A DNA stretch of 64,000 bases from an uncultured Elusimicrobiales bacterium (GTDB lineage: Bacteria > Elusimicrobiota > Elusimicrobia > Elusimicrobiales > Elusimicrobiaceae). Where the stretch lies: assembly GCA_944324675.1 (NCBI GenBank), contig CALUXE010000001.1:132694-196693 (forward strand), given 5' to 3'. Positions 1 through 64,000 of the stretch are shown here, piece by piece (position 1 is the stretch's first letter; each line of letters begins with the position of its first letter). The notes beneath the pieces were generated by a model that searched no databases, was not told the DNA's origin, and saw only the letters and a program-made list of their open reading frames with translations. Both the position numbers and the translations under genes were made by a program.

Positions 1-1719
1 CGCCGCATTGGCGTCAGCCTCTTTCAAAAACGCCTCCGCTTGAGCGTATTCACCTTTCGCAAACGCCTTATACCCTTTTAGAGCCGTTATCTCCGCCTTA
101 AAATAACCAATCTGCCAAGCCCCGAACAATACCGCTATCATTATGCCCGCAAACAATATGCCCCACGCGCATACGCCCCCTATTTTTCTTGTCTTTTCCA
201 CGCAACGAAGATTGTTAAGCATTCCAAATGCGAACCAAAAAGCAAACGCCGTTATCGCCGCCCTGAAAGTTATGTTTAAAGTATTGTCCAAAATAAACGC
301 CGCAAGACCCGAAGCAAGGCATAAATACGCAAGACGCAAATCTTCGTTTTTCTCCGCGCGCGCAGCTTTTAAAACGCCCCAAAAGCCCAGCGCCAAGAAA
401 CAGATAAAAGAGATAAATCCCAAAAGCCCGCTTTCCGCCAAAACCTGCACAAATTGATTGTGCGCTTCGTTGGCTTGCGTCTTTAAGCCGCCCAACGCCG
501 GATTTTTTAGCATAAGCCCGCCTTGGCATAACCCGTAATTCGTCTGGAAAGACGTCAGCCCCTTGCCCAGCAAAGGAGCCTCTTTAAACATCTCAAGCCC
601 GCATGCCCACATCATCAATCTTTGGTGATAGGCCGCATTAAGTTTATCCGCGGGCGCGCCAAGCCCGAAGGCGGAAGCCTCGTTTAAATCGCTAAGTTCC
701 GCTATTCTTTGCGACGCCGCGGGCGAATACTCATCGCCGCCCTGACCCGAAGGCCATAAAAAGAATACCGCAAAGCAAACCGCTATCATCGCCGCGGCGC
801 GCGCTTTGTTCTTTAACAGCAAAACTCTGAAATCCTTAAACAGCAAAAGAAAAACACCCGCGCCAACTACGCCGAGCCAGGAAGAACGGGTCATACTTAT
901 CGCCAAATATGCGCAAATTATCACAAGTATCGCGAAAAAGGTAAACTTCTCCCCGCCGCTTTTCGCTTTCATATATCTTAAAAATACCATCGGCAGGAAT
1001 ATTACAAGATAAGAAGAAAGAAAGTTCGGATTGCCGAACGTCGATACCGCGCGCGAGCCGAATTCGTAATTGATGTTTATCTGCCATATCATCTCCAAAC
1101 CCGCGTTTTGAAGTATCCCGTATAAACCGCATATCGCGCAGACCGCCGTAAAAACGTCGAGTAGGGCAAAAGGCGTAACTTTGTCCAAACGCTTTAAACA
1201 GACATAACCCGCCCAAAGCCACATAAAGGCCGCGTATATCCAGAAAAACACCCCCGAAAACAAATTGAACAAGAACCACGCAAAACACCATAAAAGCAAA
1301 TTAAAATAAAATTCGCCGCGGAATTTCTCCCATTTCCAAGCGCCAACATATTTGGCCAAAAACCACCCGCCGACAAAAGAAAACACGAAAACATCTCCCT
1401 TCTGGGAAAAATCTCCGATCAAAGCCAAGAACCTTCCGCCCGTCGTCAAATTATAAAACAGAGAAACCAAACTTACCGCGGCAAATAAAAGCATGAACAA
1501 ATCCGCCAAACCGTATGCAAACTTTAACTCCCGCTTGATAAATACCTCAACCGACCAGCAAATCAAAAAACCGCTCATCAGCAAAGCCAAAAGCAGATCC
1601 TGCGCGATATACGGATTTTTGGTCAAATCGGTAAAAAAAACAAGCGGCGCCATAAAAACCGAGCCCGCCAAAAGAAGCTTCCGCGCGATAGTCAAAAAGT
1701 TTATTGTCTTTTCTCTCAT
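1..1719 (-). CDS. O-antigen ligase-like (Wzy_C) membrane protein with C-terminal TPR, cut by window edge
   Basis: The minus-strand frame is open from an ATG at 1719 to base 1, so 573 codons are visible and the C-terminus lies outside the window. It encodes many hydrophobic segments and the FGNPNFL motif that marks the periplasmic-loop side of Wzy_C/O-antigen ligase proteins. The last visible residues (AKGEYAQAEAFLKEAD) look like the start of TPR helices. Wzy_C proteins transfer lipid-linked glycans to lipid A core or to pilins. The ATG overlaps the stop of the upstream paralogue (ATGA), so the two are co-translated. The acceptor cannot be told from sequence. Confidence 0.8.
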   Translation of the reverse strand, partial: MREKTINFLTIARKLLLAGSVFMAPLVFFTDLTKNPYIAQDLLLALLMSGFLICWSVEVFIKRELKFAYGLADLFMLLFAAVSLVSLFYNLTTGGRFLALIGDFSQKGDVFVFSFVGGWFLAKYVGAWKWEKFRGEFYFNLLLWCFAWFLFNLFSGVFFWIYAAFMWLWAGYVCLKRLDKVTPFALLDVFTAVCAICGLYGILQNAGLEMIWQININYEFGSRAVSTFGNPNFLSSYLVIFLPMVFLRYMKAKSGGEKFTFFAILVIICAYLAISMTRSSWLGVVGAGVFLLLFKDFRVLLLKNKARAAAMIAVCFAVFFLWPSGQGGDEYSPAASQRIAELSDLNEASAFGLGAPADKLNAAYHQRLMMWACGLEMFKEAPLLGKGLTSFQTNYGLCQGGLMLKNPALGGLKTQANEAHNQFVQVLAESGLLGFISFICFLALGFWGVLKAARAEKNEDLRLAYLCLASGLAAFILDNTLNITFRAAITAFAFWFAFGMLNNLRCVEKTRKIGGVCAWGILFAGIMIAVLFGAWQIGYFKAEITALKGYKAFAKGEYAQAEAFLKEADANAA

Positions 1720-3911
1720 ATTCCCCCAGCAGATCTTATCCCTCTAAGATGATTTTGCGCCACGGCGTCGTTTCTGTGTTTGGCGATATACAGAGGATTG
1801 GAAACTTCCTCGGGGCCCTCGATATAGAGGCTTACCCAATTTGCCGCGCGTCTGTAATCGTTATGTTCCAAAGCGATGTTGGCAAGCTGATAATAGGCAT
1901 TATCGTAAGTGGGATCAAGCAATAAAGACTTCTTTAAAGACTCTTCCGAAAGTTTATAATACTGCTCCGCCTTATCCTTGTTCCCTTTTTGCACCTCGTA
2001 CTTGGCCATATCGTGGTACAAAGCCCCCAAATTATAGTGTATCATCGTATCGTTGGGAATTAAGGATAAAGACCTCTTATACGCCCGCAAAGCCCTTTCG
2101 TAATCGTTATACAAACCGTTTTCCGGATCGCCAGCGTAAGGGAGATTTTTCTTCTCCCTGCTTCCCAAATTCTGGAACACTATCCCGCTGAATTGATTTA
2201 AACCCACCGCAAACGGATTTAACTTTATAGCCTTGTTGTAATATAACGGCGCAGATGCATTCTTGCGTGCGGCCAAGCCCGCGCCCGCCGCGCTATAAAA
2301 ATCCGCCCTAAACGGGAAAAAAGTTAAATATATCAATCCCACCGCCGCCGCATATACCGCCAATACGCTTATGCGCTTGCTATCAAATGCCGTTTTCAAA
2401 AACAACCACGCCGTATATAACGAACCCGAAATAAAAAACAGCCAGTAAATAATAAAATATCTTATCTTGCCTTTTAGGGCGGGAGCGCTCATCTCGTAAA
2501 AATCCCTAAACAATAAACACAAAATAAACGCAGCCAATACGGCAAAAACGATATAACACCATTTAAAAAGTTTGCCGGCGCCCGCAGGTGATTCCTCGGG
2601 CAAAGTACGCTTTATTTCCAAAGGCCCAAAATTTAAAGCGAACAATATCCCGCAAAACAAAGCCAGAAAATACGCCGTCGACACGAAGTAGATGCTTACG
2701 TCCACCATATTGTGTATATATACCACTCCCGCCGCGCCGAAACACGAAAGCAATATCAAACCTTCCCTGCGGCTTTTGGGGGAATTGGCCAGCTCCTTAA
2801 GTTTCCGCCAAGATCCTTCCAGCTGCCAAAAAAGCACCAAAAGGAAAAGCCCCAACCCCAAAAGGCCAAGCTCCGTACTTTGTTCCAAGGAATAATTTTC
2901 GGCGTGCTGCGTCTCGCCGTTGTGAATCCCCTCCATATAAAATATCTCGGGCCGCTTATAGGCGGTGTAAATAAACTGGAATGAGCCCTTCCCCATACCG
3001 AATACTGGGTTTTCTTCAGTCATCTCCAAAGCAGAACGCCATGTGGAAAGCCTGAAATTTACCGATTGCATTCTCTTGGCGGTGAATACCCCCGCCGCCA
3101 ATATCGCCGCCAACAACACCGCCGAAAGAAGAAGATTATACCTCAGCCTATGGCTTTTGTATTTCTCGGAAAAGAAATTCAAATAAATCGCCCCGAATAA
3201 AAATACCCCCGATGCCAAAGCAAGCCACGCGCCTTTGCTTAAAGTAAATATTATATTCACCACAAGCAAAGCCATAAGAACGGCAAGGCTCATCTTCCGG
3301 TCATAAAGGAAACGGCCAAGCACTATAAAAAAACAAAATAAACAAAAATCCGCCAAAAAGTTCGGGTTCGCTATGGTTGAAAAAATCCTCTTGCCAAAAA
3401 AATCCGTCCATTCCAGTACGTCTATCCCCGGCAAAACATATATATTCAATATCTGTACCGCACCGTAAACGGATACCGCCCACGCGGCAATTAAAACATA
3501 TCCAAAAAACTCCTCCGCCCGCTTAAAATTGAAATTAAATGCCGCGATTAAAAATAAAATCCCGCACACCGTAAAGCGCAGCAGGGCCGGCGTTCTAGCC
3601 TGCATATACGGATGAAAGAAAAAAGAGATAAACACATATCCAAAGTATAAAAGAAACGGAAACAGTAATGTTAAATTGCGTGCCGTAAATATATTGGCGC
3701 GATCCTTTATCAGCGAGGCAACAAAAAAACACGCCGCGCTTATCGCCCCAATATAGAAAAGTGTTATTTTGATTTGAGCGCTGTCCTGCGTGAAAAGAAA
3801 TAAAGACACCGCTATAAATATGCCGCCCAAACCCAGCCAGCGCGTTATAAGGTTGGAATAAACGCTTTCTTCTTTGTCTTCTGCTTTTAAAACCGGTTTC
3901 TTCTTGGCCAT
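1716..3911 (-). CDS. O-antigen ligase-like (Wzy_C) membrane protein with C-terminal TPR repeats
   Basis: This is a polytopic inner-membrane protein of about 731 residues. A charged N-terminus (MAKKKPVLK) precedes roughly a dozen membrane segments and the Wzy_C signature ANPNFLADF near residue 180. Hydrophilic TPR helices fill roughly residues 590-710 (for example HYNLGALYHDMAKYEVQKG). It resembles the next gene downstream in architecture, and the two overlap by 4 bp. I chose the ATG at 3911; a TTG two codons earlier is possible, and neither has a clear Shine-Dalgarno. The family covers O-antigen ligases and pilin oligosaccharyltransferases; which applies here is unknown. Confidence 0.82.
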   Translation of the reverse strand: MAKKKPVLKAEDKEESVYSNLITRWLGLGGIFIAVSLFLFTQDSAQIKITLFYIGAISAACFFVASLIKDRANIFTARNLTLLFPFLLYFGYVFISFFFHPYMQARTPALLRFTVCGILFLIAAFNFNFKRAEEFFGYVLIAAWAVSVYGAVQILNIYVLPGIDVLEWTDFFGKRIFSTIANPNFLADFCLFCFFIVLGRFLYDRKMSLAVLMALLVVNIIFTLSKGAWLALASGVFLFGAIYLNFFSEKYKSHRLRYNLLLSAVLLAAILAAGVFTAKRMQSVNFRLSTWRSALEMTEENPVFGMGKGSFQFIYTAYKRPEIFYMEGIHNGETQHAENYSLEQSTELGLLGLGLFLLVLFWQLEGSWRKLKELANSPKSRREGLILLSCFGAAGVVYIHNMVDVSIYFVSTAYFLALFCGILFALNFGPLEIKRTLPEESPAGAGKLFKWCYIVFAVLAAFILCLLFRDFYEMSAPALKGKIRYFIIYWLFFISGSLYTAWLFLKTAFDSKRISVLAVYAAAVGLIYLTFFPFRADFYSAAGAGLAARKNASAPLYYNKAIKLNPFAVGLNQFSGIVFQNLGSREKKNLPYAGDPENGLYNDYERALRAYKRSLSLIPNDTMIHYNLGALYHDMAKYEVQKGNKDKAEQYYKLSEESLKKSLLLDPTYDNAYYQLANIALEHNDYRRAANWVSLYIEGPEEVSNPLYIAKHRNDAVAQNHLRGIRSAGGI

Positions 3912-3929
3912 AATCAAGACAAAAAAATA

Positions 3930-4002
3930 AGCCGAGAATGGGGATCGAACCCACGACCTACCGCTTACGAAGCGGTTGCTCTACCAGCTGAGCTATCTCG
4001 GC
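3930..4002 (-). tRNA. tRNA-Thr (CGT anticodon)
   Basis: The reverse complement folds into a full cloverleaf. The acceptor stem is GCCGAGA/TCTCGGC, the D arm is AGCTCAGCTGGTAGAGCA, and the anticodon stem has loop TTCGTAA. The T arm reads GTGGGTTCGATCCCCAT. Anticodon CGT reads ACG (Thr). CCA is not encoded. A T-rich run follows the 3' end, before the Wzy_C gene. Confidence 0.96.
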
Positions 4003-4150
4003 GATATACTAGATTTTATCAATTTTGAAATATTATTTCCACTTTATTTATCAAATTATATCCCAAAATTATCGGCGCAGGCGCCTATTTTCCCCATCGC
4101 AGGGCTTAATTTAGAAACAGGAACTCGCGCGCCCTTTCTGCGGTTTATAT

Positions 4151-4567
4151 TTATTTTACGGAGACTACTTCCACCTCAAAATGCAAATCCTTGCCCGCCA
4201 ACGGATGATTGAAATCCAATTCCACCTCCTTATCCGTCACCGAACGCACCACCGCCCTAAAACTGTGTTCGCCGTTGCTGGCTCCCACCACATCGCCGAC
4301 TTTTAGGTTGTCTATGCCTTGTATCGCGTCGCGCGGGACATTCCTCTTAGCCTCGGGATTAATTTCCCCATAAGCTTCTTTGGCCGCTATGTCCACGGAT
4401 TTTCTGTCGCCCGCTTTAAGCCCCGCAAGCGCCTTTTCCAAGCCGACTATTATATGGCCCGCCCCTTGGACATACTCCAACGGTTCCCGGCCCTTTGAAC
4501 TATCTTCCACTTTACCCGCTACCGTTAAAGTGTAGTGAATGGCTACCTTCGATCCTTCCTTTATCAT
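4151..4567 (-). CDS. slyD: SlyD-type FKBP peptidyl-prolyl cis-trans isomerase
   Basis: The 138-residue product starts with the FKBP strand VAIHYTLTVAGKVEDSS and continues through GREPLEYVQGAGHIIVGLEKAL. An insert-in-flap chaperone domain (about residues 65-120) is followed by the final strand FNHPLAGKDLHFEVEVV, which is the typical SlyD order. It is cytoplasmic (no signal peptide). It catalyses prolyl isomerisation and assists folding. The histidine-rich metal-binding tail of enterobacterial SlyD is absent, so a nickel-delivery role is not supported. A strong Shine-Dalgarno (GAGAGGAG) lies 5 bases before the ATG. Confidence 0.93.
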   Translation of the reverse strand: MIKEGSKVAIHYTLTVAGKVEDSSKGREPLEYVQGAGHIIVGLEKALAGLKAGDRKSVDIAAKEAYGEINPEAKRNVPRDAIQGIDNLKVGDVVGASNGEHSFRAVVRSVTDKEVELDFNHPLAGKDLHFEVEVVSVK

Positions 4568-4700
4568 ACGCTCTCCTCTCGGGCGACCGCCACGAAAAAT
4601 ATAAATTTATTCTACTATATTTTCTACTATATTTCCCGCCCTTATTACATTCGCCCTCACGGCATAATCGGAATAAAATCAATTTTCATCTACGCATAAA

Positions 4701-4724
4701 TAAAGCCCTCAAAAGAGGGCTTTA
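4701..4724 (-). terminator. Intrinsic terminator of the cysteine-rich secreted protein gene
   Basis: A perfect 10-bp inverted repeat (TAAAGCCCTC / GAGGGCTTTA) with an AAAA loop lies just downstream of the minus-strand gene ending at 4761. On the minus strand it is followed by a T-rich tail (TTTATG). Confidence 0.8.
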
Positions 4725-4760
4725 TCATTATTTAAAAACGATTGGCTGAAACTAAAATAT

Positions 4761-6011
4761 CTATTTCGTAAAGTCCACCACCAAATATTTTTTGTCGCAG
4801 TATTCGTCGGAGTCATTTGTATTCGTCATGTCCTTTCCCATACAAACCACTTCCCTATATTGAGATAAAGTGGATTGTTCCGTCACTGCCGTATAATCAG
4901 AACCCGCCGGACATGTATATATGGTGTACATTACTCTCTTATAAGAATCTTTGCACTCCAGACCTGAGCCCATCTCCCATCCGCTAGGACCACAATCCGC
5001 GCCGAACTGCGTATCGGTAACGTAGTAGCAGGAACGCGCCCCCCCGGAACAGCCGCCTTGGTTCCGGCAAAGAGATATACAGCTGTTTACATCGCTCTCT
5101 GAACATTGCGACATCGTCGCTGCATATCGGTCTTCTCCTTCCGATGCCCCCTGCATTTTGCATGCGAGGGCGCCGTTTTCCGGATCAGTTGTGTATTCGC
5201 ATTTACGGTAGAAGGATTCAACCTGAGAGATAAAAGGTTTGAGGACCACATTAGTTACCTGATATTTTACTTGCCTTACATCCTTGCAGGATTTGCTTGA
5301 AGTCAAATTGTCGCCGCATTTAAACTCTCCGGCAGCGTCGTGATCGCAGTTATCTGTTGGACATGAGCCGCTTGAACACGTCGTCCACTGGCCATAATAA
5401 TGGCCTTTACTCTCGGAACCGCACTTTTCGGACGGGGTAGAGGATAATATCTGATTGCCGTAGGCAGTCCCTCTTACATCTGGGAATTGAAATGCGCCTC
5501 CGGTTGAATTATTTACTATTTTAAGTCGGCGCGTGTACAAAGACCCTATTTGTATCGGTACATCTATATTCACCCGCGACCCGCTCGCAACAATATACCT
5601 TGCATATAAAGTAGGTATAGTTATTTTACCAGAAAAATTTAAATCAAAAAATGTCGCCTGCGGAACGGTAGCGGAGCTATAATTCGTCACAAAAATATTC
5701 CCGTATTTTTGATTGGCCGCGCTTAAAAATAAATCCCTCTCTACATTTAAGTCCCCTCCGAAAGATATAACCTTGGCGTTCAAATACGTTTCCTGTATAG
5801 GACGGTATATCGGCAAAGAATGACCGGTAGGGGTTATGTCGTTTTTGCTGACGGCCCCTATAATCAAATCGCCCACAGTGGCATCACCGAATACCGAAAA
5901 TGTGCTGAACATACCATAAGGGCTGGACAACGCGGTAGTTATTTCGTATTCCGCCGCTTTGGCGCCGCCACATAAAAAGAAACATAATAATAACAGAAGA
6001 AATTTCTTCAT
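4761..6011 (-). CDS. Secreted cysteine-rich protein of unknown function
   Basis: This protein of about 416 residues begins with a clear signal peptide (MKKFLLLLLCFFLCGGAKA). The next 170 residues are beta-rich with alternating hydrophobics (GDLNVERDLFLSAA). The C-terminal half (from about residue 195) carries 18 cysteines, including a cluster resembling CSSGSCPTDNC, which suggests a disulfide-bonded extracytoplasmic module. I chose the ATG at 6011 because AAGAGGA sits 7 bases upstream; a TTG at 6017 would be too close to it. It is monocistronic with its own terminator. I recognise no family. It could be a surface or pilus-associated protein, but that is a guess. Confidence 0.78.
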   Translation of the reverse strand: MKKFLLLLLCFFLCGGAKAAEYEITTALSSPYGMFSTFSVFGDATVGDLIIGAVSKNDITPTGHSLPIYRPIQETYLNAKVISFGGDLNVERDLFLSAANQKYGNIFVTNYSSATVPQATFFDLNFSGKITIPTLYARYIVASGSRVNIDVPIQIGSLYTRRLKIVNNSTGGAFQFPDVRGTAYGNQILSSTPSEKCGSESKGHYYGQWTTCSSGSCPTDNCDHDAAGEFKCGDNLTSSKSCKDVRQVKYQVTNVVLKPFISQVESFYRKCEYTTDPENGALACKMQGASEGEDRYAATMSQCSESDVNSCISLCRNQGGCSGGARSCYYVTDTQFGADCGPSGWEMGSGLECKDSYKRVMYTIYTCPAGSDYTAVTEQSTLSQYREVVCMGKDMTNTNDSDEYCDKKYLVVDFTK

Positions 6012-6089
6012 ATTCAATTCCTCTTAAACAAGTAACATCTCTATTTTCCCTTTTTAGATATAATACATGCCTCAGACTTTACTGTCAAG

Positions 6090-9000
6090 CTAAGAATGAA
6101 ACAAATATCTTTGCAAAAACGGCTTTAAAGACGGTATATTATTCACGCTTTCGCTGGCAAGCAAGAAGCCTTTAACCGTGCCTTTTCCGTCTTTTATCTC
6201 CACCACATGCCACATAAGATTCACCTTGCTGCCGTCGATTATATTTATATCAAACAAGAAATCGAACGCCCCGCCTTTAGACGCGTTATACGCGCTCTTG
6301 AAATCGCCCTCCGCTTTTAGGCTGTCATAGGCGAACTTAGCGAAAATATTCTGATCTTCCGCTTCCACGATGTCGTATATGCCGCAAATATTGCGCATGA
6401 CGCCGTTTAAATTCTTTATTTTGTAATTTTCGTCTATTATAGCGGCGGGGACATCCAAACTCGACGCCAAGCGCCTAAGCGCGCCCAAGCTGTTGTCCAC
6501 GGCTTTTTGGTTTTGTCGGATTTCCAAAGCCATGCTCATAAGACCGCCGACAAAACTAATAAAACTCTTATCCTCGTCGGTCATCGGCATGGTGTTCTTC
6601 TTTACGCTTACAAAAGCTATCGCCCCCTCCACTTTGCCCGCTATATACAACGGAGCGGCTATTATCGAACTTATCCCCCTCTTTACATGCAGACATCTTA
6701 CGCACTTTAAAGGGGAAGTGTCGCGGCAGGCGTATATTTTACCCTCTTGAATATCGCGGAAACATTCCTCGACAACGGTTTCTATGCCTTTCTTTATATC
6801 GTAAGGGTTATCCGTGGCATAGTTTATCAATATCTTATCACGGTTGCGCCCGCTGAAATGCATTATCAAGCCCACTTCCGCGCCGAATATCTGTTTTCCG
6901 TACTCAAGAACGTCTTTCATATTCTCCACAAAGCCGCGCTGCTTTCGGGAGGAGAAATCATAAAGATGATGGATTTTGTTCTCCAGGCCTTTACGCCTGT
7001 CTACGTTCTCCACGAGCATCACTACGCTGTCCTCTCCTTCCAAACGGGATATGGAAGCCTCATAAAATTTGGATTCCCCGCCGCTCTTCATCGAAAAGCT
7101 CGCCTGCGAGGGTACTCCCGTCTTATAGGCCTGTTTTATATTTTCCAAAAGCAAATCGCCCTCTTCTTTGCTTAAAAACTCCTGTATCGGATGGCCCAAG
7201 TAGTCCGAGGGAAATACCGCTATATCATAACCCGCTTCCGCCGTTTGATACTCCTGGATTATTCCCTTGGAGTCCAATTTGATATACAGGCCGGGCAAAA
7301 TATTCTTCACGCCCTTCAACTCTTTAAGTTTGTAATCCAGTTCCGAGGCAAGCTGGCGCTCCTTGCTGGCGTCGCGTATTACTATTACGGCTTTTTCGCC
7401 GTCGCCGCTTCTAAAAGAGCTTATCCTTACTACCGCCGCTTTTTTACGCCCCTTAATATTCAGCATCGCTTCAAACGAGACCAATTTATCCTTCTTTAAA
7501 AGCTCCGTCTTGGAGGCCAAGTAAACCTCCACCTTTTTAGCCTCCTTCCTTTCTTTGTCGACAAGCAAATCAAACAGACTTAACTTCATAAGCTCATCCA
7601 AGGAATAGTCCGTAAAGGAGCAGGCCTCGGCGTTGGCCTTCGTAAAGGAAGAAAGTTTTTTATCCTTTATATCGCATTCCAGCAAAGCGCCGTCCACTAT
7701 CTGCGCAAGCGCTTGGGCATATTGGCTTCTTTCGTCAAGAACATTTAAAAGCTGCTTTTTGGCGCTTATGTTCCTAAATGAAATGATGAAATTGTTATTC
7801 TTGGCCAATATGGCGTTGGCTTCAACTTCCACTCCGGAATTTTCGCCTTTCTTTATTCTATAATCCCTGCTCCTTACTGCGCCGTGATTATAAACCTCCG
7901 CCATATCCAGTTCCAGGGCGGCTTTGTCGCGCGGAGTAAACAGCGAAGCCAAAGGTTTGGAATACAAGTCCGCGAAGTTTATCCCAAAAAGCTGTTCCGC
8001 CCTTTTGTTGCATTTTAAAATAAGGCCCTCCTTTGAACAAAGCAATACCGCCTCTTGGTAGCTTAGCATATCCTCGGCGGCTACGGCGCTGTCTTCCGGG
8101 GTTATCTCTTTTGAGTTCTTGTCCGGAGTCAGTTGCAAAATATAATCGCACACCGTTTTGCCTCCGCTTAAAGTCCTTTCGTTTACGGGCGTCATTGCGA
8201 CTTTTAAAGGCATTACGCCGCTTTTGTTCAAACCGCTGAGCGTTTTTTTCAGCCTGTCGAAATTTATCTTGCCGTCAAATACGCAAGGCTCCATAGCGGC
8301 CATCGCCCGCCGCGCTTTCAACGGAAGGCCCGGCTTTATAAATATGCTGCCGTACAAGGCTTTATCATCCTTGGTAAAACCCAAAATATCCCGCGCCGCG
8401 CGGTTCATTTCGTAAATGTACCCGTTGTGCTGCAGAATTATAAGGGGAATGGTAGTCCCTTCAAAAACACTGCGGAATCTGTCGTCCTTCGCTTTGGCCT
8501 TATTCTCCATACTGCGCTCCTTGGTTATATTCCTTAAGAACATTATCACTATTTTCTTGCCCAAATATTTGGATATCGCCGCGGAAACCTCAAACTCAAA
8601 CACCTCGTCTTTGTTTTTGTTGTCCATCTTGACAAAAGCGTAATCGCTGGCCGCGGTTCCGGCGAATACTTTGTCGTAAAATTCGCGCGCGACGTCCTCG
8701 CTCCCGGCGGAAGCCAATTCGTAAAAGCTCTTGCCTTTTACGTCGTATTCTTCATATCCGAGAGAATTAAGCAAAGTTTTGTTCGCGAAAGATATTTTAC
8801 CCTGCTCTATTATTAGTATGCCCTCTTTGCAGTTTTCCACCAAAAGCGAATACTTGCTGCGGGATTCATATACCTGCCGCTCCATCTTGCTCTTGGCCGT
8901 GATGTCTTCCGATACGCCCAAAAGACAATTAGGCGTTCCGTCGGCAAAGAAAAGCGGGGTTTTTACCGTATGCATTATTTTTATCTCACCGTCTTGCGTG

Positions 9001-10835
9001 GAAATAAGCTCCTGCGGAATATCAAGTTCTCTTTTCGCGTCAAACACTTTTTGGTCCTGCATGCGAATAAACTCTTCCTGTTCGGGATTTATTTTATCGT
9101 TATGCGTGGTTTTGCCGATAACTTCTTGCGCATTTTTCCCAAAAACTTCCCCGCATTTTTTGTTCCAAAGTATATATTCGCCGGTATATTTCTTGGCGTA
9201 AAGCGCTACCGGCAGGTTATTGATTATTTCCTGCAAGAAATTCTTATAGTGCAGGACCTCGCGTTCCCGCTCGTATGCGGAGGTTATGTCCTCCCCTATG
9301 GTAACGACAAGAAAAGCTTTCCCACCCTTATCGGATATGGGCGATTTTACCGCCCGGACAATTCTCTTCTTTCCGTCGACGCCGGTATATTCTTCTTCCG
9401 GCATGTAAAGCACCTTCCCCTTCTTTAAAACGCTAAGGTCTCTTTTTTTGTAAAAATCTTTCTGTTCTTCCGTGGCTTCTTCGGAAGGCTCTCCGCCGGC
9501 CCCGTAGATCTCCATAGTTTTTTTGTTGCGGAATATTATGTCGCCGCCGGCGTCCCGCGCGTATATGGCTACGGGTGCGTCGTTAACTATCGCCTGAAGG
9601 ATATTGCTGGTCTTGGTGCCTTCCCGCTCTTGTATGTATTTTTCGGTCATATCCTGCGCGATGGTAAGCACGCAGGGCGGGAAAGCGGAACTTTCCGGTA
9701 TGGGAACTTTTATCAAATCCAAAATTATTTTGCCGCCGCTCTTTAAAGGGTATTCCTGAGCGGAACAAAACACGACTTTGCCTTCCTTGATAATCTCCTT
9801 CTCCACGGCAAGGCATTTCTTGGTATTTTCTTTGGTTTCGTGTAAGAGGCCCCTTTCCCCTTCAACAGTAAAGTTGTCGGCGAAGATTTCCTCCGTTTTC
9901 TTATTCCAAAACAAAATATTTCCTTTGTCGTCCCTGGTGTAAAAAGCCAAAGGGGCATAATCCAGTATCGTGCGGAGCAGATTTTTGGTTAGGACGGTCT
10001 TTTCTTCCTGCCGTCTTTTGGCGGTAATATCTTCAAAAACGCTCAAGACCATTCCCCTCTTGCCCGTTTGCCCCGAAAGAGGCATCTTGTTTACCGAATA
10101 GAATTTAACTTCCCCGTTTTTATTTTTAAAACTAAATTCCGCGCCCTCCAAAGCGCGGTTGTTTTTAAGCGCGTCTTTATCCAAAGCGAAATCGTTTTTA
10201 AAAATCTGTTTGGGCATTTGATTCGGAGTTTGCTCAAACCCGCAATTCGAGCCCAAAAGCGTTTTGGCGGAATCGTTGGCGGCGACAATAAGGCCCGCAT
10301 CGTCGCGCACGAAGGAGGCGAACGGCAAAGCGGATGTCAATTGTTCAAGGCAATTGCCAAAGCGTAAAGATTCCGTTCCGACATTCCTAAAATTACAGGC
10401 CTTGCCGTCAATTGCGCTTATACTCAAGGAAGCGTATTTTTCTTTTTTGCCCGCCCCCAAATAGGATATGTCTATTTGGGCGTTGAAATTCTTCCCGTTA
10501 AAAGAAAGCGCGGAGGCGAAAAAAGCGCTATCCTCAAAACAAAAAGCGTCATCTGATTGGCGTTCAAAAACTTTATACTCGTCTTTGGGTATAATATCCT
10601 CAATGTTTTCAGGGATAGCGGCGGAACCCAACAAATTTATAAAAGCATTGTTCGCATATACCAATTTATTGGCTTTGGTTATGACGGCATAAGGCTGATT
10701 TAATTTGGATAATATTTTTACGGCTTCCCTCAATACCGTATCGGCCGCGAGCGCGGTTTTCTCTTTTTTGTCGCTACCAGAGATGATGTTTTTTACCGTT
10801 TTAAGGAAATTGTTTTCTTTATCTGTTTTAGCCAT
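6090..10835 (-). CDS. Giant multi-PAS/GAF sensor protein without output domain
   Basis: The 1581-residue soluble protein is almost entirely sensor modules. I count about eleven PAS domains at roughly residues 40-150, 165-280, 285-400, 410-525, 530-655, 660-775, 785-910, 925-1040, 1045-1165, 1170-1285 and 1460-1570. A GAF domain (about 1300-1450) carries cysteines in KCVRCLHV. Many PAS units end in the PAC-type motif (EDITAKR, QDMTEKY, EDITSAY, RNITKER, RNISAKK). No DHp/HATPase, GGDEF, EAL, HD-GYP, methyl-accepting or HTH domain follows; the protein stops just after the last PAS. No membrane segment is evident. GGAGG lies 7 bases before the ATG. It probably signals by protein contact; the partner is unknown. 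Confidence 0.9.
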   Translation of the reverse strand: MAKTDKENNFLKTVKNIISGSDKKEKTALAADTVLREAVKILSKLNQPYAVITKANKLVYANNAFINLLGSAAIPENIEDIIPKDEYKVFERQSDDAFCFEDSAFFASALSFNGKNFNAQIDISYLGAGKKEKYASLSISAIDGKACNFRNVGTESLRFGNCLEQLTSALPFASFVRDDAGLIVAANDSAKTLLGSNCGFEQTPNQMPKQIFKNDFALDKDALKNNRALEGAEFSFKNKNGEVKFYSVNKMPLSGQTGKRGMVLSVFEDITAKRRQEEKTVLTKNLLRTILDYAPLAFYTRDDKGNILFWNKKTEEIFADNFTVEGERGLLHETKENTKKCLAVEKEIIKEGKVVFCSAQEYPLKSGGKIILDLIKVPIPESSAFPPCVLTIAQDMTEKYIQEREGTKTSNILQAIVNDAPVAIYARDAGGDIIFRNKKTMEIYGAGGEPSEEATEEQKDFYKKRDLSVLKKGKVLYMPEEEYTGVDGKKRIVRAVKSPISDKGGKAFLVVTIGEDITSAYEREREVLHYKNFLQEIINNLPVALYAKKYTGEYILWNKKCGEVFGKNAQEVIGKTTHNDKINPEQEEFIRMQDQKVFDAKRELDIPQELISTQDGEIKIMHTVKTPLFFADGTPNCLLGVSEDITAKSKMERQVYESRSKYSLLVENCKEGILIIEQGKISFANKTLLNSLGYEEYDVKGKSFYELASAGSEDVAREFYDKVFAGTAASDYAFVKMDNKNKDEVFEFEVSAAISKYLGKKIVIMFLRNITKERSMENKAKAKDDRFRSVFEGTTIPLIILQHNGYIYEMNRAARDILGFTKDDKALYGSIFIKPGLPLKARRAMAAMEPCVFDGKINFDRLKKTLSGLNKSGVMPLKVAMTPVNERTLSGGKTVCDYILQLTPDKNSKEITPEDSAVAAEDMLSYQEAVLLCSKEGLILKCNKRAEQLFGINFADLYSKPLASLFTPRDKAALELDMAEVYNHGAVRSRDYRIKKGENSGVEVEANAILAKNNNFIISFRNISAKKQLLNVLDERSQYAQALAQIVDGALLECDIKDKKLSSFTKANAEACSFTDYSLDELMKLSLFDLLVDKERKEAKKVEVYLASKTELLKKDKLVSFEAMLNIKGRKKAAVVRISSFRSGDGEKAVIVIRDASKERQLASELDYKLKELKGVKNILPGLYIKLDSKGIIQEYQTAEAGYDIAVFPSDYLGHPIQEFLSKEEGDLLLENIKQAYKTGVPSQASFSMKSGGESKFYEASISRLEGEDSVVMLVENVDRRKGLENKIHHLYDFSSRKQRGFVENMKDVLEYGKQIFGAEVGLIMHFSGRNRDKILINYATDNPYDIKKGIETVVEECFRDIQEGKIYACRDTSPLKCVRCLHVKRGISSIIAAPLYIAGKVEGAIAFVSVKKNTMPMTDEDKSFISFVGGLMSMALEIRQNQKAVDNSLGALRRLASSLDVPAAIIDENYKIKNLNGVMRNICGIYDIVEAEDQNIFAKFAYDSLKAEGDFKSAYNASKGGAFDFLFDINIIDGSKVNLMWHVVEIKDGKGTVKGFLLASESVNNIPSLKPFLQRYLFHS

Positions 10836-11238
10836 ACCGATGCCTCCGTGCGGCGTTTTACGCAGCGCCTTAATGATACAATATTAAAAACTTAAACATT
10901 ATGCAAGAAGGTATAACATTAGGGCAGACAAAGGTAGAGCAAAAATACCTTCTGACAAGATGCTTCGTGAACTTTTTCGCCCCGAGGGCAACACTTTAAA
11001 GGCAAGCAAGCAAAGCCGGGGGGAAATTAATAAAAAATCAAGCCTCTTTCCATCGGGCGGATACTTTGGATGCCGTGGGGCCTTTTTGTTTTGAGCTTTG
11101 CATAGGCGAAAACAAAAAGGCCGCTTTTTAAGCGGCCTGCCGGTGAGGAGGATATTATGAAGTTTTAGGAGTATATTTTATGTGGTTTCGGGAGGATAGG
11201 CGGAGGGTGCACCGGCAAAAATTTTTAAATCCCTTCAC
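10836..11238. other. Intergenic stretch without a convincing gene
   Basis: About 400 bp between the PAS sensor and the 102-residue gene hold no supportable reading frame. They contain the minus-strand terminator at 11118-11138, an 11-12 bp inverted repeat flanking it (CCTTTTTGTTTT at about 11080 and AAAACAAAAAGG at about 11109), and two unexplained plus-strand Shine-Dalgarno/ATG pairs near 11145-11182. Confidence 0.6.
11118..11138 (-). terminator. Intrinsic terminator downstream of the 102-residue gene
   Basis: A 9-bp perfect stem (AGGCCGCTT / AAGCGGCCT) with a 3-nt loop is followed on the minus strand by TTTTTGTTTT. It lies about 100 bp downstream of the stop at 11239. Confidence 0.88.
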
Positions 11239-11547
11239 TTATTTGCTTATCTTATTTATGCTGACGATCCATTCTCTTTCTTTTTTCAGATATTTATTTT
11301 TTATTTTTTCCGGTATTCTGAGTTTTGCGCTGTCGCAGTAAAAACCTTTAACTTGATATTTGCCTATACGGAAATCCGGAACTCCATAAAAATATTTTTT
11401 TAGGGCTTTATCCAAAACGTCAAACTCCTTTGCCATCGGGGCCAAAGTTTCCCAACGCTGCAGAAGCTCCAACATAACTTTATATAGTCCCGCTCCGCTG
11501 CCGGAAAGATTAGCCTCGCGCCGTTCAATATTCAAAATATCCTTCAT
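11239..11547 (-). CDS. Hypothetical 102-residue protein divergent from a CI-like repressor
   Basis: This small charged, basic cytoplasmic protein has a predicted helical N-terminal half (LYKVMLELLQRWETLAPMAKEF) and a basic C-terminal half with RIPEKIKNKYLKK. The Shine-Dalgarno GGAGG lies 4 bases before the ATG, and a strong terminator follows the gene, so I take it as real. It has its own sigma70-type promoter (11727-11755) overlapped by operator half-sites and a structured leader of about 170 nt. I do not recognise the family. The context of a divergent phage-type repressor suggests a small regulator or prophage-derived accessory protein. Confidence 0.72.
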   Translation of the reverse strand: MKDILNIERREANLSGSGAGLYKVMLELLQRWETLAPMAKEFDVLDKALKKYFYGVPDFRIGKYQVKGFYCDSAKLRIPEKIKNKYLKKEREWIVSINKISK

Positions 11548-11561
11548 ACAACCTCCGCCTT

Positions 11562-11720
11562 AAAAAACGCCCGCGGAGCGCCGCTTTTTTTGCGGCAATC
11601 CTTTTTTGGGATTTGTGGGAGAGCCGTCTCGCCTCGGGGTCGAAAAACCCCGCTGCTTTTATCCGCGGGCGCAAGCCTGTGGCTTTTGTAGTTTGAAACG
11701 GTTTTTACCGTATCAAATCT
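11562..11720 (-). ncRNA. Candidate structured leader RNA / small ncRNA ending in a terminator
   Basis: Transcribed leftwards from the promoter at 11727-11755, this GC-rich stretch can fold into a chain of hairpins. They are ACGGT/ACCGT (11698-11711), AAGCC/GGCTT (11673-11685), and a 10-bp closing helix CGCCCGCGGA (11568-11577) with TCCGCGGGCG (11662-11671). The helix encloses at least three further stems: CGGGGT/ACCCCG (11635-11652), AATCC/GGATT (11597-11613) and GCCGC/GCGGC (11580-11596). The closing helix is followed at once by six T (11562-11567), then by the Shine-Dalgarno of the 102-residue gene. It could be a self-terminating small RNA, an attenuator or an unknown riboswitch. It matches no class that I recognise. 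Confidence 0.5.
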
Positions 11721-11778
11721 GATACAATCGTATCAAATATTTTTAGCTTTGTCAAATTTTCAGACGGTAAATTACCGT
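11698..11778. promoter_or_regulatory. Operator cluster between divergent promoters
   Basis: Two kinds of symmetric element occur. One is ACGGT-N4-ACCGT (11698-11711), with a second, longer copy ACGGTAA-N-TTACCGT at 11764-11778. The other is three alternating half-sites, GTATCA (11710-11715), TGATAC (11720-11725) and GTATCA (11730-11735), each separated by AATC and so spaced exactly 10 bp. They overlap the -10 of the leftward promoter and the -35 of the rightward promoter, as expected for autoregulation by the adjacent repressor. Confidence 0.7.
11727..11755 (-). promoter_or_regulatory. Sigma70-type promoter for the leader RNA and 102-residue gene
   Basis: On the minus strand TTGACA (11750-11755) is followed after 17 bp by TACGAT (11727-11732). 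Transcription would begin near 11720. The -10 lies inside the TGATAC/GTATCA operator array. Confidence 0.75.
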
Positions 11779-11805
11779 TGACTTTTTAAAAATATTTGCT
11801 ACAAT
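11778..11805 (+). promoter_or_regulatory. Promoter of the CI-like repressor
   Basis: TTGACT (11778-11783) and TACAAT (11800-11805) are spaced by 16 bp. The ACGGTAA/TTACCGT palindrome abuts the -35. AAGGAG (11813-11818) then precedes the ATG at 11827. Confidence 0.72.
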
Positions 11806-11826
11806 TTTATAAAAGGAGTCAAAAAT

Positions 11827-12471
11827 ATGAATTTGGGGCAAAAAATAGAACAGCTGCTTAAAATGACGGCCATGACCAAGGTGGAGCTTTCACGGAAGCT
11901 GGGCTTAAAAGATTCCAGCGTGGTGTCGCATTGGGTAAAAAATCGCTTTAAACCCGACCGCGACAATATGATAAAACTCTCCCACGTATTCGACAAGCCC
12001 GTTTCCTACTTTGCCGACGACGGCGTAACTTATTCCGTAGCGGAAAAGAGCGAGGAACCTTACGACAAAAAGATTTACGAACTTCTTTCCAATATGCCTT
12101 CCAGCCGCCCCATCGGCGTTTTAAACGAGATAAAGGAAGAATATTTCAACATTTATTATTATTCCCAGCCCGAAGAGTATTTACCCGTCATGTTGGAGGC
12201 AAAAGGCCAAACTCCTTTTGCCTTGAAAGTGGCAGATACGGCGGCATGCCCGTGGGCTAACAAAGGAGAATATTTGATATTCTGTCCTTCAGCGCAAATA
12301 ACCAACGGCAAGCTGGCGCTGGTAAAAACGGAAAAAGGTTTAAGCGTAAAGAAAGTATCTCTTTCCGCGTCAAAAGCGATGCTTGAAGACGGACGAAAGA
12401 ATATTGAACGCAGGCCGCGCGCCGAAGTTGAAATCGTAGCCCAGCTTTTGGCCTTTTACAGAAAACCTTAA
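11827..12471 (+). CDS. CI/LexA-like repressor: XRE HTH plus degenerate S24 domain
   Basis: The 214-residue protein has a Cro/CI-type helix-turn-helix at about residues 3-60 (KVELSRKLGLKDSSVVSHWV). The C-terminal domain from about residue 115 resembles S24/LexA peptidases. Where the family has GDSM with the serine nucleophile, this protein reads ADTAACP, so the serine is replaced by threonine. A lysine in SVKKVS is at the expected position of the general base. It would bind the flanking operators as a dimer and repress itself and the divergent transcript. With the changed nucleophile, RecA-stimulated self-cleavage looks unlikely, and release may need another signal or an antirepressor. Confidence 0.85.
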   Translation: MNLGQKIEQLLKMTAMTKVELSRKLGLKDSSVVSHWVKNRFKPDRDNMIKLSHVFDKPVSYFADDGVTYSVAEKSEEPYDKKIYELLSNMPSSRPIGVLNEIKEEYFNIYYYSQPEEYLPVMLEAKGQTPFALKVADTAACPWANKGEYLIFCPSAQITNGKLALVKTEKGLSVKKVSLSASKAMLEDGRKNIERRPRAEVEIVAQLLAFYRKP

Positions 12472-12559
12472 ATTTTGCTCATTTTACACCTCCTTTGCCT
12501 TGTCCCGCTTATAATTGTAAAATGTAATCATAATACTTCCCATTGGAGATAATACTGTT

Positions 12560-13912
12560 ATGATTATATTGTGTTTGAACTGCGGAAGCTCTTCCGTAAA
12601 ATACAGTCTTTTTGATTACACCAACAAAAGGAACATAGCCGTAGGGCTTATAGAACGCGTCGGCTACGAGAACGCCGCCATCACGCAGGAAGCACCCGGC
12701 AAAGATAAATTTGAACTTACTTTCAACTGCCCCGATTTTAAAACGGCCATAGAAAAAGTCCTCAACACTTTAACCGACAAGCAACACGGCGTAATTACTG
12801 ACATGAAGCAAATCAGCGCCGTAGGGCACAGAGTGGTACACGGCGGGCCTTTGGAAAAATCCATGCTCATCACGCCGGAAATCATCAATCTTTTAAAGAG
12901 CATTTCCGATTTGGCGCCGCTGCACAACCCCGCCAATGTACTTGGTATGGAAGCGGCGATAGCGGTAATGCCCGACATCAAACACGTAGTGGTGGCCGAC
13001 ACCGCCTGGCATATGACTATGCCCCCAAGCTCCTATATGTACGCTCTGCCGTATAAATGGTACGAGAAGTATAAAATAAGAAGATACGGCGCGCACGGCA
13101 CATCTTTCCTTTATAACGCCAAAAGAGCGGCAGTTTTACTTGGCAAGAACCCTTTTGACTGCAATCTTATAATATGCCATATCGGCAACGGCGCGAGCAT
13201 GAACGCCGTAAAGAACGGCGTATCTTTTGACACCAGTATGGGTTTGACGCCTCTTGAAGGCCTTATAATGGGCACCAGAAGCGGCGATTTTGACGCGTCG
13301 ATAGCGTTCCAGATGATGGAGCGGGAAAACATTTCGCCCAAGGACATGTACACGATAATAAACAAGAAATCGGGCGTACTGGGCATTACGGAAAAATATC
13401 AAGACAGGCGCGACATAGAAATCGCGGCGGAAAAAGGCGACGAGCGCTGCCAACTGGCCATAGATATGGAAACATACCGAATAAAGAAATACATCGGCGC
13501 ATACGCCGCGGCTTTGGGAAGAGTTGACGCCATAGTGTTTACGGCGGGCGTAGGCGAGCGCGCGCCGATATACAGGGAAAAAGCTTTGACGGGTTTGGAA
13601 TATATGGGCGTACACCACGACCATGATCGCGATTTCGCCGCTTTGACGAAAAACGCCGAGAGTTTGATTTCCACTCCCGACAGCCCGGTAAAAGTATTCG
13701 TCATACCCACCGACGAGGAAATCGTATACGCCGAAGACGTCGCGGCGATCTGCGAAGGCAGATACGACATACATACCAACTTCAAATATTCTTTTGAAGA
13801 CCCTTCTTATAGAAACAGCTTAAGGGACGAATCCTTAAAGAAAGAACTTAAAAAGAAACCTTTCTTAAGGAAATGCATAATAAACACTCCCAAAGAAATA
13901 CTTGAAGCGTAA
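12560..13912 (+). CDS. ackA: Acetate kinase with C-terminal extension
   Basis: This cytoplasmic enzyme interconverts acetyl phosphate plus ADP with acetate plus ATP. All family signatures are present: LNCGSSSVKY at the N-terminus, GHRVVHGG, APLHNP, the substrate loop ADTAWHMTMP, the phosphate loop HIGNGAS, GTRSGD and FTAGVGE. The C-terminal TDEE corresponds to the usual TNEE. At 450 residues it is about 50 longer than typical AckA; the excess is a lysine-rich tail after about residue 400. No phosphotransacetylase gene is adjacent. It lies alone on the plus strand and ends at a bidirectional terminator. It implies fermentative ATP generation. Confidence 0.96.
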   Translation: MIILCLNCGSSSVKYSLFDYTNKRNIAVGLIERVGYENAAITQEAPGKDKFELTFNCPDFKTAIEKVLNTLTDKQHGVITDMKQISAVGHRVVHGGPLEKSMLITPEIINLLKSISDLAPLHNPANVLGMEAAIAVMPDIKHVVVADTAWHMTMPPSSYMYALPYKWYEKYKIRRYGAHGTSFLYNAKRAAVLLGKNPFDCNLIICHIGNGASMNAVKNGVSFDTSMGLTPLEGLIMGTRSGDFDASIAFQMMERENISPKDMYTIINKKSGVLGITEKYQDRRDIEIAAEKGDERCQLAIDMETYRIKKYIGAYAAALGRVDAIVFTAGVGERAPIYREKALTGLEYMGVHHDHDRDFAALTKNAESLISTPDSPVKVFVIPTDEEIVYAEDVAAICEGRYDIHTNFKYSFEDPSYRNSLRDESLKKELKKKPFLRKCIINTPKEILEA

Positions 13913-13930
13913 ATCTTAAATACTTCGAAA

Positions 13931-13957
13931 AGCCCCGGCCTTAAAAAAGCCGGGGCT
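13931..13957. terminator. Bidirectional terminator between ackA and pbpC
   Basis: Convergent genes share a 9-bp stem AGCCCCGGC / GCCGGGGCT around a 9-nt loop. The A-rich flank gives a T tail on the minus strand; the plus-strand tail is weaker. Confidence 0.85.
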
Positions 13958-14009
13958 CTTACGAAAAAACAGTTTGCCATTATTAAAGTCAATCAATTTC
14001 GCCGATAAA

Positions 14010-16169
14010 TTATTTCAGCACTTCGAAATTGACTTCATATCTTTTTTCGTCGCTATCCAAAGCAAGTTTATACTTGCCGCTTTTAATCGGCCAGAAACAT
14101 TCCCTGCCTCGCGCGCACGGCAGTTTTTGCCCGTTCAAATACCAAATCCCCTCTTGCGAAGAGCGGAATTTTATCTGCTGCGCCGCCAAATCCAATGAAG
14201 GGCTTTGCATAAATACGTCGCCCTGCATCGGGAATAATATCCCTTCCTGCGCGCCCAAAGCCGCAATTTTGTTGGATTGATGTTCCGTCTTTGAAAGAGC
14301 GCAATGCTCTTTTGGCAATTTCTTCACGGGGAAGACCTCCCTAACGGAATTGGGGCATTCTTTGGATACTAGCATACCGCTTATCGGGCAAATATCCACG
14401 CGCGCCAAGGACGCAGGCATATCAAAAGAAGTATCGTCTTTAACTTTGGCGGAAGGATAATTCTCCTCCAAAAAGAGGGCTATATCCCTAAGTATCGGCG
14501 CGGCGCCCGTTATGCCGGAAATACGCCTCATCGGCGAAGCGTCGAAATTGCCAACCCATACCGCTACGGTAAAGCGCCGTCCGTAACCCGCGGCCCAGTT
14601 GTCTTTGTAATCTTTGGAAGTACCCGTTTTGGCGGCAAAATCAAAGGGCAAATTAAGCGGGGAATTAAGACCGAAACCGGCTGCGCGGGCATTATTGTCG
14701 GACAAAATATCGGTAATCATAAAAGCCGTTTCCCCGCTAAAGACCCTAACCGCGCGGCCCTCCTGCTTAATCTGCGGGTTTAAAGCGTAAATCATCGGGC
14801 GCCATACACCGTTATTTGCCAAAGCGCGGTAAGCGTTGGCAAGTTCCAACAAATTCACTTCGCCGTTGCCCAAAGCTATGCCAAGCCCGTAAAAATCCGC
14901 GCTTTTGTTCAAATCCGAAAAGCCGGCGCGCTTTAAAACTTCCAATACTTTAAAAGCGCCCACTTCCCCCGCCACCTGTACGGCGGGAATATTGTAGGAG
15001 CAGGCGAGCGCTTCGCGCATTGTCGGTGTGCCGTGATAGTCCTCGTCATAGTTCTTCGGGCGGAAAGAACCTTGGAAGAATTTATCGCTGTCTTCCACTT
15101 TATCCGAGGGCAAAAAGCCTTCCTCAAAAGCGGCCCCGTAGACAAAAGGTTTTAAAGCCGAACCCGGCTGGCGCAAGGAAAGCGCGCCGTTTACCTGGCC
15201 GGAGTTTTTCTCGTCAAAGTAATCGGCCGAACCCGCCATCGCCAAAACTTCGCCCGTTTTATTGTCAAGCACCACCGCCGCCGCATTTGTAACATTGTTC
15301 GCGCTTAAAGCCTTTATATAGCCGGGCAAAATGCCTTCTATATAGCCCTGTATTTTCCCGTCTATCGTGCTTTGTATGAAGGCGAATTTTCCCCCCGCTT
15401 TATCAGCGACGAAAAGCCCGTAATGCGGCGCGGTAAATTTTTTATCCTGTTTCGATATTGTTATATTTTCCTCAAGCGCGAGTTTATAAAGCTCCTCATT
15501 GATAAAACCGTTTTCCAGCATACGCTTTAGCACTTCGCCGCGGCGTTTGAGGGCCTCGGGCAGGTTTTTAAGCGGATTATAGCGCGTCGGGGATTTAATG
15601 AGCCCCGCCAAAAATGCCGACTGAGATAAAGACAAACTCGCCGCGTTCGTATCGAAGTAAACCAAAGCGGCCGCGCCTACTCCGTATATATTCCCGCCGA
15701 AATTGACGGTATTTAAATAGGCCTGCAATATTTCCTCTTTGCTCATTTCCCGCTCAAGCATCGCCGCGGAATAGGCCTCTTTTATTTTTCCCTTCAAATT
15801 GCGCTCTTTTGGCGATATGGCGTTTACCAGCTGCTGGGTTATCGTCGAAGCGCCCGATACCACCCTGCCCGCGTTTATGTTCTGCCACAAAGCTCTGGCG
15901 GAAGCCTTCAAATCCACCCCGCCATGTTCAAAGAAACGTTTATCCTCCGCCGCCAATACCGAAAGGATAAGCCAAGGGTTTACGTCTTGCAAATTGACGG
16001 GTATCATAATGCCGTCTTTGCCCGAAAGGATATTTCTTAACGGGAGGAAATTTCTGTCCGTAACCGTAACGGAATTATCGGCGGAAAAAGCGGGCCGCGC
16101 CTGCGTAAACACGCAAGGCGCGGCGCAAAACAATGAAAATGCAATTAAACCCGCTCTCTTTAAAAACAT
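14010..16169 (-). CDS. pbpC: Penicillin-binding protein 1C (bifunctional GT51/transpeptidase)
   Basis: The 719-residue murein synthase begins with a hydrophobic signal/anchor. The GT51 glycosyltransferase domain (about residues 45-220) contains AAEDKRFFEHGGVD, GASTITQQLVN and NFGGNIYGVGAAA. The transpeptidase domain carries Ser337 in SALK, then SYN and KTGTSKDY. A C-terminal BiPBP_C-like beta domain fills the last 90 residues. It would polymerise and cross-link peptidoglycan on the outer face of the inner membrane. It begins directly after the stop of the alpha-2-macroglobulin gene (TAGATG), so the two are translationally coupled. This is the widespread yfhM-pbpC arrangement. Confidence 0.95.
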   Translation of the reverse strand: MFLKRAGLIAFSLFCAAPCVFTQARPAFSADNSVTVTDRNFLPLRNILSGKDGIMIPVNLQDVNPWLILSVLAAEDKRFFEHGGVDLKASARALWQNINAGRVVSGASTITQQLVNAISPKERNLKGKIKEAYSAAMLEREMSKEEILQAYLNTVNFGGNIYGVGAAALVYFDTNAASLSLSQSAFLAGLIKSPTRYNPLKNLPEALKRRGEVLKRMLENGFINEELYKLALEENITISKQDKKFTAPHYGLFVADKAGGKFAFIQSTIDGKIQGYIEGILPGYIKALSANNVTNAAAVVLDNKTGEVLAMAGSADYFDEKNSGQVNGALSLRQPGSALKPFVYGAAFEEGFLPSDKVEDSDKFFQGSFRPKNYDEDYHGTPTMREALACSYNIPAVQVAGEVGAFKVLEVLKRAGFSDLNKSADFYGLGIALGNGEVNLLELANAYRALANNGVWRPMIYALNPQIKQEGRAVRVFSGETAFMITDILSDNNARAAGFGLNSPLNLPFDFAAKTGTSKDYKDNWAAGYGRRFTVAVWVGNFDASPMRRISGITGAAPILRDIALFLEENYPSAKVKDDTSFDMPASLARVDICPISGMLVSKECPNSVREVFPVKKLPKEHCALSKTEHQSNKIAALGAQEGILFPMQGDVFMQSPSLDLAAQQIKFRSSQEGIWYLNGQKLPCARGRECFWPIKSGKYKLALDSDEKRYEVNFEVLK

Positions 16170-19100
16170 CTACTTTATCGTATACTCGCTTTGGGCGGTG
16201 CGGCCGTATACCTCCGGCCAATACATCGCGTTGACCCAAGCGGGCGGCACCTTAAACGCCCCTGAAGTCGAGGCCGTAACCGTATACTTAAACTTATATA
16301 CGCCCTGCGGCATATAATCGGCGAAAGCGACGATGCTGTCGTCGTAAATCTCGCGCCTGATAAACGGATCGGCGCTTTGCTCTTCATCTTCGCCTCCAGG
16401 CTGGGGGAGGATGCCTTCCGTCGCTAAAGTTTCGTCCACGATTTCAAAACCCGCGGGCAGATAATCCTGCAAAGCCACGAAAGTCCTGTCCTGGTCGGTG
16501 GATACGGTTATGATTATCTCCGCCCGCTCGCCTGCTTTAAGGTCTTTTTTCCCGCCCAGCGGCTTTATCTCTTTAGATACCCTGAAGCCAGCCGACACCG
16601 CGCTCTTAAGAGACTGCGGATAATAGGACATTCCCAAGCTGTAATAGAGATTGCCCTCGCCCTCTTTGCCGACGTTTAACGCCGCTTCGCGTTTGTCTTT
16701 GAAGAATTCCTTAAAATTCTTCTCAAACACGCCCGATTCCTGCTTGCGGCCTTTAAACGAGACGTCGAAAATATTTTTACCGTCCTGTTTTAAGAACGCT
16801 TTGAAATCCGGCTCTTGGCTTTCGTTCTTGCGGTAATAGGCGTTATAAGCCCTTATCGCGGCGGCATTGTTTAAAGTATTTCCGAAGCTGCCGTCCTCCC
16901 TCAAAGAAGAATTAAGATACGCAACCGCCTTGTAATCCTGCGGGAACGGCGCGTTTGTAGAGAGCAAAGCCTCCAAAGCCAAGGCCGTAGCTCTTATATC
17001 GGAAGTATAGAGCCAGGAATAAGCCTTCGGCGCCTGGAAGTATACGCCCCGCTCGGATACTCTGCCGTAGTTCATAATATCGGCGTAAAGCGCTTTGTAG
17101 GCGCTATCCTGCTTCAATATATACGCCGCCTTAAACAGATATATTTTGGCTTCCAGATCTAGGTTCTGGTTCTGGGCGTATACATTGCTGAAATGGCCGC
17201 CAGCGTTCGCGCCGCTTAAAGCCAAAGCGTAAACGGCGTAAGCGCGCAAAGTGCCGCTTTCCGAAGAACCGTAAGAGTAGGCAGATTTTTGGCTGCCCGA
17301 CAAATATTGATTAAGCCATGCCGCGGCTTTGTTTATAAGATCCTCGTCAACTTTAAACCCGTTTTCTTTGGCCGAAACCAATACGTCCACCGCGTAAGCC
17401 GTAACGAAAGGATCGGCCGAAAGCACATAAGGCCAATACGAGAAGCCGCCCGAAGCCGTCTGATAAGACACCAAAGCGTCCATAATATCGGTAACTTTTT
17501 GGTTTATTTCTTCGGCGGAGGCTATTTTGAACAAAGTCAAAATATCTTTGCCTGAAGTGTACAAAAGCAACTTTGAAAGGCGCTGTTCAAGGCAATCGTA
17601 AGGATAGTCTTTAAGGTATCTGGCCGCGCCCTGCGCGTTCAACAATACGCTTGAAGAGAACACCGCCCTTACGAAATTCTGCGAGTCCACCAGCGTATTG
17701 CTCGGCAACTGCAGTTTTTGAGTTTGCTCGCCTTGAGTCATATCGGAAGTATACGCGCTTTCCATACGCGAAATTTGTTTGACCGGGAGCGTCACCTCAA
17801 GCCCGTCATTATCCTTGGAAGAAGCCGCCTTAAACCCGAACACGGCCTTTTCGCCCGCACCCGCGAGGCACTGCCCTTCCACTTTAACGCTGCCGCCCGC
17901 GCCGATTTCCACTGTCTTGGGCGCGTCGGAGAGCAGGCTGACGGCGCCGGAAACTTTCATCTCCGTTTCCACCTTCAAAGCGTCCTTATCGGTATAGTTA
18001 TACACTATAAAACCGCAGGCGAATTTATCACCCTGTCTGGCAAAACGCGGCAGGAACGGTTTTATCATCAAAGGTTTTGAAACCTCTATCGAACTCTGGG
18101 CTTTACCGAATTGATCTTTAGTCGATGATACTGCCATAAGCCTGAATTTGGTCAAATTGTCAGGAGCCTTAAAACTTATCTCCCCGTTGCCCGCCTCGTT
18201 GGTCTGCAAAGAGGACGTAAACAAAGGCGTAAAGACAAAATTGCTCCTCAAATCCACGCCGCCAAGCTTGCTGTCTGAGCCGCCGCCGCCCCTGTTCTCG
18301 CCTTTCTGGCCGAAACTTCTCTGCCCGATTATGAACAGCCTGTTGTCGGACGTTTCCACCGCCAAAGGCCGCTTGGAATAGAAGTAGTCGAACGGATTGG
18401 GCGTATCGTATCCGCTTAAGGCGAGCATGGCCTCGTCCACCGCGAACACCGTTACGGAAGCGGGCATACCCTTGCCTTTATAATCCTCCGTTCTGACGGT
18501 CAAATTGACCGTTTGGCCGGGGCGGTATTCCGAGCGTTCCGGCGTAATATATGTTTTAAGCTTAAATTCTTTGGGCGGTACGTTCAATACGGCATAGCCG
18601 AATTTGGCCTGCGGCTTGGATAAATCCTCGCCGTCTTTGGCGTATTTTTGTTCCTCCGCTCTGCCCTGAACCAATACCACGCTGACAAAGGCGTTGGGGG
18701 CGTAATTTTCCCGCACCGGTATGCTCACCTTAGCCGCGCCGCCCTTTACCGTCTTTACGTAATGTTCCAATACGCCCTCGCGCTCTACCGTTATAAGGGC
18801 TTTGGCCTTTTTATAGGGCGACTTGATTAAAAGTTTCGCCTTGGATCCTATTTCATACTCGTCCTTGTCAAACGAAACGGAAAGCAAATCGTCGTCGGTT
18901 TGCTTCCAATAGGCGTCGCCCTCGGTAACGTAGAAGTAAAAATCGGTATAGTTTACGCGGCCCTGTTCATCCTGCGCTTTTAACGTAAGAATATAGCTGC
19001 CCGCCTTTTCAGGAACGAAACTCCACCGCGCTTTGCCGTCGGAGGCCGTTAAGGCAAAAGAGGATATGTCTTCCGATTTTTCCTCGCTTACCCATTCCAA

Positions 19101-21716
19101 CCTGCCCGCCACGCCCGTCTTGCGAACGCTGACGTACTCGCGCCTTCTCAAATTGCCCTGCAAAACCGCGCCCGCGCGAAGCTCGCCCGCCGAATTTACC
19201 GCGACTATATCAGCGGTAAAAGTCTTGCCGATTTCGCCCATATTGTCTTCGCTCTTGACTCCGATGAAAATATCCGCCGGCAATACGTTTACCGCCTTGC
19301 GCGCAAACAGCTGTTGGTTTTGCGGGCTTAATACTCCCGCCTGCACGTACAGAAGCCCAGCATAATTAATAGAAGGCATCGTAAAATCAAAGGTTTTGGA
19401 GCCTTTTTCGTCAAGCTCTATCTTGGATGAAAGCAAATCTTTCCCTTTTTCCGTAACCTCCTGCAAGAAAGAATAACTATCCCACCCTTTGGGAACATAG
19501 GCCGAAGCTATAAGATTAAACGATAAATCCACCGGCGCCCCGCCCAAGGCGCCGCCGAACATATACCTCGCCCCGATTGAAAATACAGCCCGTTCGCCGG
19601 AATAATACAGCTTGGAAAGAGGCGTCAGGTTGACCTCAAACTCCGCCGGCTTTACGGCCTCTACCCTGAACGATATTCCTTCCGTCCAATCCCCGCTTTC
19701 CAAACTTACGTTCCAATACCCGCTGGGCGAAGATGACGGCAGATCGTATTCATAATATAAAGTGGAGTCTTTCTCGTTTAAGGACAACTCCTTATTCAAG
19801 ACTTCCTTGCCTCTGGCGTCGCTTATTCTTAAGCGCGCCTGTTTGATATCCGCGTAATCAAATACGCCTTCTTTGAGAGAGCGAAGTATCCCCTTTATAT
19901 ATACCTTTTCCCCTTGGCGGTATATGCCCCTGTCGGTAAAGATGAAAGCCTTGAGCGAACTCTGAGGAGGATTCCAATCGTAGTTCAAATTGAAACGCCA
20001 GGGCTGTATTCCCTCGTTAAATTCGTTGGAGACCACCGCCACGTCCTCGCCCCGCTTTACAAATACCCATAACCTCGGCGTGCGCCAAGAATCCTCGTTT
20101 ACGGGCTTAAGTTCCGTCCAGCCGGGCGCAATGGCTATGCCGCGCTTATCCGTAACGCCGCGCCATAATACCTTGTTGGTCAAATCGCGGATTTCGACTT
20201 CCGCATTCTTTAACTCTTTTCCTTCTTTTAAATCCGCCGCCCATATCAATATGTTTGAGGGCGAACTCTTGAAGTTTACCCCTATGTCCGTAACATTATC
20301 AAAAGCGCTCTGCCAGCATTCCTCGGAATAATAGTGCTTGTTTAATATCTGCGTAAAAACAAAACCGTATTTCTTGCCGTTTAAAGCGGGCTCCAAATTG
20401 ATAAAAGTGCTGACGGAAAGATTCTTCTCCAAATTCGGCGTGATTATATTGGAAAGGAAATCGCCTTTAAGTTCCCTCTTGCGGCACCAGGGCGCTTCGT
20501 CTTTATAAAAATCGATAAAATCTTCATAGGAAACATTCTGTTTTTCCACTTCTATGCCGCCGGCGTTTATCGCTTTTATCGGATAGCGTACGGGCAGATA
20601 GCTTTCCAATACGCCAAAACCGCCTTTGAAATCTATTTTGGGGCAATAGCCTTCATTTGACCAAGTAAAAGTTACATCCTTGCCCAAAGTATTGCCGAAT
20701 ATGTCACGCAAATTCTTGCTTAAAGTTACCTTATAGCTTTGCCCCGCTTTAAATTCAAGCCCGCAAAGCTCAACCCTGTAAACCTGCGTATTGCCCCCTT
20801 TTTCGCTCTGTACCGTTCTGGACCAGCCGCTGCTGTCGGGATCGCACGGAGTATAACTTAAAGGAGGATCAAAAGTTATGTTCTTTGCTATCTCGCCCGC
20901 CGTTACGGGATTGCTGAAATCCAAGGAGGGCGAAAACGGCAGACACTGCGCCTGCGGCTCGCCAGCCAAAGCCAAAGGGCCGTAAGTATAGAACTTTATC
21001 GTTTTGTCGGCCGACATACCCAATGCGCCGACTTTGGCCAAAAGACCCTTCTTCAAAACCAAATTGTATTCTTTGCCTTCCTCAAGGTTTACGGCAGGCT
21101 CAAAAACGTATACGCTTTCTTTGTTAAAACCGGAATATTGAAATTCTTTATTATAAAGTTCGTCGTCAATTTTGCTTATTTTTAAAGGAACGGACACATT
21201 GCCCTGCATAAGTTTGGCGTAAGAATAAATACGCCTTAAATCCAGTTCCATATTGAACGCTACCATTATCTTAGGCCTTAGCGAAAGCCATCTCTCGCCG
21301 TCGTAAGGACGGCTTGCGCGCACCGCCGGGCGGGCCGTTTCGAACGACCAGCTGTACGCTTTGGAAAGTTTGCTGCCGTCTACGCCGCTCTTAAAACCGG
21401 CAGGCAGGGTTACGGTATATTTCGTCGCGGTGGCAAGCGGTTTTGACGGAGTGAAAGTTAAAGTCTGCGTGCCGACCCATCGGCAGGTTCCTTCAACCGA
21501 GGGGCTTATTTTTATGGGACAATTATCGCTCTCCTGCTGATTATCCCCGCTTAAAGAAGCGGCGGGCCTGTCAAACGTTACCGATATTACCCCATCGGTC
21601 AGCTGTTCGTTTAACTGACCCATCGGTCGTTTTGATATTACGTTAAGCCCCGCACTGTACGCGTTTGCCGCAAATAAAATAAATCCCAATAACAGAAAAG
21701 TAAACGGCCTTTTCAT
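16170..21716 (-). CDS. yfhM: Bacterial alpha-2-macroglobulin (YfhM type)
   Basis: The protein has about 1848 residues. A signal peptide (FLLLGFILFAANAYSA) is followed by repeated MG-type beta domains, a bait-region/MG core with YRPGQTVNLTV, and the thioester motif CLEQ (Cys about residue 1375) in the alpha-helical TED domain. A C-terminal receptor-binding-like domain (LQDYLPAGFEIVDE) completes it. Bacterial A2Ms trap proteases and are thought to protect the envelope together with PBP1C, which repairs damage. No lipobox cysteine follows the signal peptide, so this form is probably soluble in the periplasm, unlike the E. coli lipoprotein. I chose the ATG at 21716 because GGAGG lies 7 bases upstream. 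Confidence 0.94.
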   Translation of the reverse strand: MKRPFTFLLLGFILFAANAYSAGLNVISKRPMGQLNEQLTDGVISVTFDRPAASLSGDNQQESDNCPIKISPSVEGTCRWVGTQTLTFTPSKPLATATKYTVTLPAGFKSGVDGSKLSKAYSWSFETARPAVRASRPYDGERWLSLRPKIMVAFNMELDLRRIYSYAKLMQGNVSVPLKISKIDDELYNKEFQYSGFNKESVYVFEPAVNLEEGKEYNLVLKKGLLAKVGALGMSADKTIKFYTYGPLALAGEPQAQCLPFSPSLDFSNPVTAGEIAKNITFDPPLSYTPCDPDSSGWSRTVQSEKGGNTQVYRVELCGLEFKAGQSYKVTLSKNLRDIFGNTLGKDVTFTWSNEGYCPKIDFKGGFGVLESYLPVRYPIKAINAGGIEVEKQNVSYEDFIDFYKDEAPWCRKRELKGDFLSNIITPNLEKNLSVSTFINLEPALNGKKYGFVFTQILNKHYYSEECWQSAFDNVTDIGVNFKSSPSNILIWAADLKEGKELKNAEVEIRDLTNKVLWRGVTDKRGIAIAPGWTELKPVNEDSWRTPRLWVFVKRGEDVAVVSNEFNEGIQPWRFNLNYDWNPPQSSLKAFIFTDRGIYRQGEKVYIKGILRSLKEGVFDYADIKQARLRISDARGKEVLNKELSLNEKDSTLYYEYDLPSSSPSGYWNVSLESGDWTEGISFRVEAVKPAEFEVNLTPLSKLYYSGERAVFSIGARYMFGGALGGAPVDLSFNLIASAYVPKGWDSYSFLQEVTEKGKDLLSSKIELDEKGSKTFDFTMPSINYAGLLYVQAGVLSPQNQQLFARKAVNVLPADIFIGVKSEDNMGEIGKTFTADIVAVNSAGELRAGAVLQGNLRRREYVSVRKTGVAGRLEWVSEEKSEDISSFALTASDGKARWSFVPEKAGSYILTLKAQDEQGRVNYTDFYFYVTEGDAYWKQTDDDLLSVSFDKDEYEIGSKAKLLIKSPYKKAKALITVEREGVLEHYVKTVKGGAAKVSIPVRENYAPNAFVSVVLVQGRAEEQKYAKDGEDLSKPQAKFGYAVLNVPPKEFKLKTYITPERSEYRPGQTVNLTVRTEDYKGKGMPASVTVFAVDEAMLALSGYDTPNPFDYFYSKRPLAVETSDNRLFIIGQRSFGQKGENRGGGGSDSKLGGVDLRSNFVFTPLFTSSLQTNEAGNGEISFKAPDNLTKFRLMAVSSTKDQFGKAQSSIEVSKPLMIKPFLPRFARQGDKFACGFIVYNYTDKDALKVETEMKVSGAVSLLSDAPKTVEIGAGGSVKVEGQCLAGAGEKAVFGFKAASSKDNDGLEVTLPVKQISRMESAYTSDMTQGEQTQKLQLPSNTLVDSQNFVRAVFSSSVLLNAQGAARYLKDYPYDCLEQRLSKLLLYTSGKDILTLFKIASAEEINQKVTDIMDALVSYQTASGGFSYWPYVLSADPFVTAYAVDVLVSAKENGFKVDEDLINKAAAWLNQYLSGSQKSAYSYGSSESGTLRAYAVYALALSGANAGGHFSNVYAQNQNLDLEAKIYLFKAAYILKQDSAYKALYADIMNYGRVSERGVYFQAPKAYSWLYTSDIRATALALEALLSTNAPFPQDYKAVAYLNSSLREDGSFGNTLNNAAAIRAYNAYYRKNESQEPDFKAFLKQDGKNIFDVSFKGRKQESGVFEKNFKEFFKDKREAALNVGKEGEGNLYYSLGMSYYPQSLKSAVSAGFRVSKEIKPLGGKKDLKAGERAEIIITVSTDQDRTFVALQDYLPAGFEIVDETLATEGILPQPGGEDEEQSADPFIRREIYDDSIVAFADYMPQGVYKFKYTVTASTSGAFKVPPAWVNAMYWPEVYGRTAQSEYTIK

Positions 21717-21781
21717 AAAATAACCTCCGCTAAGTTTGCTATACTTATTATATAGGTAATATATCATTTTAGGGAGGATTT

Positions 21782-22642
21782 ATGTTGCTTGGTCCGATAA
21801 AAGCGTTGTACAATATGAAATTCTATTTGGAAAGCTTGGGGAAATCCGCTTGGAGAGCCTTCTTCTTTGTGGTTTATATATTCATAATAACTATTCTCTT
21901 GACTTCGTTCTTCTCCCTTCTCTTTATGGGACCGACCATAGCCCGAACCGTGGATACCATGATGGATTATTTGCCGGAAATGAAAATTACCAACGGCATA
22001 GTTGAGGCAAACGACAATAAGCCCCTGACTATAACCCCCGAAACCCTTGGAGGCTACAATATAGTTTTTGACACCGGCAGAACAGAACCGGTATATCCGA
22101 CCGAAATGAGAACTTCGGGAACATTACTCTTAATAACCGCCGACAAAGTTTACTTTTCCTTACAGGACCGCTTCCAAGAATCGCAGATTCCGGCCGATTT
22201 AAACGCCAATTTGGACCGCAAAGCCTTAAACGCCGCAAAAGAACCCGTCGCCAATATGGCCATGGGCGTAATACTCGCTTTTATGCTGCTGGCGCAGATC
22301 TTCAGAATGCCATTCATGCTGCTTTTGGCTTTTGTGGTGGTGCTTGTCTTGGGCAGAACTATGCGCGTGCCGACGAAAAGCGGCGACAACTTCAAAATCG
22401 CCTGCTATATCCAAGCGCCCGCCCTGCTTATCTATTTGATAAGCTACTTTACGCCTATTCCAGGCTTTTTGGTCGGCTTCGCCTATTTGGCGGTATTCGT
22501 AATATACGGCCAAATCATCTTTAACGCCAAAAGACTGCAGGATCTGCCCGAAGAACCGGAGCAAGCCTTGCCGGAAAACACCGAAAACAATGAGGAACAA
22601 TCCTCTTCGGACGAAGGAAAAAATGATTCTGAGAATAATTAG
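21782..22642 (+). CDS. DUF1189-like integral membrane protein
   Basis: The 286-residue membrane protein has one N-terminal membrane segment near residues 25-50. An extracytoplasmic domain of about 100 residues contains FDTGRTEPV. Three or four membrane segments (about residues 155-245) and an acidic Glu/Asn/Ser-rich tail follow. The layout of hydrophobic ends around an extracellular loop with an IxDTG-like strand resembles DUF1189 proteins, whose function is unknown. GGAGG lies 4 bases before the ATG. Its last 20 bp overlap queD, so it heads the queuosine/folate operon, although a metabolic link is not evident. Confidence 0.75.
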   Translation: MLLGPIKALYNMKFYLESLGKSAWRAFFFVVYIFIITILLTSFFSLLFMGPTIARTVDTMMDYLPEMKITNGIVEANDNKPLTITPETLGGYNIVFDTGRTEPVYPTEMRTSGTLLLITADKVYFSLQDRFQESQIPADLNANLDRKALNAAKEPVANMAMGVILAFMLLAQIFRMPFMLLLAFVVVLVLGRTMRVPTKSGDNFKIACYIQAPALLIYLISYFTPIPGFLVGFAYLAVFVIYGQIIFNAKRLQDLPEEPEQALPENTENNEEQSSSDEGKNDSENN

Positions 22643-22970
22643 AAAGTTCAGCTCGGCGCATCGCCTTCCCCATTATCAAGGCGATTGCGCCAACCTGCAC
22701 GGCCACACCTGGAAAGCGGTATTCGAAATAGAAGGGCCCGTACAAACAGACGGTATGGTATACGATTTTAAACTGCTCAAGCCTATGCTTGATTCCGTTT
22801 TGCCGGACCATAAATTCTTAAACGATTTCTTCCCCAACCCCACGGCGGAAAATCTTTGCCAAGCCATTTTCGACAAAACCGCAAAAATGCTTCAAGAAAA
22901 AGGCCTGACATTAAAAACCTTGGAAATATGGGAAAACGAGGACTGCGCAAGTGTCGTCAGAGTGCCTTAA
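22623..22970 (+). CDS. queD: 6-carboxy-5,6,7,8-tetrahydropterin synthase
   Basis: The 115-residue member of the PTPS/QueD fold has the zinc histidines in SSAHRLPH and HGH. The catalytic cysteine is in CANLHGH, giving the CxxxHGH pattern of QueD. PTAENL and the terminal WENEDCA glutamate also match the family. It converts dihydroneopterin triphosphate (made by FolE, two genes downstream) to carboxytetrahydropterin, the second step to queuosine. I start it at the ATG at 22623 behind AAGGA, overlapping the previous gene by 20 bp. Confidence 0.93.
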   Translation: MILRIIRKFSSAHRLPHYQGDCANLHGHTWKAVFEIEGPVQTDGMVYDFKLLKPMLDSVLPDHKFLNDFFPNPTAENLCQAIFDKTAKMLQEKGLTLKTLEIWENEDCASVVRVP

Positions 22971-23547
22971 CATTAACGAAATTTTCTACTCCATACAAGG
23001 CGAAGGCCTCTACACCGGCTGCGCCGCCGTTTTTGTGCGCCTTGCCGGCTGTACAATGGGGTGCAGCTGGTGCGATACAAAATACGCCGCGCAGACAAAT
23101 ATGCGCCTGGCACCGCAGTCGATTTTAGACGAAATCAAAAAATACAACTGCCCCAGAATAGTCATCACTGGCGGAGAACCGTGCGAACAGCAAATAACCC
23201 CGCTTTTGGATTTACTTCATTCAAATGGATTTGAAATACATATTGAAACGAACGGCTCAATCAATATCAATACTCAAAAAGTAAAATGCCTAACCGTTTC
23301 GCCAAAAAGAAATCCGCACCCGGAAATGCTTAAAAAAGCCGACGCGATAAAATGCGTAATAGACGATAATCCGCAAAGCTCCAGCCAAGCGCTTGATTAT
23401 CAGAAATATCTTAAAAACGGCGCAACGCTTTTTATTCAGCCCGAAGGAAACAAAAAGGAGAATCTTATAAAATGCCTAGAACTAATAAAACAAAATCCGC
23501 AAATAAGGTTAAGCGTGCAACTTCACAAACTAATAGACGTAAAATAA
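22951..23547 (+). CDS. queE: 7-carboxy-7-deazaguanine synthase (radical SAM)
   Basis: The 198-residue radical SAM enzyme carries the cluster-binding motif CTMGCSWCD (Cx3Cx2C), preceded by the QueE substrate signature YSIQGEGLYTG. ITGGEP is the SAM-binding strand. It performs the ring contraction of QueD's product to 7-carboxy-7-deazaguanine. Start is GTG, overlapping queD by 20 bp, with GAGG 9 bases upstream. Its 3' end overlaps folE by 76 bp, unusually deep. QueC and QueF are not in this window. Confidence 0.95.
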   Translation: MSSECLNINEIFYSIQGEGLYTGCAAVFVRLAGCTMGCSWCDTKYAAQTNMRLAPQSILDEIKKYNCPRIVITGGEPCEQQITPLLDLLHSNGFEIHIETNGSININTQKVKCLTVSPKRNPHPEMLKKADAIKCVIDDNPQSSSQALDYQKYLKNGATLFIQPEGNKKENLIKCLELIKQNPQIRLSVQLHKLIDVK

Positions 23548-24098
23548 GCGAAGAGGAAATAAGCCAAAGCATTAAAAATATGCTAGCCTACATCGGCGAC
23601 GACCCCGAGCGCGAAGGCCTTAAGGAAACCCCAAAACGCATTATAAAAAGCTGGGGCAAACTCTTTAGCGGATACAACCAAAAGCCCGAAAGCGTCTTGA
23701 AAACTTTCACCGAAGGTTCCTGCGATGAAATGGTAATCCTTAAGAACATAGAGTTTTACAGCACCTGCGAACACCATTTCCTGCCCTTCTTCGGAACCAT
23801 CAGCATAGGATACCTGCCCAATAAGAGAGTTTTGGGCATTTCCAAATTAGCGCGCCTTGTAGAGATTTACTCCAGAAGGCTGCAAATACAGGAAAAGCTC
23901 GTCGCGCAAATTGCCGACAGCCTTATGGAACACCTCCACCCGCTGGGAGTTATGGTCGTATGCAAAGCAAAACACATGTGCATCTGCGCCAGAGGCGTGG
24001 AAAAAAATCAGGCCGAAATGATTACCAGTGCACTCAGAGGCGCTTTCAACAAGCCTGAAGTCCGCCAGGAATTTTTGCAGTTCGTACAAAATGTCTGA
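23472..24098 (+). CDS. folE: GTP cyclohydrolase I
   Basis: The 208-residue enzyme converts GTP to 7,8-dihydroneopterin triphosphate, the branch point for folate and queuosine. Conserved elements are DDPEREGLKETPKR, the zinc-binding STCEHHFLPF, GYLPNKRVLGISKLAR and the second zinc cysteine in MCICARG. The basic N-terminal tail (about residues 1-24) is encoded entirely within the end of queE. No in-frame ATG lies between it and the conserved core, so the long overlap appears genuine. A GGAG lies 11 bases upstream of the ATG. It is coupled to folP by an 8-bp overlap. Confidence 0.95.
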   Translation: MPRTNKTKSANKVKRATSQTNRRKISEEEISQSIKNMLAYIGDDPEREGLKETPKRIIKSWGKLFSGYNQKPESVLKTFTEGSCDEMVILKNIEFYSTCEHHFLPFFGTISIGYLPNKRVLGISKLARLVEIYSRRLQIQEKLVAQIADSLMEHLHPLGVMVVCKAKHMCICARGVEKNQAEMITSALRGAFNKPEVRQEFLQFVQNV

Positions 24099-24864
24099 AA
24101 CTAAAAAGCCCTTAATTATGGGCATACTTAACGTTACGCCCGATTCCTTCTTTGACGGCGGCAGATATGCGGATTTGACCGCGGCTCTCGCTCGGGCCGA
24201 ACAAATCCTGCAAGAAGGCGCCGACATCTTGGATATCGGCGGGGAATCCACCCGCCCCGGCGCCGCCAAAGTACAAAGCGCGGAGGAAACAAAACGCGTA
24301 CTGCCGGCGATAAGAGAAATCAAAAAACATTTCCCAAACGCCGTTATATCCGTAGATACTTACCACTATGAAACGGCCCTCGCCGCCTTGCGGGAAGGCG
24401 CCCAAATAATAAACGACATCAGCGGCCTTAAAGATTTGCGCCTGGCCGATTTGGCCGCCAAATATGGCGCGAAACTGGTAATAATGCATATAAAGGGTAT
24501 GCCAGATACTATGCAAAACTTCTGCGACTACAAAGATATCTTTAAGGAAATTACGGAATTTTTTGAGCAAAAAATCCCCCTCGCACAAGAGCGCGGCGTA
24601 AACAAAGAAAACATAATATTGGATATCGGCTTGGGGTTTGCAAAAACAAGAGAGCAAAATTGGCTTCTATTGGAAAATATTTCCCGTTTTGGGGAGTTGG
24701 GCTTTCCTCTGCTTATAGGGGCCTCGCGCAAATCCTTTACCGACAAAACCCTTGAAGCCTCTTTAAAATGCGCCGTAATGGCCGCGAGGCAAGGCGCAGC
24801 ATACCTAAGAGTACACGACGTAAAAGAAACGCTTTCAGCTTTGGAGGCAGCTTATGCCAAATAA
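24091..24864 (+). CDS. folP: Dihydropteroate synthase
   Basis: The 257-residue TIM-barrel enzyme condenses hydroxymethyl-dihydropterin pyrophosphate with p-aminobenzoate and is the sulfonamide target. It carries both family signatures: ILNVTPDSFFDGG near the N-terminus and DIGGESTRPGA. SVDTYHYE, NDISGL, DIGLGFAKT and the C-terminal RVHDV also match. I start it at the ATG at 24091, overlapping the folE stop by 8 bp. It is slightly shorter than usual DHPS. Confidence 0.95.
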   Translation: MSETKKPLIMGILNVTPDSFFDGGRYADLTAALARAEQILQEGADILDIGGESTRPGAAKVQSAEETKRVLPAIREIKKHFPNAVISVDTYHYETALAALREGAQIINDISGLKDLRLADLAAKYGAKLVIMHIKGMPDTMQNFCDYKDIFKEITEFFEQKIPLAQERGVNKENIILDIGLGFAKTREQNWLLLENISRFGELGFPLLIGASRKSFTDKTLEASLKCAVMAARQGAAYLRVHDVKETLSALEAAYAK

Positions 24865-25204
24865 AGTTTTTTCCATAACGGTAAGCTCGGCTTTCGGCGC
24901 TTTTCACTCCCACGACAAAACACTTAGCGAGCCGCCTCACCGCCACGATTTTAAATATGATATAACCCTCCGCGCCCCCCTCAACGAGGAAGGTTATATA
25001 GAAGACTTCCGAAAAGTGGAAGATCTGCTCAAAAAAATAAACGTAAAACTTGAAGGCCGCAGCCTAAACGAAATTCTGCCCCTTCCCACAACGGAAAATT
25101 TGGCCTATTATATATTTAGGGAAGTAAAGAAAGTTTTCCCTTCGGCCGTAAAAATAACGCTTAGGGAAAAGGAAAATTATTCGGCCTCTTATGAAGAATC
25201 ATAA
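24854..25204 (+). CDS. PTPS-III-like pterin enzyme, probable FolB substitute
   Basis: This second PTPS-fold protein of the operon has 116 residues. The fold markers are PTTENLAYYI and a terminal glutamate strand (TLREKENYSASY). Where QueD has the catalytic cysteine in CxxxHGH, this protein reads EPPHRH, an ExxHxH pattern. In the literature PTPS-III enzymes have glutamate replacing the cysteine and cleave the dihydroneopterin side chain, bypassing the aldolase FolB. The position between folP and folK, and the absence of folB here, fit that role. The first zinc histidine region is altered (AFHSH). The gene overlaps folP by 11 bp and folK by 14 bp. Confidence 0.82.
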   Translation: MPNKVFSITVSSAFGAFHSHDKTLSEPPHRHDFKYDITLRAPLNEEGYIEDFRKVEDLLKKINVKLEGRSLNEILPLPTTENLAYYIFREVKKVFPSAVKITLREKENYSASYEES

Positions 25205-25712
25205 AACCGTTTATATAGCTTTCGGGGCAAATAAAGGCGACGCTAAAGGAAATATCCTTAAAGCGCTGCAGGGCCTTTCCGCCTTTTGCCGCGTATGCCA
25301 AATCTCCCCGCTTTATTTAAGCAAGGCAGAAGGCTTTTTGGAGCAGGAAGATTTTACCAACGGCGCGCTTGAAGCTAAAACCGATTTATCGCCGATACAG
25401 CTGCTGGCATCGTTAAAGGAAATAGAAACACGCCTCGGCCGCCAAAAGAGCTTCCGCGACGCGCCGCGCGAAATAGATTTGGATATCATCTTTTACGATA
25501 ATGAAATCGTCACTTTCCCCCAACTGTATATCCCGCATCAGTCTTTCAGAAAAAGGGAATTCGTCCTGCTGCCGCTAAAACAAATCGCGCCAGATTTTAT
25601 AGATCCCGTATCGGGCAAAAGCATAGCCCTGCTTTATCAGGAGCTTATGACCGAGAAAAAGCAAAGTACGGTAAGAAAACTATCAGAAACTTTGGAGCTG
25701 GTGCTTTCTTGA
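25191..25712 (+). CDS. folK: 2-amino-4-hydroxy-6-hydroxymethyldihydropteridine pyrophosphokinase
   Basis: The 173-residue HPPK transfers pyrophosphate from ATP to hydroxymethyl-dihydropterin, making the FolP substrate. Diagnostic features are the N-terminal AFGANKGD, EIETRLGR and the signature REIDLDIIFY, which holds the metal-binding aspartates. IPHQSFRKREFVLLPL follows. It is the last gene of the operon and overlaps the PTPS-III gene by 14 bp. No clear terminator follows on the plus strand before the convergent histidine kinase. Confidence 0.95.
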   Translation: MKNHKTVYIAFGANKGDAKGNILKALQGLSAFCRVCQISPLYLSKAEGFLEQEDFTNGALEAKTDLSPIQLLASLKEIETRLGRQKSFRDAPREIDLDIIFYDNEIVTFPQLYIPHQSFRKREFVLLPLKQIAPDFIDPVSGKSIALLYQELMTEKKQSTVRKLSETLELVLS

Positions 25713-25800
25713 CGGATAATCATTTAATCTTCGGTTTTTCGCCCAGTCTTTCCCAACAGTTATACGCATTTGCCCCAGTAATATCGCTTCACAAAAAAAA

Positions 25801-25829
25801 CCGCGCGGAGCCTAAAGTTATCCGCGCGG
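25801..25829 (-). terminator. Intrinsic terminator of the rsmI-tsaC-kinase operon
   Basis: A 9-bp stem CCGCGCGGA / TCCGCGCGG with an 11-nt loop is followed on the minus strand by eight T. It lies 18 bp after the kinase stop at 25848. Confidence 0.93.
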
Positions 25830-25847
25830 CAAATAAACTAAAACCCA

Positions 25848-26732
25848 TTAATGTTTCAAAGGCAGAATAACCCAAAACGTGGAACCTGCCCCGCGCCCGG
25901 CGCTGTCGGCCCCGATAACCCCCCCATGGATAGTAACTATATCGTCGGCTATCGCCAACCCGAGTCCCCAACCTTGCTTTTTGAAATCATCTTCAATAAA
26001 ATCCGATTGCTGGAATTTGTCGAATATTTTTGTTCTGTCGGTATGAGTGATGCCGAGCCCGTCGTCTTTTATCAAAGTCTTGACCATATTGTCTTCCAAT
26101 GAATATTTTATCTCGACGGTGCCGCCCGGGGCGGTAAACTTAAGAGCATTGCTAAGCAAATTGTTAAACACCTGCCCCAAGCGGAATCTGTCCGCCTCTA
26201 TTACGATGTTCTCGGGATAATCTATAAGATGCATATCAATGCCTTTGCGAGCGGCCACCGCTTGGTATTGATTGAATATATCCTCCATAAGTTCATTAAA
26301 CACAAATTCAGAAAAATTCAGCTTTATCCGCCCGTATTCCACCGCAGACACATCCGCCAAATCGTTTGTCAATTTTTCGATATTTCCGGCGGCTTTGTCT
26401 ATATTGTCCAGTATTTTTTGTTCTTCTTCTTTGATGTTTTCCCTAAGGAGCGATGAATATCCGTTTAAAAGCGTAAGAGGCTGCTTCAAATCGTGCGCCA
26501 CTACAGATACAAATTTAGAACGCATATCGTTTATCCGTTCAAGATCTTCCTTCTGCTGAACCATATCCATCAAATTGCGGGTCAGCGCCTTTATTCTCTT
26601 GTTCAAGCCTGCGACGTCCGCTTTTTCCGCATGCAGGGCCAGCTGATTCCTAATCAGCGCGTATATCAAAAAGCATGCCAGAAAAAAGAAGAACAGGGCC
26701 AATATCAATGTAATCGCGGTGTATTTATCCAT
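25848..26732 (-). CDS. Membrane-anchored sensor histidine kinase
   Basis: The 294-residue kinase has one N-terminal membrane segment (about residues 7-27) and almost no periplasmic part. A short coiled coil leads to the DHp domain with phosphoacceptor His80 in VAHDLKQPL. The HATPase domain has NLLSNALKF (N box), DDGLGI (G1) and GWGLGLAIA (G2). The missing sensor domain suggests it senses the membrane or a partner protein. No response regulator is adjacent. It is the last gene of a minus-strand run after rsmI and tsaC. Confidence 0.92.
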   Translation of the reverse strand: MDKYTAITLILALFFFFLACFLIYALIRNQLALHAEKADVAGLNKRIKALTRNLMDMVQQKEDLERINDMRSKFVSVVAHDLKQPLTLLNGYSSLLRENIKEEEQKILDNIDKAAGNIEKLTNDLADVSAVEYGRIKLNFSEFVFNELMEDIFNQYQAVAARKGIDMHLIDYPENIVIEADRFRLGQVFNNLLSNALKFTAPGGTVEIKYSLEDNMVKTLIKDDGLGITHTDRTKIFDKFQQSDFIEDDFKKQGWGLGLAIADDIVTIHGGVIGADSAGRGAGSTFWVILPLKH

Positions 26733-26750
26733 AACTCTATATTAACAAAA

Positions 26751-27371
26751 TTATTTCATTTTGGAGAATATTATTTGTTTCTCTTTTTCCCCAAGGCCGC
26801 CTTCCCTTATTATCTTTGGCGGACAAGCGCTTAAATCCGCAACACAGGAAGATACAGCTTTTAAAAATCCGCCCTTTATTATTATATCGGCTTTCCCTAC
26901 GAAAATGTCAAGTATGTCTTCCTCTCGCTCCAAGGTCGCAAGACTGTGCATATTGGCGCTGCTTGCGTATAAAGGCATAGCGGCATTGTCAAAAAGTTCC
27001 GCCATAAACTTGCCCGCCGGCACGCGCAATCCTACCGTATTTAATCCGCTTAAAACTTTGCCTGCTTGGGAAGCGGGCAATATCGCCGTCAAAGGCTTGG
27101 GCCAAATTTCAAGCGCGGCATCAAGCGCGGGGCCGGGCAAAGCCAAAACCCGAGCCTGCGCCTTGGTGCAAAGTATTTGCGCGGGCTTGTCTAGCGGATT
27201 TTCTTTAAGGGCGTTTAAGACCGACAAATATTCCCTCTTGGCGCATACCACCACCCCGTACACCGTATCGGTAGGAACGACGGCCGTCTTGCCCGATAGC
27301 AAAGCCTCTGCCAAAAATGCCGCTTCGGTTTTACCGAAAGTTTTTAAATCGAATATTTTTGTGTCAGTCAT
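26751..27371 (-). CDS. tsaC: Sua5/YciO/YrdC-family threonylcarbamoyl-AMP synthase
   Basis: The 206-residue YrdC-fold protein would make threonylcarbamoyl-AMP for t6A tRNA modification. Features are TAVVPTDTVYGV near the N-terminus, TVGLRVPAG and YASSANMHS. The usual KxR triplet after the alternating loop reads LKENP here, so the arginine is not conserved; the rest fits TsaC well. Its start overlaps the rsmI stop by 8 bp. Because the family includes YciO paralogues of less certain role, the exact activity is not fixed. Confidence 0.85.
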   Translation of the reverse strand: MTDTKIFDLKTFGKTEAAFLAEALLSGKTAVVPTDTVYGVVVCAKREYLSVLNALKENPLDKPAQILCTKAQARVLALPGPALDAALEIWPKPLTAILPASQAGKVLSGLNTVGLRVPAGKFMAELFDNAAMPLYASSANMHSLATLEREEDILDIFVGKADIIIKGGFLKAVSSCVADLSACPPKIIREGGLGEKEKQIIFSKMK

Positions 27372-28056
27372 CGTCTTTTTCCGCCGAGTCTGCCCCGCCA
27401 GACAATATCAAAACGAACTCGCCCAGTATTTTCTTGCGGGAGGACAAATCCTCCCACACCTCTCTAACGCTTCCGCTTATGTATTCCTCAAAAGTTTTGC
27501 TAAGTTCTCTTGCCGCTACGGCCTGAATATCGGGGCCGATTTCGTTTTTTATTATCTCCAAAAGTTTCACTATTCTGTAAGGCGACTCGTATATTATTAC
27601 CGGTTTATCCAAAGCCAAAGCCGCTTTGACGGTTTTGATTATCTTGCCCTGCTTTCTGGGGATAAAACCCAAAAAAGTAAAGCCGCCGCCGCCGATTCCC
27701 GCCCCGCTTAAAGCGCAGGCCGCCGCGCTGGGGCCAGGCAAGGCCGTTACTTTTACGCCCGCCGCGCGCGCGGCTTTAACGAGCTTCCACCCCGGGTCGG
27801 ACACGCAAGGCGTGCCCGCGTCGGAAACGAGCGCGCAGTTCTTCCCTTCTTTAAGCAGCGCAAGCAATCCTTTTATGGAATTTTCGTCGCTTTCGTTATA
27901 TCTTAAAGTCCTTACGTTTATTCCGTAGGAGCTGAGCAGTTTGCCCGTTTGGCGGGTATCCTCGCAAAGAATAAAATCCGCGTTTTTAAGAGTATCCAAA
28001 GCGCGCAGGGTTATATCCTGAAGATTGCCTATCGGCGTAGGTACGATATAGAGCAT
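27364..28056 (-). CDS. rsmI: 16S rRNA (cytidine1402-2'-O)-methyltransferase
   Basis: The 230-residue SAM-dependent tetrapyrrole-methylase-fold protein starts with the RsmI signature YIVPTPIGNLQDITLRAL. It continues with CEDTRQTGKLL, LVSDAGTPCVSDPG, ALPGPSAAACAL and YESPYRI. It methylates the ribose of C1402 in the 16S decoding centre. It heads a minus-strand operon with tsaC, pairing two translation-fidelity modifications, and is divergent from the YfcC carrier. Confidence 0.95.
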   Translation of the reverse strand: MLYIVPTPIGNLQDITLRALDTLKNADFILCEDTRQTGKLLSSYGINVRTLRYNESDENSIKGLLALLKEGKNCALVSDAGTPCVSDPGWKLVKAARAAGVKVTALPGPSAAACALSGAGIGGGGFTFLGFIPRKQGKIIKTVKAALALDKPVIIYESPYRIVKLLEIIKNEIGPDIQAVAARELSKTFEEYISGSVREVWEDLSSRKKILGEFVLILSGGADSAEKDDD

Positions 28057-28144
28057 AATTTATTGTATCAAATAGAGCGGCTTATTTTATAAAATATAAA
28101 GATATGACAATATTTTCTTTGCAATGGAGGAAAGAGTTAAGTAA

Positions 28145-29539
28145 ATGTTCAAAATAAAAATCAACACCACGATAATCCTGGCCGTAATCATAGTACTAAC
28201 GGCCCTATGCACATGGTTTATACCCGCCGGCAGCTACGAAAAACAGTTGGTAGACGGAAGAGAAATACTGGTAGAAGGATCCTTCCACTATATAGAAAAA
28301 TCTCCGCAGTCTTTGTTCGACGTATTAAAAGCGCCGATGCAGTCTTTCGCGCGTTCGACCACGGCCGAGATTATGGCCTTCCTTTTGATAATAGGCGGCG
28401 CGTTTATGATTATAGAGAAAACCGGGGCCATAACCGCGGCAATCAAACGGACAAGCGCCGTCTTTATGCGCCACCCGAGTTTAAGGGCTTTGTACATCCC
28501 GGTAACTATGACGCTGTTCTCTTTGGGCGGGGCGACGTTCGGAATGTCCGAAGAGGTGTTGATTTTTATACCGATATTCATACCGCTTTCCATATCGCTC
28601 AAATATGACTCTATGGTAGGAATATCGGTGCCGTTTTTGGGCGCTTCGGCGGGTTTTGCAGGGGCTTTCCTGAACCCGTTCACTTTGGGCATAGCCCAAG
28701 GCATAGCCCAGCTGCCTTTATATTCCGGCATCGGGCTTAGAACGATAATTTGGTTTTGCGCGACGATTATCGCCATAGTATTTGTTATGCTCTACGCCAG
28801 GAAGATAGAAAAAAATCCAAAGGCCAGCTTGACTTATGAATTCGACCGCGAGAAAATCAAGGAGCTTGACCTCAACAAAAAAACGATGGACCCCTTCACC
28901 AAACGCCATTTTTGGGTGCTTTTCGCTTTTGCCGCCACGATGGTCTGGCTGGTAGTGGGCGTGCTTAAATACGAGTGGTACATCGTGGAAATCGGCGCGC
29001 TGTTCTTGGGTTTGGCTGCGGTTGCGGCGTTTTTGGGCGGCCTTAAAGTGGGCGAGGCCACTTCCGCTTTTTATGAAGGCGTAAAGAGCATGGCGGAAAT
29101 AGTTTTCCTGCTGGCTTTGGCCACCGCCATCATAATAATAGCGGAAAACGGCCATATTTTGGATACGATACTGCATTTTATGGCGGGCATAATATCGCAC
29201 TTAAATTCGACGGTAGCCTCTTGGGCGGCATTCATAATGCAGGCGGTAATAAACTTCTTTATACCTTCGGGTTCGAGCAAGGCCGTTTTGACTATGCCGA
29301 TTTTGGCGCCGCTTTCGGACCTTATCGGCATATCCCGCCAGACTATGATATTGGCCTATCAGTTCGGCGACGGCTGGACGAATGTATGTATCCCCACCAG
29401 CGCGGTGGTAATAGGCGTAATCGGCATGGCGAAGTTATCCTTCCAGAAATGGTTCAGGTTCGTCATACCTTTGGTGGGAGTATGGTTTGCGATGTCCTTC
29501 ATATTCTTGGCGATAGCAAATTACATAAACTGGCAGTAA
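28145..29539 (+). CDS. YfcC-family membrane carrier
   Basis: The 464-residue protein has about a dozen membrane segments and belongs to the YfcC/C4-dicarboxylate anaerobic carrier family. Evidence is the N-terminal ALCTWFIPAGSYEK, the pore-side SLGGATFGMSEE and SAGFAGAFLNPFTLGIAQG. A C-terminal repeat has FFIPSGSSKAVLTMPILAPL and GDGWTNVCIPTS. Members move dicarboxylates or basic amino acids; the substrate here cannot be assigned. A GGAGG lies 13 bases and an AAGAG about 8 bases upstream of the ATG. It ends at a strong terminator that sits almost on the start of the next transporter gene. Confidence 0.9.
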   Translation: MFKIKINTTIILAVIIVLTALCTWFIPAGSYEKQLVDGREILVEGSFHYIEKSPQSLFDVLKAPMQSFARSTTAEIMAFLLIIGGAFMIIEKTGAITAAIKRTSAVFMRHPSLRALYIPVTMTLFSLGGATFGMSEEVLIFIPIFIPLSISLKYDSMVGISVPFLGASAGFAGAFLNPFTLGIAQGIAQLPLYSGIGLRTIIWFCATIIAIVFVMLYARKIEKNPKASLTYEFDREKIKELDLNKKTMDPFTKRHFWVLFAFAATMVWLVVGVLKYEWYIVEIGALFLGLAAVAAFLGGLKVGEATSAFYEGVKSMAEIVFLLALATAIIIIAENGHILDTILHFMAGIISHLNSTVASWAAFIMQAVINFFIPSGSSKAVLTMPILAPLSDLIGISRQTMILAYQFGDGWTNVCIPTSAVVIGVIGMAKLSFQKWFRFVIPLVGVWFAMSFIFLAIANYINWQ

Positions 29540-29544
29540 TATAT

Positions 29545-29572
29545 GCGGGGGCTTAAAAGCCCCCGCGGTTTT
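29545..29572 (+). terminator. Terminator wedged between two transporter genes
   Basis: A 9-bp stem GCGGGGGCT / AGCCCCCGC with loop TAAA is followed by GGTTTTAT. The tail ends two bases before the ATG at 29575, so no Shine-Dalgarno can lie between them. Confidence 0.88.
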
Positions 29573-29574
29573 AT

Positions 29575-30978
29575 ATGTTCAAACCCCAAATAAATATCCT
29601 TGAAGTTATAACCGCGGCGGACATAACGGTATTCGTACTAGTCCTGCTTTTGACGGTGGCCGCGGTGCTTTACGGGCAGAGCCTTCGCAAAAAAGGCGGC
29701 AGTGTTATGCTCGACTATATGCTTATGGGCAGGCGCCTTACCTTGCCGCTTTTCGTGGCGACTTTGGCCGCAAGCTGGTACGGCGGGATATTCGGCGTGA
29801 ACGAAATAACTTTCAACTACGGGATATACAATTTCGTCACTCAGGGTTTGTTTTGGTACGCCGCTTACATAATATTCGCTTTGTTTTTGGTAAAGAAGGT
29901 AAAGCAATATCAAAGCGTAACGATACCCGATTTGGCGGGTAAGATGTTCGGGCCAAAGTCAGCCAAGACGGCGGCGGTATTTACGTTTTTTAATATATTG
30001 CCGATAAGCTACGTGCTCAGCTTAGGGATATTTTTGAATTTAATTTTCTCCGTACCCGTAATATGGGGTATGGTAATAGGGACGGCTTTCGTTTCGCTCT
30101 ACTGCGCTTGGGGCGGATTTAGGGCGGTGGTATTTTCCGACGCGGTGCAGTTTACGGCAATGTGCTTGGCGGTATTGATAGTATTGATATACTCTTTATG
30201 TACATTCGGCGGTTTGGATTTTTTGACGGCTAATCTCCCGCCGAGCCATTTCTCCCTTACCGGCGGAAACGGGTGGCTGAACACTCTTATTTGGGGCGCG
30301 ATAGCTTTGGCTACTTTGGTGGATCCGTCGTTTTATCAGCGGTGTTTTGCGGCCAAGGACGTCAAAACCGCACGCAGCGGCATACTGATATGCACTCTGA
30401 TTTGGTTTTGTTTCGATATTTGCACCACGGCGGGCGCGCTGTACGCGCGGGCGCTGCTGCCCGAGGCTCAGCCCTCGCACGCGTATTTCCTCTATGCCGT
30501 ACAGCTTTTGCCCTCGGGCCTGAGGGGGCTTTTTATAGCCGGTATACTGGCGGTGATACTATCCACTTTGGATTCTTTCTTGTTCATAGCGTCAAATACG
30601 GTGGTCTATGATTTGTTCAAGAACAAGTTTAAGAATAAACTTATAGCCAATCAGGTTTCGTTTTTTCTCATAGCGGCTTTGGCGATAGCGCTTGCGGTAT
30701 TTTTTGAAGGAAACTTCAGGAAGATCTGGTTTACCATGGGTTCTTATATGTCGGCCTGTCTGCTGATACCTATGCTAGCGGGCTACATTTGGCCCGGCAT
30801 TATAAAGGATAAAGTGTTTACTTTTTCCGCTTTATTTTCCGCGCTCGCGATAACCGTATGGGACCTTTTGCCGAAAAGCGGTTTCGCGGCGCAAGTGGAC
30901 GGATTTTATATCGGAGTTATCTTAAATTTAGTTATAATAGGTTTTAATATAGTTAAGGTAAAATATGCGCGAGATTGA
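29575..30978 (+). CDS. Sodium:solute symporter (SSS family), possible thiamine-related transporter
   Basis: The 467-residue SSS/LeuT-fold protein has about 13 membrane segments. Typical stretches are DYMLMGRRLTLPLFVATLAASW with GGIFG, and CAWGGFRAVVFSDAVQFTAM. ALATLVDPSFYQRCFAAKD and GILAVILSTLDSFLFIASN also fit. It would couple substrate uptake to sodium. Its stop overlaps the thiamine pyrophosphokinase start by 14 bp, which suggests uptake of thiamine or a precursor; this is inference. The ATG directly follows the terminator stem with no Shine-Dalgarno, and a stop closes the frame upstream, so expression probably depends on read-through. Confidence 0.88.
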   Translation: MFKPQINILEVITAADITVFVLVLLLTVAAVLYGQSLRKKGGSVMLDYMLMGRRLTLPLFVATLAASWYGGIFGVNEITFNYGIYNFVTQGLFWYAAYIIFALFLVKKVKQYQSVTIPDLAGKMFGPKSAKTAAVFTFFNILPISYVLSLGIFLNLIFSVPVIWGMVIGTAFVSLYCAWGGFRAVVFSDAVQFTAMCLAVLIVLIYSLCTFGGLDFLTANLPPSHFSLTGGNGWLNTLIWGAIALATLVDPSFYQRCFAAKDVKTARSGILICTLIWFCFDICTTAGALYARALLPEAQPSHAYFLYAVQLLPSGLRGLFIAGILAVILSTLDSFLFIASNTVVYDLFKNKFKNKLIANQVSFFLIAALAIALAVFFEGNFRKIWFTMGSYMSACLLIPMLAGYIWPGIIKDKVFTFSALFSALAITVWDLLPKSGFAAQVDGFYIGVILNLVIIGFNIVKVKYARD

Positions 30979-31594
30979 TTCCATTTTAATAATAGCGGGC
31001 GCGAAATCCGCGGGCAAGGCTTTTTTGAGACGGGAAGCCAAATACCACGATTTCGTTTTGGCCTTGGACGGCGGAGCGGATACCGCCTTAAAAGCGGGCA
31101 TATTGCCCGATATGGCGCTTGGCGATTTGGATTCGATATCGCAAGAAGCAAAAAAAGAACTCGGCCCCCGGAGATTATTTAAAATATCCCGCCAAGACAA
31201 TACCGACCTGGAAAAAGGCCTCTCTTTCTGCAAAGTCGTCAAACCCAAGCGCATTACGGTAACTTGTATGACGGGCGGACGTTTGGATTTTACTTTAAGC
31301 AATTTTTCTTCTTTATTCGGCGCGGTTGAAAATTTTGATATAGAAGTCAAATCCCCTCAATGGCGGATATATCCCATAGAATCTTCCCGCCGCTTTAACG
31401 CTCAAAAGGGCGCCGTAGTCAGCCTTATCCCTTTTGGCGACATAGAAGCCTTAACTCTTAAAGGCCTTAAATACGGGCTGAATAAAGCACAATTAAGAGT
31501 AGGGCAAAGCGCGGTAAGCAATATCGCCAAAAGCAAAGATTTTTCCGTAGAATTTAAAAAAGGCAAATTGCTGGTAATGATTTATAATTTATAG
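30965..31594 (+). CDS. thiN: Thiamine pyrophosphokinase
   Basis: The 209-residue enzyme transfers pyrophosphate from ATP to thiamine. The family blocks are LALDGGADTALKAGILPD, GDLDSI, the SRQDNTDLEKGL motif and TGGRLDFTLSN. A C-terminal beta sandwich carries the thiamine-binding strand LRVGQSAVSN. It overlaps the SSS transporter by 14 bp, with AAGG about 7 bases before the ATG. Salvage by transporter plus kinase would let the cell live on external thiamine. No thiamine biosynthesis genes or THI-box are visible nearby. Confidence 0.93.
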   Translation: MREIDSILIIAGAKSAGKAFLRREAKYHDFVLALDGGADTALKAGILPDMALGDLDSISQEAKKELGPRRLFKISRQDNTDLEKGLSFCKVVKPKRITVTCMTGGRLDFTLSNFSSLFGAVENFDIEVKSPQWRIYPIESSRRFNAQKGAVVSLIPFGDIEALTLKGLKYGLNKAQLRVGQSAVSNIAKSKDFSVEFKKGKLLVMIYNL

Positions 31595-31611
31595 TTCTTA
31601 TATGCCTATAA

Positions 31612-31639
31612 AAAAGCCCGCCGAAATAGGCGGGCTTTT
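31612..31639. terminator. Bidirectional terminator between thiN and the first ankyrin gene
   Basis: An 11-bp stem AAAAGCCCGCC / GGCGGGCTTTT with a 6-nt loop gives a T tail in both directions. It serves thiN on plus and the ankyrin gene on minus. Confidence 0.93.
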
Positions 31640-31662
31640 AAATTTTGGCATTTTACAAAGTA

Positions 31663-32334
31663 TTAAGAAAAGAACATCTCCGCTTTAAAATTGCCAAGAT
31701 TATGTTTCAGTTTGAACTTCTCATAATCGTTAAGATTAAGGCTTTTGATTTCTTTCTTATATCCTTCGCGCCTCACTTCGGATAAACCCTGCCACTTCCT
31801 CCACGCGTCGCCTACCAATCTGATTACGCTCTCTACTCCAGATTGCTTGGCATAATAGTATGCGTCTTCGTGTATCGCGTAAGACTTCTTTAAAGGGCTT
31901 GCGCCTTTCTCCAAAAGGTACTTGCAAACCTCATAACGGCCTTGTTCCGCCGCAGCTTGCAAAGGAGTCTGCATTGAGTCGCTGTTTACTTCATCAAGGT
32001 AAAAACCCTTGTTCAGAAAAAACTTAAGCCCTTCAAGCCGCCCGCACCTCGCCGCTGCCGCCGTAACATATCCAGTTGCGTCCGTATAGTCTTTATCTAT
32101 CTTATAACCGCGGGAGATAGCATCTTCATAGCAGAATTTTATAAACTCCATATCGCCGCCATAAGGACTGCAAAAAACAGCTCCCCAATAATAATATCTT
32201 GTCCTGCTATCATAATCGCAAAGGCTGCCAGTACCCCTTTTGCTGTGCGGTACCCCAACCTGCGCCATTACATCGGCTGAAAAGCCCGCCATTATACCCA
32301 ACAATAAAGCCGCCGTCATTATTTTAAACTTCAT
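31663..32334 (-). CDS. Secreted ankyrin-repeat protein, copy 1
   Basis: The 223-residue protein has a signal peptide (TAALLLGIMAGFSADVMA). A Tyr/Cys-rich segment is followed by about two ankyrin repeats at roughly residues 85-150 (GRLEGLKFFLNKGFYLDEVN, then TPLQAAAEQGRYEVCKYLLE). The helical tail is basic. It is predicted to be exported and to bind another protein; the target is unknown. I chose the ATG at 32334 because AAAGGAG lies 8 bases upstream. The gene is the left member of a tandem duplication and has its own terminator. Confidence 0.88.
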   Translation of the reverse strand: MKFKIMTAALLLGIMAGFSADVMAQVGVPHSKRGTGSLCDYDSRTRYYYWGAVFCSPYGGDMEFIKFCYEDAISRGYKIDKDYTDATGYVTAAAARCGRLEGLKFFLNKGFYLDEVNSDSMQTPLQAAAEQGRYEVCKYLLEKGASPLKKSYAIHEDAYYYAKQSGVESVIRLVGDAWRKWQGLSEVRREGYKKEIKSLNLNDYEKFKLKHNLGNFKAEMFFS

Positions 32335-32401
32335 ATTTGCCGCTCCTTTAAAAATATTTCCATAGTTTAATGTTATTATAAACATAGTATATTTTCAAGG
32401 G

Positions 32402-32436
32402 AATTTGGACCTATTTTTTAAGAAATTTGGTCCTAT
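32402..32436 (-). promoter_or_regulatory. Paired direct repeats upstream of ankyrin gene copy 1
   Basis: Two 13-bp sites, AATTTGGACCTAT and AATTTGGTCCTAT, start 22 bp apart and differ at one base. An AT-rich promoter-like stretch (TTGAAA, TATACT, TATAAT on minus) lies between them and the gene. They may be activator sites. Confidence 0.5.
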
Positions 32437-32442
32437 CCATAA

Positions 32443-32470
32443 AAAAGCCCGCCGAAATAGGCGGGCTTTT
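32443..32470. terminator. Terminator of ankyrin gene copy 2
   Basis: This is an identical copy of the 31612-31639 stem-loop, 831 bp further right, directly after the second ankyrin gene. Confidence 0.92.
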
Positions 32471-32493
32471 AAATTTTGCCATTTTACAAAGTA

Positions 32494-33165
32494 TTAGGAA
32501 AAGAACTTCTCTACTTTAAAATTGCCTAAATTATGTTCCAGTTTGAACTTCTCATAATCGTTAAGATTAAGGCTTTTGATTTCTTTCTTATATCCTTCGC
32601 GCCTCGCTTCGGATAAACCCTGCCACTTCCTCCACGCGTCGCCTACCAGCCTGATTACGCTCTCTACTCCCGATTCCTTGGCATAATAGTATGCGTCCTT
32701 ATGCACTACAAAAGATTTTTTTATAGGGCTCGCTCCTTTCTCCAAAAGGTACTTGCAAACCTCATAGTGGCCTCGTTCCGCCGCAAGTTGCAAAGGAGTC
32801 ATAGTAGATTCTCTATTTACTTCGTCAAGGTAAAAACCCTTGTCAAGAAAGAACTTAAGCCCTTCAAGCCGTCCGCACGCCGCCGCGGACGCCGTAACAT
32901 ATCCAAGTCCGTCCATATAGTCTTTATCTATCTCATAACCGCGGGAGAGAGCATCTTCATAGCAGAATTTTATAAACTCCATATTCCCGCCGTAAGGACC
33001 GCAAAAAACAGCTTCCCAATAATAATATCTTGTCCTGCTATCATAATCGCAAAGGCTGCCTCTCCCCCTTTTGCTGTGATAAGGGGCAGGCTGCGCCATT
33101 ACATCGGCGGAAAAGCCCGCCATTATGCCCAACAATAAAGCCGCCGTCATTATTTTAAACTTCAT
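32494..33165 (-). CDS. Secreted ankyrin-repeat protein, copy 2
   Basis: This is the tandem paralogue of the gene at 31663-32334. It has the same 223-residue length, and the signal peptide and most of the C-terminal 50 residues are identical. Changes concentrate after the signal cleavage site (PAPYHSKRGRG) and around the ankyrin helices (VNREST, TPLQLAAERGHY). The start at 33165 has the same AAAGGAG Shine-Dalgarno. It is probably exported and protein-binding. The two copies each have a promoter and terminator and so can be controlled separately. Confidence 0.88.
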   Translation of the reverse strand: MKFKIMTAALLLGIMAGFSADVMAQPAPYHSKRGRGSLCDYDSRTRYYYWEAVFCGPYGGNMEFIKFCYEDALSRGYEIDKDYMDGLGYVTASAAACGRLEGLKFFLDKGFYLDEVNRESTMTPLQLAAERGHYEVCKYLLEKGASPIKKSFVVHKDAYYYAKESGVESVIRLVGDAWRKWQGLSEARREGYKKEIKSLNLNDYEKFKLEHNLGNFKVEKFFS

Positions 33166-33232
33166 ATTTGCCGCTCCTTTAAAAATATTCCCATAGTTTA
33201 ATGTTATTATAAACATAGTATATTTTCAAGGG

Positions 33233-33267
33233 AATTTGGACCTATTTTTTAAGAAATTTGGTCCTAT
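33233..33267 (-). promoter_or_regulatory. Paired direct repeats upstream of ankyrin gene copy 2
   Basis: The same pair of 13-bp sites as at 32402-32436 occurs at 33233-33245 and 33255-33267. The second site covers the stop codon of the neighbouring gene. Confidence 0.5.
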
Positions 33268-34979
33268 ATTCCCCTAATGCCGACTTTCGCCTCGGATACA
33301 TCTTTGGTTTTGGAAAGGGCTTCCCGACGATTGGCAAGCCCTTCCCGCTTTAAACGAGCCATATTGGAAACTTCTTTTAAGGCGCCCGTATAAAAATTGC
33401 TCATATCGGAAGGGGTTATCGCATAGTTGTTGAACAAAACCGCATTATAGCCAGCCTTTTTTAAATTATTAAGCGTATCCGGGTCGGAGACGACCAATAA
33501 AGTATCTGATTTATCGGCGGGTTTTATATCTACATACGGGCCGAATTTATCCTCCCCTTCTATCAGACTTGATATTATTTTATAGTGGAAGGTATCCTTG
33601 GAGACGGCTTTTATTTTGCCGTCTTCCTCAACGCCGTCAACCACGGCAAGCTTAATATCAAGATTGTTTTTCGTCTTTAAATCCTTTATATCAATAATTA
33701 TGGATTGATATAAATTATCGCTTTGAATAAAATTGTCTTTGATATCCCTTTTACCCGCAAAAACATTTTCGTTGCTGTCAAAGAAATTTTTACCGGGGGT
33801 ATAGGAATTATCCAAATCTTCCGGATATACCCAGGGGTTTTGTAGTTTTTCGCCCTTTTCGTCTTCCTTAAAGAAATCGGCTACGCCCATAGCTTTTGCC
33901 ATATAGATATTTACGCCTTCGTCTTTTAGCTTTATGGTTTTATCCAATTCTGATTCCTTATTAGGTTCCATAAAAGACCCCTGCGTATTTGAAGCCTCCT
34001 TTAGCCCCACCTTTTCATCGCCGATAATGACGCCGTTTTCTATAAGAGAAGCGAGGGTTTGGGCATCGGCATTATCGGCATTATCGTCATTATCGTCGTC
34101 TTGAGCTTTTTTGCCCTCCACATACTTCACGCGCATACCGCCGCTAATACCGCCTTTTGAGGAAGCCAATTTCTCTTTATTTTCAATAATGCTTTTTATG
34201 AGTTTGCGCTCGTCGTAGATATCATCTTCCTCTCCGCCGCGGCCGCTTGAGCGCAGACCAAACAGCCTGCCGCCTTCTTTGCCGTCCCTGTCGTAATAGC
34301 CGGGAGTGTCGCCTCTATAAAAGACATTATTGCCGCCCCTGGCCAAATAGGCGGGAAGGCCGCCGGGGCTTCTTAGAGCTTCAAAAATTTCCCAATCTTC
34401 AAGGTCAGGCGCTTGAGCACGCGCGGCGTCAAACTCCTCCTGAGATACGGTATCGGACATCAATTTTTCGTAAGGGACAAAACCGTCGGGCATAGCCACA
34501 AACTTGCGGCCCGCAGGATCGGTAATCACTTCGTAAGTTTCCCCGTCCATACGGACATATTCCTTAACCTGAGGAAGCCGCCCCGCAGGCACCGCCCCGC
34601 CGCCGCTTACGCTAACGCCGGAAGAACCGTCGGAAGAAAAAATATCGCCGCCCTCCGCAGGCGAATCCGCACCATCCATACCGGAGCCGGGAGCCACTTC
34701 CGCCGAACGCTTGAGAGAAGCCAAAACTTCCCCGCCGTCGGAAGCAACCGCCGCTCCGCTCTTGTTAAACGACGCGCGGGAAGGCCGTTTCTTAAATCCG
34801 TAAAAAGACCCTATTCTGTCTATTATCTTGGCGAGAGGATTGGAACTCGTTTCCATCGGAATGGAAACGTCGCTTCTTTTGCCGTCGCCCGAACTTTCCA
34901 CGAATATAAATGGAATAGCCATAAATATTATAAAGCAAGCAATAACTATCCTAGTTGTGTTACTTTTAAAAGCACGCAT
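33264..34979 (-). CDS. Large membrane-anchored protein of unknown function
   Basis: The protein has about 571 residues. One N-terminal membrane segment (VIACFIIFMAIPFIFVE) would place the rest outside the cytoplasm. A Gly/Ser-rich low-complexity stretch covers about residues 60-145. An acidic Asp/Asn run lies near the middle, and a more ordered C-terminal half contains HYKIISSLIEGEDKFGPYVD and a closing helix. I recognise no domain. GAGGAGG lies 8 bases upstream of the ATG at 34979, which sets the start. It is upstream of, and in the same direction as, the ankyrin pair. Confidence 0.8.
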   Translation of the reverse strand: MRAFKSNTTRIVIACFIIFMAIPFIFVESSGDGKRSDVSIPMETSSNPLAKIIDRIGSFYGFKKRPSRASFNKSGAAVASDGGEVLASLKRSAEVAPGSGMDGADSPAEGGDIFSSDGSSGVSVSGGGAVPAGRLPQVKEYVRMDGETYEVITDPAGRKFVAMPDGFVPYEKLMSDTVSQEEFDAARAQAPDLEDWEIFEALRSPGGLPAYLARGGNNVFYRGDTPGYYDRDGKEGGRLFGLRSSGRGGEEDDIYDERKLIKSIIENKEKLASSKGGISGGMRVKYVEGKKAQDDDNDDNADNADAQTLASLIENGVIIGDEKVGLKEASNTQGSFMEPNKESELDKTIKLKDEGVNIYMAKAMGVADFFKEDEKGEKLQNPWVYPEDLDNSYTPGKNFFDSNENVFAGKRDIKDNFIQSDNLYQSIIIDIKDLKTKNNLDIKLAVVDGVEEDGKIKAVSKDTFHYKIISSLIEGEDKFGPYVDIKPADKSDTLLVVSDPDTLNNLKKAGYNAVLFNNYAITPSDMSNFYTGALKEVSNMARLKREGLANRREALSKTKDVSEAKVGIRGI

Positions 34980-35113
34980 CTTACAGCCCTCCTCTGTCAG
35001 ATTCTTCCCTAAAGACATTATTATCTTTTTTTAATAATATTGCAACTGTTTTAAATGATACTGCTTTAAATGATGCTGCGGCCGCTTTTCCGCCCGTTTG
35101 CAGGCCGCTCCCG

Positions 35114-36691
35114 CTACAGCCGCCCGGAAGCTTGAGCCTCCTCCTTAAACATCCGCATATTGTCCAAATAGGCGGAATTGAATTCCGCCGTCTCAAACGG
35201 GACGCGGTAACTCCAATTGTCCTCGCCCACCGTGCCGGGCGTGTTTATCCGTTCCCTTTCCCCGATTATGTCCTGCAAAGGGAAAATAACAAAACAAGAA
35301 CCCGCCCCCATTACCCGTTTGAATATCGCGCGGCGCACCTCCTCCGTAAAAGGAACCCTGCCGTCCGTCTTTTGCGCCGAGATCATCTCCCATACGTTCG
35401 CGCGCTGCCAATCGGGCATAATGTCCCACCACTCTCTTAATGTTTCCGTATCGTGCGTAGCCGTAGTCGCAAGCGAAGCCAAAGGATACTCCCGAGGCTC
35501 GCGGAACACTTCGTTGTCTTTCTCCCACCTGATTACCTTATACCCGGGAAGAGAAATTTCCCTCATATAAGCGCGCACATAATCGGGTATCACGCCCAAA
35601 TCTTCCCCTATAGGAAGTTTGCCCCCAGCCGCTTGGCAGACCGCTTCCATAAACGCCGCCCCGCGCGCCTTTTGCTTATCCTCGCCTTCCAAATCAAATT
35701 TCCCGATATCGTCGCCCGGGCCGAATATCCACGTCCTGAAAAACCCGACAAAATGATCCAGACGAAACATATCGTATATCTCGCAGGCGCGCGCTATCTT
35801 TCCGCGCCATAAATTGAAATCGCTTTGTTCTATCGCAGGCCAGTTATAAGCGGGCAGACCCCACTTCTGCCCCCCTTCCGAAAATTGATCCTTAGGCGCG
35901 CCGATCTCATAGCCGTCCAAATATTTGCTCTGATTACTCCACACGTCGGCGCTGTCAAAATTGACGCCGAAAGGAATATCCCCAAACAAAAGTACGCCCC
36001 TCAAAGCCGCTATACGCCGAACCTCCGTCAGCTGAAGCTGAAGCTGCCATTGCAAATAACTGAAAAACATCATCTGTTTGTAGTTGTTTACGGAATATTC
36101 CCTCAAATAGTTTAAATCCAAATTTTTTAGACGCTTCTCCCAATGCTTCCAGCTGGTCCAGCCCAAATTGTCCTTGGCGCTCCTGAATATGCAGTACGGC
36201 ACCAGCCAAGAAGCGTGCTTCTGATGAAATTCCAAAAAATGTTCGTAGCGCGCCGTGTTCGCCGCTTTTTCGTTCTGTAAAAAATGCTCGTAAGCCGCCC
36301 ATAACACTTTGTACTTGGCGGATTTGATAAATCTGTATTGGACCTTCTTCTCACCGCGCCAAAATTTAATTTCCTCCCCGTATTGCTTGATTAAATCCTG
36401 CGCCTGCTGTGAAGCCGCGACATCGGAAACGTCCTTTATACTTATATATATCGGATCTATAGCATACGCGCTTAACGCCGAATAAGGACAGTTCTGCCCC
36501 GGTTCAGTTTCGTGTATCGGCAAAATCTGAAGTATACTAACCCCGTAACCGCTTAAATATTCTATCCATTCCTTTAAAGAACCCATATCGCCGCAGCCCC
36601 AGTCGCCAGCACTGCGCATAGAAAATAAAGGCAATAATACACCCGCCCTTTTCTGCTTAAAAAATTCGCTTTCCTTTAAATCTAAAGACAT
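35114..36691 (-). CDS. malQ: 4-alpha-glucanotransferase (amylomaltase, GH77)
   Basis: The 525-residue cytoplasmic enzyme transfers alpha-1,4-glucan segments between maltodextrins. Hallmarks are GVLLPLFSMRSAGDWGCGD at the N-terminus, ILPIHETEPGQNCPYSALSA and the substrate loop VGAP-like EIGAPKDQFSEGGQ with WGLPAYNW. FRLDHF holds the nucleophile aspartate, GEDLGVIP the acid/base glutamate, and ATTATHDTETLREWW the third carboxylate. It stands alone here, so whether it serves glycogen or maltose use is not shown. Confidence 0.96.
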   Translation of the reverse strand: MSLDLKESEFFKQKRAGVLLPLFSMRSAGDWGCGDMGSLKEWIEYLSGYGVSILQILPIHETEPGQNCPYSALSAYAIDPIYISIKDVSDVAASQQAQDLIKQYGEEIKFWRGEKKVQYRFIKSAKYKVLWAAYEHFLQNEKAANTARYEHFLEFHQKHASWLVPYCIFRSAKDNLGWTSWKHWEKRLKNLDLNYLREYSVNNYKQMMFFSYLQWQLQLQLTEVRRIAALRGVLLFGDIPFGVNFDSADVWSNQSKYLDGYEIGAPKDQFSEGGQKWGLPAYNWPAIEQSDFNLWRGKIARACEIYDMFRLDHFVGFFRTWIFGPGDDIGKFDLEGEDKQKARGAAFMEAVCQAAGGKLPIGEDLGVIPDYVRAYMREISLPGYKVIRWEKDNEVFREPREYPLASLATTATHDTETLREWWDIMPDWQRANVWEMISAQKTDGRVPFTEEVRRAIFKRVMGAGSCFVIFPLQDIIGERERINTPGTVGEDNWSYRVPFETAEFNSAYLDNMRMFKEEAQASGRL

Positions 36692-36717
36692 TTCCCTCTT
36701 CCCTCACTTATCGTAAA

Positions 36718-36743
36718 AAGGCGCGGATTTGATACCGCGCCTT
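36718..36743 (-). terminator. Intrinsic terminator of ridA
   Basis: The 9-bp stem AAGGCGCGG / CCGCGCCTT with an 8-nt loop is followed on the minus strand by TTTTTACG, 15 bp after the ridA stop. Confidence 0.9.
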
Positions 36744-36757
36744 AAATCCCTCAGCAG

Positions 36758-37138
36758 CTACTTCCTAGCCACCGCTTCTATTTCCACCAAGGCCCCTTTC
36801 GGCAACGCCGCCACCTGAACCGTACTTCTAGCGGGCGGATTCTCTTTGAAAAATTCGGCGTAAACTTCGTTCATGTCCGCGAAACAAGACAAATCCGTCA
36901 TAAAAACCGTCGTCTTGAGTACATGTTTAAAATCCATCTTGCACGCTTTTAGTATCTCGCCCAAATTCTCCAATACGCGCTCGGTCTGCGCGCGCACGTC
37001 GCCCCCTGCCAGTTCCCCCGTTACGGGATCTACCGGCAAACACCCCGATATGAATGACCAGCTCCCGTTCCTTACCGCTTGAGAATACGGCCCTATCGCT
37101 TTTGGCGCCGCATCGGCCGATACTATTTTCTTTCCCAT
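36758..37138 (-). CDS. ridA: RidA-family enamine/imine deaminase
   Basis: The 126-residue YjgF/YER057c/UK114 protein hydrolyses reactive 2-aminoacrylate and similar imines. It shows AIGPYSQAVRNG, FISGCLPVDP, VLKTTVFMTDL and the C-terminal signature PARSTVQVAALPKGALVEIEAVA, with the catalytic arginine. The ATG at 37138 is set by AAGGAG 6 bases upstream; the frame stays open further upstream but has no reason to be coding. It is monocistronic with a palindrome in its promoter region. Confidence 0.95.
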   Translation of the reverse strand: MGKKIVSADAAPKAIGPYSQAVRNGSWSFISGCLPVDPVTGELAGGDVRAQTERVLENLGEILKACKMDFKHVLKTTVFMTDLSCFADMNEVYAEFFKENPPARSTVQVAALPKGALVEIEAVARK

Positions 37139-37149
37139 ATAAATCTCCT

Positions 37150-37177
37150 TATATAATCCATGGTATGGATTTGTCAA
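37150..37177 (-). promoter_or_regulatory. ridA promoter-like region with embedded palindrome
   Basis: On minus, TTGACA (37172-37177) and TATATA (37150-37155) are spaced 16 bp. The spacer is filled by the inverted repeat AATCCAT-N3-ATGGATT (37155-37171). If used, the start site would fall beyond the Shine-Dalgarno, so the promoter reading is uncertain, but the palindrome is a good operator candidate. Confidence 0.45.
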
Positions 37178-37339
37178 CCATTCCAAAATCCTATTATATA
37201 ATAATATTCCGCTGACTTGCCGAAAAAACTGCAGACCCGCAAAATACGGCTTATTACCTTTAGCCGTTTTTTGATATAATATATATATCCTTAACATAGC
37301 GCCGCGAATTGAACAATATCGCCATTTTTTCAATTCCAG

Positions 37340-37369
37340 TAGACAAGCGGCTTCAATTTTTGTTAGAAT
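37340..37369 (+). promoter_or_regulatory. Promoter of the tRNA-Lys/tRNA-Glu pair
   Basis: TAGACA (37340-37345) and TAGAAT (37364-37369) are 18 bp apart and lie about 53 bp before tRNA-Lys. Confidence 0.55.
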
Positions 37370-37422
37370 ATATGCGTTGGGGTTAAACCCCCAATATTTT
37401 TTGCTCTTTTTAAATCTTTTAA

Positions 37423-37494
37423 GCGCTCGTAGCTCAGTGGTAGAGCATCCGCCTTTTAAGCGGGGGGTCGTGAGTTCGAGCCTCACCGAGCGCA
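37423..37494 (+). tRNA. tRNA-Lys (TTT anticodon)
   Basis: The cloverleaf has acceptor GCGCTCG/CGAGCGC with discriminator A, D arm TAGCTCAGTGGTAGAGCA, anticodon loop CTTTTAA and T arm GTGAGTTCGAGCCTCAC. CCA is not encoded. Confidence 0.96.
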
Positions 37495-37526
37495 AAATGT
37501 AATGTTCGCCTCAAGCGAACGCTTAC

Positions 37527-37598
37527 GCCCCCTTCGTCTATCGGTTAGGACACCAGATTTTCAATCTGGTGAGAGGAGTTCGATTCTCCTAGGGGGCG
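37527..37598 (+). tRNA. tRNA-Glu (TTC anticodon)
   Basis: The cloverleaf has acceptor GCCCCCT/AGGGGGC with discriminator G, D arm CGTCTATCGGTTAGGACA, anticodon stem CCAGA/TCTGG around TTTTCAA, and T arm GAGAGTTCGATTCTC-like. It lies 32 bp after tRNA-Lys, so the two are co-transcribed. CCA is not encoded. Confidence 0.96.
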
Positions 37599-37649
37599 TT
37601 TTTATTTGAAAAAAGTGTAGTAAAAAATGTAGTAAATTTAATAAAAATA

Positions 37650-37668
37650 CCCGCCTAAAAGCGGGGGT
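37650..37668 (+). terminator. Terminator after the tRNA pair
   Basis: The stem CCCGC / GCGGG with loop CTAAAA is followed by GGTTTAATTT. Confidence 0.65.
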
Positions 37669-37817
37669 TTAATTTATAAGCAATTCTTATACATACGCCG
37701 CAATTTAACCTTACTCCCGTTTATGCCGAACGCACATACGCCGCAATCGCGCGGCAAATTAAAAACGCGAAAATAAAACGGTTTGCCAAGCATTTTATAA
37801 AAAAATAAAATTTTCTA

Positions 37818-39152
37818 ATGAGCGATAAATACACTCAAAACACAACCGCCAAATTTATTTGGGCCCTAACCGCAGTTATATTTTTTTGTTTCTGCGCCGC
37901 GCTGTGCCTGCTATACCCGCTGGGAGGGGACGAATATGCCTATTATCCCAATAAAGCGGCTGATATATTGCAGGGCTTTTTCCTTTCCGCTCTTACCGTT
38001 ACCCCAAGAATAGGGATTATCCCGGCGAGAATTGTCTTATATATATCCGATTACGCCTTTGCCATAATCAACCCCTTAATTCAGCTGGCCCTGGCGCTGT
38101 TATGTTTTTACACAATATTCCTTAAATGGCCAAACTTTAATAAAATGCAAGATTATCCCGCTTTTGTTTTAATTCTCATTTTAAATGTATTTGCCGTAGC
38201 CCAGCCCGACAATAATGTCTTTTGGATAGGAGGAGCCTCAAATTACGCATGGCCTTTCCTGCTGTTCCTTCCCCTTGTGATAATGCTTAGAATATATTTC
38301 TTGAACGGAAAAGAAATCTTCCCGCGGTTTAAATACTCCTCTTTGTGCCTTTTCCTGCTGGCCTTTATGCTAGGAATGGCGGGCGAGACGCTCGGCCCCG
38401 TTTCCTTTATCCTAATCACGCTAAGCGCGCTTTACGCGAAAATAAAATCCAGGGAAATCCCCCGCTTTATCAAGATTTCCGCCGCCGGCATTTTCGTGGG
38501 ACTGCTTTGCTTTTTCAGTGCGCCTGGACTCTACTTCCGCCTGAATATGGAACAATATAAATACTTTGGGCAAATATCCATTGTCTCAAAATTCCTAAAC
38601 CATATCCCCAATGCCCTAAAAGCATGTGCGGCCAATTTCTTCCTCTTTCCGATCAGCTTGGCGATATTGGGCTATCTATATGTTAAGAACAGAACTTTTA
38701 AACCCTTGGCGTTCCCCTGCATTATGTTGTTTTTGGCTTTTTGCGCCGCTTGCGCCTTGGCTCTGGCCCCAATTAAAAACTTAAGACCTTTTTATCCCGC
38801 CACCTTGCTTACCATAACAGCTTTCGTTTATTGCCTGACCTTAACCAGAGTGCCGTTAAGATTTATCACTTACGCTTTTGCGATATTCGCCATAATTATA
38901 ACCCCGCTATTCGCTGCGCCGTTTACGGCCTTGCACAGACAAGAGACCCTAAGAAAAACCATCCTGGAAAACGCGATAAAAAGAAATCGGGAAGAAGTCT
39001 TTCTAAACCACTTTATCGTGCCAAAAGGGCCTTACGACAATTTGTCCATATATTTTTATGACGATCCCGTCACCCCGCGAAACAAATACAAAATAGTGAC
39101 CCAGCCCGCGGACAAAATGCCCCAAGGGCAATCCCATATAAGACAATTTTAA
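37818..39152 (+). CDS. DUF6056-like polytopic membrane protein, probable GT-C glycosyltransferase (paralogue 1)
   Basis: The 444-residue protein has 10-12 membrane segments. An acidic motif after the first segment (YPLGGDEYAY) is typical of lipid-phosphate-sugar-dependent GT-C enzymes. The block VAQPDNNVFWIGGASNYAW and the C-terminal KGPYDNLSIYFYDDP are shared with the two proteins encoded at 43264-46006. It would use a polyprenyl-phosphate sugar on the outer face of the membrane. It is separated from the other two by the pilin, marC, clc and gtrAB. The Shine-Dalgarno is weak. Confidence 0.8.
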   Translation: MSDKYTQNTTAKFIWALTAVIFFCFCAALCLLYPLGGDEYAYYPNKAADILQGFFLSALTVTPRIGIIPARIVLYISDYAFAIINPLIQLALALLCFYTIFLKWPNFNKMQDYPAFVLILILNVFAVAQPDNNVFWIGGASNYAWPFLLFLPLVIMLRIYFLNGKEIFPRFKYSSLCLFLLAFMLGMAGETLGPVSFILITLSALYAKIKSREIPRFIKISAAGIFVGLLCFFSAPGLYFRLNMEQYKYFGQISIVSKFLNHIPNALKACAANFFLFPISLAILGYLYVKNRTFKPLAFPCIMLFLAFCAACALALAPIKNLRPFYPATLLTITAFVYCLTLTRVPLRFITYAFAIFAIIITPLFAAPFTALHRQETLRKTILENAIKRNREEVFLNHFIVPKGPYDNLSIYFYDDPVTPRNKYKIVTQPADKMPQGQSHIRQF

Positions 39153-39176
39153 TTGCGGCGCGAAAATACGGAAAAT

Positions 39177-39205
39177 TTGACTGTTTCCTCCCATACTGAT
39201 AAACT
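39177..39205 (+). promoter_or_regulatory. Promoter of the pilin gene
   Basis: TTGACT (39177-39182) and TAAACT (39200-39205) are spaced 17 bp, about 45 bp before the pilin ATG. Confidence 0.6.
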
Positions 39206-39250
39206 ATATCTGTAAATGTATTTATATCATTACCTTAAGGGGAAAGTGCT

Positions 39251-39700
39251 ATGAATAATAAAGGTTTCACTCTTTTGGAATTGTTGGTGGTAGTATTGTT
39301 GGTGGGCATTCTAGGCGCGATAGCTTTGCCCCAGTATTTTAACGTATTGGAAAGACAGCGCGCCATGGAAGCCCTGGGAATCCTAACCGCGGTGGAAAAG
39401 GCGCAGGTGCGCTATTACGCGCTCAACGACAGTTACGCGACGGATTTTTCCAATATAGATTTCGACTTGAGGAGCAATCAAGATTTATCGGACGAAAATA
39501 TTACGGGCTCCAGTTTCCAAACCGACTATTTTACATATAAATTGGAAGCCAGAAATATAACCGCCACCAGAAATATCGGCAGCTTCATCTTGACGACCAC
39601 CTACGGATCGGGCGAGGACGGCATTACGGAAACCTGCTGCACCGCTTTGGGCGATAACGCCGATATCTGTGAAGTCATCAACATAAAGGCGTGCTCTTAG
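39251..39700 (+). CDS. Type IV pilin-like prepilin (PilE/PilA type)
   Basis: The 149-residue prepilin has a short basic leader and prepilin-peptidase site, MNNKG then FTLLELLVV, with the conserved Glu5 of the mature protein. The hydrophobic N-terminal helix is followed by a globular domain with three cysteines near the C-terminus (CC and DICE) plus a terminal ACS. It would be assembled into a type IV pilus or pseudopilus; no assembly genes lie in this window. It has its own promoter and Shine-Dalgarno (AAGGGGA). The glycosylation genes nearby make it a possible glycoprotein, but that is only context. Confidence 0.92.
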   Translation: MNNKGFTLLELLVVVLLVGILGAIALPQYFNVLERQRAMEALGILTAVEKAQVRYYALNDSYATDFSNIDFDLRSNQDLSDENITGSSFQTDYFTYKLEARNITATRNIGSFILTTTYGSGEDGITETCCTALGDNADICEVINIKACS

Positions 39701-39768
39701 GGATCTTTTTCCTCTTTATAGGGAAAAAGAACACTTGCTTTTAAAATTTGGGATATTGAAGGTGTTTT

Positions 39769-40374
39769 ATGGAATTTATATTTTCTGCCGTAGTTACTCT
39801 TATTCTGATTATGGATCCGTTCGGCAATATACCGCTGTTTATAACCTCTCTCAAGAAAGTTTCGCCGGAAAGGCGGCGTTTTGTATTGCTGAGAGAACTG
39901 GCTATAGCCACCATAATTATGATAACTTTCCTTTTCGCGGGCGGCAAAGCGCTGGATCTGCTGGGGATAAAGCAATATTCCATGGGGATATCGGGCGGAA
40001 TAATACTTTTTATAATGTCGCTGAAACTCGTTTTCAATTCGCTTGAGGACGAAACGACAAAAACCAACCCCAAAGACGAGGAACCTTTCATCGTGCCTTT
40101 GGCCATACCGCTTATAGCCGGGCCCGCCACTTTGAGCATGCTGCTCATCTTTTCGGCCACGCCGGGCGGCAATTTGTGGAAGATACTTATCGCGTTGTTG
40201 ATAGCCTCTATGATAAACTCCGCGATACTGCTTCTGTCCTTCCCGATAAGCAATATGCTGGGCAAACGCGGGCTTATCGCGGTGGAAAGGCTGACGGGCA
40301 TGCTGTTGGTGCTGATGTCGGTCAATATGGTTATGAACGGCATAGCTGAGTTTATGAAATCCTATAATCTATAA
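39769..40374 (+). CDS. MarC-family integral membrane protein
   Basis: The 201-residue protein has six membrane segments and the MarC/UPF0056 signatures ILIMDPFGNIPLF and the mirrored VPLAIPLIAGPATLS. The family's transport role is unproven. It is translationally coupled to the ClC channel gene through TAATG (1-base overlap). A weak AT-rich hairpin (39704-39730) lies between it and the pilin gene, so it may be partly co-transcribed with the pilin. Confidence 0.92.
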   Translation: MEFIFSAVVTLILIMDPFGNIPLFITSLKKVSPERRRFVLLRELAIATIIMITFLFAGGKALDLLGIKQYSMGISGGIILFIMSLKLVFNSLEDETTKTNPKDEEPFIVPLAIPLIAGPATLSMLLIFSATPGGNLWKILIALLIASMINSAILLLSFPISNMLGKRGLIAVERLTGMLLVLMSVNMVMNGIAEFMKSYNL

Positions 40375-41942
40375 TGAAGACCGAATTTATTTTAAGGCGG
40401 AGAATTGCCTTCTTTAACATCTTAAAATGGTTTTTGGCCTCGGTTTTTATAGGCGCGGTGGTGGGCGTATTTAACGCGATGTTCTTAAAACTTCTTTCCG
40501 CCGCGGTGGATTATACGACTTCTTTCAAATACTATTTCTTTGCGCTGCCCTTGGGCCTGCTTTTAGTAAACCATTTGGCAAAGAAAGTTTATCCGAAAGA
40601 TAAGGCTTACAGCACCAACGACGCAATCGCCGCGATAAACGATAAAAGACCTATATCCCTAATATCGGCGGCTAAGGCGTTTTTTCTGCCGATACTGACA
40701 ATATCGGCAGGCGGATCGGCGGGCAAGGAATCGCCTTGCGCGGACGTAGGCGCGGGGATAGCGTCCTTTTGTTCGGATTTGTTTTCGTTTAACAAGCAAG
40801 AGCGGCGCAAACTTATGATATGCGGCGTAAGCGCGGGCTTTGCGGGCGTATTCGGCGTACCTATATCAGGCGCGCTGTTCGGGCTTGAAGTGTTAAGCGT
40901 GGGCACGGTATTTTACGAGGTTATGTTCCCCGCTTTCATATCCGGCATAACGGCCTTCCAGGTGACGCATCTGTTCGGGGTGGAGTACATCTATCACCCG
41001 ATGAACCTGCAAACTTTAAATATAGACGGCTCGCTGCTGCAAGTATTCGTCGCGGGGGTGTTCTTCGGGATTGTAGGGCTTATCTTTATTGAGGCGCTGA
41101 AAGTAACGCAGATTTTATTTCGTTTTATAGCGGTGAAATTCTCGAATTTCTGGCGCTGTTTTATGGCGGCCTCGCTAATCATATTGATAGCGCTGCTAAC
41201 CTCGCCGGCATACTTGGGGCTCAGCATGGAAAGGGTGGAAGCGATACTGGCGGGCGACCAGGCTTTGACCTTCGGGTTTATGTATAAGATTATAACCACT
41301 TCTCTGACTTTCGCGGGCGGCGGCGTCGGCGGGTTAATCACGCCCGTACTTTTTATCGGCGCCAACGCCGGATACTTCTTTGCGCACATACTGGGGATAG
41401 ATACCGTCACCTTCGCCTCGCTGGGAATGGTTAGCGTGCTTGCTGGCGTGGCAAACACCCCATTAGCCGCAAGCGTAATGGCGATAGAACTTTTCGGCGC
41501 GACGGTAGCGCCTTACGCGGCGGTATCGTGCATTGTGAGTTTTTTGATAACGGGCAGACGCAGCATATTCTCAAAACAACACTTCGCTTTTGACAAAAAT
41601 ATGTCCGAAGACGAAGAAGAACCGGAACAAAAGCAGAGCGTAAAGCAGCTGGAAAAAACCTTAAAAAAGAAAAATTTTATTCTTGCCAGCGTACGACATC
41701 TTATCCCGGATATGAAGAATTTTGATATTTTAAAACAGAGCGATAATAAATATCCAAAAAAGAAGAAATCCGCAGGGAAAAACCAAGGCGATACGTCCGC
41801 CTACGCCCCGGGTAAAAAGCCACAGGAACAAAAAGACGGATTCAAGAGGAAATTTTCCCTCCTAAGCCATTTAATGCTTCCCCCTGAACAAGACCTGGAA
41901 CAAGCGGACAAGAGCCAATCGAAAGATGACAGAAACAAATAA
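40374..41942 (+). CDS. ClC-family anion channel/antiporter with charged C-terminal tail
   Basis: The 522-residue protein has a ClC membrane core (about residues 15-400). The gating-glutamate loop reads GSAGKESPCADVG (GxExP) and the second pore loop GGGVGGLITPVLFIGA. VFGVPISGALFGLE matches the family too. The GG-x-x-TP form of the second loop is reminiscent of fluoride-type ClCs, but the first loop is not decisive. In place of CBS domains it has about 125 lysine- and glutamate-rich, probably disordered residues. It is coupled to marC upstream and overlaps gtrA by 17 bp. Confidence 0.9.
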   Translation: MKTEFILRRRIAFFNILKWFLASVFIGAVVGVFNAMFLKLLSAAVDYTTSFKYYFFALPLGLLLVNHLAKKVYPKDKAYSTNDAIAAINDKRPISLISAAKAFFLPILTISAGGSAGKESPCADVGAGIASFCSDLFSFNKQERRKLMICGVSAGFAGVFGVPISGALFGLEVLSVGTVFYEVMFPAFISGITAFQVTHLFGVEYIYHPMNLQTLNIDGSLLQVFVAGVFFGIVGLIFIEALKVTQILFRFIAVKFSNFWRCFMAASLIILIALLTSPAYLGLSMERVEAILAGDQALTFGFMYKIITTSLTFAGGGVGGLITPVLFIGANAGYFFAHILGIDTVTFASLGMVSVLAGVANTPLAASVMAIELFGATVAPYAAVSCIVSFLITGRRSIFSKQHFAFDKNMSEDEEEPEQKQSVKQLEKTLKKKNFILASVRHLIPDMKNFDILKQSDNKYPKKKKSAGKNQGDTSAYAPGKKPQEQKDGFKRKFSLLSHLMLPPEQDLEQADKSQSKDDRNK

Positions 41943-42345
41943 TTTTTCCCGGCTTTGGTTTTCCTTACCGCGCCCGATACGATTTATAGTAACGGGCGGA
42001 TACAATACCGCCGCGGCGTATGCGATTTTTGCCCTGACATTATTTTTAATGGGGGAAGAACGATATCAAACGGCTTTGTTTGTATCTTATATATTATCGT
42101 CATTTAATTCGTATTTGGCGCAGAAGTTCCTTGTATTTAGGACCGAGGGCGGCTACGTAAAAGAATATTTCAAAGCAATGAGCGTATGGCTGGCGGGTTA
42201 TTTTATAAACGCCTTGCTTTTGTATTTGCTGGCGGAACGTTTAAACCTTAATATCTATTTGGCGCAGCTTATAAGCTTGGCGCTGGTAACTATATTAACG
42301 TATTTCCTTTTCAAATATTATTCCTTTAGGAGGACGCTTAAATGA
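41926..42345 (+). CDS. gtrA: GtrA-like flippase-type membrane protein
   Basis: The 139-residue protein has four membrane segments and GtrA features: RFIVTGGYNTAAAYAIF at the N-terminus and FNSYLAQKFLVF in the second loop. Family members are proposed to flip polyprenyl-phosphate-glucose across the membrane for glycan decoration. It overlaps clc by 17 bp and gtrB by 4 bp (ATGA). It forms the classical GtrA-GtrB-acceptor transferase order with the following genes. Confidence 0.9.
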   Translation: MTETNNFSRLWFSLPRPIRFIVTGGYNTAAAYAIFALTLFLMGEERYQTALFVSYILSSFNSYLAQKFLVFRTEGGYVKEYFKAMSVWLAGYFINALLLYLLAERLNLNIYLAQLISLALVTILTYFLFKYYSFRRTLK

Positions 42346-43271
42346 AAGATTTGACAATTCTGGTTCCAATCTTTAATGAGGAAAAATCGATAGACATATT
42401 TTTAAAGGCTACCGGGCCGGTGTTGGAAGGCCTAAATTTAAGTTACAAATATCTGTTTGTAGACGACGGCTCCACCGACGGCACGCTTAAAATACTTAAA
42501 GCGCGCGCCAAGGATAACCCCGCCATAAACTATATAAGCCTTTCCAGAAATTTCGGCAAAGAGGCCGCCCTTCTCTGCGGGATAAAAAAATCCGATACCA
42601 AAGCCATAATCCCCATGGACATTGATTTACAAGATCCCCCCGATCTGATACCCGCCTTCGTGGAGAAATGGAAAGAGGGCTACAATATGGTGCTGGGAGT
42701 ACGGGAAAACCGCGACAGCGACAGCCCAGCAAAGAAATTTTTTTCTACCTGGTTTTACAAAGTGCATAATTTTTTCGCGCGGCGCCCGATACCGGAAAAT
42801 ACCGGCGACTTCCGTCTTTTAGATCAAAATGTCGCCCAAGCCATAAAGCAGATAAACGAAAGTACTCTTTTTATGAAGGGTCTTTTTAACTGGGCGGGTT
42901 TTAAGACGGCTTCTGTGGGATATGTGCGCCCCAACAGAGCGGCGGGCGAAACTAAGTGGTCCTATTGGAAATTATGGAACTTCGCCCTAGACGGAATATT
43001 CAACGCAAGCACCATCCCTTTACGGCTGTGGACCTATTTCGGCGCGCTGACAGCGGGGCTTTCCTTCTTATACGCCGCTTTTATAATACTTAAGGTTCTA
43101 ATCTTCGGCAAAGACATACCGGGTTACGCATCCTTGGCTGTGCTGATACTATTCTTCGGCGGAGTGCAGCTTATGTCGATAGGGATTTTGGGCGAATACG
43201 TGGGGAGAATATTCTCGGAAGTAAAACACCGCCCCGCCTATATAATCAAAGAGGAAAAATTAAATGACTGA
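42342..43271 (+). CDS. gtrB: GtrB-type polyprenyl-phosphate glycosyltransferase (GT2)
   Basis: The 309-residue protein has an N-terminal GT2 domain: LVPIFNEEKSI, FVDDGSTDGT, SRNFGKEAALLCGI and DIDLQDPPDLIP. GETKWSYWKL is the amphipathic juxtamembrane stretch, and two C-terminal membrane segments follow. It would move a sugar from a nucleotide donor to undecaprenyl phosphate on the cytoplasmic side. It overlaps gtrA by 4 bp and the next GT-C gene by 8 bp, so the four are one operon. Confidence 0.93.
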   Translation: MKDLTILVPIFNEEKSIDIFLKATGPVLEGLNLSYKYLFVDDGSTDGTLKILKARAKDNPAINYISLSRNFGKEAALLCGIKKSDTKAIIPMDIDLQDPPDLIPAFVEKWKEGYNMVLGVRENRDSDSPAKKFFSTWFYKVHNFFARRPIPENTGDFRLLDQNVAQAIKQINESTLFMKGLFNWAGFKTASVGYVRPNRAAGETKWSYWKLWNFALDGIFNASTIPLRLWTYFGALTAGLSFLYAAFIILKVLIFGKDIPGYASLAVLILFFGGVQLMSIGILGEYVGRIFSEVKHRPAYIIKEEKLND

Positions 43272-44649
43272 AACAATAAAAAAAATGTCTACAAAACCCT
43301 TAGTTGCATGGGGATTGTTTTTCTTAATTTATATTATATTTATTTTCGTTTTTTCCTATCTCTACCCATATGGCGCGGATGAGTATATTTTAAAACGGGA
43401 TACTCTATGGGGCGCGATTGCCAGTTATTTCCAATCCTATATGAGCGAAAACGCAAGAATAGGATTATTGGCCAACAATATAATATTGTATTTGGGCAAA
43501 TGGAGCTTTTTGATATTGAACCCGCTTGTTCAAATCGTATGGCTTTTGTCTTTTTTCGCGCTTGTTTATCTGCGCTTGCCCGACTTTAATAAACTGTCCG
43601 ATTTCCCTTCGATGCTGCTTATCGCCTTGCTTTCCGTTTTTGCCGTCGCCCAGCCCGACAATACTTTATTTTGGATAGGCGGCGCCTGCAATTACAGTTG
43701 GAGCGCCCTGCCGTTCTTTTGGATTTTGACTTGGCTTCGCCTGGAATATAAAGCTAAAGGCAATCTTAATTTAAGCAAAAAATACGCTCTAGCTCTATTT
43801 TTTATCGCGCTGGCCTTGGGTATGAGCAGCGAAAACAGCGGCCCGCTGACAATGGGGCTTATAATATGTTTCGCGGCTGCTTTCCATATAGCGGGCCTAA
43901 AACTGAAAAAACACTTTTGGCTTATAGCTTTGGGTTTGGCGCTCGGAATAGCCTTGCTTTTCGGCGCGCCTGCGATGTGGAATAGACTGAACACGGATAT
44001 TTTTGAGTATTTCAATAATTCATCTTTGCTGGATAAACTGCTTTGGCATATATCGCATATACATTTTTATATTAAAGCTATGTTCCTTATACCAGCAATC
44101 ACTTTTATCGCGCTGCTCATTTGCTCTTTGGATAGAGATAAACCCGAGCGCTTTAAAAACGAGAATTACATCTTGGCGGTAATATTTGCCATAAGCTCTT
44201 GGATATTGGCTGCCGTACTTTTCGCCATACCGTTAATAACGGGGCGATGTTTTTATACGGCGTCCGTCGCGGCTTTAATTTCTTTTCTATTTACCTTAAT
44301 ATACTTGCGGGAAGCCTATAAATTCCAAGCGGTAAAATATTGCGCCATGTTGGCTTTTGCCTGGGCCGTGGCTTTTACGCCCGTCTTCGCTTACCCTTAT
44401 CTTAACTTGCACCGCCAAGACGAAGCCAGAGCAAATGCTATAGCCCAAGCCAAAGAAAGCGGATCTAAAACCGTATTTCTAATACCGTATAAATACCTCA
44501 AAGGACCAAACGACAATCTTACAATAATGTTTTACGATCCCGTCTTCGGCTTCTTGGGATATGCAAATTATTTGGATATGGCGATACAAACCGATATTAT
44601 GAAAGAAGCCGCATATTTATATATATTTTCCAATCCGAACGTGATTTAA
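43264..44649 (+). CDS. DUF6056-like GT-C membrane protein (paralogue 2)
   Basis: The 461-residue polytopic protein shares the motif YPYGADEY after the first membrane segment, VAQPDNTLFWIGGACNYSW and KGPNDNLTIMFYDP with its neighbours. In Gtr systems the third gene encodes the specific transferase that takes the sugar from the flipped polyprenyl phosphate. This gene and the next occupy that place. It overlaps gtrB by 8 bp and is 1 bp from the next paralogue. Donor and acceptor are not predictable from sequence. Confidence 0.82.
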   Translation: MTETIKKMSTKPLVAWGLFFLIYIIFIFVFSYLYPYGADEYILKRDTLWGAIASYFQSYMSENARIGLLANNIILYLGKWSFLILNPLVQIVWLLSFFALVYLRLPDFNKLSDFPSMLLIALLSVFAVAQPDNTLFWIGGACNYSWSALPFFWILTWLRLEYKAKGNLNLSKKYALALFFIALALGMSSENSGPLTMGLIICFAAAFHIAGLKLKKHFWLIALGLALGIALLFGAPAMWNRLNTDIFEYFNNSSLLDKLLWHISHIHFYIKAMFLIPAITFIALLICSLDRDKPERFKNENYILAVIFAISSWILAAVLFAIPLITGRCFYTASVAALISFLFTLIYLREAYKFQAVKYCAMLAFAWAVAFTPVFAYPYLNLHRQDEARANAIAQAKESGSKTVFLIPYKYLKGPNDNLTIMFYDPVFGFLGYANYLDMAIQTDIMKEAAYLYIFSNPNVI

Positions 44650-44650
44650 T

Positions 44651-46006
44651 ATGAAGAAAATTAATTTTAATTATACTTGTTGGGCTTTAGCTTTTACGCT
44701 GTTTGCGCTTTTTATCTTAGTCTTTTCCTATCTGTACCCTTACGGTGCGGACGAATATTTTTATCAATTCCGCTGCCCGGATTTAATCGCCGCGGTAAAG
44801 GAGTATTTTTTTTCTTATACGAACCATAATCCACGCATAGGGCTTTTGGTGAACAATATAATAATATCCAACGGCAAAAGGCTGTTCCTTATTTTGAACC
44901 CGTTGATACAATTATTTCTGGTCCTGTCGCTTATCAGGCTGATAAACGGCAAATGGGTCGATTTTTCTTGTCTTAAGGATTTTCCGCTATTTGTATTATT
45001 GGCGGCGATGAGCGTATTTTTAGTCGCCCAGCCGGACAACACCTTATTTTGGATAGGCGGCGCGTGCAATTACAGTTGGAGCTTTCTGCCTTTTATATGG
45101 CTCCTGATATTTTTAAGACACATATACGAAAACGGTCAAACGCCGAACCTCAAAATTTGGCAATCAGTTTTATTGTTTATCGGCGCTTTCATTTTGGGGA
45201 TGAGCAACGAAAACAACAGCATAGCCGCATTTATGCTTATCTTGGCATTTATGCTTTATTGCTTCAGGAAACGGATAAAGATTTGCCCTTCCCTTGCGAT
45301 AATTTTCCTTGGCGTTCTTATCGGGCTTGTTTTGCTTTTCGCGGCGCCGGGCTCTTATAAGAGGGCAGCCTACCCCTTGTTATCTTTCTTCAGAGAGGCA
45401 TCGATATTAGAAAAGATTACTTGGCACTATCCCAAAATACAAGACTTGGCCGTAAGTATGTTCCTGATTCCCCCAACGGCACTGTTTTTTATGCTGTTGG
45501 AACTTTTATCCACAAGGCTCAAGGCCTTGAGAAATAATGATTTTCTCTATTCGGCCATCACTTTTCTTACCGGTATGTTTTTGGCGGCGATATTGGCCGG
45601 CGCGCCGATTTTGGGAAACACCAGGCCCTTTTATTCCGCCAGCGCGATGTGGATAATATCTTTTGTCTTTTTGATTAAATATTTCCAGGGAATATATAAA
45701 TTTGATTTGATGCGGATATTTGCTTGGGCGGCTTTCATTTTCGCGTTTTTTATCACGCCGTTTTTCTCTATACAGTATTTTTACATATACTCACAGGAAA
45801 AAAGCAGGGGTAAATATATAGAGAAGCTGCGCGCTAAAAATCCGCCTACGGCTTATATCCCTTATCTTTTACCCATAGACGGGCCAACTAACAACTTGAG
45901 AATTTTTTACTACGACGTTTTGCTCAGCAAAGAAAAAGAAAAACTGCTCGGCCTGAACAAAATAGTTATCCTCAACAAAGACGACAGCCAATTAAACATA
46001 ATATAA
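44651..46006 (+). CDS. DUF6056-like GT-C membrane protein (paralogue 3)
   Basis: The 451-residue polytopic protein carries the same YPYGADEY, VAQPDNTLFWIGGACNYSW and DGPTNNLRIFYYD blocks as paralogues 1 and 2. It differs in the central loops, consistent with a different acceptor or linkage. It starts 1 bp after the previous gene and is the last of the gtr operon, ending before a bidirectional terminator. Two such transferases after one gtrAB pair is unusual. Confidence 0.82.
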   Translation: MKKINFNYTCWALAFTLFALFILVFSYLYPYGADEYFYQFRCPDLIAAVKEYFFSYTNHNPRIGLLVNNIIISNGKRLFLILNPLIQLFLVLSLIRLINGKWVDFSCLKDFPLFVLLAAMSVFLVAQPDNTLFWIGGACNYSWSFLPFIWLLIFLRHIYENGQTPNLKIWQSVLLFIGAFILGMSNENNSIAAFMLILAFMLYCFRKRIKICPSLAIIFLGVLIGLVLLFAAPGSYKRAAYPLLSFFREASILEKITWHYPKIQDLAVSMFLIPPTALFFMLLELLSTRLKALRNNDFLYSAITFLTGMFLAAILAGAPILGNTRPFYSASAMWIISFVFLIKYFQGIYKFDLMRIFAWAAFIFAFFITPFFSIQYFYIYSQEKSRGKYIEKLRAKNPPTAYIPYLLPIDGPTNNLRIFYYDVLLSKEKEKLLGLNKIVILNKDDSQLNII

Positions 46007-46093
46007 GCATATCGCCTTGTGGGGCAAGGACTATTGCGCAAATTAAATCCCCCAATTAAAGAAAAAGTCTTTACCCCGAATATTTTGACAAAA

Positions 46094-46120
46094 AAATCCC
46101 CCGCATTAGGCGGGGGATTT
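46094..46120. terminator. Bidirectional terminator between the gtr operon and add
   Basis: The 11-bp stem AAATCCCCCGC / GCGGGGGATTT with loop ATTAG is followed on the minus strand by TTT then GTC. It is shared by convergent transcripts. Confidence 0.88.
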
Positions 46121-46133
46121 GAAATATTTCAAC

Positions 46134-47345
46134 TTATTTAAGATATTCTTTTTCCAAGCGGTTATATTTTTCTATCACCGCCCTCACGAATTTGCGTTTA
46201 TCGTTAAACGGACCGTGGAAGAAACTCCCCTTAAAGCCCGCTATGACGATATTGCGCAGTTCGCGTTTGGTTACGTTGATATTATCGCAAAGCAGTTCCA
46301 GCTCCTTGGTTACGGAAGTATTGGAAACCAATCTGTTATCGGTGCAAATACTTACGGAAAGGCCGCTCTTTATCATTTGTTTTACGGGGTGGTCGGCCAC
46401 TTTTTTTATGAAAGGCAAAGTCTGCAAATTGCTTGTTATGCACACTTCCACTCCGATGCGTTCGTTGGCGATATAAGAGGCCAAATCCTCAACATATTGT
46501 TTTTTGTTCTTTACGTTTTTATCCTTTATGGCGTTATAATCGAACATCAGGGTGCCGTGGCCTATGCGGTTGGCGTGGCATTCGGTGATAGCCTGGAAAA
46601 TACTCTCGGGGCCATAAGCTTCGCCCGCGTGGACCGTCTTTCTGATAAAAGCCTCATGCACATGCTGATAAGCCTGCCAGTGGTGTTCGGCGGGGTATCC
46701 CGCTTCTTGCCCGGCCAAGTCAAAGCCGACGATGGGCAAGCCTTCTTTTTTAAGCAGAACGGCTATTCTGGCAAGTTCAAGGCTGGCTATCGCGAAGACC
46801 TCGTCATCTTTGGCGTGCGCAAGTACCTGGAACATATAGCCGTAATAAGGCGACATATCTTTGTTGAAACTTCTCATCGCGCAAACTATTATGCCGAAGT
46901 GAAACTCCACATCCTCGCCCGATTTAACCGCCTTGGAGGAGTTATGCTCCTTGGCCGCGCGCTCCAACCCTTTGACGGCCGCTCTTACGGCGTCTTCGGG
47001 CCTCAAATCTTTGGAGCAATGCTGCTGAGGAGCGAAACGCACTTCTATGTATCTTACGCCTTCGGCGATATTGTCCTGCGCCAGCTCGTAGGCTATACGC
47101 TCTATGTTTTTGGCGTTCTGCATAACGGCGACGGTATAATAAAACCCTTTAAGATATTCACCCAGATTTTTATATTTATCCTTAAATACGGTTCTTTTCA
47201 AGCCTTCTTCTGTATAGGCGGGCAGCTCCACCTTCTCTTTCTTGGCCAGTTCTATAAGCGTGCTTAAACGCAGAGATCCATCCAAATGCAAATGCAAATC
47301 GGATTTCGGAATTTTCAGCAAAAACTCTTTGGGAAAAGCCGTCAT
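46134..47345 (-). CDS. add: Adenosine deaminase-family protein
   Basis: The 403-residue TIM-barrel metallohydrolase has the zinc motif SDLHLHLDGSL, HAGEAYGP with catalytic histidine and glutamate, RIGHGT, and a terminal SICTDNR. In canonical adenosine deaminases the last motif is TDDP; the second aspartate is asparagine here, so substrate preference may differ. It would deaminate adenosine or a related aminopurine nucleoside. The ATG at 47345 shares a base with the cysS stop (TAATG) and has GGAGGTGG just upstream. Confidence 0.88.
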   Translation of the reverse strand: MTAFPKEFLLKIPKSDLHLHLDGSLRLSTLIELAKKEKVELPAYTEEGLKRTVFKDKYKNLGEYLKGFYYTVAVMQNAKNIERIAYELAQDNIAEGVRYIEVRFAPQQHCSKDLRPEDAVRAAVKGLERAAKEHNSSKAVKSGEDVEFHFGIIVCAMRSFNKDMSPYYGYMFQVLAHAKDDEVFAIASLELARIAVLLKKEGLPIVGFDLAGQEAGYPAEHHWQAYQHVHEAFIRKTVHAGEAYGPESIFQAITECHANRIGHGTLMFDYNAIKDKNVKNKKQYVEDLASYIANERIGVEVCITSNLQTLPFIKKVADHPVKQMIKSGLSVSICTDNRLVSNTSVTKELELLCDNINVTKRELRNIVIAGFKGSFFHGPFNDKRKFVRAVIEKYNRLEKEYLK

Positions 47346-48736
47346 TATTTCCACCTCCATTCCTGCCCTTTGGGCGTATCTTTAACCACTATGCCCATGG
47401 CGGAAAGTTTATCTCTAAGTTCATCGGAAGTCTTAAAATCTTTCTTGGCGCGCGCCGCTTTGCGCTCCTCCAGAAGTTTTTGAGCTTCCACCGGCAGAGG
47501 CTTTTGCGCTTCGCTCTCAAGCAAGGAAAGCCCCAAAAAGCCGTCGGCATATTTTATAAACTCCAGTTTATCTCCGGCGCAAGCCCCGCCTTTAATATAC
47601 TCCCACAATACGGCCAAAGCTTTTGAGGTATTTAAATCGTCGTCCATAGCTTCCTTAAACGCCGCCTTTGCGGCATTAAGCGCGCCACCTTCCTTGACGC
47701 CCGTTTCACCCGCCGCTTTAAGCGCGGCTATTCTATCCATAAGGCCAAGGCGGGTATTGCGCGCGAAAGTAAGCGCCTCGTAAGAAAATTCCAGCTGCGT
47801 TCTGTAATGCGCGCCCAAGCATAAATATCGGTAATCCAGCGGGCTGTAACCCTTCTCTTTCAAAGTGTCCAACGTGACAAACCCGCCGCCCGATTTGGAC
47901 ATCTTCCCGTTTGCCATTATAAGGAATTCGCCGTGTATCCAATAGCGCACATATTGCTTGCCCGTCGCGCCCTGCGCTTGGGCAATCTCGTTGGTGTGGT
48001 GTATGGCCACGTGATCGATACCGCCGCAGTGTATGTCCAAGGTGTCGCCCAAATATTTCATCGCCATAGCCGAACATTCTATATGCCAGCCCGGGAAACC
48101 TACACCCCAAGGGCTGTCCCACTGCATTTGGCGTTGTTTGTCTTTCGGGGAAAACTTCCACAAAGCGAAATCGCTGGGATTGCGTTTCTCATCGTTAAAA
48201 TCCACTCTTGCGCCCGTCTTTAAGCCTTCGATATGCGCGCGACCGACCAAGTTGTGATATTCGGGGAATTTGGAAGTATCGTAATAAATACCGTCGGAAG
48301 TTCTGTATGTTAATCCCTTTTCCTCCAACTTCTTTACCAGCGCTATCATCTCTTTGATATGCTCTGTGGCGCGGGCTATTACGGTTGGCCTTTTGCAATT
48401 TAAGGAATCGAAATCCTCAAAAAATTTCTTCTCGTAGAATTTGGCGATGTCCCACGCGCTTTTTCCTTCGCGCGCGGCGCCCAGTTCCATTTTATCTTCC
48501 CCGCTGTCGGCGTCGGAAGTCAAATGCCCGACGTCGGTAACGTTCATCACGTGTTTCACCGGCATATCAGCCGATAAAGTCCTGACGAGCAAATCTTCAA
48601 AAATATAAGTTCTCAAATTACCGATATGCGCGTAATTGTAAACGGTGGGCCCGCAGCAGTACATTGTGGCAAATCCGCCGTTTAAAGGCGAAAAATCGTC
48701 TTTTCTTTTGCTGAGGGTATTATATATCTTTAGCAT
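47345..48736 (-). CDS. cysS: Cysteinyl-tRNA synthetase
   Basis: The 463-residue class I synthetase charges tRNA-Cys. It has CCGPTVYNYAHIGNLR, including the HIGH-like motif and a zinc cysteine. PGWHIECSAMA, HCGGIDHVAIHHTNEIAQ and the NGKMSKSGGG loop complete the active site. The C-terminal helical domain ends with QEWRWK. It is coupled to add downstream and overlaps the upstream lipoprotein gene by 17 bp. Confidence 0.97.
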   Translation of the reverse strand: MLKIYNTLSKRKDDFSPLNGGFATMYCCGPTVYNYAHIGNLRTYIFEDLLVRTLSADMPVKHVMNVTDVGHLTSDADSGEDKMELGAAREGKSAWDIAKFYEKKFFEDFDSLNCKRPTVIARATEHIKEMIALVKKLEEKGLTYRTSDGIYYDTSKFPEYHNLVGRAHIEGLKTGARVDFNDEKRNPSDFALWKFSPKDKQRQMQWDSPWGVGFPGWHIECSAMAMKYLGDTLDIHCGGIDHVAIHHTNEIAQAQGATGKQYVRYWIHGEFLIMANGKMSKSGGGFVTLDTLKEKGYSPLDYRYLCLGAHYRTQLEFSYEALTFARNTRLGLMDRIAALKAAGETGVKEGGALNAAKAAFKEAMDDDLNTSKALAVLWEYIKGGACAGDKLEFIKYADGFLGLSLLESEAQKPLPVEAQKLLEERKAARAKKDFKTSDELRDKLSAMGIVVKDTPKGQEWRWK

Positions 48737-49280
48737 TTTCCTTTTCCTTGGCGTACTCCAGCGGGATCTGAGTAAAGAAATAATCGCATACGGCCTTGCC
48801 TTTCGCCGTAGCGAAACTTTCGCTCAATATGCATTGAACGTCGATAACCGAAAGAGGATTTACCGTGCCCGCAGGCGACATCGCATAGGTAAACCCGTCG
48901 GCCTTGTAGTGGGAAAACGCCGTCCCGTAAGCAGAATCCAATGCTCTTTGGAATTTCTCCATATCGCTGTAGTTCGCGTCTCGCCCCAAGGATATTTTCT
49001 TTGAGGCCATCACCACAACCGCCTCGCCGTAGGAGCTGTTTACGCTTTCCACAATGTCTTCTTCCACCACCACTTCAGGCACCGCGTCATAGGGAGAGGT
49101 TATATCCTCCTCGCTTAGCGTTTCGTAAAGATATTCGTATTGTTGTTCGCGCTCTTTGCGTTGTTTTTCATATTCGGCATAACTGATGCCATCATATTTT
49201 TTGTAATTTTTTTGATTATAATTTGTACAGGCGCCCAAAAGCACCGCCGCACAGAGTATGGAAAGTATTGTTTTGGTCAT
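48720..49280 (-). CDS. Hypothetical lipoprotein
   Basis: The 186-residue protein has a lipoprotein signal (ILCAAVLLGAC, lipidated cysteine at about residue 18). A Tyr/Glu/Lys-rich coiled region is followed by a compact domain containing AVVVMASKKISLGRD and VDVQCILSESF-like strands. It should be anchored to a membrane facing the periplasm. I do not recognise the domain. It sits between ispF and cysS, overlapping cysS by 17 bp and 2 bp from ispF, so it is part of this housekeeping operon. Confidence 0.82.
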   Translation of the reverse strand: MTKTILSILCAAVLLGACTNYNQKNYKKYDGISYAEYEKQRKEREQQYEYLYETLSEEDITSPYDAVPEVVVEEDIVESVNSSYGEAVVVMASKKISLGRDANYSDMEKFQRALDSAYGTAFSHYKADGFTYAMSPAGTVNPLSVIDVQCILSESFATAKGKAVCDYFFTQIPLEYAKEKENAKDI

Positions 49281-49282
49281 TT

Positions 49283-49771
49283 TTAGCTCCTTAAGTTTAC
49301 CGTTACCGCCGCATAGCAGGCGATAGCCTCGCCGCGGCCTATTTCTCCAAGGCCTTCGTGGCTCTTGGCTTTAAAACTGATATTATCCAACCCGATACCG
49401 AAGATACTGTTCAGCGATTTTCTTATGGCGTCGTAATGAATACGCATTTTGGGTTCTTCGGCAACTACCGTAATATCCATATGGGCTATTTCGGCGTTCT
49501 TTTCCTTAAGCACCTCGATAACGCGCTGCGCTATCACCACGCTTGAAATCCCCGCTATAGACACATCCGTCGGCGGATAGAATACCCCTATCTCGCCCGC
49601 GGACACCGCGCCCAACGCCGCGTCGCATACCGCGTGCAGCACCACATCGCCGTCGCTGTGCCCCAAAAGCCCTTTACTATGTTTGATTTCCATGCCGCCC
49701 ATTATCAATTTGCGGCCTTCAACTAACCTATGTATGTCAAAACCAAATCCCACTTTTATTCTTGTTTGCAT
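49283..49771 (-). CDS. ispF: 2-C-methyl-D-erythritol 2,4-cyclodiphosphate synthase
   Basis: The 162-residue enzyme of the MEP isoprenoid pathway has GFGFDIHRL (zinc ligands), LLGHSDGDVVLHAVCDAALGA, GVFYPP, and a C-terminal KAKSHEGLGEIGRGE. It cyclises CDP-ME 2-phosphate. It overlaps ispD by 16 bp, the common ispD-ispF pair; ispE is not in the window. Confidence 0.96.
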   Translation of the reverse strand: MQTRIKVGFGFDIHRLVEGRKLIMGGMEIKHSKGLLGHSDGDVVLHAVCDAALGAVSAGEIGVFYPPTDVSIAGISSVVIAQRVIEVLKEKNAEIAHMDITVVAEEPKMRIHYDAIRKSLNSIFGIGLDNISFKAKSHEGLGEIGRGEAIACYAAVTVNLRS

Positions 49772-50412
49772 AATAATGCCTCTGCCATTTTCAAATCTTC
49801 GGGAGTAGTTATCTTCAAATTCTCATAGCCCGATTTTACCGCCCGTACTTTCACCCCCAGCTTCTCCACCAGCTGGGATTCGTCGGTGGCGTCTTTCAAA
49901 GAGCCGTATTTTTCCATCGCCTCTTTAAGCAAAGCGCCTTTATAGCACTGCGGCGTTTGCGCCGCCCATAGGACGCTTCTGTCCAGAGTGCGCTCTATAA
50001 AGCCGTCTTTTACCTGTTTTATCGTATCTTTTACCGCTACGCATAAAACCGCCGCGCCGTACTTTTCGGCCTCGGCAAGGCATTCGTCGATATATTCAGC
50101 CTTGACAAGCGGCCTGGCGCCGTCGTGCACCGCCATCAAATCGGCCGAGCCCAGCGCCGCAAGACCGTTCTGCAAAGACTCTATCCTGCTTGCGCCCGCC
50201 GGCGCATAAGATATATCCGCAAACAAGGCCGAAACCTCTTTAAAATTTTCCGGCGTGGTAACCACCACTATCTTGTTTACCAGCTTAGAGGCCTTAAACG
50301 CCTCTATGCTGCGGACCAACACCGCTTTGCCGCCTATCTTCAGCATTTGCTTGGGCCTGCCCATTCGGCTGCCTTGCCCGCCTGCTAAAATAAGCGCCGC
50401 CGTAATCTTCAT
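49756..50412 (-). CDS. ispD: 2-C-methyl-D-erythritol 4-phosphate cytidylyltransferase
   Basis: The 218-residue nucleotidyltransferase begins with ALILAGGQGSRMGRPKQ, and has AVHDGARPLV, AVKDTIK, AAQTPQCYK, ATDESQLVE and ITTPEDLKMAE. It makes CDP-ME from MEP and CTP. It starts 2 bp after the PIN/TRAM gene and overlaps ispF, giving the tight MEP pair seen in many bacteria. Confidence 0.96.
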   Translation of the reverse strand: MKITAALILAGGQGSRMGRPKQMLKIGGKAVLVRSIEAFKASKLVNKIVVVTTPENFKEVSALFADISYAPAGASRIESLQNGLAALGSADLMAVHDGARPLVKAEYIDECLAEAEKYGAAVLCVAVKDTIKQVKDGFIERTLDRSVLWAAQTPQCYKGALLKEAMEKYGSLKDATDESQLVEKLGVKVRAVKSGYENLKITTPEDLKMAEALLCKQE

Positions 50413-50413
50413 A

Positions 50414-51367
50414 TCAACTCTGCTTTATCTTGGCGAATATCATTCTGCCCGCGGATGTCTGCAATATTGAATATACCGCCACTTCCGCGCGCTTGCCTAT
50501 CCACTTGCGGCCGTCTTCCACAACCACCATAGTGCCGTCGTCCAAATAGGCTATCCCCTGTTCCTTTTCTTTGCCTTCCTTCATTACGAACAGAGACATA
50601 TTCTCCCCGGGCAATACCACCGGTTTTAAAGCGGTGGTCAAATCGCAAATGTTAAGCACGGGTATATTGTCTATAACCGCTTCTTTGTTCACGTTAAAGT
50701 CTATGGTAACTATCTCACCTTTAAAATACTTGGCCAAAAACACCAGTTTTTCCGGGCCGCTTTCACCCTCTGCCTTCTTGGTAGTAATTTTTACCGGTAC
50801 AATCTTAAGCTCTTTAAGGCGGGTTATAATATCAAGACCTCTGCGCCCTTTGGCTTTCTGCAAAGGGTCTTTTGATGAGGCCAAGGCATTTAATTTTTCC
50901 GACACAAACTGAGGTATTACTATCGTACCGCTTAAAAAACCCGTCTCACACAAATCAACTATACGGCCGTCTATCAAAGCGCTCATATCCACTACCTTGA
51001 TATGGCGCCCTTTCTTGGCAAGCCCTTCAAGTTCCGTCGCGCGTATTATGCTTAAAAATCCGCCCAGAACCGTAAGCACCCCGGCAAAGACAGTATGATA
51101 ATCCGTCCAGTAATCTATAATGTCTGGAACGTTCATTCTGTATACGCTGTAATCCATAAGCATATACAAAATAAATCCGACCAATGCGCCGAATATCCCT
51201 ATCATTATGCTCAAAAACCGCAAGCTCCTTAAAAAATATTCCGCGCATACTAGTATAACTCCGCATAGAAAACCCATAAATACGCTGTGAGCGTCTTTGG
51301 ATATCAATGCGTACATCAAAAACGGGCACCCGACCAAAGCCGACACCCTGAATATCCACACCGGCAT
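50414..51367 (-). CDS. YacL-like membrane PIN/TRAM-domain protein
   Basis: The 317-residue protein has four N-terminal membrane segments (about residues 5-120). A PIN nuclease-type domain (VVDMSALIDGRIVDLCETG, then TIDFNVNKEA) and a C-terminal TRAM domain (EGKEKEQGIAYLDDGTMVVV) follow. This is the architecture of Bacillus YacL and relatives, often next to ispD and radA, as here. PIN suggests RNA cleavage and TRAM RNA binding at the membrane; the target is unknown. Confidence 0.92.
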   Translation of the reverse strand: MPVWIFRVSALVGCPFLMYALISKDAHSVFMGFLCGVILVCAEYFLRSLRFLSIMIGIFGALVGFILYMLMDYSVYRMNVPDIIDYWTDYHTVFAGVLTVLGGFLSIIRATELEGLAKKGRHIKVVDMSALIDGRIVDLCETGFLSGTIVIPQFVSEKLNALASSKDPLQKAKGRRGLDIITRLKELKIVPVKITTKKAEGESGPEKLVFLAKYFKGEIVTIDFNVNKEAVIDNIPVLNICDLTTALKPVVLPGENMSLFVMKEGKEKEQGIAYLDDGTMVVVEDGRKWIGKRAEVAVYSILQTSAGRMIFAKIKQS

Positions 51368-51482
51368 AAATTTATCTCCTTAGAGAGTTTAAATCCCCTT
51401 TACCGCCCCTCTCTATAAGCCGTAAGGGTATACATCTATATTTTACTATTTTTTAGACTGTTTTTCGTCTATAACGATTAAA

Positions 51483-51502
51483 GCGCGGGGGTTTGCCCGC
51501 GC
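51483..51502 (-). terminator. Terminator downstream of radA
   Basis: The 7-bp stem GCGCGGG / CCCGCGC with a 6-nt loop is followed on minus by TTTAATCG. It separates radA from the PIN/TRAM gene; the tail is short. Confidence 0.6.
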
Positions 51503-51553
51503 CGTAAGATTTTGTTTCGTTTTTTAGGTAAGCTATATAAAAGAAAAACGCTT

Positions 51554-52909
51554 TTACTTTATGTGAAGAGATAAAGAGTATAAATCCTCTATATACACAA
51601 GTCCGCTCTTGGCGGATTTTTCCCGCATCGGCGGGACAAATATCTTCTTCATTCCCAAACGAACAGCTTCCTCTATCCGCCTGTCCGTCATATAAGCGGG
51701 CGCGGCCTGCCCCAATATGCCGACCTCGCCAATAAAAACGCTTGTACCCTCCAGCGCTTTATCGCGCGCCGAGCTTATCACCGCGGCGCATACCGCCATA
51801 TCCAATGCCGGATCGGCTATCTTCACCCCGCCCGCCAGGCTTATGTAGACGTCTCGGTTTTCCAAATTGATGTTTACATGCTTTTCCAAAGCGGCCAAAA
51901 GCATTTGGCACCTGTTTAAGTCTATACCCGTAGCTATGCGCCTGGGGAAAGGATAATGCGTCGGACTGACCAAAGCCTGAACTTCCGTAAGTATCGGCCT
52001 TGTGCCTTCCGCTGCCACGCTGAAAGCGCGGCCAGTCATAGTTTTGGTTCTTGAAGTCTGCGAAAAATAAGCGCTGGCGTCTTCAACGTCTTCCAAGCCC
52101 AAAGGGCCCATCTTAAATAAGGCCGTTTCCGAAGTCGCCCCGAATCTGTTTTTATGCGCCCTTAACATTCTTAAAATATTGTCGCGTTCCGTATCAAAAT
52201 ACAAAACCGTATCGACCATATGCTCCAATACTTTCGGCCCCGCCAAGGCGCCGTCTTTGGTTACGTGCCCCAAAATAAATACTATTATCCCTTTCGCCTT
52301 GGCGTATCTTAGAATTTCGCCCGCGCATTCCCTGACTTGCGCTATCGTACCGGCGGAAGAATTAAACTGCGGATGATATATCGTCTGAATGGAATCTATT
52401 ATAAGTACTTGCGGTTTGGCTGATTTGGCGGCGTTGATGATGTTCTCGATATTAGTTTCCGAAAGCAGAGTGATATTGTCGCCCTGAACTTTAAGGCGCG
52501 CGGCGCGGCCAGATATCTGCGAGGAAGACTCCTCGCCCGAAACATATAAAACCGCCCTTTCCCGCGACAGGCTGCCCGCCAGCTGAAGCATTAAAGTGCT
52601 CTTGCCTATACCCGGAGCGCCCGCCAAAAGTATAATCTGCCCTTCCACCAAGCCGCCGCTGGTAAGGCGGTCAAATTCCTTTATGCCGGTGGGTATGCGG
52701 GCAAGTTCAAGGCTTGGGGCGTCTTTTAGTTTGGTCATCTCCGAAGAAAAATCCGTAAAAGACTTGCGCTCGGCCTTTGCCGATTTGCTCTCTTCCTGAA
52801 CCACCTCTTCCGTCATGGTGTTCCAAGCGGAGCAATCCGGGCATTGCCCCAGCCATTTGGCCGAAGTAAACCCGCATTTTTGGCAAGTGTAGACCGTTTT
52901 AAATTTCAT
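51554..52909 (-). CDS. radA: DNA repair protein RadA/Sms
   Basis: The protein has about 451 residues. A C4 zinc finger (TCQKCGF...GQCPDC) at the N-terminus precedes a RecA-like ATPase with AGAPGIGKSTL (Walker A) and the RadA-specific KNRFG motif. A Lon-like domain (AAEGTRPILTEVQALV, later VYISLAGGVKI) ends it. It promotes branch migration in recombination. I start it at the ATG at 52909, 1 bp after the mlaD stop. Confidence 0.95.
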   Translation of the reverse strand: MKFKTVYTCQKCGFTSAKWLGQCPDCSAWNTMTEEVVQEESKSAKAERKSFTDFSSEMTKLKDAPSLELARIPTGIKEFDRLTSGGLVEGQIILLAGAPGIGKSTLMLQLAGSLSRERAVLYVSGEESSSQISGRAARLKVQGDNITLLSETNIENIINAAKSAKPQVLIIDSIQTIYHPQFNSSAGTIAQVRECAGEILRYAKAKGIIVFILGHVTKDGALAGPKVLEHMVDTVLYFDTERDNILRMLRAHKNRFGATSETALFKMGPLGLEDVEDASAYFSQTSRTKTMTGRAFSVAAEGTRPILTEVQALVSPTHYPFPRRIATGIDLNRCQMLLAALEKHVNINLENRDVYISLAGGVKIADPALDMAVCAAVISSARDKALEGTSVFIGEVGILGQAAPAYMTDRRIEEAVRLGMKKIFVPPMREKSAKSGLVYIEDLYSLSLHIK

Positions 52910-52910
52910 A

Positions 52911-54197
52911 TCAGTTCGCAAGTTTGGCTATACCCAAAAGCGAGGCCAGTTCCTTATCTTCGAAGGATAAACTGCCCGTTATTTGCAAAGCGCGCGCTTC
53001 CTTTTCCATAAGCTCGTTGTATCTTACTCCAACACCGACATTCTTGGTTATCATCGTACGCGCTCCTACCGCCACTTTGGGCTTGTCGAAAAGCTTATTG
53101 TTTATTACCCTGTTGCGCCCAAAGTCGGTGCCCTCGCCGTATACGCTGAAGGTCTTTAAAGGCAGGGCCTGCGCCTTGTAGAAAGGCCTCAAGGAAAGCA
53201 CGCCGCCGCCAGCGCCACGTATCAAACCGACTTGCAAGTCCGCCCATTTATTGTAAAGGCCCAGGCGAGCGTCTATTTGATTGGGCTTGCCCCTGAAATC
53301 CTTATCGTTCTTGGGCGCGTTATCCCTGTTGCCCATATCCGATATGCCGAATCTGTAATACGAAAAACCGTTCGCGGGCACAAATCTTATCGCCAAGTCC
53401 GACTCCGTTAAATTGCCGTCGGGCTGGTAACGCGCGTCATATTCCCAGAATATCCTAAACTGCGCCATTTGCCCGATAAACTTCTTGGCGTCTTCGCTTA
53501 CCTGGCGGACATTGGCCAAGGTGCTTTGTACGTCCTCTTTCATCTGTTTGTCTTCCACCAAAGCGGTAAAAAGGCCGTCGCCCGAATCCAGCTTGTCCAT
53601 CAGCTGCTTGGAGGCTTTCGTCAACTCGCTTACGTCCTGCATAGAAGACGACAAATACGGCCTTAAAGAAAAAACCAACTCGTTTAAGTTGCCGGAAAGC
53701 ATTCTCAAATTTTCCAAAGTGGCGCCTAAATCGCTGGCGAATTTGCCGTTATCGGCTATGCTGGAAGCCAAATTGTTTATAGTCGACATCGTATCGGCAA
53801 CCATATCCGTTACCGAAGGCAGGCTCAACCCGTTGACGCTGTCGCCCGCTTCCAGTATACCGCTTGCCGCAGTGCCTTGGTCTATCTGCAAGTAATTGGT
53901 GCCGATCAGACTCGTCGCCGCTATGGCAAAGCGCGAATCTTTATATATTATCACCCCTTCGTTTATCCGCACCACCGCCAACACGCGCGCGCCGTCTATT
54001 TTGAGCTCTTTTACCTTGCCCACTTCCACGCCGTTTAATCTTACCACGGACTTAGCGGGCAAACCCGATACATTCTTAAAGTATACATTGATGTCAAAAC
54101 CTTTCGATATCGTAAAATTGCCAAGCATAAATATGGAAAAGCCCAACAGCACTAATCCGAAAAATGTAAACAGGCCTACTTTTGTTTCCGATGTCAT
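52911..54197 (-). CDS. mlaD: MlaD-like MCE-domain substrate-binding protein
   Basis: The 428-residue protein has one N-terminal membrane segment (VGLFTFFGLVLLGFSIFMLG). An MCE domain (FKNVSGLPAKSVVRLNGVEVGKV) leads into a long helical stretch and a beta-rich C-terminal domain (about residues 250-420). It would form the periplasmic ring of the lipid-transport complex with MlaE and MlaF. It is much longer than E. coli MlaD (about 180 residues), and the C-terminal beta domain may reach an outer-membrane partner. Confidence 0.9.
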   Translation of the reverse strand: MTSETKVGLFTFFGLVLLGFSIFMLGNFTISKGFDINVYFKNVSGLPAKSVVRLNGVEVGKVKELKIDGARVLAVVRINEGVIIYKDSRFAIAATSLIGTNYLQIDQGTAASGILEAGDSVNGLSLPSVTDMVADTMSTINNLASSIADNGKFASDLGATLENLRMLSGNLNELVFSLRPYLSSSMQDVSELTKASKQLMDKLDSGDGLFTALVEDKQMKEDVQSTLANVRQVSEDAKKFIGQMAQFRIFWEYDARYQPDGNLTESDLAIRFVPANGFSYYRFGISDMGNRDNAPKNDKDFRGKPNQIDARLGLYNKWADLQVGLIRGAGGGVLSLRPFYKAQALPLKTFSVYGEGTDFGRNRVINNKLFDKPKVAVGARTMITKNVGVGVRYNELMEKEARALQITGSLSFEDKELASLLGIAKLAN

Positions 54198-54232
54198 ATA
54201 TCCATTATACCTTTTATACTAGTTTATTACCC

Positions 54233-54991
54233 TTAATTCCTTATCTGCATTTGTATCGGCCCTTTGCTGCTGCCTTCTATAAATTGCTTTACATAAGGAT
54301 TTTTCGTCTTCTTAAATTCTTTTACGCCCGCCGCAAGCTCCACATGGCCCTCATAGAGCATGGCCATAGTATCGGATATTTCAAAGGCCGACTTCATATC
54401 GTGCGTTATCACTATCGAGGTTACCCCCAGCTTCTTCTTCAAATCCAAAATAAGCTCGCTTATTATCTCCGACATTATCGGGTCAAGGCCGCTGGTCGGC
54501 TCGTCATACAAAATCACTTTCGGCTCAGTCGCCAATACGCGCGCCAAAGAAACCCTTTTCTTCATTCCGCCCGAAAGCTCCGACGGCTTTAAATTCTCTA
54601 TGTCTTTCAGCCCTACCAAAGCCAGTTTCTCTCTTGCGATTTTGGCATATTCCGATTTCGGGGTATCGGTAAGATATTTCAGCCCGAAAGTCACGTTCTC
54701 TCCTACCGTCAGAGAGTCAAACAAGGCCCCCTCCTGAAACAAATACCCGAAGTTCCGCCTCACTTTCGCCAAAGCGATATCGCTCTTTATATGCGTAATA
54801 TCCTCGCCGTTTACCACAATAGAGCCGCTTTCCGGCTCCAACAGGCGGATTATGCACTTTATTAAAGTGCTTTTGCCCGTGCCGCTGCCCCCGATTATCG
54901 TGGTGACTTCTCCCTCTTTTATATTCAGGTTCACGCCCCTAAGGATATGCTTGTCGCCAAAACTTTTGCGAAGTTCTTTTATCTCTATCAT
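54233..54991 (-). CDS. mlaF: MlaF-like ABC transporter ATPase
   Basis: The 252-residue ATPase has Walker A GGSGTGKSTLIK, a Q-loop (GYLFQEGALFDSLTV) in the MlaF style, signature LSGGMKKRVSLARVLA and Walker B VILYDEPTSGLDP. It ends with a short extension (GPIQMQI). It energises lipid transport with MlaE. It starts directly after mlaE, and mlaD follows 35 bp on. Confidence 0.95.
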   Translation of the reverse strand: MIEIKELRKSFGDKHILRGVNLNIKEGEVTTIIGGSGTGKSTLIKCIIRLLEPESGSIVVNGEDITHIKSDIALAKVRRNFGYLFQEGALFDSLTVGENVTFGLKYLTDTPKSEYAKIAREKLALVGLKDIENLKPSELSGGMKKRVSLARVLATEPKVILYDEPTSGLDPIMSEIISELILDLKKKLGVTSIVITHDMKSAFEISDTMAMLYEGHVELAAGVKEFKKTKNPYVKQFIEGSSKGPIQMQIRN

Positions 54992-55768
54992 TTATATACC
55001 CAAAGAATTTAGTATCGCCGTAAGGAAATAATCCAATACCAATATCAGCACCATACTCGTTACCACGGCCTGCGTAGTAGATTTCCCCACGCCTTCCGCG
55101 CCGCCCCTGGTGTAGAGGCCTCTGTAACAGCATACAACGCCTATCATAAAAGCGAAGAATACCGACTTTATAAAACCGTGCATTAAATCGTCCACGCCGA
55201 TAAATGTCGTTATATCCTCAACATAAGTGTTTGAGGGCACCCCCAAACTGTATACGCTGACCAAAAAACCGCCGAACATTCCCGTAACATTGGCAAATAA
55301 AGTAAGTATAGGTATCGCTAAAGTGAAGGCTATAAGGCGCGGTATTACAAGATACCTTATCGGATCGGTACCCAAGGTGTGCAAAGCGTCTATCTGCTCG
55401 GTCACGCGCATGGTGCCTATCTCCGCCGTTACCGCCGCGCCCGCGCGCCCCGCCACGACAAAAGCCGTCAATACCGGGCCAAGCTCTCTTACCAAAGAAA
55501 ACCCCACCAAAGTACCTATATATATAGGTTCGCTTAATATGCTCTGCATAGTCGTGCCCGCCTGCAAGGCCAAGACCATACCGGTAAAAAGGCTGGTAAG
55601 CGTCGCCACCACCATAGACTCCACCCCTATCTTTACCGTCTGCTGCATAGTTTGGTTAAATTCCAAAGGCGACTTTACAAGCCAAAACAAGCACGAATAC
55701 ACCATGCCGGAAGCCTGGCCTATCTGCGTCAATCCCCTTATTATTAACCCGCCCAAACTCTTGAACAT
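54992..55768 (-). CDS. mlaE: MlaE-like lipid ABC permease
   Basis: The 258-residue protein has five membrane segments and MlaE hallmarks: GMVLALQAG, GFSLVRELGPVLTAFVVAGRAGAAVTAE-type loop, and TEQIDALHTLGTDPI. It forms the membrane dimer of the MCE transporter. Its ATG shares a base with the alr stop (TAATG). Confidence 0.95.
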   Translation of the reverse strand: MFKSLGGLIIRGLTQIGQASGMVYSCLFWLVKSPLEFNQTMQQTVKIGVESMVVATLTSLFTGMVLALQAGTTMQSILSEPIYIGTLVGFSLVRELGPVLTAFVVAGRAGAAVTAEIGTMRVTEQIDALHTLGTDPIRYLVIPRLIAFTLAIPILTLFANVTGMFGGFLVSVYSLGVPSNTYVEDITTFIGVDDLMHGFIKSVFFAFMIGVVCCYRGLYTRGGAEGVGKSTTQAVVTSMVLILVLDYFLTAILNSLGI

Positions 55769-56889
55769 TATTCCTCTGCCCTGCGCGGGACCCTTGCCGT
55801 AAGGCCCGTCAAAATTTCATAATCTATCGTGCCCGCTAAAGCGGCAACTTCGCGCGCCTTTATTTCCGCGCCGCCCTGGCGCCCTATAAATACCGCTTCG
55901 CTGCCGACGGGTATATCGCCAAGTTCGGTAATATCGGCCATAAGCATATCCATTGTGATATTGCCTGTCAGCGGACATCTGCGACCCTCTATCAATACCT
56001 CGGCCTTATTGGACAGCACCCTGTGGTAACCGTCCCCGTAGCCTAGAGGTATCGTCGCTATCTTTGAGGGCCGCGCGCATTTGAAGGTGCGGCCGTAACT
56101 TATGCACGCGCCTTCCCGTACGTCCTTTATAAAAACTATCTTGGATTTAAGCGACAATACCGGTTCATACCCATCTTCCAAGCCATAAGCCAAATGCCCC
56201 AATCTTACCATATCAAAGCAAGCGTCTTTATAGTTAATAAACCCGCTGCTTGCCGAGATGTGCGCCAGGCCCGTCTCAAGACCCTCGGCCGAAGCCTGCG
56301 CCAATAAATCCTTAAAATAGCCCAGCTGCATTTGAGTGTATTGCTCGCTCTCGTCCGCGCTGGAAAAATGGCTGAATACGCCTTCCACTTTTACATATTC
56401 GCTCTTATTTAATATCCTGAGCATCTCCAAAGCAGCGGGACGGCGGCTGCCTATCCTGCCCATGCCCGTTTCCTGCTTTACGTGGCATTTGGCTTTTATC
56501 TTTAATTTCTCGGCAAGTTCCGTTATATACTTTGCCGCCCTTACGCTCGCCACCGTAAGGGACAAACCGTATCTTAAAGCGTATTCAAAACAATCAAACG
56601 GAAAAATGCTCCCAAGCACCAATATCGGCAGAATTATCCCGTTTTTCCTTAGCTCTATGCCTTCCTCTATGGAGGCAACGCCAAAGGCCTCGCAGAGTTT
56701 CTCCGTCTGCGCGTAGGAAGCTATAAGCTGTGCGCCATGCCCGTAAGCGTTAGCCTTTACAAGCAGCAATATCTTGCAATCGCCCCGCCCGCGCGCGGTA
56801 AGCTCCGCCCGAGCTTTGAGCAAATTATCCGATAATGCCCTTAAATTTATACCCGCATACGTAGGACGAAGCAGCGGCGTATCGCTCAT
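55768..56889 (-). CDS. alr: Alanine racemase
   Basis: The 373-residue PLP enzyme makes D-alanine for peptidoglycan. It has VKANAYGHGAQ (PLP lysine), KQETGMGRIGSR, the catalytic tyrosine region CISYGRTF, PLGYGDGYHR and CPLTGNITMDMLMADIT. It overlaps dnaB by 4 bp (ATGA) and mlaE by 1 bp. This places cell-wall precursor, lipid transport and replication genes in one transcript. Confidence 0.96.
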   Translation of the reverse strand: MSDTPLLRPTYAGINLRALSDNLLKARAELTARGRGDCKILLLVKANAYGHGAQLIASYAQTEKLCEAFGVASIEEGIELRKNGIILPILVLGSIFPFDCFEYALRYGLSLTVASVRAAKYITELAEKLKIKAKCHVKQETGMGRIGSRRPAALEMLRILNKSEYVKVEGVFSHFSSADESEQYTQMQLGYFKDLLAQASAEGLETGLAHISASSGFINYKDACFDMVRLGHLAYGLEDGYEPVLSLKSKIVFIKDVREGACISYGRTFKCARPSKIATIPLGYGDGYHRVLSNKAEVLIEGRRCPLTGNITMDMLMADITELGDIPVGSEAVFIGRQGGAEIKAREVAALAGTIDYEILTGLTARVPRRAEE

Positions 56890-58271
56890 ACGGGCGCGCC
56901 CTCCGTTTCTATTTCCGAATTTTCAAGCGCGGGATTGGCAAACAAAGTATACTCGCTGTACCAGTTTAGCTTCACATTGCCTACAGGGCCGTTGCGCTGT
57001 TTGGCTATTATCAAGGTAGCGTCCCGCTCCAAGCTGGGATCATCGCGTTTATAATAGCCTTCCCTGTGTATCAAAGCTACGACATCGGCGTCTTGCTCTA
57101 TGGAGCCCGATTCCCTTAAATCTGAAAGCTGAGGCTTGTTGTCCGCACGGGATTTATCTTCCGTTTTCCTGTTTAACTGCGACAATGCCAATACCGGCAC
57201 TTCCAAATTCCTGGCCAATTCTTTCAGCATTCTTGATATCTCGGAAACTTCCTGCTGTCTGGATTCAACCCTCTTTCCGCTGCCTCTTATCAAACCGATA
57301 TAGTCTATCATTATCAGGCCGAGTTCTTTTCCCTGCTTCTTAAGTTCGCTGGCAAGACGCCTTGAACGCACCCTGATGTCCGTAATGGTCAAAGCGGGGG
57401 TATCGTCTATGTAAAGGGGGGCCTCGCCAAGTTTTTGTATTTCTCGCGCCAATTCCCGCCAGCGCTCTTTTTTAAACATTCCCGTACTGACTTGATGCAA
57501 ATCCGCCTGAGCCGCGGAACATACCATCCTTTGATATATTGAGTGGCGGTTCATTTCCAAAGAGAATATCGCCACCGGCACTTTTGCCTGAACAGCCGCG
57601 TGGTAGGCTATATTTAAAGCCATAGCAGTCTTGCCCTGCGAGGGACGCGCCGCCAATATTATTAAATCCGACTTCCTTAAGCCGCCCGTCTTCAAATCAA
57701 ATTTGGTAAAACCGGTGGGGACCCCTTTTATCGGATTTTTGTCCACTATCAGCTTTTCTATCATCTGCATTACTTCGCCGGAAAGCTCTTTTGAGGACAC
57801 AAAACCCTTAAGCTCCCTCTTTTGGTTAAGCTGAAAAAGCTTTGCCTGAGCCTCATCTATCAAAGAAGTCGGATCTTCCGAATTTTTATAGCACTCCTCC
57901 ACCGTGGCGGTGGATATGTTTATAAGTTCTCTGACCAAAGCTGCCTCGTAAACCATTTTGGCGTAATGTTCCACATGCGCCGCCGTTGACACCTTGCCCA
58001 TAAGTTCGGAAAGATACCTTTCCCCGCCCACTTCCGCCAGGAAGCCCTGCTTCTTTAGTTCCTCGGTAAGCGTGATAAGATCCACCGCCTGAGCGCGTTC
58101 GGTCAAAGCCGCCATCGCCGTAAAAATCTTCTGATGCGCGCTTTTATAAAAATGCTCCGCCTTTAATATGTTAAAAGCCCTTTCCAAGGCCTCGGCCTCT
58201 ATCATCATAGAGCCTAAAACAGCCATTTCCGCGTCTAAAGCTTGGGGCGGAAGTTTATCATTAAGTGCCAT
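56886..58271 (-). CDS. dnaB: Replicative DNA helicase DnaB
   Basis: The 461-residue helicase has the N-terminal helical domain with PPQALDAEMAVLGSMM. The RecA-like motor has ARPSQGKTA (Walker A), FSLEMNRHSIYQRM, LIMIDYIGLI (Walker B), LALSQLNRKTE and DLRESGSIEQDADVV. GGAG lies upstream of the ATG, and a promoter lies at 58300-58327. No intein is present. It follows the rpsF-ssb-rpsR-rplI cluster, a common order. Confidence 0.97.
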   Translation of the reverse strand: MALNDKLPPQALDAEMAVLGSMMIEAEALERAFNILKAEHFYKSAHQKIFTAMAALTERAQAVDLITLTEELKKQGFLAEVGGERYLSELMGKVSTAAHVEHYAKMVYEAALVRELINISTATVEECYKNSEDPTSLIDEAQAKLFQLNQKRELKGFVSSKELSGEVMQMIEKLIVDKNPIKGVPTGFTKFDLKTGGLRKSDLIILAARPSQGKTAMALNIAYHAAVQAKVPVAIFSLEMNRHSIYQRMVCSAAQADLHQVSTGMFKKERWRELAREIQKLGEAPLYIDDTPALTITDIRVRSRRLASELKKQGKELGLIMIDYIGLIRGSGKRVESRQQEVSEISRMLKELARNLEVPVLALSQLNRKTEDKSRADNKPQLSDLRESGSIEQDADVVALIHREGYYKRDDPSLERDATLIIAKQRNGPVGNVKLNWYSEYTLFANPALENSEIETEGAPV

Positions 58272-58299
58272 AAAGAGTACTCCTCAAAATATTACTATC

Positions 58300-58327
58300 A
58301 TTCTAGCAATTTAAAACATATTATCAA
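58300..58327 (-). promoter_or_regulatory. Promoter of the dnaB-alr-mla transcript
   Basis: On the minus strand TTGATA (58322-58327) and TAGAAT (58300-58305) are spaced 16 bp, about 30 bp before the dnaB ATG. Confidence 0.6.
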
Positions 58328-58434
58328 AAAACCGACACGCGCGGGAAATAGACTTCTATGCGCTCCGCGAAATCTGCCTGTCCGCTTTCACAAAAAACGC
58401 GCGGGCCAATTAATCCGCGGCAAAATACCAAGAT

Positions 58435-58470
58435 AAAAAATCCCCCCATCCGATGCGGACGGGGGGATTT
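58435..58470 (-). terminator. Terminator of the rpsF-ssb-rpsR-rplI operon
   Basis: A six-pair C/G stem (58442-58447 with 58461-58466) encloses a TCCG/CGGA inner stem. On minus it is followed by six T. It is 12 bp after the rplI stop. Confidence 0.93.
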
Positions 58471-58481
58471 GAAACCAAAAT

Positions 58482-58946
58482 TTATTTGGCGTTCTTTTCG
58501 TCTTCCACCGCTTCTATCTTTACGGTAATGGTAGCATATACCGTGGGTTTGAAGTAGATGGATACTTCCGTATCGCCGATTTTCTTGATAGGGGTAAAAA
58601 TATCAATATTGTTCTTTGATACTTTATGACCGAGTTCGGCCAAGCTCTTTTGGACATCGGCCTTAGTTACGGAGCCGAATACCACTCCCTCAATATTTAC
58701 CGTTCTGGTATAATTGAGCGTAATGCCGTTAAGTTTTGCGGCTTCTTCCTTGGCTTTGGCGAGTTCGGCCTCTATCTTTTTCTGTCTTCTGGCGGCGCCG
58801 AGCTCCCAATTCTTTACAGCGGCCGGGGTAGCCAATTCCACCAATTTCTTGGGCAGAAGGAAATTCCGCGCGTAACCGGGTTTAACATCCACAATTTCGC
58901 CCACCGTACCAAGATGTTTTACGTCTTCTCTTAAAATAACTTTCAT
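58482..58946 (-). CDS. rplI: 50S ribosomal protein L9
   Basis: The 154-residue protein starts with MKVILREDVKHLGTVGE and has the L9 signature GYARNFLLPKKLVELAT. A long connecting helix and a C-terminal domain (VVFGSVTKADV) follow. It is the last gene of the ribosomal cluster. Confidence 0.97.
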   Translation of the reverse strand: MKVILREDVKHLGTVGEIVDVKPGYARNFLLPKKLVELATPAAVKNWELGAARRQKKIEAELAKAKEEAAKLNGITLNYTRTVNIEGVVFGSVTKADVQKSLAELGHKVSKNNIDIFTPIKKIGDTEVSIYFKPTVYATITVKIEAVEDEKNAK

Positions 58947-58967
58947 TTTAAAACTCCTGTAAAAATT

Positions 58968-59288
58968 TTATTTCTTCGGTAAGCAATAAGCCAAGAAAGC
59001 CAAGTTTCTGTCCCTCTTGACGGCTTGGGTCACTTGGCGCTGATGTTTGGCGCAAGTACCGGTTATCCTTCTGGACAATATTTTACCGCTGTCCATAGTG
59101 AAGCTCTTTACCAGCTGAATGTTTTTATAGTCTATATGGTCAATCTTTTCAGCACAGAATTTGCAGACTTTCCTTCTGGATTCAAAGCGTTTTCTGGGTA
59201 CAAAAGTCCTTTGCGGGCGCGCTTCTGCGCCGGCCGCGGGAGCTTTCGCTTCGGTATTTTCTGTTTTTACTATTTTTTCTTCTGACAT
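58968..59288 (-). CDS. rpsR: 30S ribosomal protein S18 with N-terminal extension
   Basis: The 106-residue protein contains the S18 core IDYKNIQLVKSFTMDSGKI and SRRITGTCAKHQRQ. It is the zinc-binding form: KVCKFC pairs with CAKH. About 30 Ala/Pro/Glu-rich residues precede the core, which is longer than the usual 75-residue protein. Confidence 0.96.
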   Translation of the reverse strand: MSEEKIVKTENTEAKAPAAGAEARPQRTFVPRKRFESRRKVCKFCAEKIDHIDYKNIQLVKSFTMDSGKILSRRITGTCAKHQRQVTQAVKRDRNLAFLAYCLPKK

Positions 59289-59332
59289 ATTTTATCTTTC
59301 CTCTAAAATTACGCCTTATCAAGGCTTAAAGT

Positions 59333-59764
59333 TTAAAACGGAACATCGTCTTCCGCCACTTCGGGAGTATCCGGCGCGTCGGCCGTATCGGAATCCTCAC
59401 GCGCCATGGCTTCCGCGCTCTGCAGAACCTGCACGCGCCGCCCGGTAACGCGCAATACTTTCCTGGTTTGGCCGCTCTTATCAACGAATTCGCTCATTGT
59501 AAGACGCCCCTCCACCAATACGGGTACGCCTTTCTTGAGGCGCTCTTTCGCCCGTTCGGCGGCATCGCCGAAAACCGTCACCGGTACATAGGAAACCTCG
59601 TCCTTCCATTCGCCCGAGGCATTATCCATATACCTGCGGTTTACCGCGATGTCAAAGCCGCATATCGCCTGCCCGCGCTGCGTCATCCTGTTGTCGGGGT
59701 CGCGCGTCAGACGCCCGGTAAGAAATACCAGGTTCATCTCCGGTAAGCGGAACTGCGCTGTCAT
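59333..59764 (-). CDS. ssb: Single-stranded DNA-binding protein
   Basis: The 143-residue OB-fold protein has MNLVFLTGRLTRDPDNR and AVNRRYM, with YVPVTVFGDAAERAKERLKKG and an acidic tail ending DDVPF, the partner-binding tip. The ATG at 59764 lies 3 bp after the rpsF stop. An internal ATG at 59737 aligns with the usual family start but has no spaced Shine-Dalgarno, so the start is not certain. Confidence 0.94.
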   Translation of the reverse strand: MTAQFRLPEMNLVFLTGRLTRDPDNRMTQRGQAICGFDIAVNRRYMDNASGEWKDEVSYVPVTVFGDAAERAKERLKKGVPVLVEGRLTMSEFVDKSGQTRKVLRVTGRRVQVLQSAEAMAREDSDTADAPDTPEVAEDDVPF

Positions 59765-59767
59765 AGA

Positions 59768-60100
59768 TTAAGCCGCCGCCGGCGTCTTAGCCTGTTTCGC
59801 CGGTCTTATTTTATGTTCCACAGCGCTCATTACCATTGTCCTTAACACATTTTGGTTAAGGCGCATGGTGTCGTTCCACTTCTTTACGAAGTCGCCCTGC
59901 GCTTTGAACTTAAGGTAAAGATAAAAACCTTCACGGTTCTTAGCTATATCGTGGGAGAATCTTCTCCGCCCCAGCTTCTCTTCAGACACCACTTCTCCGC
60001 CTGAGGAAGAAATAAACGCCTTCGCCTTTTCCACGAAAGCTGCCACCTCACCATCGGTGAGCTGCGGTTTTAATATTGTTACTGTTTCGTAAGTTTTCAT
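59768..60100 (-). CDS. rpsF: 30S ribosomal protein S6
   Basis: The 110-residue protein begins MKTYETVTILKPQLTDGE and has KLGRRRFSHDIAKNREGFY and LNQNVLRTMVM. It binds S18 in the ribosome. It is the first gene of rpsF-ssb-rpsR-rplI, with a Shine-Dalgarno AGGA before the ATG. Confidence 0.96.
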   Translation of the reverse strand: MKTYETVTILKPQLTDGEVAAFVEKAKAFISSSGGEVVSEEKLGRRRFSHDIAKNREGFYLYLKFKAQGDFVKKWNDTMRLNQNVLRTMVMSAVEHKIRPAKQAKTPAAA

Positions 60101-60130
60101 ATTCCTGTTTTTTTGATAAATAAAGACTCA

Positions 60131-60149
60131 CGGGGTACTCTTTACCCCG
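60131..60149 (-). promoter_or_regulatory. Leader hairpin upstream of rpsF
   Basis: The 7-bp stem CGGGGTA / TACCCCG lies in the 5' leader about 30 bp before the rpsF ATG. Many bacteria carry an S6:S18-binding leader here; the position fits, but I cannot confirm the conserved CCG bulge. Confidence 0.4.
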
Positions 60150-60209
60150 CTTACACCTAGATATTTTTTGGCTTTTCACCTTGCGCCACGGAATATCTTA
60201 TCCACAAAT

Positions 60210-60239
60210 ATTATACTATCATTCCGCGGACTTTTGCAA
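60210..60239 (-). promoter_or_regulatory. Promoter of the rpsF operon
   Basis: On minus, TTGCAA (60234-60239) and TATAAT (60210-60215) are spaced 18 bp, giving a leader of about 100 nt. Confidence 0.65.
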
Positions 60240-60346
60240 GTCTTTTTTGAAACAAGGCCCTTTTTCGCCCCGTAGAAATACCGCGCGCCCCGCTCCGGCC
60301 TGTTTCAATATCCCCTTTAAAACGAACAGGCATGATAAAAACCATC

Positions 60347-60568
60347 CTATTGTTTAATCTCGTATATCTTGGCCGGGCTGGTCGCCCCCTTTATCAAATG
60401 CAGTTTTTTTGCTTCAATATCCAAATGCTCCGCCAAGAGCGTCCTCACCGCCTCATTGGCGAGGCCGCGCTCCGCGGGCGCCTTTACCCAAACTTCAAAA
60501 GAGTCGGAAGCCTTCTCTTTTAGGATATTTTTCTTTTCCCCGGCGTGCACTTTTACTTTTATATACAT
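60347..60568 (-). CDS. DUF167 (YggU-like) protein
   Basis: The 73-residue protein matches DUF167: YIKVKVHAGEKKN, the central PAERGLANEAVRTLLAEHL and the C-terminal KGATSPAKIYEI. Its function is unknown. I start it at the ATG at 60568 because AAAGGCGG lies 5 bases upstream. It sits alone between the gpmI terminator and the rpsF promoter. Confidence 0.88.
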   Translation of the reverse strand: MYIKVKVHAGEKKNILKEKASDSFEVWVKAPAERGLANEAVRTLLAEHLDIEAKKLHLIKGATSPAKIYEIKQ

Positions 60569-60710
60569 ATATACCGCCTTTATCAATTTTTCGGGCGCCA
60601 ATTTACAAAACCGCCCCGCTAAGAGGCCCCGCTTTATAGTTTAAGCCGTAATCGGCGCCCCCATTTGAGCCTCTGCAGCGGGTGCGCTTCGCGGCGCTTA
60701 TCGGCCAAAA

Positions 60711-60735
60711 TACCCCCGCTAAAACGGCGGGGGTA
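60711..60735 (-). terminator. Intrinsic terminator of gpmI
   Basis: The 9-bp stem TACCCCCGC / GCGGGGGTA with a 7-nt loop is followed on minus by TTTTGG. It lies 23 bp after the gpmI stop. Confidence 0.88.
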
Positions 60736-60757
60736 TCTATGATTTTAACCAAACGCT

Positions 60758-62305
60758 TTATTTTAGCAAGCTCTCGGCCGTCATCTCCTTGGGGATGGGC
60801 AAACCCAATATCTTAAGGACCGTAGGCGCTATGTCGGCCAGTTTGCCGCCCTCTTTAAGTTCCACGCCTTTGCCCTCTTTGGAAACATAGATAAATTCCA
60901 CGGGATTGGTGGTATGCGCCGTCTTGGGCATATTGATTTTGTCGTCCCACATCTCTTCCGCGTTGCCGTGGTCGGCCGTAATAAGCACCGTATAGCCCGC
61001 CTTTAACGCCGCCTCGGCAACTTCGCCGGAACATTTATCCACCACTTCCGTCGCTTTTACAGCCGCGTCAAAGCTGCCGGTATGCCCAACCATATCGCAG
61101 TTGGCGAAATTGATAACCACAAAATCATATTTGTTCTTGCCGATTTCCTCCACCGCTCTATCGGCTACGCGCTGGGCGTCCATTTCGGGGTGTTCCGCGA
61201 ATGTAGCCGGATCAAATGAACCTTTTATCTCTATTCTGTCTTCACCAGCGAAAGGCTTTATCAGCTTGCCGTTGAAAAAGGAAGTCACGTGCTTAAACTT
61301 CTGCGTTTCCGCTATTCTAAGCTGCGTCAAACCCGCCGCGCTGATAACCTCGCCTAAGAGATTATTCATTCCGCCGCCTTCAGTCATCGGCGATAAGGCA
61401 TTATACTTAAAGCTGTCGTAATATTTCGTGAGCCCACAGTATGTTATCTTGGGGCGGCGGTTCCTTACACCGGTGTAATCGTCTTCCACAAAGGCGCGCG
61501 TGAGCTGTATCGCTCTGTCCTGGCGGAAGTTGAAAAATATTATGCCGTCGCCGTCATTCACGCCTTTATAATCCCCTATAACGGTAGGCGGAATATATTC
61601 GTCCACCATCTCGCCGCCGTCGGGCGTCTTATCGTTTTTATAGGAATTTTCTATCGCTTCCTGCGCGCTGGCGCAATGGCGGCCTTTGGCGTCCACTATC
61701 AAATCGTAAGCTTCGGAAGTCAGCTGCCAAGTTTCGTTCCTGTCCATTGCGTAATAGCGCCCCATTATCGTGGCCACCTTGCCTACGCCGTACTCTCTCA
61801 TTTTGCCTTCCAACATCTTCAAATAACCCAAAGCGCTGTGAGGCGGAGTATCGCGCCCGTCGGCAAAAAAGTGTACCCATACCGTCTTTATCCCCTTTTC
61901 CGCCGCGTGTTTTATTATCGCGTATAAATGGTCCTGATGGGCGTGGACGCCTTCGTCCTGCACAAGCCCCATAAGGTGCAGCGCCGAAGCATTGTTTACA
62001 CAATTGTCGATTACCGCTTTGAAAGCCGGCGCTTTGTATATTGAGCCGTCCTCAAAAGCGTCTTTTAATCTTTTTAGTTCCTGCACGACTATCCTGCCCG
62101 CGCCCATATTCAAATGCCCCACTTCAGAAGAACCCATATATCCCGCAGGAAGCCCCACCAATTCGCCCGAAGCTTCTATTAAAGTATGCGGGTATTGCTT
62201 TAAATACTTGTCTATATTGGGTGTTTTGGCGCCTTTTACCGCATTGTGTTCCTTGCTCGCCCTTACCCCCCAGCCGTCTCTTATCAATAAAACAACTTTG
62301 CTCAT
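60758..62305 (-). CDS. gpmI: Cofactor-independent phosphoglycerate mutase
   Basis: The 515-residue alkaline-phosphatase-fold enzyme interconverts 3- and 2-phosphoglycerate. It has LLIRDGWG (first metal aspartate), the active serine in MGSSEVGHLNMGAGR, HFFADGRDTPP, GRYYAMDR, FANCDMVGHTG and TADHGNAEEM. The usual motif is MGNSEVGH; the Asn-to-Ser change is conservative. It ends at a terminator and lies 2 bp from the exonuclease gene in the same direction. Confidence 0.96.
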   Translation of the reverse strand: MSKVVLLIRDGWGVRASKEHNAVKGAKTPNIDKYLKQYPHTLIEASGELVGLPAGYMGSSEVGHLNMGAGRIVVQELKRLKDAFEDGSIYKAPAFKAVIDNCVNNASALHLMGLVQDEGVHAHQDHLYAIIKHAAEKGIKTVWVHFFADGRDTPPHSALGYLKMLEGKMREYGVGKVATIMGRYYAMDRNETWQLTSEAYDLIVDAKGRHCASAQEAIENSYKNDKTPDGGEMVDEYIPPTVIGDYKGVNDGDGIIFFNFRQDRAIQLTRAFVEDDYTGVRNRRPKITYCGLTKYYDSFKYNALSPMTEGGGMNNLLGEVISAAGLTQLRIAETQKFKHVTSFFNGKLIKPFAGEDRIEIKGSFDPATFAEHPEMDAQRVADRAVEEIGKNKYDFVVINFANCDMVGHTGSFDAAVKATEVVDKCSGEVAEAALKAGYTVLITADHGNAEEMWDDKINMPKTAHTTNPVEFIYVSKEGKGVELKEGGKLADIAPTVLKILGLPIPKEMTAESLLK

Positions 62306-62307
62306 AT

Positions 62308-62940
62308 TTATATCTCCTGTTTATTAAATCCTATCACTTTCCTGCTTTGCAGGGCAACAAGGTCGCCCAAAGTGCTTGCCCCCATTTCCTTAAATTTGGC
62401 CACAAAATAATAAAATATTTTCTCCGTCATTATCGTATCGGCCATAGCCCTGTGCCAGCCCTCGCTGGAAAACCCCAGCTCCTGCGCTATTATGCCCAAG
62501 CGGTTCTTGGAAAAATTACCGTGCGCCCTGGCGAATTTAAGTGTATCCAATATAGTCACCTGCGGCATACTAAGGCCCAAAAGTTCAAATTCCTTCCTCA
62601 AAAAAGAAACGTCAAAATCCGCATTGTGGCATATAAGCACATTGCCTTGCAAAAAATCAATCAAATTAAACGCTATATCGGCGAATTTCGGCGAATTTTT
62701 TACCATCTCGTTGGTAATGCCGTGTATCGCCGTAACCTCCGGCGAAATGTATATCTGCGGATTTAATAAAGTACAATACGCGCCGGCGCGCTCCCCGCCT
62801 TGGCTGCCTAGCATCGCCACTTCGCAAATGCGACCGCCGCCGCTTACGGGGTCTAGCCCCGTAGTTTCGGTGTCAAGGCATATAAACTTGACTTCTTCTA
62901 TCTTTCTCTCTAACATATCCCGTGAAATATCCCCTTGCAT
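62308..62940 (-). CDS. DnaQ-like DEDDh 3'-5' exonuclease
   Basis: The 210-residue protein has the exonuclease motifs CLDTETTGLDP (Exo I), CHNADFDVSFL (Exo II) and HRAMADT (Exo IIIe). AIHGITNEMV fits DNA polymerase III epsilon-type enzymes. It may be the proofreading subunit or a free exonuclease. It overlaps the DUF3307 gene by 31 bp and is 2 bp from gpmI. Confidence 0.92.
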   Translation of the reverse strand: MQGDISRDMLERKIEEVKFICLDTETTGLDPVSGGGRICEVAMLGSQGGERAGAYCTLLNPQIYISPEVTAIHGITNEMVKNSPKFADIAFNLIDFLQGNVLICHNADFDVSFLRKEFELLGLSMPQVTILDTLKFARAHGNFSKNRLGIIAQELGFSSEGWHRAMADTIMTEKIFYYFVAKFKEMGASTLGDLVALQSRKVIGFNKQEI

Positions 62941-63614
62941 ATCAATCCGAAAACAAACGTCAGCGCGCAGCCTATATAAAAGTAAAATTTATCGTCTTTA
63001 AAAATGCCGCGCTTTACCAAAAACGCCATCGCCGCCGCCGCCACCGCTACGCCAAACCAGCCGGGTATTATTATCAATAAAAATAACGCCACCCTCACAA
63101 GCATATTATGGAAACGCTGGTCAAAAAGGCTTTGGGCGTCTATGGGCTTATCTATCGTAAAAGACAAATTTATCAGCAGTTCGGAAATCACATACCCCGC
63201 AATTAAACTCCCGTTAATTACAAACAGCAAATCCGGCCCGTATATATAATGAAGGAAGTCGCCGTCAAAAGCAATCACGGGCATTATTATAAACAATACG
63301 CTAAGCAGTATAAACTGACGCCCCGCAAACAAAAACAGCGCCTTTTGGCCGGGCTCGTTTCCGCGTTCCAAAAGAGCGTAAACAAAGTAGGACAAACCCG
63401 CCAAACCCAACGAGAATAATCCGCCAAGCTCAATGCCGGAAAAATCTATCCACGGCAGAGCCAGATATTTATAGCAACATAAGCTTAAAACTATAAAATA
63501 TACCAAACCCCGCCACAGGCAATATTTAAAACTTTTGCCGTAATAGCCGCCTTTCTCCTTAAAAACGAAATCCGCAAGCAAATGCCCTAACAAAAGATAC
63601 CAAAAGACCGTCAT
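62910..63614 (-). CDS. DUF3307-like membrane protein
   Basis: The 234-residue protein has about six membrane segments. It begins with the DUF3307 hallmark LLLGHLLADFVFKEK and has DQRFHNMLVRVALFL later. Its function is unknown. It overlaps the histidine kinase by 4 bp and the exonuclease by 31 bp, so it lies in one operon with both. Confidence 0.82.
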   Translation of the reverse strand: MTVFWYLLLGHLLADFVFKEKGGYYGKSFKYCLWRGLVYFIVLSLCCYKYLALPWIDFSGIELGGLFSLGLAGLSYFVYALLERGNEPGQKALFLFAGRQFILLSVLFIIMPVIAFDGDFLHYIYGPDLLFVINGSLIAGYVISELLINLSFTIDKPIDAQSLFDQRFHNMLVRVALFLLIIIPGWFGVAVAAAAMAFLVKRGIFKDDKFYFYIGCALTFVFGLICKGIFHGIC

Positions 63615-64000
63615 TTTACCTCCGATGCGGGCAAAGTGAACACGATTTCGCTGCCTTTGCCTTCTTCGGAATAAGCCTCTATTTCGCCCCCGTGCGCCAA
63701 AACCGTCTGGCGCACTATGCTTAAGCCCAAACCGTAACCCTTCTCGCTCCTGTCCGCGCGATGGTACTTTTCAAATATTTTTGGCAGTTCTTCTTTACTT
63801 ATCCCACAGCCGCTGTCTTTTACCCTAAATTGATGGTATGGAGTATCCCCGCCTTCCGAAATATATGCGTAGCTTATGTCAATTCCGCCCCGCTCGGTAA
63901 ATTTAAGCGAGTTCGAAACCAAATTGGAAAACACCCTCTCCAACAATCCTTTGTCGCCGTTTACGCTCAGATCGGCTGGCACGCTAGACTTTATGTATAT
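63611..64000 (-). CDS. Sensor histidine kinase, C-terminal ATPase part, cut by window edge
   Basis: The frame is open to base 64000, so the N-terminal part lies outside the window. The visible 129 residues are a HATPase domain: NLVSNSLKFTERGG (N box), KDSGCGIS (G1), FEKYHRADRS (F box), GYGLGLSIV (G2) and a closing EIVFTLPA strand. It is a second kinase, distinct from the one at 25848-26732. Its stop overlaps the DUF3307 start by 4 bp. Confidence 0.9.
   Translation of the reverse strand: MYIKSSVPADLSVNGDKGLLERVFSNLVSNSLKFTERGGIDISYAYISEGGDTPYHQFRVKDSGCGISKEELPKIFEKYHRADRSEKGYGLGLSIVRQTVLAHGGEIEAYSEEGKGSEIVFTLPASEVK

What the first reader, a model, noticed from the sequence alone, without database searches (positions are those of the whole stretch)
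11562..11720. Highly structured leader or small RNA upstream of the 102-residue gene
Seen: at least six hairpins can form in about 160 nt, with a 10-bp GC helix (11568-11577 with 11662-11671) enclosing internal stems with A-rich or T-rich 6-7-nt loops. Six T follow at once, then the gene's ribosome site. The GC richness contrasts with AT-rich flanks. It reads like a discrete ncRNA with a terminator, or an attenuator or riboswitch. The T-rich loop of one hairpin could pair with the A7 loop of another.
Basis: partly seen in the sequence, partly recalled or inferred. Interest (0 to 1): 0.62.

Follow-up and report, generated by a model that had tools for sequence, protein, structure and literature searches.

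The report
RNA switch for gene-transfer particles
A previously unnamed structured RNA of gut Elusimicrobiota bacteria carries an unchanging 12-letter sequence that can pair with, and so disarm, the built-in stop signals in front of phage-derived particle genes elsewhere in the chromosome, which would make it a natural RNA on-switch for a gene transfer agent; this rests on sequence comparison only and has not been tested at the bench.

Summary
The hairpins are real, on the minus strand (11672-11567), upstream of the 102-aa ORF (fold z -4.6). Sixteen Elusimicrobiaceae genomes carry the same unit: repressor <- / -> RNA -> ORF. No Rfam family matches. The six T and the proposed loop-loop kiss are not conserved, so it is not generally an attenuator of the downstream gene. 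The most conserved part is hairpin P3, GAGACGGCUCUCC. The repressor's operator recurs at one other promoter, that of an HK97-type capsid/tail operon. The leaders of that operon and of the unlinked portal/protease operon begin with the complement of P3. In 15/15 portal and 12/17 capsid leaders this complement is the 5' arm of an intrinsic-terminator-like hairpin. In 29/29 RNA-leader pairs P3 is the best-pairing stretch of the RNA. The particle genes are scattered, under purifying selection and co-diverge with a host gene, as in a gene transfer agent (GTA). Best reading: a repressor-controlled trans-acting RNA that antiterminates GTA operons, a natural counterpart of synthetic STARs. Direction and mechanism are inferred; nothing is experimental.

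The parts
11567..11672 (-). Structured RNA core: five-way junction P1-P5 (5' end of the RNA at the high coordinate)
   Evidence: fold z -4.55; same fold predicted separately in relatives; covariation; 97.9 bits with model R1
11663..11672 (-). P1 closing helix, 5' strand (pairs with 11567-11576)
   Evidence: 9 of 10 pairs with changes on both sides, 98.6% of cells paired
11567..11576 (-). P1 closing helix, 3' strand
11631..11656 (-). P2 hairpin, variable sequence and length
   Evidence: 5 of 7 modelled pairs with changes on both sides
11617..11630 (-). P3 and its 3' extension, GAGACGGCUCUCCC: invariant core and proposed target-pairing segment (GACGGCUCUCCC = 11628-11617)
   Evidence: GACGGCUCUC present in all 16 relatives; best-pairing window to GTA leaders in 29/29 RNA-leader pairs
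11597..11613 (-). P4 hairpin
   Evidence: 3 of 5 pairs with changes on both sides; missing in G020
11580..11596 (-). P5 hairpin GCCGC-A7-GCGGC, stem nearly invariant
   Evidence: loop changes in G002/G003/G004/G011
11692..11717 (-). 5'-proximal hairpin, UUUGAUACGGU..ACCGUUUCAAA, whose 5' strand overlaps the operator
   Evidence: seen in relatives with changed stems; not counted formally
11727..11755 (-). Promoter of the RNA: TTGACA (11755-11750), 17 nt, TACGAT (11732-11727), extended -10
   Evidence: same layout in relatives
11710..11735 (.). Two overlapping operator palindromes, GTATCA-n4-TGATAC (11710-11725) and TGATAC-n4-GTATCA (11720-11735), over the -10 and start site
   Evidence: the only other perfect TGATACNNNNGTATCA in the genome is at the capsid operon promoter
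11562..11567 (-). Six U after P1; not conserved
11239..11547 (-). 102-aa ORF1, conserved small protein of unknown family, presumably cotranscribed
   Evidence: found in 16 genomes of 3 genera; dN/dS 0.06-0.08 against G008 and G001; no Pfam, PHROGs, PADLOC or NCBIfam match; AF2 pLDDT 74, no PDB fold match
11827..12471 (+). Divergent HTH + S24-like repressor, presumed to bind the operators
   Evidence: Pfam HTH_3, PHROG phage repressor, Peptidase_S24 over cut-off in the G010 homolog; alignment A7
11118..11216 (-). Downstream noncoding stretch with anti-Shine-Dalgarno CU-rich loops (11216-11139) and intrinsic terminator (11138-11118)
   Evidence: function unknown

Best explanation
It is a trans-acting regulatory RNA that switches on a phage-derived gene transfer agent (GTA). 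In the off state the S24-type repressor made from 11827-12471 sits on the operators at 11710-11735 and keeps the RNA promoter silent; in most of the genus it also sits on the capsid-operon promoter. Transcripts that still start at the portal/protease promoter, or leak from the capsid promoter, run within about 30-55 nt into an intrinsic terminator whose 5' arm is GGRAGAGYCGYC-like. When the repressor leaves, the RNA and the 102-aa protein are made. [quoted passage not shown] The five-way junction presents P3; the 102-aa protein (and ORF2 in some species) may help annealing or escort polymerase. Shown by sequence: conserved structure, shared operator, complementarity, overlap with a terminator-like hairpin, co-occurrence. 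Inferred: repressor binding, actual pairing, activation rather than repression, the role of the proteins, and that the particles transfer DNA.
For: Structure: compensatory changes in P1, P2 and P4; none of 500 shuffles reaches the observed covariation score and all slid controls collapse. P3 is invariant in 16 genomes. Regulon: the exact operator recurs once in the genome, in the same TTGACA-17-TAC promoter layout, before an HK97 capsid gene. Targets were not found by complementarity: capsid leaders came from the operator and gene searches, portal leaders from the Pfam portal search and its homologs. Pairing: duplex energies -16 to -29 kcal/mol against a background of about -8.5 +/- 3.5, rank 1-64 of 4000 genomic 30-mers. 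The best window of the 195-nt RNA covers P3 in 29/29 pairs. Terminators: hairpin plus U tract in 15/15 portal and 12/17 capsid leaders, with the P3 complement as 5' arm. The leader is kept even where the capsid promoter has no operator (G018, G025, G020). G019, with adjacent terL, portal and capsid genes, has neither leader nor RNA. The geometry equals that of synthetic STARs, which bind the linear region and 5' half of a terminator (PMC5648800).
Against: No transcript or binding data. P3 is itself a closed 4-bp hairpin and must open. Pairing to the capsid leader in the window's genome needs a bulge, and to the portal leader a mismatch. The simple terminator scan flags the own portal leader but not the own capsid leader, although RNAfold gives a -17.5 kcal/mol hairpin ahead of AUUUUUAUU. 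Five capsid leaders (G002, G003, G004, G011, G014) have the complement but no U tract, so a different, perhaps translational, mode is needed there. G014 (99% complete) and G016 (64%) have the leader but no RNA was found. The third operon (terS-terL) has only weak complementarity (ranks 37-381 of 4000).
Confidence: 0.66

Rival explanations
1. The RNA pairs with the GTA leaders but with another outcome: it destabilises or silences the leaders, or the short terminated leader RNAs act as sponges that titrate the RNA and tune its action on ORF1.
For: Complementarity by itself does not give the sign. In five capsid leaders there is no terminator to disarm. Phage P4 CI RNA pairs with leader sites and causes termination, the opposite sign (described in PMC4825925).
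Against: In 27 of 32 leaders the complement is the 5' arm of the terminator-like hairpin, so pairing should prevent it. In the window's genome the RNA and the capsid operon share one operator, so both should be made together, which suits an activator better than a repressor.
Confidence: 0.14
2. The antiterminator is the 102-aa protein (with ORF2), as GafZ is in Caulobacter. The conserved leader sequence is a nut/put-like loading site, and P3 is its competitor or autoregulatory site.
For: The Caulobacter GTA uses a repressor (RogA), activators and a protein antiterminator (PMC11150451). ORF1 is always next to the RNA.
Against: P3 and the leader are complementary, not alike, so one protein would have to read two different sequences. 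ORF1 has no match to any known family or fold.
Confidence: 0.1
3. It is a cis-acting leader (riboswitch, attenuator or autoregulatory protein site) of the 102-aa gene only.
For: It lies directly upstream of the ORF in all 16 relatives, and in G000/G001/G008 six U follow P1.
Against: The U run and the spacing are not conserved. No conserved alternative pairing with the ribosome site was seen. It does not explain why the invariant segment matches the leaders of unlinked particle operons.
Confidence: 0.08
4. The covariation is real but the leader complementarity is coincidence, or a shared compositional habit of GC-rich hairpins.
For: P3 and the leaders are short and GC-rich, and in a few portal leaders other parts of the RNA come close (G000 portal: -22.5 against -24.7).
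Against: 29/29 best windows fall on P3, two unlinked operons agree, and the complement lies just after the -10 element in genome after genome.
Confidence: 0.02

Closest known systems
Synthetic small transcription activating RNAs (STARs), PMC5648800
   Different: STARs are engineered. Here the pairing segment is about 12 nt, set in a five-way junction, serves at least two unlinked operons, and lies in one transcription unit with a small protein.
Phage P4 immunity CI RNA (described in PMC4825925)
   Same: A phage-related RNA controls termination of a viral operon by pairing with leader sequences.
   Different: CI RNA promotes termination and keeps the prophage off; here pairing is predicted to prevent termination.
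Caulobacter crescentus GTA control by RogA, GafY, IHF and GafZ (PMC11150451)
   Same: A repressor gates a small regulatory operon that then turns on scattered GTA operons, one step being antitermination.
   Different: The antiterminator there is a protein (GafZ) thought to ride on RNA polymerase; here the proposed antiterminator is an RNA, and the phylum differs.
sRNAs that modulate Rho-dependent termination (reviewed in PMC6582626; also PMC12691595)
   Same: Trans-acting base-pairing RNAs that change premature termination.
   Different: Those act through Rho, by changing translation or Rho access; here the terminators look intrinsic.
T-box leaders (general knowledge)
   Same: An RNA in trans (tRNA) favours antitermination of an intrinsic terminator.
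   Different: The T-box leader senses tRNA charging through its own large aptamer; here the leader is about 40 nt and the structure is in the trans RNA.

Membership tests
[quoted passage not shown]
   15/15 portal and 12/17 capsid leaders; not met in the capsid leaders of G002, G003, G004, G011, G014
[quoted passage not shown]
   duplex and sliding-window tests
STAR-type trans RNA antiterminator of an intrinsic terminator | RNA raises transcription of the downstream gene | not testable with these tools
   needs reporter or in vitro transcription
Gene transfer agent (definition in PMC9662315) | Caudoviricete-derived particle proteins | tested here: met
   Pfam capsid, head-tail connector and head completion, portal; protease and terminase assigned by reading
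Gene transfer agent (definition in PMC9662315) | Endogenised, often at several loci | tested here: met
   G000: capsid-tail on C14, portal-protease on C1, terminase on C10; capsid operon beside peptidase T in G000 and G020, portal beside ClpP in G000, G017 and G020
Gene transfer agent (definition in PMC9662315) | Vertical inheritance, co-diversifying with the host | tested here: met
   distance matrices: capsid vs acetate kinase r 0.93 (n=8), capsid vs unlinked portal r 0.95 (n=13), p<0.002; capsid dN/dS 0.04-0.07; no full tree comparison
Gene transfer agent (definition in PMC9662315) | Packages mostly random host DNA and delivers it to other cells | not testable with these tools
   needs particles and packaged-DNA sequencing
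Known Rfam family | Match at or above a curated score | tested here: not met
   only tRNAs in the window at gathering score; best permissive match on the element is far below its cut-off
Cis riboswitch or attenuator of the 102-aa gene | Conserved expression platform (terminator or ribosome-site sequestration) | tested here: not met
   U run not conserved; ribosome site lies downstream of P1 with variable spacing
LexA/S24 self-cleaving repressor | Conserved S24 catalytic serine | tested here: inconclusive
   S24 match over cut-off in one homolog, but no conserved serine at the expected site in alignment A7 (position judged by eye)

The most novel reading that the evidence does not exclude
First natural trans-encoded small RNA that activates unlinked operons by disarming intrinsic terminators through base pairing, used as the master switch of a gene transfer agent in a phylum for which none was found described in the literature searched; the whole particle (capsid, portal, perhaps terminase) is put under one RNA.
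Probability: 0.55. Interest if true: 0.9.

Novelty: new variant of a known kind. Interest (0 to 1): 0.8.

Why it matters
Antitermination by a trans RNA at intrinsic terminators was built by synthetic biologists as STARs; a natural system would show that evolution uses the same device and would give a ready, portable example. It would add RNA to the ways bacteria gate gene transfer agents, whose release kills the producing cell and moves DNA, and would point to a GTA in Elusimicrobiota of gut communities. It also gives a precise, cheap test: a 12-nt segment, two leaders, and compensatory mutations.

Tried and rejected
(1) Rfam at gathering and permissive thresholds: nothing. (2) Phylum-wide search with model R1 (341 genomes): strong hits only in genera g1 and g2; the ten weak hits lack the P3 motif and look like chance. 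(5) Toxin-antitoxin, retron or defence system: no reverse transcriptase or toxin family nearby; PADLOC gives only HTH matches to the repressor. (6) Diversity-generating retroelement: considered from the small protein, no support. (7) Loop-loop kiss of P2 and P5: not conserved. (8) Fold search of ORF1 and ORF2 against PDB: no match with E<0.001. (9) Other targets in the own genome by pattern: only the capsid and portal leaders look real among 12 hits. (10) Wider operator regulon: 1- and 2-mismatch hits are no more frequent than for the reversed control pattern.

Full report
OBSERVATION. Read as RNA they belong to the minus strand: the 102-aa ORF is at 11547-11239 on that strand, and a TTGACA-17-TACGAT promoter (11755-11727) points into the region. 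The RNA core (11672-11567) is a five-way junction: P1 closes P2, P3, P4 and P5. Its folding energy is 4.5 standard deviations below dinucleotide shuffles. Both strands score well, so strand and function had to come from comparison.

RELATIVES. The window lies in a 1.4-Mb genome (G000); closely similar loci in named records are Elusimicrobiaceae gut MAGs. The 102-aa ORF occurs in 16 genomes of three genera, always with the divergent repressor gene and the RNA between them. The same fold is predicted separately in 15 of the 16; G020 lacks P4 and P5. On the model-based alignment 92% of cells pair. Nine of 10 P1 pairs, 5 of 7 P2 pairs and 3 of 5 P4 pairs change on both sides; none of 500 shuffles reaches the covariation score, and sliding the partners destroys it. 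P3 (GAGACGGCUCUCC) never varies in these and the P5 stem hardly varies. No Rfam family matches.

RANGE. A covariance model finds the RNA in genera g1 and g2 of one family among 341 genomes of the phylum (weak hits discarded); G020 of genus g4 was recognised by its P3 motif. It was not found in viral contigs.

WHAT IT CONTROLS. The intergenic region has two overlapping operator palindromes at 11710-11735. In the whole genome the exact operator TGATACNNNNGTATCA occurs at one other place, in a promoter of the same layout (TTGACA-17-TACATT) before a 408-aa HK97-type capsid protein (PF05065). This gene opens an operon of head-tail genes. Homologs at 62-97% identity are in about 20 relatives. In nearly every relative with the RNA, the capsid leader starts a few nucleotides after the -10 element with GGGAAGAGCCGUC, GGGAGAGUCGUC, GGAGAGUCGUC or GGGGAGUCGUC. 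That is the complement of P3, GACGGCUCUCCC, with G-U pairs or a bulge.

SECOND TARGET. The portal gene is unlinked (G000:C1:67617; followed by a prohead protease). Its leader reads UUGGAGAGCCGCCGCGAUUUUCGGCGGUUUUUU: a terminator whose 5' arm again carries the complement of P3. The relatives' portal leaders agree, including G018 and G020 of other genera. The portal and capsid leaders were located by gene searches and by the operator, not by looking for complementarity.

QUANTIFICATION. Duplex energy between each genome's own P3 segment and its leaders is -16 to -29 kcal/mol, against about -8.5 +/- 3.5 for 4000 genomic 30-mers (ranks 1-64; the pool contains some of the leaders, so rank 1 can be the leader itself). 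Sliding an 18-nt window along 195 nt of each RNA, the best window covers P3 in 29 of 29 RNA-leader pairs. Hairpin plus U tract is present in 15/15 portal and 12/17 capsid leaders. In G002, G003, G004, G011 and G014 the capsid leader has no U tract; in G003, G011 and G014 the predicted fold pairs the same segment with the start-codon region, which would suit translational activation, but this is only a suggestion. The terS-terL leader (third locus) has a hairpin before the AUG in some genomes and weaker complementarity.

NATURE OF THE TARGETS. Capsid-tail, portal-protease and terminase genes lie on three different contigs of G000. They have stable host neighbours across genera (peptidase T by the capsid operon, ClpP by the portal). 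The capsid evolves under strong purifying selection (dN/dS 0.04-0.07), and capsid and portal distances follow each other and those of acetate kinase (r 0.93-0.95). These meet the sequence-based parts of the GTA definition in PMC9662315; DNA packaging and transfer are untested. In G019 the terL, portal and capsid genes are adjacent, and neither leader nor RNA was seen.

MECHANISM. [quoted passage not shown] Repression of both the RNA and the capsid operon by one repressor makes the RNA a second lock: the portal operon, which has no operator in G000, is held only by its terminator. The closest biological parallel in logic is Caulobacter, where RogA represses gafYZ and GafZ antiterminates the GTA cluster (PMC11150451), but there a protein does the work. 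ORF1 (and ORF2 in eight genomes) may assist; their predicted folds match nothing in the PDB. What removes the repressor is unknown; its S24-like domain seems to lack the catalytic serine (by eye).

LITERATURE. Searches for GTA or prophage with Elusimicrobi(um), for trans sRNA antitermination at intrinsic terminators, and for structured RNA motifs in this phylum found no description of this system; only open-access papers are covered.

CONFIDENCE. RNA real and conserved: near certain. P3 pairs with GTA leaders: about 0.85. Outcome is antitermination at most of them: about 0.66. Particles are a functional GTA: about 0.75. These are judgements from sequence.

Noticed in passing
11238-11118 (minus strand): After the 102-aa ORF lies a CU-rich noncoding stretch with anti-Shine-Dalgarno motifs (CUUCAUAAUAUCCUCCU, CAUAAAAUAUACUCCU) between complementary arms GCCGGTG/CACCGGC, then a terminator. 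Relatives without ORF2 have a similar stretch. It could be antisense to start regions of other mRNAs.
   Followed up: partly
L068:4364-4762, L069:4479-4892, L070:10014-10505, L071:11544-11969, L072, L073, L034, L036: Eight relatives have a second small ORF (MDYLxARWFLVK..., about 110-163 aa, all helical in the model) after the 102-aa gene; it was not found downstream in the window's genome. No family or fold match.
   Followed up: partly
L338 (G000:C10, about 18913-20600, minus strand): terS-terL operon with a GCCGUC/GACGGC hairpin directly before the AUG instead of a terminator; possible third target with translational control.
   Followed up: partly
G017:C39, G007:C2 (L312, L313, L260, L261, L351): Second, distant portal/capsid/terminase copies (26-40% identity) that look like ordinary prophages beside the GTA-like set.
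   Followed up: no
L330 (G019:C137): In another genus of the family the same particle genes are adjacent (terL, portal, capsid), perhaps the ancestral arrangement before the operons were split.
   Followed up: partly
6090-10835 (minus strand): 1581-aa protein with many PAS domains and a GAF domain, next to the locus in the window.
   Followed up: no
12560-13912 (+): An acetate kinase gene flanks the locus in the window and in several relatives; in G002/G011/G018/G020/G025 the unit sits elsewhere.
   Followed up: partly
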